A stretch of 46,066 nt of DNA from a virus, in IMG/VR virus record IMGVR_UViG_3300035698_020066, positions 1 through 46,066 of that record; one strand, written 5' to 3'. The position numbers and the translations under genes were made by a program. The stretch's first letter is position 1; each line of letters opens with the position of its first letter. Below the pieces are notes generated by a model that did not search any database, was not told the DNA's origin, and saw nothing but the letters and a program-made list of their open reading frames with translations. Below are positions 1-46,066 of this stretch, one piece after another.

Positions 1-75
1 CGGGAGCTGGAGCTGGAGCGGGAGCAGGAGCTGGAGCGGGAGCTGGAGCGGGAGCAGGAGCAGGAGCGGGAGTAA
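1..75 (+). CDS. C-terminal end of a Glu-rich repeat protein (partial)
   Basis: The first 72 bases are an open frame of alternating Glu and Leu/Arg/Gln codons, built on a GAGCNG hexamer, and close with TAA at 73-75. This is the tail of a gene that begins before the window. An alternating Glu-x tract would be highly charged and probably helical or disordered. Function cannot be told. The repeat could also expand or contract by slippage. Frame assignment is fairly safe because the frame has no other stop and the next gene has a strong Shine-Dalgarno just after it. Confidence 0.5.
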   Translation, partial: RELELEREQELERELEREQEQERE

Positions 76-110
76 TTAAAAAACTGGACATTTTCAGGAA
101 GGTGATACTC

Positions 111-206
111 ATGGATGAAAAATCATTTGCTCAAGGTTTCAAAGAAGGAATTGATTGGGCAATAGAGAATCGGGCAAAAAGAAAATCAGGAGGTTTTGAT
201 GGATGA
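111..206 (+). CDS. small hypothetical protein, 31 aa
   Basis: ATG at 111 follows a good Shine-Dalgarno (AGGAAGGTGAT, about 96-106). The product is short and amphipathic (starts MDEKSFAQGFKEG; Lys/Arg-rich C-terminus). Its stop overlaps the start region of the next gene, and that gene's AGGAGG lies inside this one, which is the pattern of a translationally coupled operon. I do not recognise the family. Small size makes the call uncertain, but the ribosome site and tight packing favour it. Confidence 0.5.
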   Translation: MDEKSFAQGFKEGIDWAIENRAKRKSGGFDG

Positions 207-381
207 GACAGAAGAAATCAAGCAAATATTATGCCTATGTTGCAGTCGAAAGACTGAATCAGTAGGATTCTATCGGATCCCTCACAAAAGCTTAGAGCGG
301 GTTGGATTGAATTGGATTAAAAATCCAAAATTATTAAATTCCTTTATAGAAGAATCAATATCCCAACAACAAAAACAGTGA
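199..381 (+). CDS. small Cys-containing hypothetical protein, 60 aa
   Basis: The ATG at 199 is preferred over the TTG at 196 because AGGAGG sits at 189-194. Near the N-terminus is a C-x-C-C cluster (LCLCCSRK), followed by a basic/aromatic stretch and a Gln/Ser-rich tail. The cluster may bind metal, but only three cysteines are visible, so a full zinc ribbon is not supported. It overlaps the preceding micro-gene by 8 nt. Family not recognised. Confidence 0.55.
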   Translation: MDETEEIKQILCLCCSRKTESVGFYRIPHKSLERVGLNWIKNPKLLNSFIEESISQQQKQ

Positions 382-551
382 CGTATGTGATAGGCAGAGC
401 TTGGGCGAAACTGAGAACGGCAACGGCCAGGAGCAAACCTGGGTTAATCCAGACCGGATACATGGAGTAGAAGGCAATGAATCCACCCATGCGGATCATT
501 GGGGGATGGGGAGCGATCCCTGTCCTTTTTATTTTCAAATCGAAAGATTAA
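378..551 (+). other. possible micro-ORF pair in one frame, split by an in-frame TAG
   Basis: A GTG at 378 overlaps the previous stop (GTGA). The frame then runs 30 codons to TAG (468-470), continues open through an ATG at 477 preceded by GAAGG, and ends at TAA (549-551). The first part is basic (…GRAWAKLRTATARSKPG…), the second hydrophobic (…IIGGWGAIPVLFIF). They may be two tiny coupled genes, one gene with amber readthrough, a decayed gene, or noise. Other frames and the minus strand are also partly open here, so confidence is low. This is the best content I can assign to the stretch 382-584. Confidence 0.2.
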
Positions 552-556
552 AATAT
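548..556 (+). promoter_or_regulatory. archaeal TATA box for the TRAM gene
   Basis: TTAAAATAT at about 548-556 lies some 30 nt before the ATG at 585. An archaeal TATA box about 25 nt before the start site would give a very short leader or a leaderless transcript. No Shine-Dalgarno precedes the ATG, which agrees with this. Placement is by eye. Confidence 0.4.
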
Positions 557-584
557 CAAAGTACCATTTATCAATTAAGAATTA

Positions 585-779
585 ATGAGGACATACAGAA
601 TGGAATTTCAAGAAGGGGATGAGCACGATATCGATATCGTTGCAATGGGAGCAAAAGGGGATGGCATTGCCAAGATTGAGGGATTTACAGTATTCGTCCC
701 AGACACAAAGATGGGGGATAGGCTCCGTATCAAGATCACCAAAGTCATGGATCGCTTCGGATTCGGTGAGGTTATTTAA
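585..779 (+). CDS. TRAM-domain protein, 64 aa
   Basis: Almost the whole protein is one TRAM domain, the small five-stranded beta barrel that binds RNA in archaea. Visible hallmarks are the D-I-x-I strand after an acidic N-terminus, the core motif KGDGIAKIEGF, the segment TVFVPDT, a G-D turn, and the closing FGFGEVI. Stand-alone TRAM proteins of this size are typical of archaea and have been proposed as RNA chaperones comparable to bacterial cold-shock proteins. Start: ATG 585 suits the TATA box; an in-frame ATG at 600 is the alternative and would keep the whole domain. The tRNA-like element follows directly. Confidence 0.9.
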   Translation: MRTYRMEFQEGDEHDIDIVAMGAKGDGIAKIEGFTVFVPDTKMGDRLRIKITKVMDRFGFGEVI

Positions 780-781
780 CT

Positions 782-874
782 GTGCATGAGCCTGTGGGCA
801 CGCCAGGACAGACTCTGACTAAGTCCCGTTAGATTAGGGATATGGGAATGCAGGTTCAATCCCTGCCATGCGCT
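782..874 (+). tRNA. tRNA-like element with long variable region, identity unassigned
   Basis: A 7-bp acceptor can be drawn (GTGCATG 782-788 with CATGCGC 867-873, one G-U). There is a 4-bp D stem (791-794 with 804-807) with GGG in its loop, and a textbook T arm (GCAGG, loop TTCAATC, CCTGC, 850-866). CCA is not encoded, as is usual in archaea. The anticodon arm is weak: AGACT/AGTCC around loop CTGACTA would place GAC, but base 37 would be a pyrimidine and base 8 is A rather than U. About 23 nt remain for a class II-like variable arm. It may be a divergent viral tRNA, a tRNA with an intron I cannot place, or a decayed copy. Confidence 0.45.
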
Positions 875-877
875 TTT

Positions 878-941
878 GTGCTCGATGTTTGATTTTGATT
901 AATCAGAAGGTACCACTTCTGTCATTGAGAGCATCGAGCAC
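878..941 (+). repeat. long inverted repeat with nested hairpin
   Basis: GTGCTCGATG (878-887) is perfectly complementary to CATCGAGCAC (932-941). Inside it, CAGAAG (904-909) pairs with CTTCTG (916-921), and TGATTAATCA (896-905) is a short palindrome. As RNA it would fold into a bulged or branched stem of about 64 nt. It begins 3 nt after the tRNA-like element and ends just before the Alba promoter. It could be a small structured RNA, a processing or termination signal, or a protein-binding site. Confidence 0.6.
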
Positions 942-950
942 TTCCAATCC

Positions 951-963
951 AAAACTTTATATA
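951..963 (+). promoter_or_regulatory. archaeal BRE/TATA promoter for the Alba gene
   Basis: AAAAC followed by TTTATATA (956-963) has the look of a BRE plus TATA box. A start site near 986-990 is expected, leaving a leader of about 70 nt before the ATG at 1059. That leader contains the inverted repeat at 1022-1046. Confidence 0.6.
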
Positions 964-1021
964 GGACTTCTCCCAGAATAGATATACCCCAAAAAAATAC
1001 CTCCGTGAATATAAGACACCC

Positions 1022-1046
1022 ACCCAGACAGAACATCTGCCTGGGT
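1022..1046 (+). repeat. near-perfect inverted repeat in the Alba leader
   Basis: ACCCAG-A-CAG, a 5-nt spacer (AACAT), then CTG-C-CTGGGT: nine paired positions and one central mismatch per arm. It lies between the predicted transcription start and the Alba ATG. It could be a leader hairpin or an operator for a dimeric regulator; autoregulation by the gene product is possible but unproven. Confidence 0.6.
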
Positions 1047-1058
1047 ATCAACCAGCAA

Positions 1059-1340
1059 ATGCCAGACACGAATATCATCTACATAGGCCAGAAGCAACCA
1101 GCGATATATGTGCATAGTGTCATTGTCCAGAGCAATAAGAATGAGAATGGGACAGTGATAATAAAAGCGAGAGGCAAGAACATATCGAAAGCCGTTGACG
1201 TTGCATTGATTTCTATAGACCAGCACATAAAAACCTGGAAAATCTTGGCCTCAGAGATATTTACTGAGCTTAATGTTCAAGAAGAAAACGATCAACGAGT
1301 GAGCGCAATCCAGATCACGCTCCAGAAATCCGATGCCTGA
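1059..1340 (+). CDS. alba: Alba family DNA/RNA-binding protein
   Basis: The protein (93 aa) aligns by eye with the Alba/Sso10b family through its length: N-terminal IYIGQKQPAIYV where Alba has IGKKPxxxYV, the central IIKARGKNISKAVDVA that is the family signature (basic RNA/DNA-binding loop and helix), and a C-terminal RVSAIQITLQKSD matching the last strand. Alba dimers coat archaeal DNA and also bind RNA. An in-frame GTG lies upstream at 1005, but the ATG at 1059 gives the standard family length and N-terminus. A TATA box and inverted repeat precede it. A virus-borne copy could compact viral DNA or interfere with host chromatin. Confidence 0.92.
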   Translation: MPDTNIIYIGQKQPAIYVHSVIVQSNKNENGTVIIKARGKNISKAVDVALISIDQHIKTWKILASEIFTELNVQEENDQRVSAIQITLQKSDA

Positions 1341-1755
1341 AGAACTATGGAGAATCAAGAAATGGCTGAGATCCAAGGAAGTTGAGGATCCAATAGCATC
1401 CAAGAGCCAAGACCGAGTCCTTACATCCATGGCAAGAGACATACGAGCCACCAAAGCCCTCCCGAAGGGACCCTGCCAATTATGCAGCACGCAAACAGAA
1501 CGCCTCATTCCAGTTCCAATGAAGGTCTGCAGGACTTGCATGAGCCGATTTTTAAAGCGTGGAACGAACCTGATATACAAAGGCCGTGAGCAAAACATGG
1601 GGTACTGCGATCACTGCATGGGCAAGACATTCACAATGCACAACATCAACCCTCAGATGTGCATACAATGCAGCCGAAAGATTGGAAGACGGCACAAGCA
1701 TGATGGCAGGGAAGTGCAGCAAGATATCCAAAGAGAGCGAGGAAAACTACTATGA
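1333..1755 (+). CDS. zinc-ribbon protein, 140 aa
   Basis: It overlaps the end of the Alba gene by 8 nt. The N-terminal third is basic and helical. From about residue 48 come repeated C-x2-C pairs: CQLC, CRTC, CDHC and CIQC, giving eight cysteines and probably two zinc-binding knuckles. The C-terminus is basic and rich in His, Arg and Gln. The pattern fits a viral nucleic-acid-binding protein or transcription regulator. No named family recognised. Confidence 0.65.
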   Translation: MPEELWRIKKWLRSKEVEDPIASKSQDRVLTSMARDIRATKALPKGPCQLCSTQTERLIPVPMKVCRTCMSRFLKRGTNLIYKGREQNMGYCDHCMGKTFTMHNINPQMCIQCSRKIGRRHKHDGREVQQDIQRERGKLL

Positions 1756-1889
1756 CAGAAATCCCATGCCCAGTACCTGGGTGCGAGAAAATAGCCAAGG
1801 ATAAAGCCGATTTAATCCGTCACGCAAAGGAATGTCATAAGGAATCTCGGAAGTTATTCTTCGGTGATGAAATAATAAAACTGAGGTGA
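1752..1889 (+). CDS. C2H2 zinc-finger microprotein, 45 aa
   Basis: It starts in an ATGA overlap with the previous stop. The single domain is a C2H2 finger: Cys-x4-Cys (CPVPGC), a helix containing ADLIRHAKECH, and two His separated by four residues. The rest is a short tail ending KLR. Small C2H2 proteins are common in archaeal viruses and are taken to be DNA-binding regulators. Coupling to the Alba and zinc-ribbon genes suggests a shared regulatory operon. Confidence 0.65.
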   Translation: MTEIPCPVPGCEKIAKDKADLIRHAKECHKESRKLFFGDEIIKLR

Positions 1890-1893
1890 TCAC

Positions 1894-2148
1894 ATGCCCA
1901 AAGCCAAATCTATACCCATGCCCCAAGATGCAAACAAGCTGTACCAGGAGATCACAAACCTTGCCAAGAAGCGCATGAAGCATAAGAACAACCTGACCAC
2001 ATTGCGAGATGAGGTCATAAGTAATAAGGCAGATTTAAAGGCATTAAAAGAAGAGCACAATGCCCAGATCAAGGACATTGAGAAAGAACTCAACGCCATT
2101 GACAAGCTATTCGCAGAGAAGATATCAGAGCTGGAAAAGATCAAGTGA
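1894..2148 (+). CDS. coiled-coil protein, 84 aa
   Basis: From about residue 15 to the end the sequence has heptad-like spacing of Leu/Ile/Met with abundant Lys and Glu (…LKALKEEHNAQIKDIEKEL…), indicating a long coiled coil. ACTGAGGTGATCAC gives an AGGTGAT ribosome site just before the ATG. No catalytic motif. It may be a structural or partner-binding protein; family not recognised. Confidence 0.6.
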   Translation: MPKAKSIPMPQDANKLYQEITNLAKKRMKHKNNLTTLRDEVISNKADLKALKEEHNAQIKDIEKELNAIDKLFAEKISELEKIK

Positions 2149-2157
2149 GGCAATACC

Positions 2158-2217
2158 ATGGATAAATCAAAAGAGCAACCAATACAGCACAATACGATCC
2201 TCAGATGGACCCAATAG
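2158..2217 (+). CDS. possible 19-aa micro-ORF
   Basis: ATG at 2158 opens a 19-codon frame ending TAG at 2215, with GTGAGG upstream. It may only serve to couple translation to the next gene, or be noise. Nothing in the sequence is diagnostic. Confidence 0.2.
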   Translation: MDKSKEQPIQHNTILRWTQ

Positions 2218-2240
2218 GAGAAGCCTATGGAGTATATAAT

Positions 2241-2465
2241 ATGAACAAAGTAAAAGGAACATCAGAGAAAGTATTACAATCTCCAGAAGATCCCTGGATC
2301 CACAGAGCTCAGTGTATGAAATGTCGTACCTGCATGTGGTTCGTTGAAAAGAACCCTCAAATTGGAAGATGTAGGAAGCGATCACCCACCCTTCAAGGCT
2401 ACCCAGCTGTATACCCTGCAGATTGGTGCGGTGACCACAAACTTGATGAAACCAAGATCCAATAA
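2241..2465 (+). CDS. Cys-rich small phage-type protein
   Basis: The 74-aa product has a compact cysteine pattern: CMKCRTC, then GRCRKRSP, then DWCGDH near the end. The arrangement C-x2-C-x2-C…C-R…P…DWCG is one I know from small uncharacterised phage proteins thought to bind metal. The ATG at 2241 has GGAG 8 nt upstream; an ATG at 2205 would add 12 residues without a good ribosome site. Role unknown. Confidence 0.6.
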   Translation: MNKVKGTSEKVLQSPEDPWIHRAQCMKCRTCMWFVEKNPQIGRCRKRSPTLQGYPAVYPADWCGDHKLDETKIQ

Positions 2466-2471
2466 TTCATA

Positions 2472-2708
2472 TTGAAGCTCAAATACCAGAAATTGTGTGA
2501 GACCTGTGGCAAATACACGGATGAGATCATCCAAGGGTTTGGTCACAGACCGCAATGCAAGGCATGTAGCAGCCAGAAAAGGATTCAGCAAACCAATATG
2601 GTCCAGATCCCTGCTCACCTCCTTAAAGAGGTGGGAATCAAGCAGGGTGACTTTGTCAATATCACATCTGACCATAAGATTATTAAGCTGAAAGCAATAA
2701 GGAGATGA
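2472..2708 (+). CDS. zinc knuckle plus AbrB/SpoVT-type DNA-binding protein
   Basis: The N-terminal half carries CETCGKY and CKAC, a likely zinc ribbon. The C-terminal half, from about residue 42, reads MVQIPAHLLKEVGIKQGDFV and continues NITSDHKIIKLKAI: the swapped-hairpin AbrB/MazE fold with its P-x-x-L…G-I-x-x-G-D-x-V signature. Such proteins dimerise and bind promoter DNA. The apparent start is TTG at 2472, with no clear ribosome site, so the exact N-terminus is uncertain. It probably regulates viral or host promoters. Confidence 0.7.
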   Translation: MKLKYQKLCETCGKYTDEIIQGFGHRPQCKACSSQKRIQQTNMVQIPAHLLKEVGIKQGDFVNITSDHKIIKLKAIRR

Positions 2709-2714
2709 TCGCAA

Positions 2715-2900
2715 ATGGAAGGAATATTTGATGAGTTTGTTGGTAAGGAAATCAAAGCCGTAATACGGGATATTGATACTTTCAAGATTACCCGTGGAAT
2801 TCTCACAGCACAATCAACCGACTTCATCAAGATTAAAGGTAAGTTAGGCACCATGATTGTTTATAAGGATACTATCGAAAAATTAGGATTAAAGGCTTAA
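2715..2900 (+). CDS. LSm-like (Sm-fold) small protein, 61 aa
   Basis: Strand-rich pattern of a minimal Sm fold: F-V-G-K-E-I-K-A-V-I, then FKITRGILTAQSTDFIKIKG, then TMIVYKDTIEKL as the closing strand. The sequence V-x-x-I-x-x-x-x-R-G-x-L-x-x-x…I matches the Sm1 layout, and the ending resembles I-x-x-x-x-I in Sm2. Archaeal LSm proteins form rings that bind U-rich RNA. AAGGAG sits just before the ATG. The fold call is by pattern only; another small beta barrel is possible. Confidence 0.55.
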   Translation: MEGIFDEFVGKEIKAVIRDIDTFKITRGILTAQSTDFIKIKGKLGTMIVYKDTIEKLGLKA

Positions 2901-2937
2901 TAATGGCTTTTCATTTAATGGTAAGGGAGGAAATACA

Positions 2938-5181
2938 ATGTCCGAAAATATCAAAAATACAATGAAAGTATACCAGGTACCAATAGATGACCTAAAACCT
3001 AACACAAGGAATCCAAGGAAGATAACCAGAACTGAATTAAGGAAGTTAACCAGGAGCCTAAACGAATTCGGTTTTGTAGATCCAGTAATTGTCAATACCT
3101 TCCCAGGTAGAGAGAACATCATAGTAGGAGGACATCAAAGAGTTCAAGCAGCAAAGAAACTCAAGATGAAGAGTGTACCAGTAGTATACGTTAACCTGGA
3201 TGAAGACAAGGAAGAGATGCTCAACATAGCACTGAATAAGATATCAGGTGAATGGGATGATGACAAGCTGATGGAGATCCTGGTATCACTGAACGAGAAA
3301 GGGCTGGATAGTACAATGACAGGGTTCGATGAGAGTGATATAGACCAATTCATGGAACTCAATAAGAAGGAAGATAAAGAGCGCATGATAGATCAAGCAC
3401 CACCACCACCCGATAAGCCCAAAAGTAAGCCAGGAGAGATATACCAGCTTGGAAATCACCGATTGATGTGCGGGGATTCAACCAAGGAGGAGCATATGAA
3501 GGCCTTGATGGGTGAAGACGTTGCAGACATGGCATGGACAGATCCACCATACGGAGTAAGTTATGAAGGTGGAAAGCACCCTACCAATAAATACTGGGAC
3601 ATGATGGTCAATGATGATATTACAGGAGATTCATTATATCAGATGTTAACACAAATATATACAAATATCCATAAATGTAGCAAAGACAACGCAGCACTCT
3701 ACACCTGCTACGCAATTTTCAATCATACAATAATTGAGAAATCCCTGATTGAAGCAGGATTCTTAATAAAACAGCAGCTTATATGGGAGAAGGGGCACGT
3801 CCTTGGCCGTAGCGACTATCATTGGTGCCATGAACCTTGCCAGCCTGCAGGAACGATGGTAAGAAAAGTGATTAATCCTCGTTCAACAGAAAAAGGCAGA
3901 CAGGGATCATTTTCATATTGTGAGGAAGTACCCATAGAGTCATTGAAAGAAGGGGATTTAGTAGTTAGCTATGAACCCAGAGGTTGCGTAGTTCATACTC
4001 GTGGAAGAAGAATCAAAGTTGCAAAAAGGAATTATAAGGGAGATTTAATCTCGATATATGTGGATGGAAAAAGTACTAAAGCAACCGATGCACATAAATT
4101 TAGCATTAGAATGGCAGAATCAAAATCAGATAAACAAACAATATATCTCATGAGGAAGGGGGATTGGTGGAGGATTGGCCAGGTTAAATTATATAATAGT
4201 AGAGGATTTGGTTTAGCATCACGTTTGACAGATGAAAAAGCAGACGAAGCATGGATAATAACGACTGCCGAAAATGTATTGGAAGCAAGAATGCTTGAAC
4301 AAGCATTATCATGCAAATATAGTATTCCAACAACACACTGGACAATCGATAATTTTAGCCCTAATCCTGAAAAAAGGAGAACACATAAACATATCAATGC
4401 AATTTACGATATAATAGGTACTGATAGAATATTTACGGGGGCAATGCAAATATTAAAAGATTATCATAGGAATTCAAGGTATCCTATTGTAAAAAAAGAA
4501 GATCCTAAATGGTTCAGTAGAAGGATGAGCAGACTGATCCATTCTTGTAATATTTGCCCAGGAATAATGCAATTACCCATCCCTACAGAAGGTGAGAAAT
4601 TTGAATGGAAGACAATAAGACATATAGAATATAATGCATTTTCCGGAGAGGTATATTCTCTTGATGTGAATAGGGATGAGCATTATATCGCAGATGGCAT
4701 AATTACCCATAATTGCCTATACTGCAGGAAGAAGGAGCATAACACTGAATGGATGGGGGACCGGACCCAGCGCACAACCATAATGCAAAGCACAGTGGAG
4801 CAGCTGCAAGAGCTTAAGAAGGATGTAATTATTGAGATGATCATGCAGATACGCCAGGATAGCGATATCATCAAGGTTCAGAAAGACGCAGCAGTGAACT
4901 ATGTCCATTCAACCCAGAAGCCTGTAGGATTATCACTGAGGATGATCAAGAACAGCAGCAGGCCAGGTAACATAATCCTGGAACCCTGCGCAGGATCAGG
5001 ATCAACCCTGATGGCGTGCGAAACCACCAACAGGAGATGCTATGCTATGGAGATAGATCCCAGGTACGTGGATGTCATAATCCAACGCTGGGAGAATCAT
5101 ACAGGGGATAAGGTTGAATTGATTGAGGCGATTGAGATCAAGCAGCCAGAAGAGCAGAAAAAGGAGGAGGATCCTAAATGA
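2938..5181 (+). CDS. ParB-like nuclease/N4-N6 DNA methyltransferase fusion, intein-containing
   Basis: The precursor is 747 aa; without the intein it is 455 aa. Residues about 10-110 form a ParB/sulfiredoxin-like domain (…LKPNTRNPRK…, GGHQR at 64-68). Next come the methyltransferase motif DPPYGV (202) and, at the far end, the SAM-binding EPCAGSGST (682). DPPY before the SAM motif is the order of beta-class N6-adenine/N4-cytosine enzymes. ParB-methylase fusions are widespread in phages, usually next to terminase genes, as here. The methylation site cannot be read. The intein interrupts the conserved HEP^CLY segment before Cys593, so splicing is needed for activity. GGGAGG precedes the ATG. Confidence 0.9.
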   Translation: MSENIKNTMKVYQVPIDDLKPNTRNPRKITRTELRKLTRSLNEFGFVDPVIVNTFPGRENIIVGGHQRVQAAKKLKMKSVPVVYVNLDEDKEEMLNIALNKISGEWDDDKLMEILVSLNEKGLDSTMTGFDESDIDQFMELNKKEDKERMIDQAPPPPDKPKSKPGEIYQLGNHRLMCGDSTKEEHMKALMGEDVADMAWTDPPYGVSYEGGKHPTNKYWDMMVNDDITGDSLYQMLTQIYTNIHKCSKDNAALYTCYAIFNHTIIEKSLIEAGFLIKQQLIWEKGHVLGRSDYHWCHEPCQPAGTMVRKVINPRSTEKGRQGSFSYCEEVPIESLKEGDLVVSYEPRGCVVHTRGRRIKVAKRNYKGDLISIYVDGKSTKATDAHKFSIRMAESKSDKQTIYLMRKGDWWRIGQVKLYNSRGFGLASRLTDEKADEAWIITTAENVLEARMLEQALSCKYSIPTTHWTIDNFSPNPEKRRTHKHINAIYDIIGTDRIFTGAMQILKDYHRNSRYPIVKKEDPKWFSRRMSRLIHSCNICPGIMQLPIPTEGEKFEWKTIRHIEYNAFSGEVYSLDVNRDEHYIADGIITHNCLYCRKKEHNTEWMGDRTQRTTIMQSTVEQLQELKKDVIIEMIMQIRQDSDIIKVQKDAAVNYVHSTQKPVGLSLRMIKNSSRPGNIILEPCAGSGSTLMACETTNRRCYAMEIDPRYVDVIIQRWENHTGDKVELIEAIEIKQPEEQKKEEDPK
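3838..4713 (+). other. intein in the methyltransferase (292 aa) with GIY-YIG-like insert
   Basis: It begins at Cys301 with CQPAGTMV (block A), has TDAHKF (block B, Thr-x-x-His) and ends HYIADGIITHN before extein Cys593: a complete class 1 set of Cys1, His-Asn and Cys+1. No LAGLIDADG motif is visible. The central insert instead has TIYLMR, nine residues on RIGQ, an ASR segment and MLEQAL, which fits the GIY…YIG, Arg and Glu layout of GIY-YIG nucleases. The DNA is more AT-rich than the flanking extein, as expected of a mobile element. Confidence 0.85.
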
Positions 5182-5312
5182 ATACCTTAAAGCAAGAGCT
5201 CAAGGATAGCAAAAGATATGAATATGACAAGACTGAGATGTCATTCAAAAATACTGATATACCTGCCCTTAAGCAAGAATTTATACTGAAATTAGGGTTA
5301 TCCAAGGACTGA
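5178..5312 (+). CDS. small hypothetical protein, 44 aa
   Basis: It starts at an ATGA overlap with the methyltransferase stop, with a strong AAGGAGGAGG ribosome site inside that gene. The product is charged and helical (…KQELKDSKRYEYDKTEMS…, ending LKLGLSKD). No recognisable domain. The ribosome site and coupling make it a likely real gene. Confidence 0.55.
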   Translation: MNTLKQELKDSKRYEYDKTEMSFKNTDIPALKQEFILKLGLSKD

Positions 5313-5314
5313 CC

Positions 5315-5716
5315 ATGGCAGACGCAAAGCAATGTGATAGGTGCGGAGCATTCTACACAGAAGAGATAGATGATAAAATAGATAGGAAGTACGCCATAAC
5401 CAAGGCACCAGGAGAAGAGAAGACATACGAGCGAGATCACTGCAATAAATGCTACGCAGCAATTGAGAAAGTGATAGATAAGGATACCAAAGAAAAGGCT
5501 AAGATCAGGAAGCAATGGAGCAAGGAATCACGGCAAAAGGCATCAGAGCGTATGACAAAGACCATGGCAAGGCTGAAGGAAGAGAAGGCCAAGGTAACGA
5601 ATGACGAGGATATAGTGACATTCAAGAAGAAGAAAAAGGGAAGACAGAAGACTGGAACCATGGAAGACATCCCGGGCTACAAGAATCAAGAACCAGCAAA
5701 AGATAGACACTATTAA
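5315..5716 (+). CDS. zinc-binding, Lys-rich protein, 133 aa
   Basis: Two cysteine pairs, CDRCGAFY near the N-terminus and CNKCYA near residue 45, should form one zinc ribbon. After residue 55 the protein is a long, highly charged helix with many Lys and Glu, then a KKKKKG tract. It could bind nucleic acid through the basic tail. It lies between the methylase and terminase regions. Family not recognised. Confidence 0.65.
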   Translation: MADAKQCDRCGAFYTEEIDDKIDRKYAITKAPGEEKTYERDHCNKCYAAIEKVIDKDTKEKAKIRKQWSKESRQKASERMTKTMARLKEEKAKVTNDEDIVTFKKKKKGRQKTGTMEDIPGYKNQEPAKDRHY

Positions 5717-5752
5717 TAGATATAGCATACAGATACACAAGAGGTAAAAATA

Positions 5753-6058
5753 ATGGAACCCAAAGAAAAAACGGATAATGTAGGACCAGAACCAACACTT
5801 AAATCAAGCCTGGAAAAAGTGGAAGACAAGATGGTATATCTAATGGATTACTCTATAAATATTGTGAAACAGGCAAATGAACTATTCAATGGGATTACAA
5901 ATCCTGATAGAGCGGAGCCTAAGTGTGAAGAGGGCCAAGCTGAAAGGTCAAATGAGGGCAATAGGATAGGTTTACTGCTTCATAAGATTCAGGATGTGGA
6001 AGAAAATATGCAATCAATTGAAGCAGTTATGAGAGCATTGAAGGAAGTAATAGGATAA
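5753..6058 (+). CDS. hypothetical helical protein, 101 aa
   Basis: It has an acidic, charged N-terminus, a segment KMVYLMDYSINIVKQANELF, and a heptad-like C-terminus (LLHKIQDVEENMQSIEAVM). It is probably alpha-helical and self-associating. AGAGGTA lies before the ATG. No catalytic or metal-binding motif; function unknown. Confidence 0.55.
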   Translation: MEPKEKTDNVGPEPTLKSSLEKVEDKMVYLMDYSINIVKQANELFNGITNPDRAEPKCEEGQAERSNEGNRIGLLLHKIQDVEENMQSIEAVMRALKEVIG

Positions 6059-6128
6059 CCTCTACATACTATTAATAGGTGCACTTCCTATAATTCCTTA
6101 ATCAACACAATACAGGCAGGTGAAATAG

Positions 6129-6278
6129 ATGACCATATGGGACAATAGCCCAGAAGATACACGGATACTGAAGAAGATGGCGAGGATTGAATTCATCCTC
6201 AGAAGGATAAGATATTCCACATTATTTATTATATTGACATCCTTGGCAGCATTTATGATCATAGCAGCGTGGAGATAA
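6129..6278 (+). CDS. small single-pass membrane protein, 49 aa
   Basis: AGGTGA precedes the ATG at 6129. The first 28 residues are polar and basic (…RILKKMARIEFILRRIRYS), then LFIILTSLAAFMIIAAW forms one membrane helix ending in Arg. Positive charges before the helix predict a cytoplasmic N-terminus. It could be a holin-like or host-membrane protein; nothing more specific is supported. Confidence 0.5.
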   Translation: MTIWDNSPEDTRILKKMARIEFILRRIRYSTLFIILTSLAAFMIIAAWR

Positions 6279-6280
6279 CG

Positions 6281-6799
6281 ATGGCCGTACCAATACTGAT
6301 CCAGGAGAGAAGGCAGCAAGTCATGACGTTATACCTGCAGGGAATCAAGCAGGAAGAGTTAGCAAAGCAATTCAACCTGACCACCAGGAGCATAAGAAAG
6401 GATGTCGCATCCTGCAGAAGACAGGAAGCCAGAACCATAACTAAGAAGAAGAAGGAGGAAGTCCTGGCAGAGCTGAAAGCCAAGGCTGACCTAAGAAATA
6501 GGCAGATATGGTCAGTGCTGAGTAGCAGTGGGGTAACTAAGAAAGAGAAACTGAACGCCCTGGCAGCCCTTCAGAAGGAAGAAGAACTTGAGATCAAGCG
6601 GTACGAGAAAGCAGGCACACTCCCAAGGGATAGTGCGCAGGTGGAGATTAATAAGAACGATATCAGGACTGTCACTATAAACATAATTGAACCTGGAGAA
6701 GAGAAAACAGAAGATGTCAAGGAACATAACGATCAATTGGAAGCCAAGCCAGAAACAGTACCAAGCCTACAAGATCCTGCACGACAACCAGACGACTGA
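6281..6799 (+). CDS. terS: terminase small subunit (HTH DNA-binding)
   Basis: The 172-aa protein begins at ATG 6281 (an upstream ATG at 6269 would lie within the previous gene). Residues about 10-45 form a helix-turn-helix (QVMTLYLQGIKQEELAKQF, then NLTTRSIRKDVA), as in terminase small subunits that recognise viral DNA. The middle is a long charged helix for oligomerisation, and the C-terminus is acidic and probably contacts the large subunit. Its end overlaps the large terminase start by about 86 nt. Position and HTH make the call; sequence alone does not prove it. Confidence 0.75.
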   Translation: MAVPILIQERRQQVMTLYLQGIKQEELAKQFNLTTRSIRKDVASCRRQEARTITKKKKEEVLAELKAKADLRNRQIWSVLSSSGVTKKEKLNALAALQKEEELEIKRYEKAGTLPRDSAQVEINKNDIRTVTINIIEPGEEKTEDVKEHNDQLEAKPETVPSLQDPARQPDD

Positions 6800-9700
6800 A
6801 TTATTCTACGGTGGAGGTGCAGGTGGGGGCAAGGCGCAGCCATTATCCAGTAAAGTTCTAACTTCTGAAGGATTTAAGTTAATGGGAGTGATCAAGGTAG
6901 GGGATCACATAATAACTCCCAATAATGAAAAATCCAAGGTAATTGCTATCCATTTTCAAGGAAGACAATTAGTATACAATATCAAATTTATCGACGGATC
7001 ATCCACCAAATGCACTGATTCTCATCTATGGGATTGTTGGCCTGCAAGACATAAGAAAAATCGTAAGTTAAGGACAACCTCTGAGATAATAGAAATTATT
7101 AGTAGGGGGAAGAACATCATTATCCCTCTATCAAAACCCATAGAAATGGGTAAGCATTACACCAAGATCCATCCTTACCTAATAGGTGCATTGCTGGGAG
7201 ATGGAGGACTTACCGAGAATAGCATCACATTCACATCTGCAGATCAAGAGATAATAAATAGAATTAAGCTAATTCTCCCTTTAACTCACCATATCAAATA
7301 TAGAGAAAGATATACCCACATCATCAAGTGCGGTATGCATAACGAAAAGGGATATCCAACCAATCCCATGGTAGATGAACTTCGCAGGATAGGTATGATG
7401 CCATGCAATGTAGGAAACAAGAGAGTACCTGAATTTTTATTACACTCCTCTATTGCAACCAGAATATCAATCATCAAGGGACTGATGGATACGGACGGCA
7501 CCATAGATAGTAGGGGGCATTGTAGCTTCACTTCTAAGTCAAAAGGATTATGCAAAGACCTACAATACTTGTTATGGAGCATTGGTGGGAAAGCCACACT
7601 GACCCAAAAGAAGAAATATTGCACTTACAAGGGGGAGAAGAGGGGAGGAATATATCATGAATTATACATCGTCACCAAAAACAATAGCCAGATATTCTCA
7701 TTGAGCAGGAAAATTAAGAGGGTGAAGGGATACAATGGAGGATATGAGCTTGGAAGACGGATTAAATCAATTGAACCGTGTTCTGTAGAAAATTGCCAGT
7801 GCATAAAAATAGAAGATCCCAAAGGATTGTACCTGACAGATGACTTCATAGTAACGCATAACACGTACCTCGGATGTATCTGGCTGACAGAACAATGCCT
7901 GAAGTTGGAAGGATCCAGGTGGATCATGGGCAGAGCAATTCTTAAGAACTTGAAGGCATCAACTCTCCTGACATTATTCGCAATAATCAAAGATTGGGGC
8001 ATGCAGATGGGGGTAGATGTCAAATATAACAGCATTGAGGGTGTGCTAAAATTCTTTAATGGTAGCGAAATCTACCTGAAGGACTTATTCCATTACCCAA
8101 GCGATCCAGAATTCGATAGCCTGGGATCAACTGAATACACAGGAGCATTCATCGATGAGGCATCACAAATAACGGTCAAGGCCAAGAACATCCTCATGTC
8201 CAGGATCAGGTACAAACTTGAAGAATTCGGCACAATCCCCAAGCTGCTGATAGCAAGCAATCCAGCGAAGAACTTCTTATACCACGAATTCTATAAGCCA
8301 TGGAAGGCAGGGGTGTTGGTATCATATCGACAATTCCTAAAGGCCCTGGTGACTGATAACCCCTTCATAAGCCCTCACTACATAGAGAATTTAAAGAAGC
8401 TGGATAAGATAAGCAAAGAGCGTCTTCTTTATGGGAATTTTGAGTATGAAGATGATCCAGCCTGCCTTATGGATTATGATAAGATCCTGGACATATTCAG
8501 CAATAAGTATGTGGAAGAGGAAGATCAAGAGCGATACATGACAGTGGATCCGGCACGTTTCGGTCAAGATCGTGCAGTCATCTACATATGGTACGGATTA
8601 TACGTCAAGCATGTCTATGCATGGCCCAAGACCACAACCACATTTCTTGAAGATGAGATGGAAAAGCTTGCGAAGATCCACAAGATATCTCGCAGCAACA
8701 TGGTTGTGGATGAGGATGGGGTAGGGTGCATAACTCCAGAAACAATGATCCTTACAACTGATGGATGGATGGAAGCAAGAGAAATCAAGATAGGTCAAGA
8801 AATATATGGTAAAGATGAGGAGGGTAATGTTACACCATACAAAATAATAGAGAAACGTTCAATACCTGATGAAACTATCATAAGGGATGGGGGAGGTTTA
8901 GCATTCAGCAAGAGTCATTATATCCCCAGGAAATCAAGAAATAATCACAAATACCATAATGAACCATGGGACTCAATAATGAATAAGAGCATAAGTTACT
9001 TTGACACTGAATTCAAATGGGGAGGAACAAGGCAATCAATAATAATCCATTCAACAGAATACGAAATGCCTCACGGAGGTATAAAAAAATTGAATAATGG
9101 CGCAGTATGCTCAGATAAAGCATTTGCAAGATTCCTAGGTTGGTTCTTATCAGAAGGATGTTTTTATCAGAAATACATCCTGATAAGTCAATCAGTAAAA
9201 AGCCCTCACAATAATAGAATAAGGGACGTTATCAGGTCTTCAGGTTTGAGATTTCATCAGAAAGTGCATAATGAAGAAATATCTTATAATATAGGCCATA
9301 AATGGCTACATCAATGGTTAAGGGATAATTGTTATGTATCTCATGAACACAATGCGCTAAACAAATGCATACCTGAAATATTAAAAATAGCGGATAAAGA
9401 AGTGATTAGTGTTTTCCTTGATGAATTTATGAAGGGGGATGGATATCTACATCATGGTAAAAATTATTATGGAACCTCAAGTAAGACCCTATCAAACGAC
9501 CTTCTGGAGCTCATAATCAAAGCAGGCAGATATGGCAATATTTATCTTAAGAATAAGAAAGGATCGAAGGGGAACATATTCGGAAGAGAAATAACAAGAA
9601 CTGCAGACCATTATTGCGTGTTTGAATGCCGAAAAAATAAACAAATAATCCGTCCTAAGGACCCCATAATAAGTCATGGAGAGGTAATATTCTTTAGAAT

Positions 9701-10154
9701 GGCTGGAAAAGTTAAGCAATACTACACACGATTCCCTGGAAAAAGGCCATTCTGGACACATAACGGTGGCATTGTCGACCACATGCCTGGGGTGAACGGA
9801 TTCGTCAACAACAGCCGTCCCAGGGATCAAGGTGAAGAGCTAACCAATTATAAAAATTTGAAAAGTCAGTGCAGCTTCAAGCTGGGAGAGATGGTCATGG
9901 CAGGCAAGATTGGTGCAAATGTTGAGGATCCCGAGATTAGAGAATTGATGATTGAAGACCTGGAACAGTTTAAGAGGAAGGATATTGATAAGGATGATAA
10001 GAAACTGTCAGTGATTGAGAAGGAGTTAGTCAAGCAGAATATCGGAAGAAGCCCAGACTTTGGTGACAATTTCATGATGCGTATGCTTTTCGAGGTTGGG
10101 AGGTATAGCCTTGGATTCCTGCAGGATGATGACAACGTGACAGGGTTGATGTAA
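6714..10154 (+). CDS. terL: terminase large subunit, interrupted by two inteins
   Basis: Precursor 1146 aa; exteins sum to 457 aa, normal for this packaging motor. The Walker A motif GGGAGGGK^TYLG (residues 33-40, then 384) is split by intein 1. Walker B is AFIDEAS (Asp481-Glu482). The nuclease domain has VDPARFGQD (Asp612) and VVDEDGVG (666-671), the latter split by intein 2 from GGIVDHMPG. The end carries GRSPDFGDNFMMR, typical of the family. Start: ATG 6714 is preferred over TTG 6687 because GGAGAAG lies nearby and the adenine-binding region begins right after. Both catalytic centres are broken without splicing. Confidence 0.95.
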   Translation: MSRNITINWKPSQKQYQAYKILHDNQTTELFYGGGAGGGKAQPLSSKVLTSEGFKLMGVIKVGDHIITPNNEKSKVIAIHFQGRQLVYNIKFIDGSSTKCTDSHLWDCWPARHKKNRKLRTTSEIIEIISRGKNIIIPLSKPIEMGKHYTKIHPYLIGALLGDGGLTENSITFTSADQEIINRIKLILPLTHHIKYRERYTHIIKCGMHNEKGYPTNPMVDELRRIGMMPCNVGNKRVPEFLLHSSIATRISIIKGLMDTDGTIDSRGHCSFTSKSKGLCKDLQYLLWSIGGKATLTQKKKYCTYKGEKRGGIYHELYIVTKNNSQIFSLSRKIKRVKGYNGGYELGRRIKSIEPCSVENCQCIKIEDPKGLYLTDDFIVTHNTYLGCIWLTEQCLKLEGSRWIMGRAILKNLKASTLLTLFAIIKDWGMQMGVDVKYNSIEGVLKFFNGSEIYLKDLFHYPSDPEFDSLGSTEYTGAFIDEASQITVKAKNILMSRIRYKLEEFGTIPKLLIASNPAKNFLYHEFYKPWKAGVLVSYRQFLKALVTDNPFISPHYIENLKKLDKISKERLLYGNFEYEDDPACLMDYDKILDIFSNKYVEEEDQERYMTVDPARFGQDRAVIYIWYGLYVKHVYAWPKTTTTFLEDEMEKLAKIHKISRSNMVVDEDGVGCITPETMILTTDGWMEAREIKIGQEIYGKDEEGNVTPYKIIEKRSIPDETIIRDGGGLAFSKSHYIPRKSRNNHKYHNEPWDSIMNKSISYFDTEFKWGGTRQSIIIHSTEYEMPHGGIKKLNNGAVCSDKAFARFLGWFLSEGCFYQKYILISQSVKSPHNNRIRDVIRSSGLRFHQKVHNEEISYNIGHKWLHQWLRDNCYVSHEHNALNKCIPEILKIADKEVISVFLDEFMKGDGYLHHGKNYYGTSSKTLSNDLLELIIKAGRYGNIYLKNKKGSKGNIFGREITRTADHYCVFECRKNKQIIRPKDPIISHGEVIFFRMAGKVKQYYTRFPGKRPFWTHNGGIVDHMPGVNGFVNNSRPRDQGEELTNYKNLKSQCSFKLGEMVMAGKIGANVEDPEIRELMIEDLEQFKRKDIDKDDKKLSVIEKELVKQNIGRSPDFGDNFMMRMLFEVGRYSLGFLQDDDNVTGLM
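6834..7862 (+). other. terminase intein 1 (343 aa), class 3-like with LAGLIDADG nuclease
   Basis: It sits between Lys40 and Thr384 of Walker A. It begins with Ala (AQPLSSKVLT) rather than Cys or Ser. The class 3 triplet appears present: Trp in block B (TDSHLW), Cys in block F (QCIKIEDP) and Thr in block G (VTHN). Extein +1 is Thr, as allowed in class 3. LIGALLGDGG and GLMDTDGTID are the two LAGLIDADG motifs of a homing endonuclease, which appears intact. Confidence 0.9.
8727..9764 (+). other. terminase intein 2 (346 aa), non-canonical +1 Gly
   Basis: It starts at Cys672 (CITPETMILTTDGWM, block A), has a LAGLIDADG pair (FLGWFLSEG and FMKGDGYL) and ends GKRPFWTHN. The next extein residues are GGIVDHM, restoring the conserved GVG-GG nuclease loop. 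The +1 residue is therefore Gly, not Cys, Ser or Thr as the standard splicing reaction needs. No alternative junction near the end restores the terminase sequence. Confidence 0.85.
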
Positions 10155-10420
10155 TGACCCACATAATACGCCCATGCAGGCACTGCGCAGCACCCACGCA
10201 TGGTAAGATATGCAGGAAATGCTTCACAGGGAAGAAATGGCGAGGGATAGTGAGCAGGGCCAGAAACAGAAAACTTAAAAGCGATGAAGCAAATAGCATC
10301 AAGCATGGAGGGGATCCTGAACGATTTAAAAGTAGAAATTCTGTCATTAAAGATCAAGAGAGCTCGCAACGCCTACAGCAATATGCCGAAGATGCTGAGA
10401 GAATCGAGAATATCACGTGA
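10154..10420 (+). CDS. small zinc-ribbon protein, 88 aa
   Basis: It starts in a TAATG overlap with the large terminase stop. CRHC near residue 8 and CRKC near residue 21 form one likely zinc knuckle, followed by a strongly basic stretch (GKKWRGIVSRARNRKLK). The remainder is polar and helical. The last 137 nt overlap another open frame at 10284-10487; one or both may be translated. Zinc-ribbon proteins next to terminase genes recall HNH or regulator proteins, but no catalytic residues are seen. Confidence 0.6.
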   Translation: MTHIIRPCRHCAAPTHGKICRKCFTGKKWRGIVSRARNRKLKSDEANSIKHGGDPERFKSRNSVIKDQESSQRLQQYAEDAERIENIT

Positions 10421-10487
10421 GCTGCAGCAGGAAGCTGATAGCATCCTGCATGATCAGAAGAGAATCATATCAGAATCATTTAAATAA
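10284..10487 (+). CDS. overlapping small helical protein, 67 aa (alternative frame)
   Basis: This frame overlaps the preceding gene for 137 nt and runs 67 nt beyond it. The product is helical and basic (…EILSLKIKRARNAYS…, …ELQQEADSILHDQKR…). No Shine-Dalgarno precedes ATG 10284 or the internal ATG near 10305. It may be a genuine overlapping gene, or the downstream half of the zinc-ribbon gene after a frameshift. Confidence 0.4.
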   Translation: MKQIASSMEGILNDLKVEILSLKIKRARNAYSNMPKMLRESRISRELQQEADSILHDQKRIISESFK

Positions 10488-10521
10488 TAGTAGAGCAATA
10501 ATACAATGAAGGTGATGACCC

Positions 10522-12678
10522 ATGGGACTATTCGACAAATTCAAATTTAAAGTATACTCGCCCAATCAGATGGAGCGCATGAACAACGAAGTGCGCAAAG
10601 CTGTATCTGACGCTCAATTCTCCAACACAAGGCCAGCGATGGACCAATTCAAGAGCATGAGTGCGGGAGAGGTAGCAATACCATACTGGCCACTATCCAT
10701 CCGACAATTGTACGACATAGCAGATTATAGCGATGTAGTGAGAACTATCCGACTAAAGCTGACACAAGAGATATTTAGGAACGGTCTTGAGGTAAAGGAA
10801 TGCTTCGCAAGCAAATGCACCAACTGCGGTAAGGAATTCGATAACCCAGTGGATGACTGCGATGATTGCAAAGCGGAGAATAAGCCTCATGATATCCGTA
10901 AGCCGGATAATAAGCAGAGGAGGATCCTGGAACAATTCTCAAAGAAATGCAATGAGAACGATCAAAAGCTGTTGGACGTTAGTGAGATGGCGAACCATGA
11001 CCTGGAGATTGTTGATGATTTCTATTGGGTCCTTGTGAAGCAATACCTGATAACTGAGAGCGGGAAGATTGCAGGATCCAAGCCCCTGGAGATGGTCCGA
11101 GGCGATCCCATTTATATGAGAATCATAGCTGACAAGAAAGGCCGTCCTGGAAGAGATTCGGAAGGAAGGGAGCAGTACACCTGTGTGGCGCACAGATCCA
11201 ACCTTGAATTTGATGAAGGCAAATGCCGTCAATGCGGGACAGAGCTGCAAAAGGCGCACTACAGGTCGCAAGATGAGACAGGAGCATACACATACTACAT
11301 CAAGGGTGAAGTTTTCCACCGTAGTAAATATAGCCCCAGCATGACATACGGATTTCCCCTGACATTATCAGCATGGCTGAAGATTACAACGCTTATGGCG
11401 CAAGATACATACTGCAACAAATACTACACAAAGCAACGTCCACCCAGAGGACTATTATTCGTGAAGACACCTAAGATGGAAAGCCTGCAGAAAGCCTGGA
11501 ATTGGATGCTGGACATGTTCAAGAAGAACCCTCACATGATCCCACCAATAGGAGTGGAAGGGGGGACTAACGATCGTGGGCAATTCGTACAATTTATAGA
11601 TTTTATGAAGAGCCTGGACGATATGCAGTACACCGAGATGCGCAATGAATACTATCAGAAGATCGGAGCCATGTACGGTGTAATGCCAATATTCCAAGGG
11701 GATATGAGCACCAGCGGGGGCCTTAACAATGAGGGATTGGAACTGACCGTGACAAATCGTGCGGTAGAATTTGGCCAGAACTTATGGAACTCCTACGCCT
11801 ATGAATGGTTAGCCGAGCAGCTGGATGTCACTGATTACAAATATGAACTTAACCCGAGCGAAGAGCAAGATGAGATGGCAGAGCAGCAGTTAATGGGTCA
11901 GAAGATAACCAATGCAATGCAGATGCAGGGCATGGGGTTCGAAGTAACGTTGAACATGGATAATGAATTCGAATTTGAACCCACCGAGATACCAGTGGAA
12001 AATCCTCAAGATAAGATGATGCAGGGGATGGGTGGTGCACCTATGGGATCACCACCAGGGCCAGGGACGCAGCCCCCTGGAACTCCCCCCATCCCAGGGA
12101 TGAGTGGGTCACCTGGAGCCATGGGTGCGAATCCTGCCCGATCACCAGCAGCAGGAAGCCCTATGACACGCAGCGGTTCACCGCAGACAGGAATGAGGCC
12201 GCAAGGAACTCCACCACCACCATCAATGCCCATGAAGAGTAAGGCCAGGAACATACACAAGGAATCGTCACTGTACCGACGTCATCGCACAGGAGAGATC
12301 AGCATAGGACCTGAGCTGAAGACCGAGATCCTAAGCCCTTACATGAATGGGAAGATTGAGAAGGTCAGCATCAATTACCCAGAAGATCAGGGTGAGATCA
12401 CTGTGGAGTTATACACACCAGAGGGCGAGACCGTGGTGAATTACACAGGAAACAAGGATACAGTGCTATACCCCAGGAACCTCAACGCTGCATCACAGAA
12501 ATATGTGGGACAGAACATCACCCCCATGGAAGGATCGCAGAACGCTGAGAGGTACACATGCTACGGTCAGATGAAGATAGTTATCCAGGGGCAGAATCAG
12601 GATGATAAGGTGGCAAACGTTGACATCCTGGTGGATGGCATCGTTCTTAAAGGGAGCATAGAGGTAAAAAAGGGATGA
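10522..12678 (+). CDS. portal protein with extra C-terminal domain
   Basis: The 718-aa protein follows the terminase, as portals do. Residues 1-450 have the portal features: an early SIRQLYDIADYSDVVRTI helix, the long TYCNKYYTKQRPPRGLLFV segment, a tunnel-like helix and the crown end. Two cysteine sets (CTNCGKEF…CDDC near 94-115; CVAH…CRQCGTEL near 228-245) suggest zinc-stabilised insertions. A Pro/Gly/Met-rich linker (about 495-580) joins a C-terminal beta domain of about 135 aa that standard portals (400-500 aa) lack. GAAGGTGATG precedes the ATG. Confidence 0.85.
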   Translation: MGLFDKFKFKVYSPNQMERMNNEVRKAVSDAQFSNTRPAMDQFKSMSAGEVAIPYWPLSIRQLYDIADYSDVVRTIRLKLTQEIFRNGLEVKECFASKCTNCGKEFDNPVDDCDDCKAENKPHDIRKPDNKQRRILEQFSKKCNENDQKLLDVSEMANHDLEIVDDFYWVLVKQYLITESGKIAGSKPLEMVRGDPIYMRIIADKKGRPGRDSEGREQYTCVAHRSNLEFDEGKCRQCGTELQKAHYRSQDETGAYTYYIKGEVFHRSKYSPSMTYGFPLTLSAWLKITTLMAQDTYCNKYYTKQRPPRGLLFVKTPKMESLQKAWNWMLDMFKKNPHMIPPIGVEGGTNDRGQFVQFIDFMKSLDDMQYTEMRNEYYQKIGAMYGVMPIFQGDMSTSGGLNNEGLELTVTNRAVEFGQNLWNSYAYEWLAEQLDVTDYKYELNPSEEQDEMAEQQLMGQKITNAMQMQGMGFEVTLNMDNEFEFEPTEIPVENPQDKMMQGMGGAPMGSPPGPGTQPPGTPPIPGMSGSPGAMGANPARSPAAGSPMTRSGSPQTGMRPQGTPPPPSMPMKSKARNIHKESSLYRRHRTGEISIGPELKTEILSPYMNGKIEKVSINYPEDQGEITVELYTPEGETVVNYTGNKDTVLYPRNLNAASQKYVGQNITPMEGSQNAERYTCYGQMKIVIQGQNQDDKVANVDILVDGIVLKGSIEVKKG

Positions 12679-13664
12679 TGGATCAGGACAAGGACACCAC
12701 CAAGGGTCGTGTTTACCTTCGAGAAGGGCAGGATGCACCTGAAGGCGTACAGCTGCAGCAAGGTGCGAAGGGGGGCAGATATTACGACACAGGCCAGCTA
12801 TCCACCGATCAACAGAGCACAGGTCAGCTCATGGAGAATGGCATTGATAGTATGAGCGAGGAAGAAATTTATGAGCTGCAGGCCAGGATGGAAGAGACCG
12901 AGACCACATACTCAGGATCAGACCTGGAATCAGCAAAGAGATGGCTACAGACAAAGCCCCATCTCCGGCAACACTTCGGTAATAAATATTATGAATTCGC
13001 AGTAGAGGATGTGGGCAAGGCAGACGCACCAGTCACCACATCCACCCCAGGAGCATACAGACCACGCTACGGCATCCGAAGGAAGGAGATCCTGCGCTAT
13101 GCACACAAAGTCCTAAAGAATATCCTGAAGGAAGAGAAGAGGGACATGCCCATCACCAAACGGGAAGAGGACATGCCAGAGCTGGCAGACATGATCCAGG
13201 ACAGCATATACGGAGAACCATTCCAAGGAGTGAGTAAGAGCATAAGCGACCGAATCAAGGAATATATCATAAGGGCTATGCGCAAAGGATATCCATTGGC
13301 CAGGGTAAGCAAATACATAATGCGAAAGAAAAGCAAAGTCCTGGATGAGAGACGGGCAGACATCATAGCCAGGACTGAGAGTCAATCAGTGCAAAATACG
13401 GTAAGGGAATGGGCATATCGAAAGACAGATCCAGAGGGAGAACTCAAGTATAAATGGCTGGGACCAAGGGATAATCGCACAACGGACATATGCAAAAGGA
13501 TAGTCAACAGATCCAAGGGTGGACTGAACATGCTGCAGCTGAAGATAGTAATTAAAGACGAAGTGGAGAAAGAGAAAAGGCTGGGCAAGCTGCCAAAGGA
13601 TTATGATGCAAGGGACTTCACTCCTCATTTTCAGTGCAGACATACCTTCGTGAGGGCGATATAG
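12675..13664 (+). CDS. MuF-like minor head protein
   Basis: It overlaps the portal stop. The N-terminus has GRVYLREGQDAPEGVQLQQG followed by GGRYYDT, a small module I associate with MuF-like proteins of archaeal and bacterial viruses. The C-terminal part (about 225-329) has the MuF pattern: ARTESQSVQN, then KYKWLGPRDNRTTDICKRI, then PHFQCRHTF with conserved Trp, Asp-x-Arg-Thr, Cys and C-R-H. Such proteins sit inside the head near the portal and may be injected or act in head assembly. Length 329 aa is normal. Confidence 0.8.
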   Translation: MMDQDKDTTKGRVYLREGQDAPEGVQLQQGAKGGRYYDTGQLSTDQQSTGQLMENGIDSMSEEEIYELQARMEETETTYSGSDLESAKRWLQTKPHLRQHFGNKYYEFAVEDVGKADAPVTTSTPGAYRPRYGIRRKEILRYAHKVLKNILKEEKRDMPITKREEDMPELADMIQDSIYGEPFQGVSKSISDRIKEYIIRAMRKGYPLARVSKYIMRKKSKVLDERRADIIARTESQSVQNTVREWAYRKTDPEGELKYKWLGPRDNRTTDICKRIVNRSKGGLNMLQLKIVIKDEVEKEKRLGKLPKDYDARDFTPHFQCRHTFVRAI

Positions 13665-13665
13665 C

Positions 13666-14280
13666 ATGCCAAGAACACCATACTCAGTCAATGGAGTTAT
13701 AAACGATGTCAATGGCACAGTGATCAACGCTGCCAAGGTGGAGGTATGGAACCTGCGCAACGGTGATAAGATGCCAACAACGACCAACGGCACAGGAGCG
13801 TACATAGTGGAACTTGCCAACGCAACCCATGATTATGTGAATGCAGACCCCATCCTGGTAAGAGCCTACAAGGCAGGGATCATATTTAAATTTGCAGAAT
13901 CTCAAGCGACCATCGACATAAAAGCCGGAGAAAGTGTTATCAATCTCCAGCTGCAACCTGAGTACCCAGAGCAGCCCAAGGAAGTGGTAAACAGGGACCA
14001 TTCAACAGAAAGCCTTGAGCATAGCCCTGCAGAGAACGCTAAGAAAGTTATAAATCTGGTTGATCCCACGGAAGGCTACCAGACAAGCGACGTGGATGAT
14101 ACTGAAGAGAACGTGCATTATTTTGGCTACCTTAACAAGGAAGGCAAATGGTACATCCTGAAAGAAGACCTGGGAGTATATCCTGCAACATATCGATACG
14201 TGAAGGGAGACACAGGCTACGTGGCAGCGATGGAAGCAAGAGTGAATCAAAAATATAAAAGATTTAATGAGGTATTCTGA
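13666..14280 (+). CDS. virion protein: Ig-like module plus phage C-terminal domain
   Basis: Residues 1-105 are an Ig/transthyretin-like (carboxypeptidase-regulatory type) beta sandwich: MPRTPYSVNGVI…INAAKVEVWN, TTTNGTGAYIVELANA, NADPILVRAYKAG. The same module opens the genes at 31683 and 34411 and appears after the signal peptide at 29463. Residues about 125-204 hold FGYLNKEGKWYILKED…TYRYVKGDTGY…YKRFNEVF, a motif I know from small phage virion proteins. It is probably a head or neck decoration or fibre-attachment protein. Confidence 0.6.
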   Translation: MPRTPYSVNGVINDVNGTVINAAKVEVWNLRNGDKMPTTTNGTGAYIVELANATHDYVNADPILVRAYKAGIIFKFAESQATIDIKAGESVINLQLQPEYPEQPKEVVNRDHSTESLEHSPAENAKKVINLVDPTEGYQTSDVDDTEENVHYFGYLNKEGKWYILKEDLGVYPATYRYVKGDTGYVAAMEARVNQKYKRFNEVF

Positions 14281-15380
14281 TGAAGAAAATAATAATTATC
14301 CTGATCATTGCAATCCTCCTGATAGGTAGCGTGATGGGGGTGAACTACAGAAAGAAATATAACTACGACACCAGGAAAAATGATTTCATCATCGATTATA
14401 AAGACCTGGGCGATACATTCAAAGCCGACAAAATCAATACCAGCGAATACTGGACACCGGAAGCAGGCAAGATCATAGATTCTCCTGACGGAAATGTGAG
14501 CTTTTACTCAGGGAACATATTTAATTGGAATTCTGATGATGATTTGATTTTGAGATTAAGTAATAAAAAAAGTAACTCAGCATTAAGCCTGATAAATTCT
14601 ACATTACAATTATCAAAATCCAAATCAAGAATATTCTCAGGTAACGATTCACTTCCCTTAATATATATTGTGAATCTTACCTGTTCTTTCACCAATCCTC
14701 TGACTGGATGGGATGGGAGTTTTTCTGGTATAACAGCAAGCCCATTTTTAAGTTATGGGCATGCAGGATTAATAGGAAGAAATAATACACATAGAGATGA
14801 CTTGAATGAAAGCTGGACGAATAACTTGGGAATAGGAAGTGTTAAATCAGATGGGACTTGCTCATTATATAGAATTAATACACTGAATTATCCATTCCAT
14901 TTAAGTTTAAGATTTTATAACGGTCCGTTTAGTCCAAGTGAATGGATAATCTCAGATGATGATTATTGCGAATTGGGGTATCAAGATGAGAATTCAACCC
15001 ATCATAATGTTATATTACGTTTGCCAGGATTCACAGTGGAGGTAGGGGACCAAACAGATTTAATATATGTTGCAGAAGATGGTTCGACATATTGGGATGA
15101 GGGATTGAATGAATTGGCGCAATCATCATATGGTGACATATCAGGATATGTAGATTTTGTTGAGGGTTCAAGTTGGATAACTAATGTCTTAAAGGTTGGA
15201 ATAAATGCTATCATGATCGATGGTGATCGCAGCTTAATTAATAATACCGGCCTGACACAGAGCACAAACATCACAGCAAAGGATAGATTCATAGTAGGAG
15301 ATTATCAAGGTAATCACACCAGGATTAAGAATCTTAAAGGTGGTGGCGTAGCGATCATAGTAAAGACGAGGTACTCATGA
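14280..15380 (+). CDS. secreted or virion glycoprotein, 366 aa
   Basis: It overlaps the previous stop by one base. The N-terminus is a clear signal or anchor (KKIIIILIIAILLIGSVMG). The rest is beta-rich with many N-x-S/T sequons (NVS, NST, NDS, NLT, NNT, NES, NIT), expected to be N-glycosylated outside the cell. From about 14510 to 15230 the DNA is visibly richer in AT than both ends, suggesting a replaced central domain. No enzyme motif. A receptor-binding or virion surface role is inferred from context. Confidence 0.6.
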   Translation: MKKIIIILIIAILLIGSVMGVNYRKKYNYDTRKNDFIIDYKDLGDTFKADKINTSEYWTPEAGKIIDSPDGNVSFYSGNIFNWNSDDDLILRLSNKKSNSALSLINSTLQLSKSKSRIFSGNDSLPLIYIVNLTCSFTNPLTGWDGSFSGITASPFLSYGHAGLIGRNNTHRDDLNESWTNNLGIGSVKSDGTCSLYRINTLNYPFHLSLRFYNGPFSPSEWIISDDDYCELGYQDENSTHHNVILRLPGFTVEVGDQTDLIYVAEDGSTYWDEGLNELAQSSYGDISGYVDFVEGSSWITNVLKVGINAIMIDGDRSLINNTGLTQSTNITAKDRFIVGDYQGNHTRIKNLKGGGVAIIVKTRYS

Positions 15381-15655
15381 TGACATCACAAATCGATATC
15401 TGGAAGGCAAAGGTTGGATTTAAACTGACAAGATGGATAGGAGAGATTCTACCTCACAGCATGAATTATATCCGTTGCAAAAAATGCGGCAGTCCAGCGG
15501 TGGATTCGATATACCACAAGACAGGAACAGGATATTCACAAAGGACATACAAGAAATATTCATGCCTTGAATGTGGTGCAATATCATGCAGAGCAGATCA
15601 TGTCCTGACAGAGAAGCATCATAAGCGGTACACTAAAGACCTGGAAGCATACTAA
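15377..15655 (+). CDS. zinc-ribbon protein, 92 aa
   Basis: Two C-x2-C pairs (CKKCGSP and CLECGAI) separated by about 28 residues form a typical zinc ribbon, with a final Cys and two His after them. The N-terminus is amphipathic with KVGFKLTRWIGE. It overlaps both neighbours by 1-4 nt, so it is part of the surface-protein cassette. Its job between two exported proteins is unclear; a regulator or assembly factor is possible. Confidence 0.6.
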   Translation: MMTSQIDIWKAKVGFKLTRWIGEILPHSMNYIRCKKCGSPAVDSIYHKTGTGYSQRTYKKYSCLECGAISCRADHVLTEKHHKRYTKDLEAY

Positions 15656-18600
15656 TGGAATACAAATCAATAGCAGTAGAAGGATCAGTGATAGGCATAG
15701 CGATCATAGCCATCCTCATATTTCTCAATTATCCTGTAACTGAGCAAAGTTACTTCTGCGAAGCCGAGCCTATGGATCCAATGGAATGCGAGTATGGCAT
15801 ATCAGGGGGGAGCGGGACACGATGTTATCAGAAAGAGGATATCAAATCAGGTTATGAATACTGCAAGACTGGATGGAAAAGGATGTTTGATCACATCGAG
15901 CCAATCATCGTGCCGATAGTAGAACCCATTGAAGGGCAGCTAACCATCACCCAGGCATCCTACATCGGAAAGACCAAATGCTCAGGGCAGGAGTGCCTTG
16001 ATTGGAAAGAGGATATCAATCATAAGACTGGCGAGGTATGCTTTGATTATCAGGGCAAGATAGCCCTCACAGAGATAACCGTCAAGACTTCTAATGAGGA
16101 TAATAATGTATCACTGGTGAGCAAGAGAATCTGCATGGCAGGTGAAGAGCTTATCAGGATAGGGAATGGCACAATCCAGGTAGGACCAGTGAAGCAGATA
16201 ATCCTTAACAATAATGAGCATCAGACGAACATCACAGTCATATCGAATGGTGTGTACCAAAATCAGATAAGGGTTCATGTTAAGGATGGGAAGCAAGCAT
16301 TCAGCGTGAACATTACCGATGTGACTGAAGACACAAGGTTTACTATCCAATTACGATCAACCGATGTCCTGAAGCGGAGAGGGACAGCATACGGATACAT
16401 ATCTGAAGATAAAGGGATAGCGCAAGTTTGGGATATGTTTGATTTCTATGACTTGGTTAATTTGACGATGTGGATGGACGGTAGTAAGGAGATAGATATC
16501 ACCGCCACAGCGGTGTATGATGCGAAGAAGGGTGTGGCTGAAGCTGATCCCATATATGAGCGAGTGGCATCATCAAAAAACTATTTTAATCAGACATATT
16601 ATAATGCATCCACTGGAGGAATTGAATTAAATTCATCGTTCTCAGAAGGGCACACTTTCATGGCATTCAACCTTACAATGAACGGAACTACTCAATATGT
16701 TCATAACATAACCATTATAGCGACTGACCCAACAGCAGTAAGGATAAGGCCATATGGAGTTAGGAAACCCTGGGATAAGGATATGGTGTATCATGGTTTG
16801 ATGATGGGGGGGGATGAAGCAAAAGATTATTTGGGGATAATGACCATGACCTATGATATGTCTGATCCAACTGGAACTGCGAACCAAACCCCTTTCGGAA
16901 TTTCATTCGATGATTCAATCAATGGTGGGGCAGGGGATAGGATTGTTGAATTAACATCCACTTCTGATGATATATTTAATTCGTTTAGAGAAGAGGGTGA
17001 CTTCGGCATTTATGTCGATGCTTTGATTAAGGTATACCAAAATAGTGACATTTTGGTAAGGGCTGAAAATATTGTATTGTTAGATATTAGATCAACAGGG
17101 ATAAGACTTTATATTTGGAATGAAGACACAACCTGTATCCAAGCAACAACCGCTGACGCTCCAGCAGGATCAAGGCATTTGATAGTAGCGAACAGGAACG
17201 CTTCTGGTTGGGGGCAGTTGTTCGTTGATGGTGTTTTGAAAGATCAAGAACCTTGCATCGGTGCCTGGACTGATTCAGAAAGCCTTTTCAGTATAGGATC
17301 AGACGGAGGATCATCAGAGTTCAGCGGTGAATTGTATGAAGTTCTTATAAGGAATAGTTCCTTCACATATGAAGAAGCAGTCAATATGACCAGGGGAGAT
17401 TATAATGTTACGCAAGGCCAGACAGAATACACTCCAGACTCTAATGGATTTATTGATGTGTCGAGTGAGATAGTTCTTCAAAATATAACTCACATGAATC
17501 TGGACATAAAATCAATCGCTAATGCCAACATCTCAGTAATAAATATCGGATTCGGAACTGAGCCAAAGACCTCGGTAGTTATCCCAGACACAGCAGCACC
17601 CAGTTTTATTGTAGAACCTTATAACTCTACAACCACCAATGAGTCTGTAACGATACCCTGGACAGCAAGCGAAGCTGTGAATTATACAGCAAGGATAACC
17701 GATAGTCCTGATTACACAGGGGGCACTTTAATCAGTGATGATACTGATTGCACATCATGTAGTCAAGAATTCACATCACTTAATAATTTAACCAGGTATT
17801 ATGTAAACATTTCAATATGGGATCCATCAGGGAACTGGAACACCAGCAACACATCCTTTATGACATCACAAACCCTAAAGGATATAATCCCACCATTTAT
17901 CACTTTAAGATCATTGGTCAGCAGGACGAATGAAACTATCAAAGTAAGATTAAATTATTCCGAGGTATCAAACGCCACGATGGCTGTGGGAATTTGTCCA
18001 TCTCATGCAGGCATTAATTCATTCACGGATATAACATTCACAGCGAACAAAACATATGAAATTTCCAATTTAATAAATAATACATACTACTGCTGGAACG
18101 TGACCTCATTTTCAGATAACTTAGGGAACATGAATGATTCAGGCTATAATTTTTCATATCAAACATCAAAGACAGCAGTATTGAGCGGGCAAGATGAATG
18201 CGTGGTAGACCGAAGTTGTTGTAAAAATATCGGATTAAATTATCTATGTTTCAGGAACGATAGTGATCCCACGATACCTCAAACATCCGATAACATTGCG
18301 ATCAAAGATTTTAACACTTCAGATACAAAATATGCGTATCTGCATTACAGAGGATCAATATTTAAAAAGTTCGATTCAGATAACCAGGAGTATGGGTTTG
18401 GTAACATACAAGCCATAGGTTATGCAAGCGATGGTCTTGCAATAGAAGTCAGTGCGAACGGCCAAATATTGAATAATGTTGATAATTATTTATGGAGTCC
18501 GGACAGGATGATTATACATGATATATTTACCAATTTTGAAGTGGAAATTCAATCATCACCAATATCCAATTATTCATTTATTACAATGGGTCGTATCAAT

Positions 18601-21600
18601 TGTACCTCTGCGACTGATTGCAAATTTTCAATAGATTTTGATAAATCAAGCGGTGCCCATGATTATAATTTAACTTACGTTGAGAATGTCGTAGGAGAGT
18701 ATGATGGTGTTTTAATAACATTTTACCTGACTACCACAAGGAGCGCATCACACAATTATTCATTCTATCTACTGACCAACACCACTGTGGGATCCTTCAA
18801 TCAAACCCCTGATTCAGCTGGTGACGAGGCAGCATTATTCATTAATATCTCTGCTGGACATTACACAGACCTCGTATGGTTATTGACCACACCTGAAGAT
18901 TTACACCATGCAAAATACAGATTAGATAATCCCATAACCACATTTGAAAAAGCCAGTGATGATGTTGAAGATTTCCATAATATGTTTAAATATCCTGATG
19001 CAGCTAAAAATAACGAAGAAAAACTGAGATACTACAGAGCAATATACAATTACTGGTACTCCATAGTTTCAGACAATCGTACTGATTCTTATTGGGGGGA
19101 TCACGAAATAATATCACCAGATGGCATCCATTATGGTGGGGTTTGGATTTGGGATTCATTCTTCTCAGCAATAGGATTAATAGGATCATGCAAGAATTCA
19201 TCGCCTGAATGTTACCAAATGGCAAAGGATTGGGCGCAGGTTTTCATTGAGAACGCATGGGCAACAGGGCAATGGCCAAGGGAAGTATGGTCCAATTATA
19301 CAGGACTTTCATGGCAAGCTCCAGGTGGCTGGCCTTTCGTGTTATTGGAGATATACCAAAAGGATGGTGATTCAGAATTTTTATGTGATACTGCATACTC
19401 ATCATTAAAAGGTTTTCATAATTTCATTTATTCAACTAAAGATTCAGACGGTGACTTAGTATTCCAATGGGGAGGTACAAACTCAGGATGGGACGCATCT
19501 ACCAGATGGGAAGGAGGGGAGAAAGAAGCACTTGACATTCAAGGTTGGATGATTTTGGGTGCTGAAGCACTTGAGAACATTGCAGGAGTATGCAATGTGT
19601 CTGAACAGAACCATTGGCGTGAAAGGAAAGAGAATTATACAATCGCAGCACAGGGTCTTTGGAACAACTCATTATTTTATGATAACACTCCTGCGACAAA
19701 CGTCCCATCCCTTGTCAAAGGAGTAGCAGTTATAAGCCCTGCCATGTATTTCATGATGTTTGCAAATGTCACAAACATCACCCAGGAAGAGGCAATAATA
19801 ACTGAACTTCACAATCCTGATACAATAGGGGTATGGGAACATAACATTATTAATCCCACAATCTCAAGATCGCACCCAGGCTACAAAAACGGTTCAGCGT
19901 GGAACGGATCAACATGGATGAACATTAATGGCGTGGCATGGTTAGGATTGAAGAGGCAGGGGTATGAAGCCGATGCAAATTATTTAAGGAATTATTCAAT
20001 GTTACCAATGTTAGACGATTTTATAGGATTTGAATGTTACAACTCAAAAAGTGGTGAATTATCAACATCATACAATCATGTCCCCTATATGTGGTCAGAT
20101 GCGATTTATTTGGCTATGATGCATAATTGGACACCATCATACGCAACGGTGGCAGCCACCACCAATGACACCCAAGGAGTTCTTAATCAATGGATTACAT
20201 CAGTCACCAGGGGCAGCAATGACACATTATCCGTCCCAGCATTCAACTCAACCGATGCAGACGGTGATACTATCACATACTGGGTTAATTCAACCATCCT
20301 ATCAATCAACGACTCAGGTTGGATAAACGATTCAGTCATACCAGAATCAGACGCAGGAGTATACTCAATCAATATGACGGTGAACAGCTCCGGTGCAATA
20401 TTCGGGTCAAAGATATTCACTTACACGATACTTGATAGAACCCCTCCAGTCATCAGAAACATATCGAAAACCCCATCAGATTTGCAACAGAATAGCACTG
20501 GATTATTGGAATTAATATGGAACGTTTCGGATCATTCTCAAATAAATTATTCAGATATAACAATTTCATTCCTTCTTGAAGATGAAGATGGTAATGCCAA
20601 TTACTCTCATATCAGACCACCGACAAATGATAAAGCATACACATTCTTCGATGTACATGGAGATGAATATAGAATCCTTCTCGCAGATGGTAGAGGAGAT
20701 AACAAACCTTATGATAATTATAAAATTGATGGAGAACCTTTATTTCCTGATAATTATTCGCACATAGTTGTGAATAATGGTAGTATATATTTGACTATAA
20801 CCCCTTGGCAGCATTCAGGATTGTACGGTGCAATCGTAAACTTCTCAGACATAGTGGAGACAAGGATATTTAGGTCAGAAGTAAAACTGTCAAGAGGTAG
20901 AATGGAGAAAGCTGAGAAGCATGATAAAATCATAATTGATAAAACATCCCAAGGATTATTCAAGTTCTGGATGCAACCGTCAATGGTTGGCAAGTGCAAT
21001 TATACCACCATTGCAATGCAAAACATCAATTACACTGACACCCCGAACAAGGTATTAGATTTGCGTGTTTGTAATAATACATACTATGATTCGTGTACGG
21101 TCACAGCAACAGGATTAACATGTCCTCAGACATGTATTGAAGATACAGATAATTGCGTGTACTTGAATAATCTTCAATTGGCAGCACTTCAAGCTCCAAG
21201 AACTTATACAACAAGAAATTCCAGCTACCTTCGAGGCGAATATCCTATTACCAATGATGAATTTGGTGGAGTTCATATTGAAGATTCAGTTTATCTATGC
21301 CTCACATCAAAATCATCACAATCTAAAGGATCGTATGTTGTAAGGTGTGCTAACACATCATCAGGGACAAACGTATCATTCCATGATACTATGACATCCT
21401 GGACAGGCGATGGCACAACCATGACCAATACATACTGCACAGCGGACTTGTGGTTGGCTCATGCAGTGGAAGGAGATCATTCAATCATAGGAATATTTGC
21501 AACCGACACTCACGGCAACAATAAAAGTGAATTGAACATGATACATGATGATATCGGCGATGTCAATCATCCAGTATCAATACCAAACATTGAAAGCTAC

Positions 21601-22782
21601 GCATTAGGGCGTTATGTCTTCGGTGATGAAAGTAATGAAAATAATGATTTGAACGGGACGTATGCAGGAATAATGACACTTCATGTAAACATAGGGGTAG
21701 ATGCTGACGGCTCATGTGCTAACCACACTTTATATCTTTATAACAATTCCAAGTTTTACCAAGAAATTAATAATTCATTCTGTTCAGAAGATGGGAGCGA
21801 TATGCACATATTCGTTGACACGACTGAACATCCAGACGGTGATGCATACACATATAACATCACAGCCACAGGGTTCACAATCACTGGTGAACAAGATGCA
21901 GCTGACAGGCAATCAACTTTGATAACTTCAAACTTCACCATAGATAATACTGCACCAAGCGTGACATTGATATCCCCACCCACCACTCAGATTAATCAGA
22001 CAAGCATGGACATTACCTTTGTATGGAACTATTCTGAGAGGAAGATTGCAAACTGCTCCCTCATAATTAATGGAAGCATTGACCAGACCAATACAAGCCT
22101 GACGCAGAAGGCAGAGCAATACTTTCATAAGAGCTTCGCATCAAAGCAGACAATCAAATGGAACGTGACGTGCTATGATGAAGTTGGCAATGAAGGTGTG
22201 AGCATAGGAAGGATCCTGCAACTGAATTATACAATCGATGTAAGCAGCATCACATCCACATTGGTAAGCCCTGCAGATAACGTTCTGAACGATACAGGGA
22301 CATTTAACATGACATGCTCATTCATCGCATTGAAATCAGGTGGTAAGAACATAACTTTATGGACCAACCACACAGGGACATGGGGATCATACGCAACGCA
22401 GGATGTCACAGGAGAGAGTGGAAGTGCAAGCATCCTGCTGACAGGAGTGCCCAATGGGACAACATTCGCATGGAACTGCCTGGCATGTAACAACATGACG
22501 AACTGCAGCTACGCACCAGCGAACCGCACAGCGACATACAGATTTTATAGGGACTTCGCAGAGCCAGTGCAGATCAAGAACGATGAAGATTCAACCCCAG
22601 GAATTGTACTATGGACTAATGGGAACCTGAACATAAGCGGAAACATGACCCTAAACACATTCTACCTACCAGCGCAGACAGCCACATGCCTCCCTGGGAC
22701 CATAACAGCCCATCAAAATTGGATATATCTCTGCAATGAAACGGCAGCATGGCGCAGGTTATTCGTGCCAGTATGGACATAA
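15655..22782 (+). CDS. giant surface protein with LamG-like, FN3 and GH37/GH63-like glycosidase regions
   Basis: 2375 aa. Residues 10-30 form one membrane helix (VIGIAIIAILIFLNY). Next come a Cys-rich section, a LamG/concanavalin-like domain (about 420-570, GQLFVDGVLKD, LYEVLIRNSSF), FN3-like repeats (about 644-850) and an (alpha/alpha)6 glycosidase region (about 1140-1490). That region has VWIWDSFFSAIGL (1163), SGWDASTRW (Asp1280, like the trehalase acid) and FECYNSKSGEL (Glu1460). A cadherin-like and further Ig-like domains follow, with many sequons. It is probably an anchored or virion depolymerase or receptor protein; catalysis is inferred. Confidence 0.75.
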   Translation: MEYKSIAVEGSVIGIAIIAILIFLNYPVTEQSYFCEAEPMDPMECEYGISGGSGTRCYQKEDIKSGYEYCKTGWKRMFDHIEPIIVPIVEPIEGQLTITQASYIGKTKCSGQECLDWKEDINHKTGEVCFDYQGKIALTEITVKTSNEDNNVSLVSKRICMAGEELIRIGNGTIQVGPVKQIILNNNEHQTNITVISNGVYQNQIRVHVKDGKQAFSVNITDVTEDTRFTIQLRSTDVLKRRGTAYGYISEDKGIAQVWDMFDFYDLVNLTMWMDGSKEIDITATAVYDAKKGVAEADPIYERVASSKNYFNQTYYNASTGGIELNSSFSEGHTFMAFNLTMNGTTQYVHNITIIATDPTAVRIRPYGVRKPWDKDMVYHGLMMGGDEAKDYLGIMTMTYDMSDPTGTANQTPFGISFDDSINGGAGDRIVELTSTSDDIFNSFREEGDFGIYVDALIKVYQNSDILVRAENIVLLDIRSTGIRLYIWNEDTTCIQATTADAPAGSRHLIVANRNASGWGQLFVDGVLKDQEPCIGAWTDSESLFSIGSDGGSSEFSGELYEVLIRNSSFTYEEAVNMTRGDYNVTQGQTEYTPDSNGFIDVSSEIVLQNITHMNLDIKSIANANISVINIGFGTEPKTSVVIPDTAAPSFIVEPYNSTTTNESVTIPWTASEAVNYTARITDSPDYTGGTLISDDTDCTSCSQEFTSLNNLTRYYVNISIWDPSGNWNTSNTSFMTSQTLKDIIPPFITLRSLVSRTNETIKVRLNYSEVSNATMAVGICPSHAGINSFTDITFTANKTYEISNLINNTYYCWNVTSFSDNLGNMNDSGYNFSYQTSKTAVLSGQDECVVDRSCCKNIGLNYLCFRNDSDPTIPQTSDNIAIKDFNTSDTKYAYLHYRGSIFKKFDSDNQEYGFGNIQAIGYASDGLAIEVSANGQILNNVDNYLWSPDRMIIHDIFTNFEVEIQSSPISNYSFITMGRINCTSATDCKFSIDFDKSSGAHDYNLTYVENVVGEYDGVLITFYLTTTRSASHNYSFYLLTNTTVGSFNQTPDSAGDEAALFINISAGHYTDLVWLLTTPEDLHHAKYRLDNPITTFEKASDDVEDFHNMFKYPDAAKNNEEKLRYYRAIYNYWYSIVSDNRTDSYWGDHEIISPDGIHYGGVWIWDSFFSAIGLIGSCKNSSPECYQMAKDWAQVFIENAWATGQWPREVWSNYTGLSWQAPGGWPFVLLEIYQKDGDSEFLCDTAYSSLKGFHNFIYSTKDSDGDLVFQWGGTNSGWDASTRWEGGEKEALDIQGWMILGAEALENIAGVCNVSEQNHWRERKENYTIAAQGLWNNSLFYDNTPATNVPSLVKGVAVISPAMYFMMFANVTNITQEEAIITELHNPDTIGVWEHNIINPTISRSHPGYKNGSAWNGSTWMNINGVAWLGLKRQGYEADANYLRNYSMLPMLDDFIGFECYNSKSGELSTSYNHVPYMWSDAIYLAMMHNWTPSYATVAATTNDTQGVLNQWITSVTRGSNDTLSVPAFNSTDADGDTITYWVNSTILSINDSGWINDSVIPESDAGVYSINMTVNSSGAIFGSKIFTYTILDRTPPVIRNISKTPSDLQQNSTGLLELIWNVSDHSQINYSDITISFLLEDEDGNANYSHIRPPTNDKAYTFFDVHGDEYRILLADGRGDNKPYDNYKIDGEPLFPDNYSHIVVNNGSIYLTITPWQHSGLYGAIVNFSDIVETRIFRSEVKLSRGRMEKAEKHDKIIIDKTSQGLFKFWMQPSMVGKCNYTTIAMQNINYTDTPNKVLDLRVCNNTYYDSCTVTATGLTCPQTCIEDTDNCVYLNNLQLAALQAPRTYTTRNSSYLRGEYPITNDEFGGVHIEDSVYLCLTSKSSQSKGSYVVRCANTSSGTNVSFHDTMTSWTGDGTTMTNTYCTADLWLAHAVEGDHSIIGIFATDTHGNNKSELNMIHDDIGDVNHPVSIPNIESYALGRYVFGDESNENNDLNGTYAGIMTLHVNIGVDADGSCANHTLYLYNNSKFYQEINNSFCSEDGSDMHIFVDTTEHPDGDAYTYNITATGFTITGEQDAADRQSTLITSNFTIDNTAPSVTLISPPTTQINQTSMDITFVWNYSERKIANCSLIINGSIDQTNTSLTQKAEQYFHKSFASKQTIKWNVTCYDEVGNEGVSIGRILQLNYTIDVSSITSTLVSPADNVLNDTGTFNMTCSFIALKSGGKNITLWTNHTGTWGSYATQDVTGESGSASILLTGVPNGTTFAWNCLACNNMTNCSYAPANRTATYRFYRDFAEPVQIKNDEDSTPGIVLWTNGNLNISGNMTLNTFYLPAQTATCLPGTITAHQNWIYLCNETAAWRRLFVPVWT

Positions 22783-22783
22783 T

Positions 22784-22990
22784 ATGCCTCACAAGCCCAA
22801 TTCATGCCCACAATTGGATGATTACCAGGCAGGAACCATAGCAGCAAGAGAGCTGGAATACTTAATTCTTACAGACAACCCCCGGACCCTATGCAGCGTA
22901 ACAGAAGAGAACGACTGCCAGCAGCAAAGCCATAAGCAGGCATACGTAGGAACAGTTTTATACTACTACTGCAATGCAAGCCCACAATGA
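22784..22990 (+). CDS. small Cys-containing protein, 68 aa
   Basis: The ATG at 22784 lies one base after the giant gene's stop. The product has four cysteines, an acidic centre and an aromatic C-terminus (VGTVLYYYCNASPQ). A longer frame from 22736 would overlap the giant gene and is less likely. The stop overlaps the next start (ATGA). It may be a partner of the giant protein; family unknown. Confidence 0.5.
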   Translation: MPHKPNSCPQLDDYQAGTIAARELEYLILTDNPRTLCSVTEENDCQQQSHKQAYVGTVLYYYCNASPQ

Positions 22991-23472
22991 AACTTACACT
23001 CGATGATTTAAAGCGTAAGCCCATGGAGATAGAAACTATAAGGAATTGGGCAGAAGAGATCATGATGTACATATTCACCAGGAGCCAGGAGAACTTAGTG
23101 CGGGACATTGCATGGGGTGACGCAACCAACCCCAGCATCAGGAAAGATACAAAGATAAGCGATACAGGATTCCTGCTGCGATCAGGCAAACCACCATTCT
23201 GGCGAGATGATAACACGATTAGTATTGAGTACGATGCGCCGTATGCCTTATTCGTGGAATACGGTGTTGACCCTCACCCAATGGATCCAAGCAAGCTCCA
23301 TGGATGGGTAAGACGCAAACTCAAGATAACAAATAAGGGGAAGGCTGCCAAGGTGTCGTATGCGATAGCGGGCAAGATAGCCAAGGAGGGAATGGACCCT
23401 CACCCCTTCCTGCGCCCAGCGATCAATGACGCAATAAGCAGGTACAATCTCCAAATCCTTGGTCCCAAATGA
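22987..23472 (+). CDS. HK97 gp10-like neck/tail-completion protein
   Basis: 161 aa, within the family's size. The hallmarks are a central strand with SIEYDAPYALFVEYG, a G-x-D-P-H-P turn, and the final HPFLRPAINDAIS, which is the diagnostic end of gp10-like proteins. These proteins sit at the head-tail junction in long-tailed phages. It is placed before the protease rather than after the capsid, an unusual order caused by the surface-protein cassette next to it. Confidence 0.8.
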   Translation: MKLTLDDLKRKPMEIETIRNWAEEIMMYIFTRSQENLVRDIAWGDATNPSIRKDTKISDTGFLLRSGKPPFWRDDNTISIEYDAPYALFVEYGVDPHPMDPSKLHGWVRRKLKITNKGKAAKVSYAIAGKIAKEGMDPHPFLRPAINDAISRYNLQILGPK

Positions 23473-23476
23473 AAAC

Positions 23477-23484
23477 TTTAAATA
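23477..23484 (+). promoter_or_regulatory. archaeal TATA box, predicted leaderless transcript
   Basis: GAAAAC followed by TTTAAATA (23477-23484) resembles BRE plus TATA. Its centre is about 26 nt before the ATG at 23507, the normal archaeal TATA-to-start distance, so transcription would begin at or next to the start codon. No Shine-Dalgarno is present. It would drive the coil/TM, protease, scaffold and capsid genes. Confidence 0.6.
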
Positions 23485-23506
23485 CAAGTATCATCATTAG
23501 GCATAC

Positions 23507-23842
23507 ATGCCCAAAAAAGACGGTGCCGAAGTGACCAATCTTAAGGTCTTCACTGCCGTCCTTGATGAGAGGCTGAATAATCTTAAAGAGCATTTCTCGC
23601 AAGAGATCCAAGATATCACAGTACAATTTAATAAGGGCACAGAACGTATGGTGCAGATCGAGAAGAGGACAGCAGCATACCAAAAGGATTGTTATAAGGA
23701 AATAATCAAGCCCATGAAGAAGAGAATCAGTACCATGGAGCGTACCCTTAATGATGCCAAGGTCGTGGTCGGCACAATAGGTGCCTTATGCGGAGCAGCT
23801 GCGGGGATTATAGTGATGATAGTCAACAAAATGATCAGGTGA
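23507..23842 (+). CDS. coiled-coil protein with C-terminal membrane helix, 111 aa
   Basis: Residues 1-80 are charged and helical with heptad-like spacing (LDERLNNLKEHFSQEIQDI). Residues about 85-108 form a membrane helix (VVGTIGALCGAAAGIIVMIV) ending in Lys/Arg. This layout matches XhlA/holin-associated phage proteins. It follows its own predicted promoter. A role in lysis or membrane attachment is inferred. Confidence 0.6.
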   Translation: MPKKDGAEVTNLKVFTAVLDERLNNLKEHFSQEIQDITVQFNKGTERMVQIEKRTAAYQKDCYKEIIKPMKKRISTMERTLNDAKVVVGTIGALCGAAAGIIVMIVNKMIR

Positions 23843-23847
23843 AACCA

Positions 23848-24936
23848 ATGCCAATGGAACCCCAAATGTCAATAATCAAAGGAGATAGTCCAAAGCAGTA
23901 CCCACAGGATGAGATCGTTAATGAGGATGACAGGATAGCCAGGGGCTGGGCATCAGTTGAAGTGAAGGATAACGATAATGAGATAATCCCTATTTCAGAT
24001 ATGAAGAAGACTCTAAATACCTGGATGAAAAGGGGAGCACCCATCACTGATCAGCATAGCAATAGGGTGGTAGGTCGTGGTCTAAATTGGCGAGAGAAGG
24101 AGCATCCTAAAAGCAAGAAGCCAGCGATAGAGATTGACTATCAGATTCATAAGGATTACAGCATCGATGATGAAGTATGGGATGAGATCAAGTCCAACAA
24201 GCGCAAAGGATTATCATTCGGTGGAAGAGAGACAAAGGCAGCGAGCTTTAAAACTGAGAAGGACGGCAGCATAGCCAGGACCCTGGCAGGCATTGAAGGC
24301 TACGAGATAGCATCCGTGCAGGATCCATGCAACACGCTGGCAACTAACACAGCAGTAAATTTTCTGGCTAAGGGATCCAGCAAAGCAAAGGAAAGCGGAT
24401 CCAGGAGCAATAATGATGTCCTTGCCTTGATGATTCATGCCAAGGCATACGAGGAATTGACTGATCAGGAGAAAGAAGATGTCAAGAGTTTCAAGGAATA
24501 CACAGAATCATTCTTAAAAGCACTGAAGAAAGGCTACGCTGGGAACATAATGAAACCCTTCGCAGGATTCAAGGACTTCGATGCATGCGTGCTCGCTCAG
24601 AAGGAGAAAGGGCATGATGAGGAGAGCTCACTGAAGATATGCGGTAGGATCAAAGCTGACACGGAGAGAAACAAGATGAAATCTAACGAAAAAGGTCCAG
24701 GTGGCCATACACCTGATGCAACAGGACCGCATGGAGCAGGCATGGGTCCAGGGGAAGGTAAGGCTGATGGTGCCGGATTGGATGACGAGAAAAAAAAGCA
24801 AGTTAAAAAAACTTGCATCCCACCTAACCAATCAGAGAAATCCATCAATAAATCCATCCAGCACATGGCCATGATTCGCATAGGCAAGAAGCTCAAAGGG
24901 ATTGAGAAGTCCCTGAAAATAACAAAACTTAAATAA
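23848..24936 (+). CDS. prohead protease, XkdF-like
   Basis: ATG 23848 has AGGTGA a few bases upstream, so the longer frame from 23788 is rejected. Residues about 20-180 match the XkdF-like serine protease pattern: RIARGWASVEVKDND, ITDQHSNRVVG (candidate His) and KGLSFGGRE (candidate Ser), ending GIEGYEIASVQDPCN. A second module (about 245-285), GFKDFDACVLAQKEKG then SLKICGRIKA, is a short motif seen in phage head proteins. A Gly/Lys-rich tail follows. It should cleave scaffold and capsid during head maturation; it directly precedes the scaffold and capsid genes. Confidence 0.8.
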   Translation: MPMEPQMSIIKGDSPKQYPQDEIVNEDDRIARGWASVEVKDNDNEIIPISDMKKTLNTWMKRGAPITDQHSNRVVGRGLNWREKEHPKSKKPAIEIDYQIHKDYSIDDEVWDEIKSNKRKGLSFGGRETKAASFKTEKDGSIARTLAGIEGYEIASVQDPCNTLATNTAVNFLAKGSSKAKESGSRSNNDVLALMIHAKAYEELTDQEKEDVKSFKEYTESFLKALKKGYAGNIMKPFAGFKDFDACVLAQKEKGHDEESSLKICGRIKADTERNKMKSNEKGPGGHTPDATGPHGAGMGPGEGKADGAGLDDEKKKQVKKTCIPPNQSEKSINKSIQHMAMIRIGKKLKGIEKSLKITKLK

Positions 24937-24944
24937 TAGGGGTT

Positions 24945-24953
24945 ACATATAAA
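24945..24953 (+). promoter_or_regulatory. possible TATA box before scaffold and capsid genes
   Basis: ACATATAAA lies about 45 nt before the ATG at 24996, leaving a leader of roughly 20 nt that contains GGGAGGTG. A second AT-rich site (TTAAATAAT, near 24929) overlaps the protease stop. A separate promoter for capsid genes would make sense, since they are needed in large amounts. Confidence 0.35.
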
Positions 24954-24995
24954 CAATACCCAAATAAACAACACTCAAAGGGAGGTGCTCTACCC

Positions 24996-25625
24996 ATGGT
25001 AAATAAACAAGATCCGGAAAAAAAGCCCCCTGCAGCAGATCCCGCAGCAGAGGATGAACCCAAGATTGAAGATCGAATGAACGCACTCGAGAAATCTATG
25101 ACCAACATCGCAAAAGCTGTAGAAGGCATGGTGGCCAAGATGGACGAAGGCGACAAGGAAGAGGACGATGCCGAGAAGAAGAAAGCTGACGATCCTAAAG
25201 AAGAAGATGATGCTGAGAAGAAGAAGATGGACGTTATCCCTGAACCCGACCTTGAAGGTGGTGAAGTGAAACCACCAAAAGCTGACGCTGGAGAGACAGA
25301 CCAACCAGCAAAGGAAGAGACTGACGAAGTACAGCTGGTCGAGAAGATGGAAGCGAGCATCACCAAGGCTGCAACAGCAGCAGTGAAAGATGTCCTCAAA
25401 TCCTACAACATCAAGGGCGAAGCAAAAACCCCAAGACCTGACTCTGTGGCAAAGGATATCACCAAGGGATCAGAACCAGAGAAAGATCCAGTAATGGAGA
25501 TGATCAAGAAGTCCAACTCCGGTACGATGACGCAGGCAGAAGTCAACAAGTTCGCCAACAGTATGGAGACTGATGACAAGAGAGAAGCATTCAAACAATT
25601 TTTCTCAAAGGGGGGACCAAAATGA
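24996..25625 (+). CDS. scaffold-like protein, 209 aa
   Basis: A strong GGGAGGTG precedes the ATG. The protein is very rich in Glu, Asp, Lys, Pro and Ala with a repeated block (EEDDAEKKKADD/EEDDAEKKKMD), a predicted coiled coil early, and a basic, helical C-terminus (EAFKQFFSKGGPK). Acidic helical proteins just upstream of an HK97-type capsid gene are scaffolds that are removed by the protease. It overlaps the capsid gene by 4 nt. Confidence 0.75.
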   Translation: MVNKQDPEKKPPAADPAAEDEPKIEDRMNALEKSMTNIAKAVEGMVAKMDEGDKEEDDAEKKKADDPKEEDDAEKKKMDVIPEPDLEGGEVKPPKADAGETDQPAKEETDEVQLVEKMEASITKAATAAVKDVLKSYNIKGEAKTPRPDSVAKDITKGSEPEKDPVMEMIKKSNSGTMTQAEVNKFANSMETDDKREAFKQFFSKGGPK

Positions 25626-26827
25626 CGTACCCATACCTACAGACAATCCAGGACATGGAAAAGCTTTTTTATTCAAGAGCTGGGAATGCATTGCTTGGGT
25701 CAACTGACTTGATAAGCCCATTCATTTCTAAGATTGATGCGCCAGTGACATCCGGAACTACCGGAGTATACAACGCTGTGTACGGAGCGCAGGCATGGGT
25801 CAATTTGAACATGGAAGCCAACACATTCGGCGTAATCCCAAAAGTACCATGGGACAGGTCCGGATGGCGATTGATCACTGCAAGAGGTCAGACGCAAGGA
25901 GAGGGTGGAGTGAGCGAGACAGCTGCACTACCTGACAGCGTAAAGCCAACATTCGCAGAGGTCACAACCCTACCCAAGACCAGCGCAGTCGTGTTCGAGA
26001 ATTCTGAAAAGCAGGAATTCCTTGCAACGGACGGTGGCGATGATGCATATGCAAACATGGCAGAATTAAGGACGTACTACGCTGTGCAGCATAAGGAAGA
26101 AATCAATTACCAGATGAACGTTCAGAATGGAACTCTGGCAAGCAACAACTTCGAAAGCATCGATAGGGTGACAGGATCCTATGCGGAATTGAACAACTGC
26201 ACAGAGAGCGATGAAAGCACCGGATACACGGCGAATGACCTTGACATCTACGGCCTTGACCGTGACGGTGGAGCAACAACTGCCGCAGACGCATACGTGA
26301 GCCATAATTCGAGCGTGGTGCGAACCCTGACGGATAGTATGCTGCAGACATTAATGCAAAACACCCTGACAAATGGTGCAAGCGCTGACGGACAATTCTT
26401 CCAGACAGGCTATGACACATGGTCAGCGATCAATCAGCTTTATGACGCACAGGTGAGATACAACGTCATAGGAGCTGCAACGATCCAGCCAGGAGTCAAT
26501 GGAATTAAGACCCTCGAAGGACGTGGTGTGGGAACAACCGTAGCGACCGTATTCAATAAGCCACTTATTGTGAGCAAGGACACGGTAGCTGACACAGGAG
26601 GCGTAAGCCGAATATATCTCCTGGACACCAGCAACCCTGAAGGTTTTGATAACCCTCGATTGCATGTCGCTGTAGCAAAACCAACCCAGTACTTCGAAGA
26701 TGGAATGAATAAAGGCACACCATTTGCTGTGGACAAATTCACTTCCAAGGGACTGTACCGGACAATGGCAGAGCTACGATGCACATTCCTCGGAGCACAG
26801 GGGAAGATAAGGGACATCAAGTCCTGA
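25622..26827 (+). CDS. HK97-fold major capsid protein
   Basis: 401 aa, between scaffold and head-completion genes. The N-terminal helix (LQTIQDMEKLFYSRAGNALL) is followed by a segment NTFGVIPKVPWDRSGWR that recurs near the start of HK97-type capsids. Later come an A-domain-like region and the final strand (AELRCTFLGAQGKIRD). A T-rich terminator follows, as expected for a highly expressed gene. Identification rests on position, size and these motifs. Whether subunits crosslink cannot be told. Confidence 0.85.
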   Translation: MTYPYLQTIQDMEKLFYSRAGNALLGSTDLISPFISKIDAPVTSGTTGVYNAVYGAQAWVNLNMEANTFGVIPKVPWDRSGWRLITARGQTQGEGGVSETAALPDSVKPTFAEVTTLPKTSAVVFENSEKQEFLATDGGDDAYANMAELRTYYAVQHKEEINYQMNVQNGTLASNNFESIDRVTGSYAELNNCTESDESTGYTANDLDIYGLDRDGGATTAADAYVSHNSSVVRTLTDSMLQTLMQNTLTNGASADGQFFQTGYDTWSAINQLYDAQVRYNVIGAATIQPGVNGIKTLEGRGVGTTVATVFNKPLIVSKDTVADTGGVSRIYLLDTSNPEGFDNPRLHVAVAKPTQYFEDGMNKGTPFAVDKFTSKGLYRTMAELRCTFLGAQGKIRDIKS

Positions 26828-26845
26828 TTTTTTTCTTATTTTTTT
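26828..26845 (+). terminator. oligo-T terminator after the capsid gene
   Basis: Two runs of seven T (26828-26834 and 26839-26845) immediately follow the capsid stop. Archaeal RNA polymerase ends transcripts at such T tracts without a hairpin. It could lower expression of the downstream genes relative to capsid. Confidence 0.65.
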
Positions 26846-26869
26846 AGATATTTATAAGGAGACCAGAAA

Positions 26870-27241
26870 ATGAAAGCCCTCGTAAGATGCAACACATTCG
26901 GTTCACTCGACTCGTATCGATACAGAGGTCCAAGCGGGACGACGTACATATTCGAGAAAGCTGCACCGACAGAAATCAGGAAAGAAGAAGACCTTAAACA
27001 TTTCCTTAATAGCGGTGATGGGCAATCCTTCACAAGAATGGACACATTGAAAGAGACAGCAAAGAAAGTAGTGGATAAATTAACTGGAGAATCTGAGAAG
27101 AAGAAATTAACCTATGATCAATTGAAAGCTATGAACGCAAAAGATCAGACAGCCCTGATCAAGAAGATGGCAGGATCATATCGGAGCGTACCAAGATTAG
27201 AAGAAGACAAGATCAAGCTCATCCTTAAAATCCAGGGATGA
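26870..27241 (+). CDS. small virion-associated protein, 123 aa
   Basis: AAGGAGA lies before the ATG. The first 50 residues form a strand-rich module (LDSYRYRGPSGTTYIFEK…IRKEEDLKHFLNSG), resembling small proteins placed after capsid genes that read Y-x-F…F-L. The second half is helical (LTYDQLKAMNAKDQTALIKKM). Position after the capsid suggests a head-completion or decoration role. Confidence 0.55.
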   Translation: MKALVRCNTFGSLDSYRYRGPSGTTYIFEKAAPTEIRKEEDLKHFLNSGDGQSFTRMDTLKETAKKVVDKLTGESEKKKLTYDQLKAMNAKDQTALIKKMAGSYRSVPRLEEDKIKLILKIQG

Positions 27242-27274
27242 TATTGCTATATGACAAGATAGGAGGAACAAACC

Positions 27275-27526
27275 ATGGCATTTTCATATACCACGACAAG
27301 GGTAACAGTAATCGGTAACATGCGGTTACAACTCGGAACATTTGACGCAGACTCAACCACCACTGGTGCGATCAAAACTGGAATGAGGAACATTGAATTC
27401 TCATCATTGAACAATAAGGTCAATGAAGATAAAGGCCTGATTGATGACACTACAACTGCAGGAAGCATTCTATTATCAGCATTGACAGCATCAGACACCG
27501 GACAATGGATGGCAATCGGCAAGTAA
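27275..27526 (+). CDS. small beta-rich virion protein, 83 aa
   Basis: AGGAGG precedes the ATG. The pattern RVTVIGNMRLQLGTFDADSTTTGAIKTG fits small phage proteins with I-G-N-x-R…G-T-F…G-x-I-x-T-G found next to capsid genes. All-beta composition suggests a decoration protein or fibre base. The exact role is not established by sequence. Confidence 0.5.
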   Translation: MAFSYTTTRVTVIGNMRLQLGTFDADSTTTGAIKTGMRNIEFSSLNNKVNEDKGLIDDTTTAGSILLSALTASDTGQWMAIGK

Positions 27527-27549
27527 GCCGATTCCTGGAGGTCTTAAAT

Positions 27550-29448
27550 ATGTCCCTATCAAAAGCAAGCAAAATCTTCTTTATAGCAATAGCAGCAATC
27601 ATGACAATAGTTATGGTGCAAGCCATCGGGACAAATCATGTCCACCTGGTAACACCTGCAGATAACACCTGGACCAACGAAGCAGATAATTACACAGCAG
27701 GCTTCACGTATTGGTGGCACGATGTGGGCGATACATCATACAGTCATGCGACATGCACATTATACATAGGACCTTCTTCAGAAAGTGGAGACATCATTTA
27801 TCAGAATTATTCTCATGCACCACAGGGTGTGCAGAATCAAACTAACACCACAGTTTATATGAACGAGACAAAAGGATATATTGGTATAAGCAACCAAGGG
27901 AAAAACTATTGGACGGTTCAATGTGTCAATGATAGCGCAACCCCTACAAGCTGGTATCCCACAGTAAGGACATTATGGGTTGATGATCAAGGACCAGATA
28001 CATTCACGGTCAACAACTATTCATTCACCAATAACACGCCTGCAACGACTCTAAGATTTTCAGTGACAGTAGCAGATGACAGCTTCACAGATCGAAGCAC
28101 ATTGGAATGTAGTATTCTTAATTCTACAGCATCAGCATTATATTCAATGAATGTGACCAATAACACGGCAACAGACGTCACAGCGACCGGACTTCCTGAT
28201 ATGAATTACACAAATATTTATATCACTTGCAGTGATCCTGCAGGGAATAGCAATACCTCAGAACCATACAGCATGTTCCTGGACACCACATATCCATCAA
28301 GCATAACCACTGAAAATACTTTGGCAGAAGGAACAACCACCAACGTAACACACCTAAATATCACAGCGATATTTAATGAGATAAATTTAAAGTCGGTAGT
28401 CATGGATGATGATGGAACAAACATAACCCTCACAAATAACTGCACCGTAACGAATGCAACAACATCAGAATGGACATGCAATTATAATAAGAGCGTCACG
28501 GCAAAGAAGGATAGGTATTATAACATCTGGGTCACAGATTCAGTAGATCACGTATCAGAATTTGGAAGGGTGACATACAGCATAGACAACTCATTCCCCA
28601 TAGTGAGTTCTGTAAGAAATTGGACCATAACAGACAGCACTATATCATACAGATTTATTGTACAAGACACAACCCCTGAGACATGCGGTGCAAGGGTATA
28701 TGCATCAGATGGCACCAACACCTATAACTCTACAGGAACTATTGAGGATATTGGATCCACATACGCAAATTGCACTGGAACTATCCCAGGATCCAGCATT
28801 GGAACAACCGGAGCATTTAAGGCAGTGTATCATGCGACAGATGCTATGTCCAATACCACAAATTCAAGCATAGCAGGAGTGATCACAAACCTTTATAGCG
28901 GATGGAACACAATCTCCTACGCAGGAAATAATCAGAGCGTGAGGGACATATGTGAAGAGATTGATGGATGCACCAGCCTGTCAGTATTTGATAACGGTGA
29001 TAAGACATTCACCACATTTACGGCAAGTACCACATCGATCAATAATAACACCCAGGTAGAATCAGGCGATCCTTTCCTGGTTTATTCAAGCGCAACCAGT
29101 TATGCAATATCTGAGGATTGGGTACCATTAGATGGCACGGATACTCAGCTGGTCAACCTTTCAGTAGGTGGGTGGAATGCCATGGGCATATCCCTGGCAT
29201 GCAACATATCCACAGTATGGAACACGACAAGCTATGCCAGGACAAACCTCGCATGGGAAGATACCATGAACATTACCTATGTGAGCTGGCTTAATTCAAG
29301 TTCAGATAAATTTTATACATGCAAGAAAGTACTGGGAATTTGTTCACAAACAACAGCAACACCGATAAACATCATATTACCAAAAGGATCAGCAGTATGG
29401 GTCCTAACCAATGGCAATGTGACATTAAACAGAAGCGCTCTGGCGTAG
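27550..29448 (+). CDS. secreted Ig/FN3-like glycoprotein, 632 aa
   Basis: The ATG at 27550 has GGAGGT upstream; the frame from 27505 overlaps the prior gene. A signal peptide (KIFFIAIAAIMTIVMVQA) is followed by several Ig-like domains (HLVTPADNTWTNEADNYT…, …FTNNTPATTLRFSVTVADDS…) and then two related C-terminal segments (GWNTISYAGNNQSVRDICEEI and GWNAMGISLACNIS). Sequons are dense. No C-terminal anchor is visible. The style is that of archaeal cell-surface proteins; a virion fibre or receptor-blocking protein are both possible. Confidence 0.65.
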   Translation: MSLSKASKIFFIAIAAIMTIVMVQAIGTNHVHLVTPADNTWTNEADNYTAGFTYWWHDVGDTSYSHATCTLYIGPSSESGDIIYQNYSHAPQGVQNQTNTTVYMNETKGYIGISNQGKNYWTVQCVNDSATPTSWYPTVRTLWVDDQGPDTFTVNNYSFTNNTPATTLRFSVTVADDSFTDRSTLECSILNSTASALYSMNVTNNTATDVTATGLPDMNYTNIYITCSDPAGNSNTSEPYSMFLDTTYPSSITTENTLAEGTTTNVTHLNITAIFNEINLKSVVMDDDGTNITLTNNCTVTNATTSEWTCNYNKSVTAKKDRYYNIWVTDSVDHVSEFGRVTYSIDNSFPIVSSVRNWTITDSTISYRFIVQDTTPETCGARVYASDGTNTYNSTGTIEDIGSTYANCTGTIPGSSIGTTGAFKAVYHATDAMSNTTNSSIAGVITNLYSGWNTISYAGNNQSVRDICEEIDGCTSLSVFDNGDKTFTTFTASTTSINNNTQVESGDPFLVYSSATSYAISEDWVPLDGTDTQLVNLSVGGWNAMGISLACNISTVWNTTSYARTNLAWEDTMNITYVSWLNSSSDKFYTCKKVLGICSQTTATPINIILPKGSAVWVLTNGNVTLNRSALA

Positions 29449-29462
29449 GAGGAGGAATCACC

Positions 29463-31541
29463 ATGAAACGAATATTAACCCTAATAACCATATTAATGAT
29501 GAGCATGAGCATAGTTAGTGCATTCGATTTGCCACTACCAATCAACGGTCAAGTGAGCGGACCATACGTGGCAGGCCTGGACATCAAAATCACGAATCAG
29601 CGCACAGGGATCATTATGATTCCCACCACAAACCCATCAGGACAATTCATGGCTGAATGGGCAAACAGTCCTAACAATGGTGGAGCAATTTCCAGGTACA
29701 TAGGAGGGGACGTATTCACAGTAGAGATAGTCGCATGCGCAGCAGAAGCAGCATGCAAAAACATCCTATTATATGCTGGACAGCCAGAGCTATACTCCAC
29801 GTTTAACGTTTCAGGGATCATTGGACCATCAGAAGAACCAGAAACTCCTCCTGCAGAAGAAGAGGAGCAGGAAACAGAAAGCAAGGTGTCAGGCAATGAA
29901 GCTGGAGATTATGCATCCGTTGACGCATTCTACGGCCAGCCAATTGATATCACAGTCGACCATAACAAGATCGATAAGCTGATTGATACAACCATAGAAT
30001 TTAATGACGAGGACATAGACGTGGAAGAAGAGATCACATTCCAGGGTACTGTCAAGACCAGCATAGATGATGAGGACTATGGGACTACACCATACCTGGT
30101 TATCCAGGAAGAATCAATCGTATACCAATACAGATTCAAGGATCAGGTGGTACTAAGCGATATCAAGGAGAATGAAGAGCTCAAGATCACAATGCTTGGC
30201 ATGGACCTGGAGATAGTGAAGGCCAGCGATGATAAGATAACCCTCATTTATGGTGAGAAGATTGATGTTATCGAGGGAGAGATAGTATTAATAGCTGGTA
30301 AGGATATGGTGGTGTCAGCAATTGCAGATGACAAGATCAAGATATCATACAATGGAGAAAGCGAAACCATCAGTGAGGATGATATCGAGAATATAGGTGG
30401 CATGGAATTCTATGCGACAAGCATCCTTCAAGATGATGATCAGCCGGACAGTGCCACGATCCAATACGCAGAAGATGTAATGGTGATCATCGATGACGGT
30501 GACGACTTCGAGATGTTGGGAGCAGATCCAGACATATGGTCCTGGAGGATTAACCTCGGAGCATCCCCTCAGACAATAGACATCACCAACCAGCAGGAAT
30601 ATAGAGAACTTGACGAAGATTATAAGCCAATCGCACCAGGACAATCTATACCTTTACCAGGAGATTACCTGAAGATTGCATTCAGCAAAGTAACGCAACC
30701 AGACACAGTGGAGCTGGAAGTGAGAATGAGGGATTCATACCTGCAGATAAAGGGTGACGAGGATACTCTCGCAGCAGGCATAGAAGAATATGATAAGGTA
30801 TTCTTGGATGCAGCAGGATTCTATGATGATGACAAGGTAGCATTATCACAGGACACAATAATCGTGGTGGACACCGACTACAATCTCGAGCAAGGATCAC
30901 TCATCATCGATAAGCTGAAGATTGAACTTGACATGAGCGATATTTTGTACGATGGTGAAAGTTATGCCAATGAAGATAAGACTTACATGGATTATAATGG
31001 CATGATATTTAAGGATCCAGAGAACGCTATAGATGATAAGCGTGGATTCACCATCCTGCTCCCAGAAGAGCGTCCTGAAGCGACGATCACCATTGGCGAG
31101 CCAGGAGCAGTCACAGAACCATCATCATCAATATGTGAGGATAGGAAAGAATGCGGCCCATGCCCTGAACGAGAAGCGTGCGAACCTTGCGAAGGTACAG
31201 GATTATGCCCTGTTAATGAATGCCCACCATGTCCAACGCAAGAAGCATGCCCTGAACAAACTCCATGTCAAACCGAAGAATGCCCAGAACCAGGACAAGG
31301 GATGGCAACGGCAACATGGATCATTAGCGGGATCCTTGGCATCCTGGCAGGAGTAGCAGGACTTGTACTCGGCAGATACTCATGGTATAAAGGATTTGCA
31401 GCCATGATGGACTCGAACATGAAAGAAGGCCTGGTATTATTGAAGAAGGGTCAATACTCAAAAGCTAAGGCGAAAATCGAAGCAGGATTTAAATCCCTGC
31501 AGACAGCTGTAGAGAATGCTAAAGACGGTAAATATGATTAA
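29463..31541 (+). CDS. type I membrane protein with Ig-like module and Cys/Pro-rich stalk
   Basis: 692 aa from the ATG at 29463, which has GGAGGAGG upstream (the frame from 29319 overlaps the previous gene). Signal peptide (LTLITILMMSMSIVSA), then an Ig-like module (INGQVSGPYVAGLDIKITN) related to the one at 13666. A large acidic beta-rich region (about 145-535) follows. Near the end lies a stalk with repeated C-x-P-C/C-P-x-x-x-x-C units (about 555-610), then a membrane helix (ATWIISGILGILAGVAGLVL) and a basic cytoplasmic helix. It is probably exposed on the infected cell or virion. Confidence 0.65.
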   Translation: MKRILTLITILMMSMSIVSAFDLPLPINGQVSGPYVAGLDIKITNQRTGIIMIPTTNPSGQFMAEWANSPNNGGAISRYIGGDVFTVEIVACAAEAACKNILLYAGQPELYSTFNVSGIIGPSEEPETPPAEEEEQETESKVSGNEAGDYASVDAFYGQPIDITVDHNKIDKLIDTTIEFNDEDIDVEEEITFQGTVKTSIDDEDYGTTPYLVIQEESIVYQYRFKDQVVLSDIKENEELKITMLGMDLEIVKASDDKITLIYGEKIDVIEGEIVLIAGKDMVVSAIADDKIKISYNGESETISEDDIENIGGMEFYATSILQDDDQPDSATIQYAEDVMVIIDDGDDFEMLGADPDIWSWRINLGASPQTIDITNQQEYRELDEDYKPIAPGQSIPLPGDYLKIAFSKVTQPDTVELEVRMRDSYLQIKGDEDTLAAGIEEYDKVFLDAAGFYDDDKVALSQDTIIVVDTDYNLEQGSLIIDKLKIELDMSDILYDGESYANEDKTYMDYNGMIFKDPENAIDDKRGFTILLPEERPEATITIGEPGAVTEPSSSICEDRKECGPCPEREACEPCEGTGLCPVNECPPCPTQEACPEQTPCQTEECPEPGQGMATATWIISGILGILAGVAGLVLGRYSWYKGFAAMMDSNMKEGLVLLKKGQYSKAKAKIEAGFKSLQTAVENAKDGKYD

Positions 31542-31552
31542 GGAGGATCACA

Positions 31553-31681
31553 ATGCAAGAAGGCCTTGATATCAAAAAGGGAACGCTCATCCACGTACAT
31601 GGAATGCCATTCGTTGTGGAAAAGGATGTAATGGTAGAAGGACGGCGAACCAATAACTCATATGCAGGGGTGAAATTGTAA
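31553..31681 (+). CDS. small beta-rich protein, 42 aa
   Basis: AAGGAGG ends 6-7 nt before the ATG. The product (…IKKGTLIHVHGMPFVVEKDVMVEG…) looks like a small beta hairpin or barrel; similar short phage proteins with G-T-x-x-x-x-x-G-x-P-x-x-L/V occur near tail genes. It abuts the next start. Function unknown. Confidence 0.55.
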   Translation: MQEGLDIKKGTLIHVHGMPFVVEKDVMVEGRRTNNSYAGVKL

Positions 31682-31682
31682 A

Positions 31683-32228
31683 ATGCCAGTAACACCACAC
31701 CCAATCGATGTCAAAGTATATAACACTGATGTCGCAGGAACAAGCGCAGTGCAGGAAGGAGCCACATTTTTTTTAAGGAACTGCACGAAGAAGACCACAT
31801 CAGATGAAGCCACCACTAATGCGAGCGGTGTGCAAATAATTGACCTTGCAAACCTTCCCATTGCAGATGGTCAAACAGTAGAATATGAAGCTGGCGATGT
31901 CGTGCTGATCATCGTGACATACGGTAATAAGCATGCAGCTGCAATATACAAAGTGACAGGCACTGATAAAAGCCAGACATTATACCTGATGGACGCACCC
32001 TACCTATCCCAGGAAGGGATCAGATTGATGAACATCGTGGCAGCCAATACCAGCGGGACTGCATACTACGCTAAGGTGTGGTCAATATCTGATGGTGAGC
32101 TTTTATGCTGGATTGAAGTCCTGGCAGGAGACACAGCAGTAGTAGACCTCGGACATTATGGCAAGCAAGGTCCATTCGTGATTGAACGTGAAAATAAAGA
32201 CTTGATCGTCACAGTATCAATCAGATAG
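31683..32228 (+). CDS. virion protein opening with the shared Ig-like module, 181 aa
   Basis: Residues 1-100 repeat the module seen at 13666 and 34411: MPVTPHPIDVKVYNTD…, TTNASGVQIIDLANL, and a strand with YEAGDVVLIIVTYGN. The second half (about 105-181), ending DLGHYGKQGPFVIERENKDLIVTVSIR, is a different beta domain. The modular build suggests a virion protein tethered or exposed through the Ig-like part. Confidence 0.55.
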   Translation: MPVTPHPIDVKVYNTDVAGTSAVQEGATFFLRNCTKKTTSDEATTNASGVQIIDLANLPIADGQTVEYEAGDVVLIIVTYGNKHAAAIYKVTGTDKSQTLYLMDAPYLSQEGIRLMNIVAANTSGTAYYAKVWSISDGELLCWIEVLAGDTAVVDLGHYGKQGPFVIERENKDLIVTVSIR

Positions 32229-32260
32229 ATAAGTAAGAAATCAGCAGGAGGGGGCAACCC

Positions 32261-33601
32261 ATGGAAACAGAAGAAAACAGTAAACTTAAAGTAGCAATAT
32301 TAATCCCAGCAGCAAGACAAATACCAGCCGAATTCTTAGCACACCTTCTAAAGTTATTGAATTATAGCATGGCACGATACTCGTTGGACGTGCAAGTCAA
32401 TGTTAATCCACCTATTGATCGTGCCAGGAACGAGCTTGTTGAAGGGGCACTATGGAAAAACCCTGACCTTATTCTATGGCTGGACACAGACAACCTCCCA
32501 CCCAAGGAAGCGATAGAGCGCATGCATAAAGTGATGGTTGACAGGAACGCTGACCTTGTGACAGGCATTTATTTCCAGAAAGGGAAACCATACCAGCCAG
32601 TGATCAGGGAATACAAGCATGGAGGATTCTGGGTTATTCAAAACCCCACGCTGGGAAGCATTATCAAGATTGATGGGTGCGGTTTTGGATGTTGCCTGAT
32701 GAAGCCGGAAGTATTCAAGGAGATCCCAAAGCCATGGTTTAAATACAGTTACGAGAAATGGGCGCAGCAAGATATCCAGATGGCAGAAGATTTATATCTA
32801 TGCAGAAGCATGATGCAGGCAGGCAAGACCATGCTCTGCGATAGCGGATTGATAGCCCCACATTTAGGGGCAGCAGTGGATGGCTGGGACTTCTTAGCCT
32901 TGCAGGATCATAGGGCAGATTCATTAAAAAATAGGGACGAGATCGTATCCGACCTGGTGGACTTCACGAAGAAACCTCTGGAGATGATAGAGCATAGCCT
33001 ACTTAACCCAACCGAGATCATAGCAGCAGAATGGATATCTGAGGTAAAAGAGGGTGGCACGGATCCCAAGGAATTCTACTCTACAACTGATGCATACCTT
33101 TATGACCTTGCGAAGGGTCATATAGAAGTCATGCGTCAACACGATTTGGAGCTCCTGGAGGGACTTAAGCGAGCATTCCATAACAAGCCACCGGAAGAGC
33201 TGAAGGTGCTGGATTATGGCGCAGGAATAGGACAAAATAGCATCCTAATGACCAGGGAAGGATATAACGTCACCATGGCAGACATAGCGAGTAAAACCCT
33301 CGATTTTGCTGAATTTAGGGCAAACAAGCACCACCTGGACATAGCATCCTGGACAATTGACGTAATGGATCCACCGCAAAAGAAATTCGATGTCGTGCTG
33401 ATGATTGAGGTAATTGAACACCTGGATCCAGAACAACTTCAAGCTGCAGTGGACAACATCAGAAAAGTAATCCATAAAGATACAATCCTGCACTACACAG
33501 CCAGCTGGGGCAATACACCATTCCATCCAATGCACCTTGACCAGACACAGCAACATAAAGAGATAATGGAAAAGTTTATTAAGGAATTCAGGCAATTATG
33601 A
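32261..33601 (+). CDS. glycosyltransferase (GT-A) fused to SAM methyltransferase
   Basis: AGGAGGGGG precedes the ATG. Residues 1-215 form a GT-A domain: VAILIPAARQIP at the start, IDRARNELV, and WLDTDN, the D-x-D metal site for a nucleotide-sugar donor. After a linker, residues about 290-446 form a Rossmann methyltransferase: VLDYGAGIGQNSILM (motif I), an acidic residue after MAD, and VVLMIEVIEHLDPEQL. Donor and acceptor cannot be read. It may attach and methylate a glycan on virion or host surface proteins; the many sequon-rich proteins nearby are candidate targets. Confidence 0.85.
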   Translation: METEENSKLKVAILIPAARQIPAEFLAHLLKLLNYSMARYSLDVQVNVNPPIDRARNELVEGALWKNPDLILWLDTDNLPPKEAIERMHKVMVDRNADLVTGIYFQKGKPYQPVIREYKHGGFWVIQNPTLGSIIKIDGCGFGCCLMKPEVFKEIPKPWFKYSYEKWAQQDIQMAEDLYLCRSMMQAGKTMLCDSGLIAPHLGAAVDGWDFLALQDHRADSLKNRDEIVSDLVDFTKKPLEMIEHSLLNPTEIIAAEWISEVKEGGTDPKEFYSTTDAYLYDLAKGHIEVMRQHDLELLEGLKRAFHNKPPEELKVLDYGAGIGQNSILMTREGYNVTMADIASKTLDFAEFRANKHHLDIASWTIDVMDPPQKKFDVVLMIEVIEHLDPEQLQAAVDNIRKVIHKDTILHYTASWGNTPFHPMHLDQTQQHKEIMEKFIKEFRQL

Positions 33602-33605
33602 TACC

Positions 33606-34274
33606 ATGACAGTGACCTATTGCACATCAACCCAGGTTGCACAATTCTTGATGCGGAATGAATTTGATACTGACACCAACCCTACAGACACCGTGGTGGA
33701 AGATGTCATTAATCGGAAAGAGGATTTTATAGATCAACAGACAGGGCATGCCTGGCGTACCAGGAAATCTGGGACGCAAAGCGGGCAAGAGGATACTGCC
33801 AATTATGAATCATATGATGCAGATTTTTTCTATGAGTATCAATCTGGAAGACCCATATACCTGTTTAACAGAAAACTCAAGACATTATCAGCAACCGATG
33901 GTGACGCATTAGAGTTATGGAACGGTAGCGAATGGGAGGATTGGATTGCAGATCGTACTGAAGGCCGTGATGAAGATTTCTGGTTGGAATACAACTCCGG
34001 CATGTTATTCATCAAAAGGTTATGGGGGGTAAGGAAATCCATGGCATTAAGAATCAAATACCGTTTTGGTGAAGATACAGTGAACAGGGTAGTTGAAGAT
34101 TTATGTATCAAGCTCACAGCGATAGACCTTCTAATGACTCACGATCGATCAGCCATTATACCTGAAGGTGGCGCAGGAGTGCCAATAATTGAGAAGATCA
34201 GGTACTGGCAAGATGAATGCGATAAGATGCTGCAATCACTTCGTGAATTTAAAGTCCCAGCTTTGCACTTATAG
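33606..34274 (+). CDS. head-tail adaptor (connector), 222 aa
   Basis: The start has TSTQVAQFL, then a helix with DVINRKEDFIDQQTGHAW, matching the gp6/gp15 adaptor pattern of an early helix pair ending in T-G-x-x-W. A beta insertion (about 60-150) is followed by a C-terminal helical hairpin (VEDLCIKLTAIDLLM). Position before tail terminator and tube genes agrees. Such proteins form a ring under the portal. Confidence 0.75.
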   Translation: MTVTYCTSTQVAQFLMRNEFDTDTNPTDTVVEDVINRKEDFIDQQTGHAWRTRKSGTQSGQEDTANYESYDADFFYEYQSGRPIYLFNRKLKTLSATDGDALELWNGSEWEDWIADRTEGRDEDFWLEYNSGMLFIKRLWGVRKSMALRIKYRFGEDTVNRVVEDLCIKLTAIDLLMTHDRSAIIPEGGAGVPIIEKIRYWQDECDKMLQSLREFKVPALHL

Positions 34275-34296
34275 GGCAAACCAGGGATTCCTTCTC

Positions 34297-34324
34297 CTCG
34301 GGCATGAATAACCACATGCCCGAG
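34297..34324 (+). repeat. perfect 10-bp inverted repeat before a promoter
   Basis: CTCGGGCATG (34297-34306) pairs with CATGCCCGAG (34315-34324) across an 8-nt loop. It lies after the adaptor stop and 10 nt before a TATA-like box. No T tract follows, so it may be an operator or RNA processing site rather than a terminator. Confidence 0.6.
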
Positions 34325-34334
34325 ACCAATAACC

Positions 34335-34344
34335 TTAAATATAA
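34335..34344 (+). promoter_or_regulatory. archaeal TATA box for the tail operon
   Basis: TTAAATATAA after AATAACC resembles BRE/TATA. The expected start near 34367 leaves a leader of about 45 nt holding a second short hairpin (CCGA/TCGG, 34372-34385) and an AGAGAGGA ribosome site before ATG 34411. The inverted repeat just upstream may bind a regulator. Confidence 0.5.
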
Positions 34345-34410
34345 GGCTGACCATGATATAGATAGACGGAGCCGAACCTCGTCGGTCTGTACAAAGAGAG
34401 GACTCCAAAC

Positions 34411-35133
34411 ATGCCAGTAACACCCTACCCTATAGATGGAATAGTTTATAACACAGATGGAATCACCGTTGTAAACGGAGCTACCGTCAGACTTCTTAAT
34501 CAGCGCACCGGAGGCATAGCATCAGGAACGTCAAACTCATCAGGAGTATTTTTAATCGACCTTGCCAACGCCAGCGGTGATGATTACAATAACGCAGATG
34601 ATATCACAGTGGAAGCGGTGAGCGGGAATAAGATCAAGCAGTACCAGACAACCGTTGACACAATCGAAGGCAAGGAAGAGAATGTCAGCCTGACGCTTGA
34701 ATACAACGATCCCATGGCATTGATGGTAGATTTTTTTAATGGCAGATGGAACAAGGCAAACACCGATGTAATAAAGCCGAGCATCCAAGCAATATATAAC
34801 CTCCAAGGCCTGGACTGGGCAAACTCTGATTATGTTCTACTATACGCAGTCGATGCGCAATACAGGGCAGTAGGCCTTGGTGGGACAGATTGGGAAGATA
34901 AGCCCATGATCAGTGTGGATATTAGAACCACATACAAGAAAGCAGAGGTAGCACAGGTAAGAGCGCACCTGGCCAAGCTGCAGACAGAAGCGTACAGGAT
35001 TATCAAGTTGAAGGTGGATCCTGCTAACAATTTCTTATTACTTCTCCCAATGAGATCCCGAGATTTTACAGACAAGATGTCTGGCATTGGACGAGTGGTC
35101 ATCGATTGCCAGCTCACCAGGTGGGCAGCATGA
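34411..35133 (+). CDS. Ig-like module fused to tail-terminator-like protein, 240 aa
   Basis: Residues 1-100 are the shared Ig-like module (MPVTPYPIDGIVYNTDG, VNGATVRLLNQRTGG, SSGVFLIDLANAS, NADDITVEAVSGNK). Residues about 105-240 form a second domain with DPMALMVDFFN at the start and a beta-alpha layout ending RVVIDCQLTRWAA. Its size and place between adaptor and tail tube fit a tail terminator, which caps the tail at the head side. An N-terminal Ig-like part on this protein would decorate the neck. Confidence 0.6.
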   Translation: MPVTPYPIDGIVYNTDGITVVNGATVRLLNQRTGGIASGTSNSSGVFLIDLANASGDDYNNADDITVEAVSGNKIKQYQTTVDTIEGKEENVSLTLEYNDPMALMVDFFNGRWNKANTDVIKPSIQAIYNLQGLDWANSDYVLLYAVDAQYRAVGLGGTDWEDKPMISVDIRTTYKKAEVAQVRAHLAKLQTEAYRIIKLKVDPANNFLLLLPMRSRDFTDKMSGIGRVVIDCQLTRWAA

Positions 35134-35243
35134 GCAAGAAATGCGATAAATGTAAAGGTACAGGGGGAGTGGAACGATCAGGAATATTCACACAGTGCGA
35201 TTATTGTGACGGTACCGGAGAGGTGGACACAAATGGAACTTAA
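35130..35243 (+). CDS. DnaJ-type zinc-finger microprotein, 37 aa
   Basis: It starts in an ATGA overlap with the previous stop. CDKCKGTGG and CDYCDGTGE are two C-x2-C-x-G-T-G repeats, the zinc-finger unit of DnaJ; exactly one pair is present, enough for one zinc site. No J domain is present. It might act as a small chaperone or protein-binding finger in tail assembly. Confidence 0.65.
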   Translation: MSKKCDKCKGTGGVERSGIFTQCDYCDGTGEVDTNGT

Positions 35244-35358
35244 TGAATTATTGGAAGATATCCAGAGAAAGGAAGGATCAGCAATGGACTTCTACAGCCT
35301 ACGATCAGAAATTATCAGACACCTGCAGAACACCAAGAAAGGGGGTAGGACCAGATGA
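35233..35358 (+). CDS. small helical protein, 41 aa
   Basis: GGAGAGGTGG precedes the ATG at 35233, which lies inside the end of the previous gene. The product is helical and charged (ELNELLEDIQRKEGS…LRSEIIRHLQNTKKG). Its stop overlaps the tail-tube start. Family unknown; operon coupling supports it. Confidence 0.5.
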   Translation: MELNELLEDIQRKEGSAMDFYSLRSEIIRHLQNTKKGGRTR

Positions 35359-36302
35359 CTACTCCCACAGCGATATCATGGTTGAAGTACGGCTGGGAAA
35401 CAACATTCGCAACCGTGACAACAAACTTCGATAAGCAATTCGGTAGGGACGTTAGGATAGGCAGCCTTACCAGGAGAAATAATGTACAAAGAATGTACAG
35501 CTGTGGATATAGGAACGCCCAGGTGCTGCAACCTTTGAAATTTGAAGGCATGAAAGTCATCGAATGCGCACTGGCGAACCCCTGGGCATTTAAGGGGATC
35601 CTGGGAGCATCAGCCACAACCGGAGCAGGACCGTACACTCACACCTTCACGGAGGCTGACGCATTAACATCATTCAGCATTGAGAACAACATCCCAACCG
35701 ATACAGCGAGCGTGGCCAAGCTCCTTGGGTGCGCATTTAAAAGCATAACATTGTCAAACAATGTTGGCGAAGTATCCAGGATGAGACTGACCGTCCCATT
35801 TGCAAACGAGACTCACGGCAGCACAACCAGCGCAAAGGTGGCAGAGACATTCGCCCCGATGGTGTTCAGTCATGGAACTATCGAGTTGCCAAATGGAACA
35901 ACGCTTAGTAGATTGCAATCGGTGGACCTCACCATAAACATGAACGTGCAATATTTATGGGGTGGTGGATCCAGGTTCGCATCAGCAGGTGTAGGACTCG
36001 CAAGAGAATATAGTGTTAACATTACCAAGACTTATGAAGGTGTGACAGACCTCCTTCATAAGTTATACGGTGGCGCAACCGGACCAGTGGTAGCACCAGC
36101 AGAGACAGCAACCATGGAACTGGTATGGGACAACGGTCTGACCGGAACGAGTCAACGTCAGATATCTGCATTATTTACCGGAGTGCAATTGGATGAGCAT
36201 AACATGCCCCAGGACCCCACAGCAGTCATCATGGAGAGCGCACCCTTAATGATGCGATCATTGGGAGTGACAGCAATAAATAACACATCAGCAGTACCAT
36301 AG
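35355..36302 (+). CDS. tail tube protein, 315 aa
   Basis: The start SWLKYGWETTFAT is like the tube-protein opening of siphoviruses (Y-G-x-E-x-x-F/Y). The middle has long alternating beta strands (AFKSITLSNNVGEVSRMRLTV) and a final TAVIMESAPLMMRSLGV region resembling the tube fold's last strands. Location before tail chaperones and tape measure is the standard order. Size is on the large side, suggesting an added surface domain. Confidence 0.75.
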   Translation: MTTPTAISWLKYGWETTFATVTTNFDKQFGRDVRIGSLTRRNNVQRMYSCGYRNAQVLQPLKFEGMKVIECALANPWAFKGILGASATTGAGPYTHTFTEADALTSFSIENNIPTDTASVAKLLGCAFKSITLSNNVGEVSRMRLTVPFANETHGSTTSAKVAETFAPMVFSHGTIELPNGTTLSRLQSVDLTINMNVQYLWGGGSRFASAGVGLAREYSVNITKTYEGVTDLLHKLYGGATGPVVAPAETATMELVWDNGLTGTSQRQISALFTGVQLDEHNMPQDPTAVIMESAPLMMRSLGVTAINNTSAVP

Positions 36303-36319
36303 AGCGAGGAGGATATATC

Positions 36320-36673
36320 ATGACACAGAAAACAGTAAAGATTGATTACAAGGGTAAGCAGGAAGAAGTCACTATCAGGAAGATGGGATGGGCAGAGAAG
36401 AATGACCTGATGGAACGTAACACCGAAACGATCCAAGAAGGGAAGAAATCCAAGATTACCATGCACCCATTCAAAATTCGGAATGAGGCATTCAAGGCAT
36501 GCTATGTGACAGGACCGTTCAGTATAGCGCACATGGAAAGCGAGACTGACGATGAATCCATGCGAGCCTTTGAATTTTTATACCAAGAGATCGAGAAGTA
36601 TAATAAGATATCTGAAGAGACAAAAAAAAAATTAGAGAAGCCGCCAGCAACGGAACAAAAGACCCAACAGTAA
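36320..36673 (+). CDS. tail assembly chaperone (gpG-like), 117 aa
   Basis: GAGGAGG precedes the ATG. It begins with a beta segment (TVKIDYKGKQEEVTIRKMGWAEKND) and ends in a charged helix with TKKKLEKPP. Between tail tube and tape measure, a protein of this size is the gpG-type chaperone that coats the tape measure. A run of ten A near its 3' end allows a -1 shift into a second open frame, giving a longer product. Confidence 0.75.
   Translation: MTQKTVKIDYKGKQEEVTIRKMGWAEKNDLMERNTETIQEGKKSKITMHPFKIRNEAFKACYVTGPFSIAHMESETDDESMRAFEFLYQEIEKYNKISEETKKKLEKPPATEQKTQQ
36622..36631 (+). promoter_or_regulatory. -1 ribosomal frameshift site
   Basis: Ten consecutive A give several A-AAA-AAA slippery heptamers. 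The zero frame reads ACA-AAA-AAA-AAA-TTA; a shift of -1 reads ATT-AGA-GAA and opens a frame that continues to 36837. This is the standard device for making gpG and gpGT chaperones in a fixed ratio. Confidence 0.75.
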
Positions 36674-36837
36674 CAAAGTACATAGCATATTACAACTTCG
36701 CAAGGAAATTCGGATTCACTCCTGAACAGGTTGATAAGATGGATCATGAAATGGTTGAAGCATTCAGTATAATACTACAAGAAAAGGAAGAGAACTCTGA
36801 TGGAATTGAATGGGAAAATGTTGAGGATGCACCATAA
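36632..36837 (+). CDS. frameshifted extension of the tail chaperone (gpT-like)
   Basis: This frame has no convincing start of its own and is reached by the -1 shift at 36622-36631. It encodes TKYIAYYNFARKFGF, TPEQVDKMDHEMVEAF, then an acidic tail ending WENVEDAP. The Y-x-x-x-x-x-F-G-x-x-P-x-x-V pattern is that of tail chaperone C-terminal parts. The stop at 36835-36837 overlaps the tape-measure start by one base. Confidence 0.7.
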
Positions 36838-38024
36838 TGGCTGAAGTATTCGGGATGGAAGTTAATATGAAGTTGATTCCTGACAACCTGGACGATTTTG
36901 TTAAGCAGGTCGAAGGCAGTGTCAAAAATATCAGGGCCAATGTTACAGCTCAAGTAGGTTCCATGGTGAGCGGTATGCAGAGCGGAGCATTCGGTACAGG
37001 ATCAGGCGCAGAAGGCATAGCAGGAATCGTGGGCAAGATGACTGGTGCGACACGACTCATAACAGAAGCAATCAAGCCCATCACCGATACAATAAAAAGA
37101 ATATTTAGTCTAATAGAGAACAGCAGCCCATACCTTAAAGGCATAATGGGTATTTTTGAGAGAGCAACTATGTACTTCTTCAAACCATTTGGAGATTTCC
37201 TTGCAACATTATTAAAGCCCCTGGCTATTACATTATTAAAGGCATCAACATCCTGGATGCAAATGTTCAGGAAAACCACACCTGAAGAAAAACCAGCAGA
37301 AGGTGCAGCATTAGGATCCTCTGAACAGGGAGAAGAAATAGCGAAAAACATAGCAGCAGCATTTAAAGGTGTTTTCGATTTAGGTGTTTGGCTGGGAGAC
37401 AACCTGGCAGAATTTGTCATTGGCACATTTAACTTCGGAGTATGGCTGGGTGATCAACTTGCTGAATTCTTGATAGGAGCATTCAACCTCGGAGTATGGC
37501 TGGGCGAGAAGATAGCAGAATACATAACCGGAGATTTTGATATCGGGGAATGGCTCGGTGACAACTTTGGGGAATTCTTCGAAAATCTATTTGATATCGG
37601 GGAATGGCTCGGTGACAAAATAGCTGAGTATATAACCGGAACATTTGACATTGGGCAATGGCTCGGTGATCAATTCTGGAGCTTCATAACAGGATCCTTC
37701 GATTTTGGTACATGGCTGATAGATCACATATGGGACTTTTTAACAGGGAAATCCAAGAACGCTCTGCCATATTTTGATGAACCCTACCCTCCTAAACAAT
37801 CAGGCACAGACTTTGTCCAAGAGACCGGATTGTATCAATTGCATAGAGGGGAAAAAGTGGTCAGTGCTGGAACCCCGAAAACCACTGAATCCAAGATCAT
37901 ACAATTCAGCCCACAGATAACAGTGCAAGGAGGCATAAGGAGCGATGTAGACATAGATAGCATCATGAACCGGATGTCCAGGAGAGCAGAGACTTTAATG
38001 AGATCACAGGCGATGCCATTATGA
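36837..38024 (+). CDS. tape measure protein, short, with 18-residue repeats
   Basis: 395 aa, following the frameshift chaperones. The N-terminal part is helical and Gly/Ala-rich (…GMQSGAFGTGSGAEGIAG…) with hydrophobic segments (about 90-145). Residues 180-305 are seven tandem 18-residue units of pattern F-D-I-G-x-W-L-G-D-x-x-A-E-x-x-x-G-x. The C-terminal part has LHRGEKVVSAG, a motif that ends many tape measures. Tape measures often exceed 600 aa, so the tail may be short. It is injected or sits in the tube lumen. Confidence 0.75.
   Translation: MAEVFGMEVNMKLIPDNLDDFVKQVEGSVKNIRANVTAQVGSMVSGMQSGAFGTGSGAEGIAGIVGKMTGATRLITEAIKPITDTIKRIFSLIENSSPYLKGIMGIFERATMYFFKPFGDFLATLLKPLAITLLKASTSWMQMFRKTTPEEKPAEGAALGSSEQGEEIAKNIAAAFKGVFDLGVWLGDNLAEFVIGTFNFGVWLGDQLAEFLIGAFNLGVWLGEKIAEYITGDFDIGEWLGDNFGEFFENLFDIGEWLGDKIAEYITGTFDIGQWLGDQFWSFITGSFDFGTWLIDHIWDFLTGKSKNALPYFDEPYPPKQSGTDFVQETGLYQLHRGEKVVSAGTPKTTESKIIQFSPQITVQGGIRSDVDIDSIMNRMSRRAETLMRSQAMPL
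37374..37751 (+). repeat. seven tandem 54-bp repeats in the tape measure
   Basis: Each unit codes for 18 residues starting F-D/N-x-G-x-W-L-G-D. Two of the central units share long identical DNA stretches, so copy number could change by recombination. Repeat number would set tail length in steps. Confidence 0.8.
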
Positions 38025-38152
38025 CAGATAAAATAGGAGAGATGCAACGCAGCATAGACACAAAACTGAACATCATAATGAGCAAGATTGACCGGATGGA
38101 TAACAGGATAAGGGAACTTAGCAGAAAGAATTTAATGAGACCAAAGGGATAA
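38021..38152 (+). CDS. small helical protein, 43 aa
   Basis: It begins in an ATGA overlap with the tape measure and ends overlapping the next ATG. It is a single amphipathic helix with regular hydrophobic spacing (IGEMQRSIDTKLNIIMSKID, then RMDNRIREL). Short helical proteins here may pair with the tape measure. Family unknown. Confidence 0.5.
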   Translation: MTDKIGEMQRSIDTKLNIIMSKIDRMDNRIRELSRKNLMRPKG

Positions 38153-38556
38153 TGACGAACACCACAATATCAGGCATAGTGCTGGACGGTGATGGAAACA
38201 CCGTCATCGATGACAACACCTGCAACAAGGAAGCGATCCTATCCCCATTACCCTTATACACAGAAGATTCAGACGGTACGGACGTCTTCGACTTCGGTGG
38301 AGTTATCAAGACCATAACTCTTACAGGTACAATAAAGGGTGTTAACAGAGATGCAGTAAAGGATTTTATCGATAGCATAGAATTATTGATCCAGGGTCAC
38401 CAGGACACTGACGCAGGATACCCCTTGATACTTGTGGACGATTTAAGGGGCACAATAAAAGTTAAAGTCCAGAGCCTAAATTCAAGCCAGATAGGTGGAC
38501 AACCAATAAAGGCGTCCTGGACATTAAAACTTATTGAATCCAGTGATAACTCATGA
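38152..38556 (+). CDS. tail-tip/baseplate-like beta protein, 134 aa
   Basis: All-beta product: TTISGIVLDGDGNTVIDD, GGVIKTITLTGTIKG, then a helix FIDSIELLIQGHQDT and LRGTIKVKVQSLNS, ending SWTLKLIESS. The pattern of a strand pair, a helix and a final strand with T-L-x-L-x-E matches small distal-tail proteins. Position after the tape measure agrees. The next gene begins 5 nt after its stop. Confidence 0.6.
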   Translation: MTNTTISGIVLDGDGNTVIDDNTCNKEAILSPLPLYTEDSDGTDVFDFGGVIKTITLTGTIKGVNRDAVKDFIDSIELLIQGHQDTDAGYPLILVDDLRGTIKVKVQSLNSSQIGGQPIKASWTLKLIESSDNS

Positions 38557-38560
38557 TGAA

Positions 38561-41500
38561 ATGGCCGACAACGTCAATGTATTCAATATAGGAATCATTA
38601 TCATAGTGGTTGCGTTATTCGGTGCCACAACGGTGATGTGGGAATTCTCCAAGGAAGATACAACGCTTAGAAGGGATGGCATCATAATCGCTGAAGAGCG
38701 ATGGATAATTGAAGCGCAGCGCACCTACATCAATAAAGACAGCTGGTACGATCGTAACATCAAATGTCCCAGGATCATAGCAAATGGTGGAAAAGAGACA
38801 GCAACCAGGTGTTACTATCCATCTAATTATTATGAGCAATTAAGCCGATCCCTGATAAGCACAGATATCGAGATAAAGAATTCTACAGATTCGTTTAATG
38901 TGATCAAAGAGGTTCCTTTTTATCAGTACGGCACCAGAGGATCCTACGCAGGAAAACTTAACGAGGATATGCTATTCAATAAAACAAGCGATGATATAGA
39001 GAAAACCCCTGAATCTTACATCACCACATGGGACCCAAAGGATAATAGGCAATATAGGATGGTTTGGAGGGTTGACAAATTGAAGGATCAACCGCTGCCA
39101 GATGGCGAATACACACAATGCGTGTACAAAGCTCGGTACATAACCATAAATCTCAAGGAAAGCTGCAAACATCTGGACAAAGCCTTGGTGGATGGATCAA
39201 GGATCCAATTCTTTTTTAAGGCAGCAAGAGGTGATCAAAAACACGACATAGTATTCGTGGATCCTCATAGAGATATCAATGATGAAATCTTAATAACATC
39301 CACAAACAAGATACTATTCAATGCATCATTCCCAGCAAGAATCCTATTTAGTAAGGCAATCCTGAAGATCAATGCAACATACGACAACTTCACGTATGAT
39401 GACTTTGAGGACGGAGTAATGGATACGATCTTATGGGGATCATCCACTTATGGGGATTGTAGCCCTGTATCTGCAGGGGTAGTAGTAGAACAGAATGGGG
39501 AACTTTCAGCATATGCAAATTGTGTGAGTAACCAGAATCAAGGTTCAAACTTCTGGTATCTTGATGATATTAGAGGAAAATTTTCAAGGATTGAATTCGA
39601 CATATCAAACCCACAAAGGACCACGCCGACCAATCTGCAATCATTCTCTATATGTATGTACAATAAATCAACTCCTCCCCTTCTTACAGCTGACTGTCCT
39701 GATCAGTATTTAATAATAAATGGGGATTATAATGGAGATGCCCAACCAAAAAGGGATCATATGAACGTTAGCTTAATATGTCACCCTAACCTTACAATAG
39801 ACATTTATCTTGGTGAAGAACTAAATAAATCGATGGATGCAAGCGGTACAAACTTCTCGAATTGGTATTTAATGTTTAGGGCTGAATCATCAAATGGGAA
39901 TAATTATGCATACATGAACATTTCAAATTTTAATATCACAAGACCGTACCCTCACAACATAAGCATTAAAATAAATGGGAGCATTATAACCAAACCAGGA
40001 AGAAGACCCAATGTAACAACAATAAATGTCACCGGAGCACTTAATAATTATAGCGCAGTATGCACCCCATCTGGGGATAATTGCACTATCCCTATTTATT
40101 TCAACAACTCAATACTACCCTTATACATAGAATATAGTTTTTTCATGAATTATACAAACATAACCCCTATGGGGAACTGCACATTCAATGATGCCAGGAG
40201 TGAGACATTCTATGAATACGGAACAATCATGAAAATCGAATGCAATGTTACATCTCAAATATTGGTGGATCATGATGCGGAGAATTTCACAGTGCAAGCA
40301 GGAGTACCCTATAACTATACAATAGACCTCCTGAGAAGAAGAACAGATAATGAATCAATGACAACAGGGAATATCAATAGTACCCTGAACGCCACAATCC
40401 TACTGAACGAAAGATATGACGTGACAAGCGCAACCATTGATATTATTGGAAATTTGAGCAATGGAGAATACCCTCATAACCTAACAATTATCATAGGCAA
40501 TGATACCCAGACATTCTTGGGAGAGATAGTGGGGAGCGAATCATATTATTATAAGCATGCCTGCACGCAAGGATCGGAAGTGGAATCTTGCAACATCACG
40601 ATGGGATCGCCAGGATCCAAATTATTCTATATCAACGTAAGTCCAGCAACCGTGAAGAGCGATAATAACCTGACAGCGATAAATTACACCTTCAGCATAA
40701 GTGGATTCCAGATTGATAAAGAAAACTCTATGGATTATACCATGTACTTCAATGATACCAATAGCACTACCAACAAACTTAACATATCAACAGCTGCAGT
40801 ACCATTATACATTTATGATAATTTCCAAGATAATAAGAGCAGCTCAAGATCATGGGATCAATGGAGCGTAACAGGAGGAGATGCAAGCTGGAATTATAAC
40901 ATCTCAGAGGGTGGGGATAGATATAAAGATGGATACTTTGAGACCTGGTGCTCCGCAAGAACAGGTCTATCCAAATATTATTGTGGTGAAATCCCATTAT
41001 ACATCACAAGCACTGACCTTGATATCAGAGATCATACTTTATTTAATATTGATTATTCCATAGAAACCTACGCATTACCAGTAGGATCTGATTGTTATGT
41101 ATTTGCGAAGGGAGCATTATATTTATACGATGGGGCGACAACGGTAGAAATAACTGGAGCCACAGTAAGATCCAATATCACTATAAAGAATGTCCCAATA
41201 TCCAGCCAAAATTGGGAAGTATACAGGAATGATGCATACTTAAATAGCATATCAACATCCAACCTTAATGCAAATTCAGAATGGCAATTAAGATACTACG
41301 CAGCCACGTCTAAATCAGGAGCATGTTATTCAAGCAATCAGCACGCAGTATTCATCAAGATTTATAATGTGGAGCTCGGAGGAACCGCTTTAAATTTAAG
41401 CACACATAATATTAACTATTCATCCAATGCTACCACAATAACTGACATTTTATACACAGCCACCACAAACATAACTGCAGCTACAATATCATCAGCAGAA

Positions 41501-42550
41501 ATCTATGAGCCAGATGGCACAAACGTATTCTTCGATATCAGTAATGACGCTGGAATGAATTGGTCCAGGGCAGACGTTGGAGTAAGAACTGTACTATACG
41601 ATCAAGGGGGCCAAAGGACAAATCTTATGGTAAGAATCAATATGACCACTGAGGATGCAACGATAAGCCCCAATGTCAAGCAATTCCAGGTGATCATATC
41701 TCCAGGTGCTGCAGCCAATATCACCATAGACATTGGTAATGATGGCACAAATGACTGCACAATAGAAGAGGAACTTAATGCAAGCTCATCACCCCAGAAC
41801 TGCACAGTAGATCAAAATACAATAACTGATTATATAGGTGAGAACTGCGAAGGAATGATCACATGCAACATCCAAAATAAGATAGCAGTAGGATCCACTG
41901 GTGGGACTATGATGCTTCATAACACCAATATCACAAGCAGCATCAATCCAATAGAAATAGATAGCGCATACGTGGACAAAAGGAACAATACAGGAATTAA
42001 AGCTATATTCAGCGGTGGCAAAGCATACTATAAAAACATAAAATTCGATTATCAAGGATCGCACAACCTGTCAATGTCAATATATTGGCTGGGAGAAGAT
42101 AAACAAATAGCCAACTTCCATGTGAGGTATAGCAATTTTAATCTATCATACCCATCAAGCATTTATTATTATGACGTTTTGCCTGCAGGCAGACAATCTC
42201 AGAACGTAAGCCCCAGGGGACAGAAAAATGATACTCCAATGATCACCATCCGAGCGATTGATACTGACAGCCCATTCGATTTATATGTACGCAGCAATGC
42301 CACGATCAATGAGACCGTTAATATCAGCATAGCGTCATCATACGATTCAAATGCAGGCATAATCCTTAACGATTCAGCTCAGAAGGTATGCAGCACCATC
42401 AATCCAGGGGGCAACTGCACAATGTGGAACTTTTGGGATTTTGGGTTAATGACATACAGGTTCTACCATCCATGGTTTTATTATAGCGCAATATGCAGCG
42501 ACTGCGTGATAACGGAAGAGTTTTATAATACCAATATCCTGGTGGACTAA
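38561..42550 (+). CDS. giant membrane-anchored glycoprotein in the tail cluster, 1329 aa
   Basis: ATG 38561 is preferred; a TTG at 38534 would overlap the previous gene. Residues about 8-28 form one membrane helix (IGIIIIVVALFGATTVMW). A Cys-containing segment follows, then a concanavalin-like part (YDDFEDGVMDTILWGSS, about 280-470) and long sequon-rich beta regions, with a second FQDNKSSSRSWDQWSVTGG segment near 750 and a C-terminal domain ending in several Cys. It lies between two tail-tip genes, so a tail fibre or receptor-binding protein is likely. The membrane helix is odd for a virion protein and recalls the giant protein at 15655. Confidence 0.65.
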   Translation: MADNVNVFNIGIIIIVVALFGATTVMWEFSKEDTTLRRDGIIIAEERWIIEAQRTYINKDSWYDRNIKCPRIIANGGKETATRCYYPSNYYEQLSRSLISTDIEIKNSTDSFNVIKEVPFYQYGTRGSYAGKLNEDMLFNKTSDDIEKTPESYITTWDPKDNRQYRMVWRVDKLKDQPLPDGEYTQCVYKARYITINLKESCKHLDKALVDGSRIQFFFKAARGDQKHDIVFVDPHRDINDEILITSTNKILFNASFPARILFSKAILKINATYDNFTYDDFEDGVMDTILWGSSTYGDCSPVSAGVVVEQNGELSAYANCVSNQNQGSNFWYLDDIRGKFSRIEFDISNPQRTTPTNLQSFSICMYNKSTPPLLTADCPDQYLIINGDYNGDAQPKRDHMNVSLICHPNLTIDIYLGEELNKSMDASGTNFSNWYLMFRAESSNGNNYAYMNISNFNITRPYPHNISIKINGSIITKPGRRPNVTTINVTGALNNYSAVCTPSGDNCTIPIYFNNSILPLYIEYSFFMNYTNITPMGNCTFNDARSETFYEYGTIMKIECNVTSQILVDHDAENFTVQAGVPYNYTIDLLRRRTDNESMTTGNINSTLNATILLNERYDVTSATIDIIGNLSNGEYPHNLTIIIGNDTQTFLGEIVGSESYYYKHACTQGSEVESCNITMGSPGSKLFYINVSPATVKSDNNLTAINYTFSISGFQIDKENSMDYTMYFNDTNSTTNKLNISTAAVPLYIYDNFQDNKSSSRSWDQWSVTGGDASWNYNISEGGDRYKDGYFETWCSARTGLSKYYCGEIPLYITSTDLDIRDHTLFNIDYSIETYALPVGSDCYVFAKGALYLYDGATTVEITGATVRSNITIKNVPISSQNWEVYRNDAYLNSISTSNLNANSEWQLRYYAATSKSGACYSSNQHAVFIKIYNVELGGTALNLSTHNINYSSNATTITDILYTATTNITAATISSAEIYEPDGTNVFFDISNDAGMNWSRADVGVRTVLYDQGGQRTNLMVRINMTTEDATISPNVKQFQVIISPGAAANITIDIGNDGTNDCTIEEELNASSSPQNCTVDQNTITDYIGENCEGMITCNIQNKIAVGSTGGTMMLHNTNITSSINPIEIDSAYVDKRNNTGIKAIFSGGKAYYKNIKFDYQGSHNLSMSIYWLGEDKQIANFHVRYSNFNLSYPSSIYYYDVLPAGRQSQNVSPRGQKNDTPMITIRAIDTDSPFDLYVRSNATINETVNISIASSYDSNAGIILNDSAQKVCSTINPGGNCTMWNFWDFGLMTYRFYHPWFYYSAICSDCVITEEFYNTNILVD

Positions 42551-44026
42551 ATGCCAGCACGAAGAGATCAAATGTTCGTATGGATACCTAAGCCAATAAA
42601 TAGCCATCCAAAGGTAACCATTGCAGACACAGACTACACATCAGTCGTTCATGAGTCAGAATTCACACGGCAAACTTACATAGGAATAGGGACTTGTTAT
42701 CTGAAGATCAAGAACTCAGGAGGCAGATTTAATAACACATTCTCAGAAGGTCAGACAATCAAATATTATTATGATAACACTGACGGCACCACATTGAAAT
42801 TCCAAGGCAGAATAGATTATCCTCAAGATGTTATCGATAAGGACGGTCAATGGATCATAATTGAGGGCAGGCATCGTGCATATTCCCTGCAGAAATTAAG
42901 TTTGATGAGGATGACTGCAGCAGATCCGGCAGATATCCTGACAGAGATGTTCTCAAGATTTACGAGCGGGTTCGATACCAGCGAGATTACAGCCACTAAC
43001 CTATCCATAGACGTTGAATGGGAATACAAGCCATTCATGGAATGCGTGATGGAACTATGCGAGAAAATAGGGTACGATTTTTATATTGATGATGATTTAA
43101 AAATTTCATTTTTCAAGCAAGGCAGCATAACAAATTCTGATGAGGCAATAGTAGAAGGTCAGAATTATCTCGGGACAGGAGAGCATGGCAAGGACGACTT
43201 CTACCAGCGCACCAGGGCAACCGTTATTGGCAAGGATGATGCTGGGATGATCATCATCTACACAGCCAAATCCGACACAGAAGGAACTGATATCAGGGAA
43301 GATATATTTAAGGATTACACAGCCAATACGATGCAGAAGGTCCAGGACCTGGCAGAATCCAAACTTAAACAGCTTCAGATCCTGGACAGTCAAGCCACGT
43401 TTAAATCCAGGATGCTTGAGATATGCAACCCTGGAGATATGCTGTGGACAGTGGTATTCAGGCAGAACATCCATGCGCAGTACAGGGTAATGAGGGTGAC
43501 AGACAAATTCGGATCAGCAATACCGTATGGCTGCCAAAGTGAGGTATTGGTTAATAAGGAGATCCTGCGTGACCAGGAGATACTGCGAAACACCATGCTG
43601 CAGCAGAACAAAATAAGCCCTGCAGACAACATCAACAAATTACTATACAGCTATAACTTCGATTATAATGATGATGAAAACACCCTGCTGCACGATCAAA
43701 CCAGGATAAGCGATGGGAAGCTTATGTTAAAATCTGATCAATTCAGTACAGGCACCTGGACCAGCGATACCTTGACAGTGGATGATGACTTAACAGAGGT
43801 AGAGCTGAAATACATAGGGAAAGACCTGGATGCCAGCACGATTGAGTACACGCTGGATGGTGGTGGCAGCTGGAGCATCATCCCAAATCGAAGAGTTTTA
43901 ATATCGGTAGGTGACAGTGATCCTGCGCAGAGCGGGAAGAAGATAGCAGTTCGTGTCAATTTCACCAAGAACGATGCTAACCAATGGCCAGAGATCGATT
44001 CCCTGGCTCTGTGTTACAATAAATAA
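42551..44026 (+). CDS. tail hub protein (gp27/XkdQ-like), 491 aa
   Basis: It follows the previous stop directly. The first half resembles hub proteins: TIKYYYDNTDGTTLKFQGRI (strand with F-x-G-x-I), WIIIEGRHRAYSLQK, FMECVMELCEKIGYDFYI (helix then F/Y-x-I), and later EVLVNKEILRDQE. Such proteins form the tail tip that holds fibres and lytic domains; no peptidase is attached here. The last 120 residues form an added carbohydrate-binding-like beta domain (YNFDYNDDENTLLHDQ…LYNK-like end). Confidence 0.7.
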   Translation: MPARRDQMFVWIPKPINSHPKVTIADTDYTSVVHESEFTRQTYIGIGTCYLKIKNSGGRFNNTFSEGQTIKYYYDNTDGTTLKFQGRIDYPQDVIDKDGQWIIIEGRHRAYSLQKLSLMRMTAADPADILTEMFSRFTSGFDTSEITATNLSIDVEWEYKPFMECVMELCEKIGYDFYIDDDLKISFFKQGSITNSDEAIVEGQNYLGTGEHGKDDFYQRTRATVIGKDDAGMIIIYTAKSDTEGTDIREDIFKDYTANTMQKVQDLAESKLKQLQILDSQATFKSRMLEICNPGDMLWTVVFRQNIHAQYRVMRVTDKFGSAIPYGCQSEVLVNKEILRDQEILRNTMLQQNKISPADNINKLLYSYNFDYNDDENTLLHDQTRISDGKLMLKSDQFSTGTWTSDTLTVDDDLTEVELKYIGKDLDASTIEYTLDGGGSWSIIPNRRVLISVGDSDPAQSGKKIAVRVNFTKNDANQWPEIDSLALCYNK

Positions 44027-44045
44027 TATTTAGGGAGGAAACACC

Positions 44046-44234
44046 ATGGCAAATACAAACATCGATGCAGGCAACGATTATAGCTTCTGGCAAGGAGTAT
44101 GGAAGACAATCAAGAACGCATTATACTTCTTGACCCCTGCAATCATCGCAACAGCAACATCACATCCAGAAATCACCTGGCTTGGACCAGTTGCATACTT
44201 CGTGAAGAATTTCATGGAGAATAAAGATAATTAA
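44046..44234 (+). CDS. small membrane protein, holin-like, 62 aa
   Basis: GGGAGGA precedes the ATG. The sequence has FWQGVWKTIKNALYFLTPAIIATATS, then WLGPVAYFVKNFMENKDN: one hydrophobic stretch with charged flanks, as in small holins. It is the last gene of the tail operon, where lysis genes often lie. A cell-wall enzyme is not found beside it. Confidence 0.55.
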   Translation: MANTNIDAGNDYSFWQGVWKTIKNALYFLTPAIIATATSHPEITWLGPVAYFVKNFMENKDN

Positions 44235-44386
44235 GGTTGGGCATAGGCAGCTACCCGAAGACAGGGATCATCGGACCACCATTCCCTCCCTGGACGCATA
44301 TAGGACGACCACCTTTATAAAGTTTTCTCATATTAATGAACTTTTAAGTATTTCCAGCATTACTTAACAATTAATTAATTTTAGAT

Positions 44387-44414
44387 ATTATTTAATTATT
44401 CATTAATTTCCGAA
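44387..44414 (+). repeat. 28-bp direct repeat, copy 1
   Basis: Begins ATTATTTAATTATTC and ends TTTCCGAA. It matches copy 2 at 44529-44556 in 26 of 28 positions. The copies are 142 bp apart, start to start. Confidence 0.75.
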
Positions 44415-44528
44415 CCCCCCTTGACTTCCAGTGGAACTCAAAAATACCCAAATGAGGCCCTCTCCAATTAATTACCGTACATTAATTAATAATAGACTAC
44501 ATATATATAGATTTTATATAGAGCAGAA

Positions 44529-44556
44529 ATTATTTAACTATTCATTAATTTCAGAA
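44529..44556 (+). repeat. 28-bp direct repeat, copy 2
   Basis: Begins ATTATTTAACTATTC and ends TTTCAGAA. It differs from copy 1 at two positions. It ends 8 bp before the TATA box of the next operon, so a bound protein could control that promoter. Confidence 0.75.
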
Positions 44557-44563
44557 TAGAAAC

Positions 44564-44573
44564 TTTTTTAAAT
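44564..44573 (+). promoter_or_regulatory. archaeal TATA box for the 3' operon
   Basis: TTTTTTAAAT lies about 30 nt before ATG 44603, giving a very short leader. It follows the second direct repeat closely. No Shine-Dalgarno is seen, in agreement with a near-leaderless start. Confidence 0.5.
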
Positions 44574-44602
44574 GACTGCCACCCATAACACCCTGACAGA
44601 AT

Positions 44603-44797
44603 ATGTACAGACAGAACAGAACCTACAAGATCCAGCTGAAAAGGGCAGACCAGCATGGAAAGCATATCCAGTACACAGCCCGTATTATTTCTGAGGATGA
44701 TCATGATTTGCAGATCATGACGAAGTACGAAGAAGAGATAATTCTTAATAAAGAGCAGATCAGGCAGAGTAAACTTCTTCCAGAGGATCCATCATGA
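44603..44797 (+). CDS. small beta-rich protein, 64 aa
   Basis: The layout RTYKIQLKRADQHGKHIQY, then ARIISEDDHDLQIMTKYEEEIILNKEQI, alternates strands as in a small SH3 or Sm-like barrel, and the last part resembles a closing strand plus helix. The call is tentative. It is the first gene after the AT-rich region and is near-leaderless. It overlaps the next gene by 4 nt. Confidence 0.55.
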   Translation: MYRQNRTYKIQLKRADQHGKHIQYTARIISEDDHDLQIMTKYEEEIILNKEQIRQSKLLPEDPS

Positions 44798-45174
44798 AAA
44801 ACAAGCAGACTTCTATTTTCATTTATGAGGAGATTGTCGAGCACGCTAAGAATAATCCCAGCTTAAAGAACCTTTCTAAATGGGTGAACGACCGCTACCC
44901 AGCAGAATTCATGAACGTTGAGAATGAACAGAAGAAGCTGGAGAACCTTGAAGCAGAGGCAGAGATGTGCCGGAAGCGCATTGAATCAATGAAAGCCATG
45001 GGCAGCGCACCATTAAGCGAGATCCAGATGAAATGGATGAAGGAAGAAGGTATCCCCAGGAGCGCACGATACACAACAGATGGTGTGAGGAAATACTTTA
45101 ATACAATTTTCCAGATGGAGATTGGACTGCGGCAATTCCAGAACATACTGAACAAAGTCAAGGAGGAAGGATAA
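44794..45174 (+). CDS. hypothetical helical protein, 126 aa
   Basis: The N-terminal part (FIYEEIVEHAKNNPSLKNLSK) could be a winged-helix-like segment. The middle is a coiled coil (NEQKKLENLEAEAEMCRKRIE), and the end is helical (YFNTIFQMEIGLRQFQNIL). No catalytic motif. Family unknown. Confidence 0.6.
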   Translation: MKNKQTSIFIYEEIVEHAKNNPSLKNLSKWVNDRYPAEFMNVENEQKKLENLEAEAEMCRKRIESMKAMGSAPLSEIQMKWMKEEGIPRSARYTTDGVRKYFNTIFQMEIGLRQFQNILNKVKEEG

Positions 45175-45176
45175 TA

Positions 45177-45425
45177 ATGAAAGAATCAGACTTTTTGAAG
45201 GGACACACAAGTATTGAAGAAGATGATATCCATTGCTTTGATGATGCAGATACTCCCAATGATGGGTGTTGGGGATGCACCCTTGAGAAGATCCATGCGA
45301 CCCAGATAGATAAGACGATTTTAGATAAAGCAATAATCAAATGCACAATGAAAGATGGTGTTCATGGGGATACAAATGACACACTATATCCTGACCAATT
45401 AAAAAAGGAGTTGGGGATAGAATGA
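45177..45425 (+). CDS. small protein with K-I-H-x-T-Q-I-D-K motif, 82 aa
   Basis: GGAGGA lies at 45163-45171 before the ATG. The centre has CWGCTLEKIHATQIDKTILDK, and the motif K-I-H-x-T-Q-I-D-K-x-x-L is shared with the next gene. Four cysteines and acidic N-terminal residues are present. A metal-binding or partner-binding role is possible. Function unknown; the motif recurs in small viral proteins I cannot name. Confidence 0.6.
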   Translation: MKESDFLKGHTSIEEDDIHCFDDADTPNDGCWGCTLEKIHATQIDKTILDKAIIKCTMKDGVHGDTNDTLYPDQLKKELGIE

Positions 45426-45688
45426 ACCAAGAAGACTATGATGCGGAACATCCTGGATTGAAATCATTATCCAAAACAGCAAATTATCTTGCATATCGAA
45501 ATGCTTGGGACAAGATACACGAAACACAGATAGATAAGGAGAAGCTGATAAAATTAATCAAAATTGGGATAACCAACGCTGAAAAACAATATAAGAAATC
45601 AGCAAGGATTAAAGATCAAATATCTCAATCAGTGCAAAGGGGAGTCATATATGCATATGAGTCATTAATAGAGGAGCTGAAGTTATAA
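45422..45688 (+). CDS. small helical protein with the same motif, 88 aa
   Basis: It overlaps the previous gene by 4 nt. AWDKIHETQIDKEKLIKLIK repeats the motif of its neighbour, so the two may share a partner or be diverged duplicates. The rest is helical and charged. Function unknown. Confidence 0.6.
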   Translation: MNQEDYDAEHPGLKSLSKTANYLAYRNAWDKIHETQIDKEKLIKLIKIGITNAEKQYKKSARIKDQISQSVQRGVIYAYESLIEELKL

Positions 45689-45731
45689 TGGAAATATTAA
45701 ATTTCACATGCAAAGAGTGGAGGGGTGACTG

Positions 45732-45845
45732 ATGTTTTTAGAGCAGGTTTTTATGCAGATCATAGACTGGATCCTTTCCTATAACGTACTGAAAGCAGTT
45801 ATAGGATTAGCATGTTTAAAATATATAATATTTGATTGGAGGTAG
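45732..45845 (+). CDS. small membrane-associated protein, 37 aa
   Basis: GGAGGGGTG precedes the ATG. The sequence is hydrophobic throughout (FLEQVFMQIIDWILSY, then NVLKAVIGLACLKYIIFDW) and may span or lie on the membrane. A 14-codon frame at 45688-45732 precedes it and may only serve coupling. It could be a toxin-like or holin-like peptide; no proof. Confidence 0.45.
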   Translation: MFLEQVFMQIIDWILSYNVLKAVIGLACLKYIIFDWR

Positions 45846-45849
45846 GATT

Positions 45850-46065
45850 ATGGTGGAAACTGACATTGAACAACTGAGAGAAACTCTGACAAAAGCATCA
45901 AAAGACCTATGGAAAGAAATGCATATGGGGCAGAACGAGAGAATGGAAAGATTACTCGAGAAGATGATGACTCATCTGCAGGAAGCCGAGATGTGGGCAG
46001 GAAAAGTTATGGCTATGGAAATAAAAGATAGAGAAAATAGGAAGAATATAATGAAAAGGGATTAG
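45850..46065 (+). CDS. hypothetical helical protein, 71 aa
   Basis: GGAGGT lies at 45838-45843 before the ATG at 45850, so the upstream TTG at 45832 is rejected. The product is helical with Met, Glu and Lys (LRETLTKASKDLWKEMHMG, then ERLLEKMMTHLQEAEMW) and ends at TAG just before the window edge. Family unknown. Confidence 0.5.
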   Translation: MVETDIEQLRETLTKASKDLWKEMHMGQNERMERLLEKMMTHLQEAEMWAGKVMAMEIKDRENRKNIMKRD

Positions 46066-46066
46066 A

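Follow-up and report, generated by a model that had tools for sequence, protein, structure and literature searches.

The second insert in the large terminase (TerL) gene of the window (the whole stretch of DNA that was analysed, 46,066 nucleotides) is quite probably a working, mobile intein that gave up the nucleophile at the +1 position and splices by aminolysis, using the amine of a Gly in that position. The observed basis of this reading comprises the junctions, the conserved residues Cys1, His64, Asn346 and Gly+1, a probable single origin of the Gly+1 inteins, selection and homing.

The TerL gene begins with ATG at 6714, ends with a stop at 10154 on the plus strand and was divided into three exteins and two inteins (Table 1). 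Its joined exteins were 36–49% identical to annotated TerLs, with 47–49% identity to those of Cellulophaga phage phi10:1 and Flavobacterium phage 11b. The first intein (6834–7862) differs from the intein at 8727–9764 and looks like a class 3 intein: its block B His is followed by Trp, F:4 is Cys and the C-terminus reads THN. Elsewhere in the window, a 747-aa protein (2938–5181) combines a ParB-like domain with DNA methyltransferase domains (phrog_498), and a 2375-aa protein downstream of the head genes (15655–22782) carries an MGH1-like glycoside hydrolase domain (residues 1163–1473, E 1e-17).

Table 1 The terminase gene of the window, its two inteins and the parts of the Gly+1 intein (nucleotide positions in the window)
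Feature	Position	Strand	Basis
Large terminase subunit gene (TerL), three exteins and two inteins	6714..10154	+	ORF; identity of joined exteins; fold of a relative
First TerL intein, in Walker A (GGGK^T), Ala1, Thr+1	6834..7862	+	coordinates; class 3 marks read from the sequence
End of the N-extein, DEDGVG (nuclease domain, second acidic motif)	8709..8726	+	alignment; L010 model
Gly+1 intein, 346 aa, HINT splicing domain and LAGLIDADG homing endonuclease	8727..9764	+	translation, Pfam, fold, homologues
Block A with Cys1, CITPETMILTTDGW	8727..8768	+	every Gly+1 intein has Cys1, Thr6 and Thr10
Block B; S-x-x-H with conserved His64 at codon 8916-8918	8889..8927	+	alignments
First LAGLIDADG motif, FLGWFLSEG, acidic residue kept	9132..9158	+	alignment
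Second LAGLIDADG motif, FMKGDGY, acidic residue kept	9426..9446	+	alignment
Blocks F and G; F:4 Phe, penultimate His345, terminal Asn346, WTHN end	9684..9764	+	alignment with Ser/Cys+1 sister inteins
Gly+1 Gly+2, C-extein start (GGIVDHM)	9765..9770	+	sequence; Gly+1 in 10/10 records

The junctions of the second insert were read from the codons: TGC at 8727–8729 encodes Cys1, CAT AAC at 9759–9764 the terminal His-Asn and GGT GGC at 9765–9770 Gly+1 and Gly+2, with the reading frame open throughout 8727–9764. An earlier, sequence-only reading of the stretch had given the insert Cys1, a WTHN end and Gly at +1, all of which were seen in codons and translation, and had regarded the borders as fixed, since joining the exteins rebuilds GVGGG. 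The alignment to intein-free TerLs that it had proposed as a check was run and confirmed the junction: the joined flanks read VVDEDGVGGGIVDH and align without gaps to the DEDGVGGG of phi10:1, 11b and Versailles and the DDDGVGGG of P12002L. The +1 codon, in which a Cys, Ser or Thr was looked for, is GGT (Gly), and the alignment did not move the junction onto a nucleophile. Downstream of the junction, Cys, Ser and Thr are absent until Ser at +17, and no nearby nucleophile is thus able to replace the +1 residue. A shifted junction was ruled out, as the ends are pinned by the block A Cys and the terminal His-Asn, with no nucleophile close by; a single-codon sequencing error behind Gly+1 was ruled out by independent contigs.

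For placement of the insertion site, the intein-free relative L010 was modelled together with 25 others. The L010 model matched Sf6 gp2 and T4 gp17, and its nuclease part matched the nuclease domains of Sf6 and E217 TerL. Strand 316–319 of the model ends in the near-invariant Asp of DEDGVGGG, and a helix begins at 324, the insertion point. By comparison with T4 gp17, this Asp is the counterpart of the nuclease site's second acidic residue, and the insert thus splits the nuclease core. At the position equivalent to +1, the 80 nearest intein-free TerLs had Gly (56), Gln (17) or Phe (5), with one gap and one unmapped; since Cys, Ser or Thr occurred there in none of the 80, an ordinary intein is not expected to work at this site.

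The insert with six-residue flanks was modelled with AlphaFold2 together with ten family members, and the model of the insert had a mean pLDDT of 89. Foldseek matched it to solved inteins with LAGLIDADG endonucleases, with TliVMA (7qsu; E 3.6e-17) as the best match and the yeast PI-SceI also found. In profile searches, the Pfam family LAGLIDADG_3 was weak in the window's intein and clear in its relatives. By sequence, the closest solved splicing domain was gp41-1 (6qaz; E 0.008), which has Ser at +1; the structure 2lwy, from a bacterial intein-like (BIL) domain, followed behind it as a weak match (E 0.29).

Nine further intein records were found at the same DxxGVG^GG site (L091, L124, L126, L130, L136, L139, L144, L153 and L185). 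Together with the window they make up ten records in six lineages (below 50% identity) and three TerL groups, L139 being a near-copy of L136 and the L124 and L126 inteins being 98% identical. Their host TerLs match different families (Terminase_3 and Terminase_6N), with intein identities of 36–45% across the TerL groups and exteins about 25% (22–27%) identical. The tabulation of +1 among relatives at GVG^GG, also called for by the sequence-only reading, gave Gly in 10/10 records; Cys1, the penultimate His and the terminal Asn are likewise present in all ten. The host frames are open in every record, the inteins are 335–352 aa long with a LAGLIDADG endonuclease, and the C-terminal end is THN in nine records and VHN in L185, where Thr G:5 is replaced by Val.

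Some of the searches for Gly+1 relatives presupposed part of the answer; others were blind to +1, namely two by internal peptides and one with any residue allowed at +1. The last scan, by the endonuclease motif only and thus blind to junction and TerL, recovered four clade members including L185, all with Gly+1. None of the ten records, a small set of metagenomic contigs from one collection with no cultured phage, had Cys, Ser or Thr at +1. The window's intein as single query gave no match among viral contigs, two pattern-limited scans of 84,980 bacterial and archaeal species genomes gave no clade member, and isolated phages and plasmids yielded distant relatives only. Terminal-pattern matches such as L117 and L119 were set aside as chance matches in other genes.

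A tree was built from the Gly+1 inteins and eleven inteins with Cys, Ser or Thr at +1. The Gly+1 inteins formed one clade (support 84/91), sister to seven Ser/Cys+1 inteins, and with this moderate support a single origin of the Gly+1 inteins is probable from the aligned sequences. At the C-terminal junction, two differences between the clade and the seven sisters are complete: the penultimate residue, which is His in 9/9 Gly+1 inteins vs Gly in 7/7 sisters, and +1, which is Gly vs Ser or Cys. Ser or Ala stands in block B of the clade in place of the usual Thr, and position F:4 varies among Phe, Tyr, Asn and Ser and is never Asp or Cys. The absence of Asp or Cys at F:4 was dropped as a trait of the clade only, as F:4 is Gly in L158 and L159, two P-loop (GK^T) inteins with Cys1, Thr+1 and a C-terminal THN. 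A P-x-(K/R)-(S/T)-R motif after block B (8925–8939 in the window), Trp81 and Asp93 are invariant in all Gly+1 inteins and do not occur in the sisters; perhaps they serve DNA recognition. In contig L091, at 7645–8649 (minus strand), the portal-like gene downstream of the intein-bearing TerL contains a canonical intein, related to the sister clade, whose +1 residue is Cys and whose penultimate residue is Gly.

Selection and movement were read from the pair L124/L126, whose inteins gave dN 0.012 and dS 0.074, compared with dN 0.038 and dS 0.80 for the exteins. The nucleotide identity of the pair steps at the intein borders, from about 0.8–0.9 in the exteins to about 0.98 within the intein. The contrast in dS and the step in identity point to a recent horizontal transfer by homing, into a gene on which purifying selection is strong. 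The acidic endonuclease motifs SEG and GDG are invariant across the Gly+1 inteins which, judged from their sequences, are mobile homing inteins in a conserved catalytic site.

Compared with the recognised classes, the Gly+1 inteins have the Cys1, the C-terminal Asn (with penultimate His) and the HINT blocks A, B, F and G of class 1, but Gly takes the place of Cys, Ser or Thr at +1 in 10/10 records. Class 2 inteins combine Ala1 with Cys+1, where the present ones have Cys1 and Gly+1; class 3 inteins have a non-nucleophilic residue 1, Trp-Cys-Thr and Cys at F:4, whereas here Cys1 is present and F:4 is Phe, Tyr, Asn or Ser. With A-type BILs (e.g. 2lwy) they share Cys1 and a C-terminal His-Asn with no need for Cys, Ser or Thr at +1 (PMC4031507). 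By the size and placement criteria for A-type BILs (PMC9185962, PMC5874633, PMC7765530), however, these are 130–155 aa long (PMC9185962) and sit in variable regions of non-conserved proteins (PMC5874633), whereas the Gly+1 inteins have 335–352 aa (346 aa in the window) with a homing endonuclease, lie in the conserved DxxGVGGG of TerL, a catalytic motif of an essential phage enzyme, and have an invariant Gly+1. Two LAGLIDADG motifs with their acidic residues and horizontal movement (L124/L126) are those of homing inteins. The Gly+1 inteins are not BILs, though they would be BIL-like in working if the mechanism is right; the most apt name for them is a Gly+1 variant of homing inteins.

Among individual systems, the sister class 1 phage inteins (Prevotella phage Lak-A1, the TerL of Gordonia phage GMA6, the L091 portal-like gene) resemble the Gly+1 inteins in their blocks and endonuclease type and differ at four places: their +1 residue is Ser or Cys, the penultimate one is Gly, F:4 is Cys or Asp, and block B has its Thr. 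The gp41-1 intein shares the S-x-x-H of block B and the THN end, but has about 125 residues with a block F Asp (PMC12245125) and no endonuclease. Mycobacteriophage TerL inteins are also found in large terminases, and those tested splice and some cut DNA; unlike the present ones, all of them lie in the ATPase domain (PMC5050341). The TerL intein of Microcystis phage Mic1 is in the nuclease domain as well, but at another site and with Cys+1 (PMC7156551). Word searches of the open-access literature found no report of a natural Gly+1 intein, a result that is not proof of absence.

In the proposed route, Cys1 together with His64 of block B would form a thioester to the N-extein ending in Gly-Val-Gly. 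Asn346, aided by the penultimate His345, would cyclise without a branched intermediate, by which the bond before Gly+1 would be cut. The folded precursor would keep the exteins together, and the alpha-amine released at Gly+1 would then attack the thioester, forming a Gly-Gly bond and releasing the intein, and the ligated product would carry DEDGVGGG with the junction peptide DEDGVGGGIVDH. Gly on both sides would be the least hindered pair for such an aminolysis. Ligation and every chemical step of this route are what we infer from the sequences. A thioester, Asn cyclisation and direct attack of the amine were proposed for A-type BILs; when these were tested, splicing was poor and cleavage products prevailed (PMC4031507), and a review describes them as unable to ligate (PMC7765530); efficient ligation by aminolysis is therefore without strong precedent. 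For gp41-1, the THN end leads to fast C-terminal cleavage with many +1 residues tolerated, and the block F Asp restrains cleavage (PMC12245125); in the Gly+1 clade THN is present in 9/10 records and the block F Asp in none.

The main rival to aminolysis, which we consider unlikely, is that the insert cleaves itself at both ends without ligation, leaving a terminase that functions as two non-covalently associated fragments. Without a +1 nucleophile, ligation would by default be expected to be lost, BILs mostly cleave (PMC4031507, PMC7664689), the kept Cys1 and Asn would also be compatible with it, and fragments broken between two Gly in a strand–helix turn might re-associate. The cut would fall, however, directly after the strand with the conserved Asp of the nuclease core, a split nuclease would have to be tolerated in three divergent TerL groups, and the recent move into another TerL gene needs tolerable function at once. 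The first intein, situated in the ATPase P-loop, needs true ligation, so that the protein already relies on splicing. The sequence-only reading had named an alternative splicing route, cleavage only and a dead gene as the three possibilities; the comparative data favour the first over the second, while ligation is not demonstrable from sequence alone. As a further variant, a branched intermediate might form on an internal Ser, Thr or Cys acceptor instead of +1, as a mirror image of class 3, whose inteins show an internal residue replacing the terminal nucleophile (PMC4031507). Conserved Cys, Ser and Thr residues in the splicing part comprise Cys1, a pair of Thr in block A (common to the sisters) and Ser/Thr70 (Ser in the window), the last of which is conserved in the clade and not in the sisters; Thr G:5 of THN, present in 9/10 records, would be another acceptor. 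But Thr G:5 is Val in L185, position 70 lies along the strand away from His64, six residues from it on the same strand of the model and probably too far, and the final amide-forming step by the Gly amine would still be needed. As the alignment with the sister inteins gave no convincing conserved candidate for a substitute nucleophile within the Gly+1 inteins, we regard an internal acceptor as quite improbable.

An intein that is dead or dying, with the terminase a pseudogene or supplied by another copy, has a very small probability. Only the textbook rule of Cys, Ser or Thr at +1 speaks for it, and against it stand the same site, Cys1, terminal Asn and Gly+1 kept in all ten records, the open frames, the signs of purifying selection and of recent homing, and the catalytic and endonuclease residues that are conserved, so that the dead gene of the sequence-only reading was discarded. 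Nor was a second TerL match found in the window's record, though this record may be a fragment. Removal of the insert at the RNA level is the least probable of all, close to negligible: no support was found for it, positions 8500–10000 gave no group I or II intron match (Rfam returned one weak snoRNA chance match), and the insert is in frame, with HINT blocks and fold.

Splicing through the amine of Gly+1 would depart from the three recognised intein classes, in all of which splicing proceeds via a branch formed on the +1 residue (PMC4031507). This chemistry would be new for inteins and not for the HINT superfamily, as it was already proposed for A-type BILs (PMC4031507). The Gly+1 inserts probably splice without a nucleophilic handle at +1, by a route that was not found described for true, mobile inteins. 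We lean towards the wider view that mobile inteins splicing efficiently without a nucleophilic +1 side chain, through Gly-Gly formation by amine attack, are a further mechanistic class, which colonises sites closed to all other inteins. If the first intein is class 3, one TerL gene would use two different non-standard splicing routes. If the proposal is true, it would also provide a tool that ligates Gly to Gly without a scar and leaves no Cys or Ser behind. That a homing clade in an essential enzyme always has Gly+1 would then show that the branch is dispensable in nature, and the aminolysis of BILs, mostly seen as a minor reaction beside cleavage, would become a route kept by selection.
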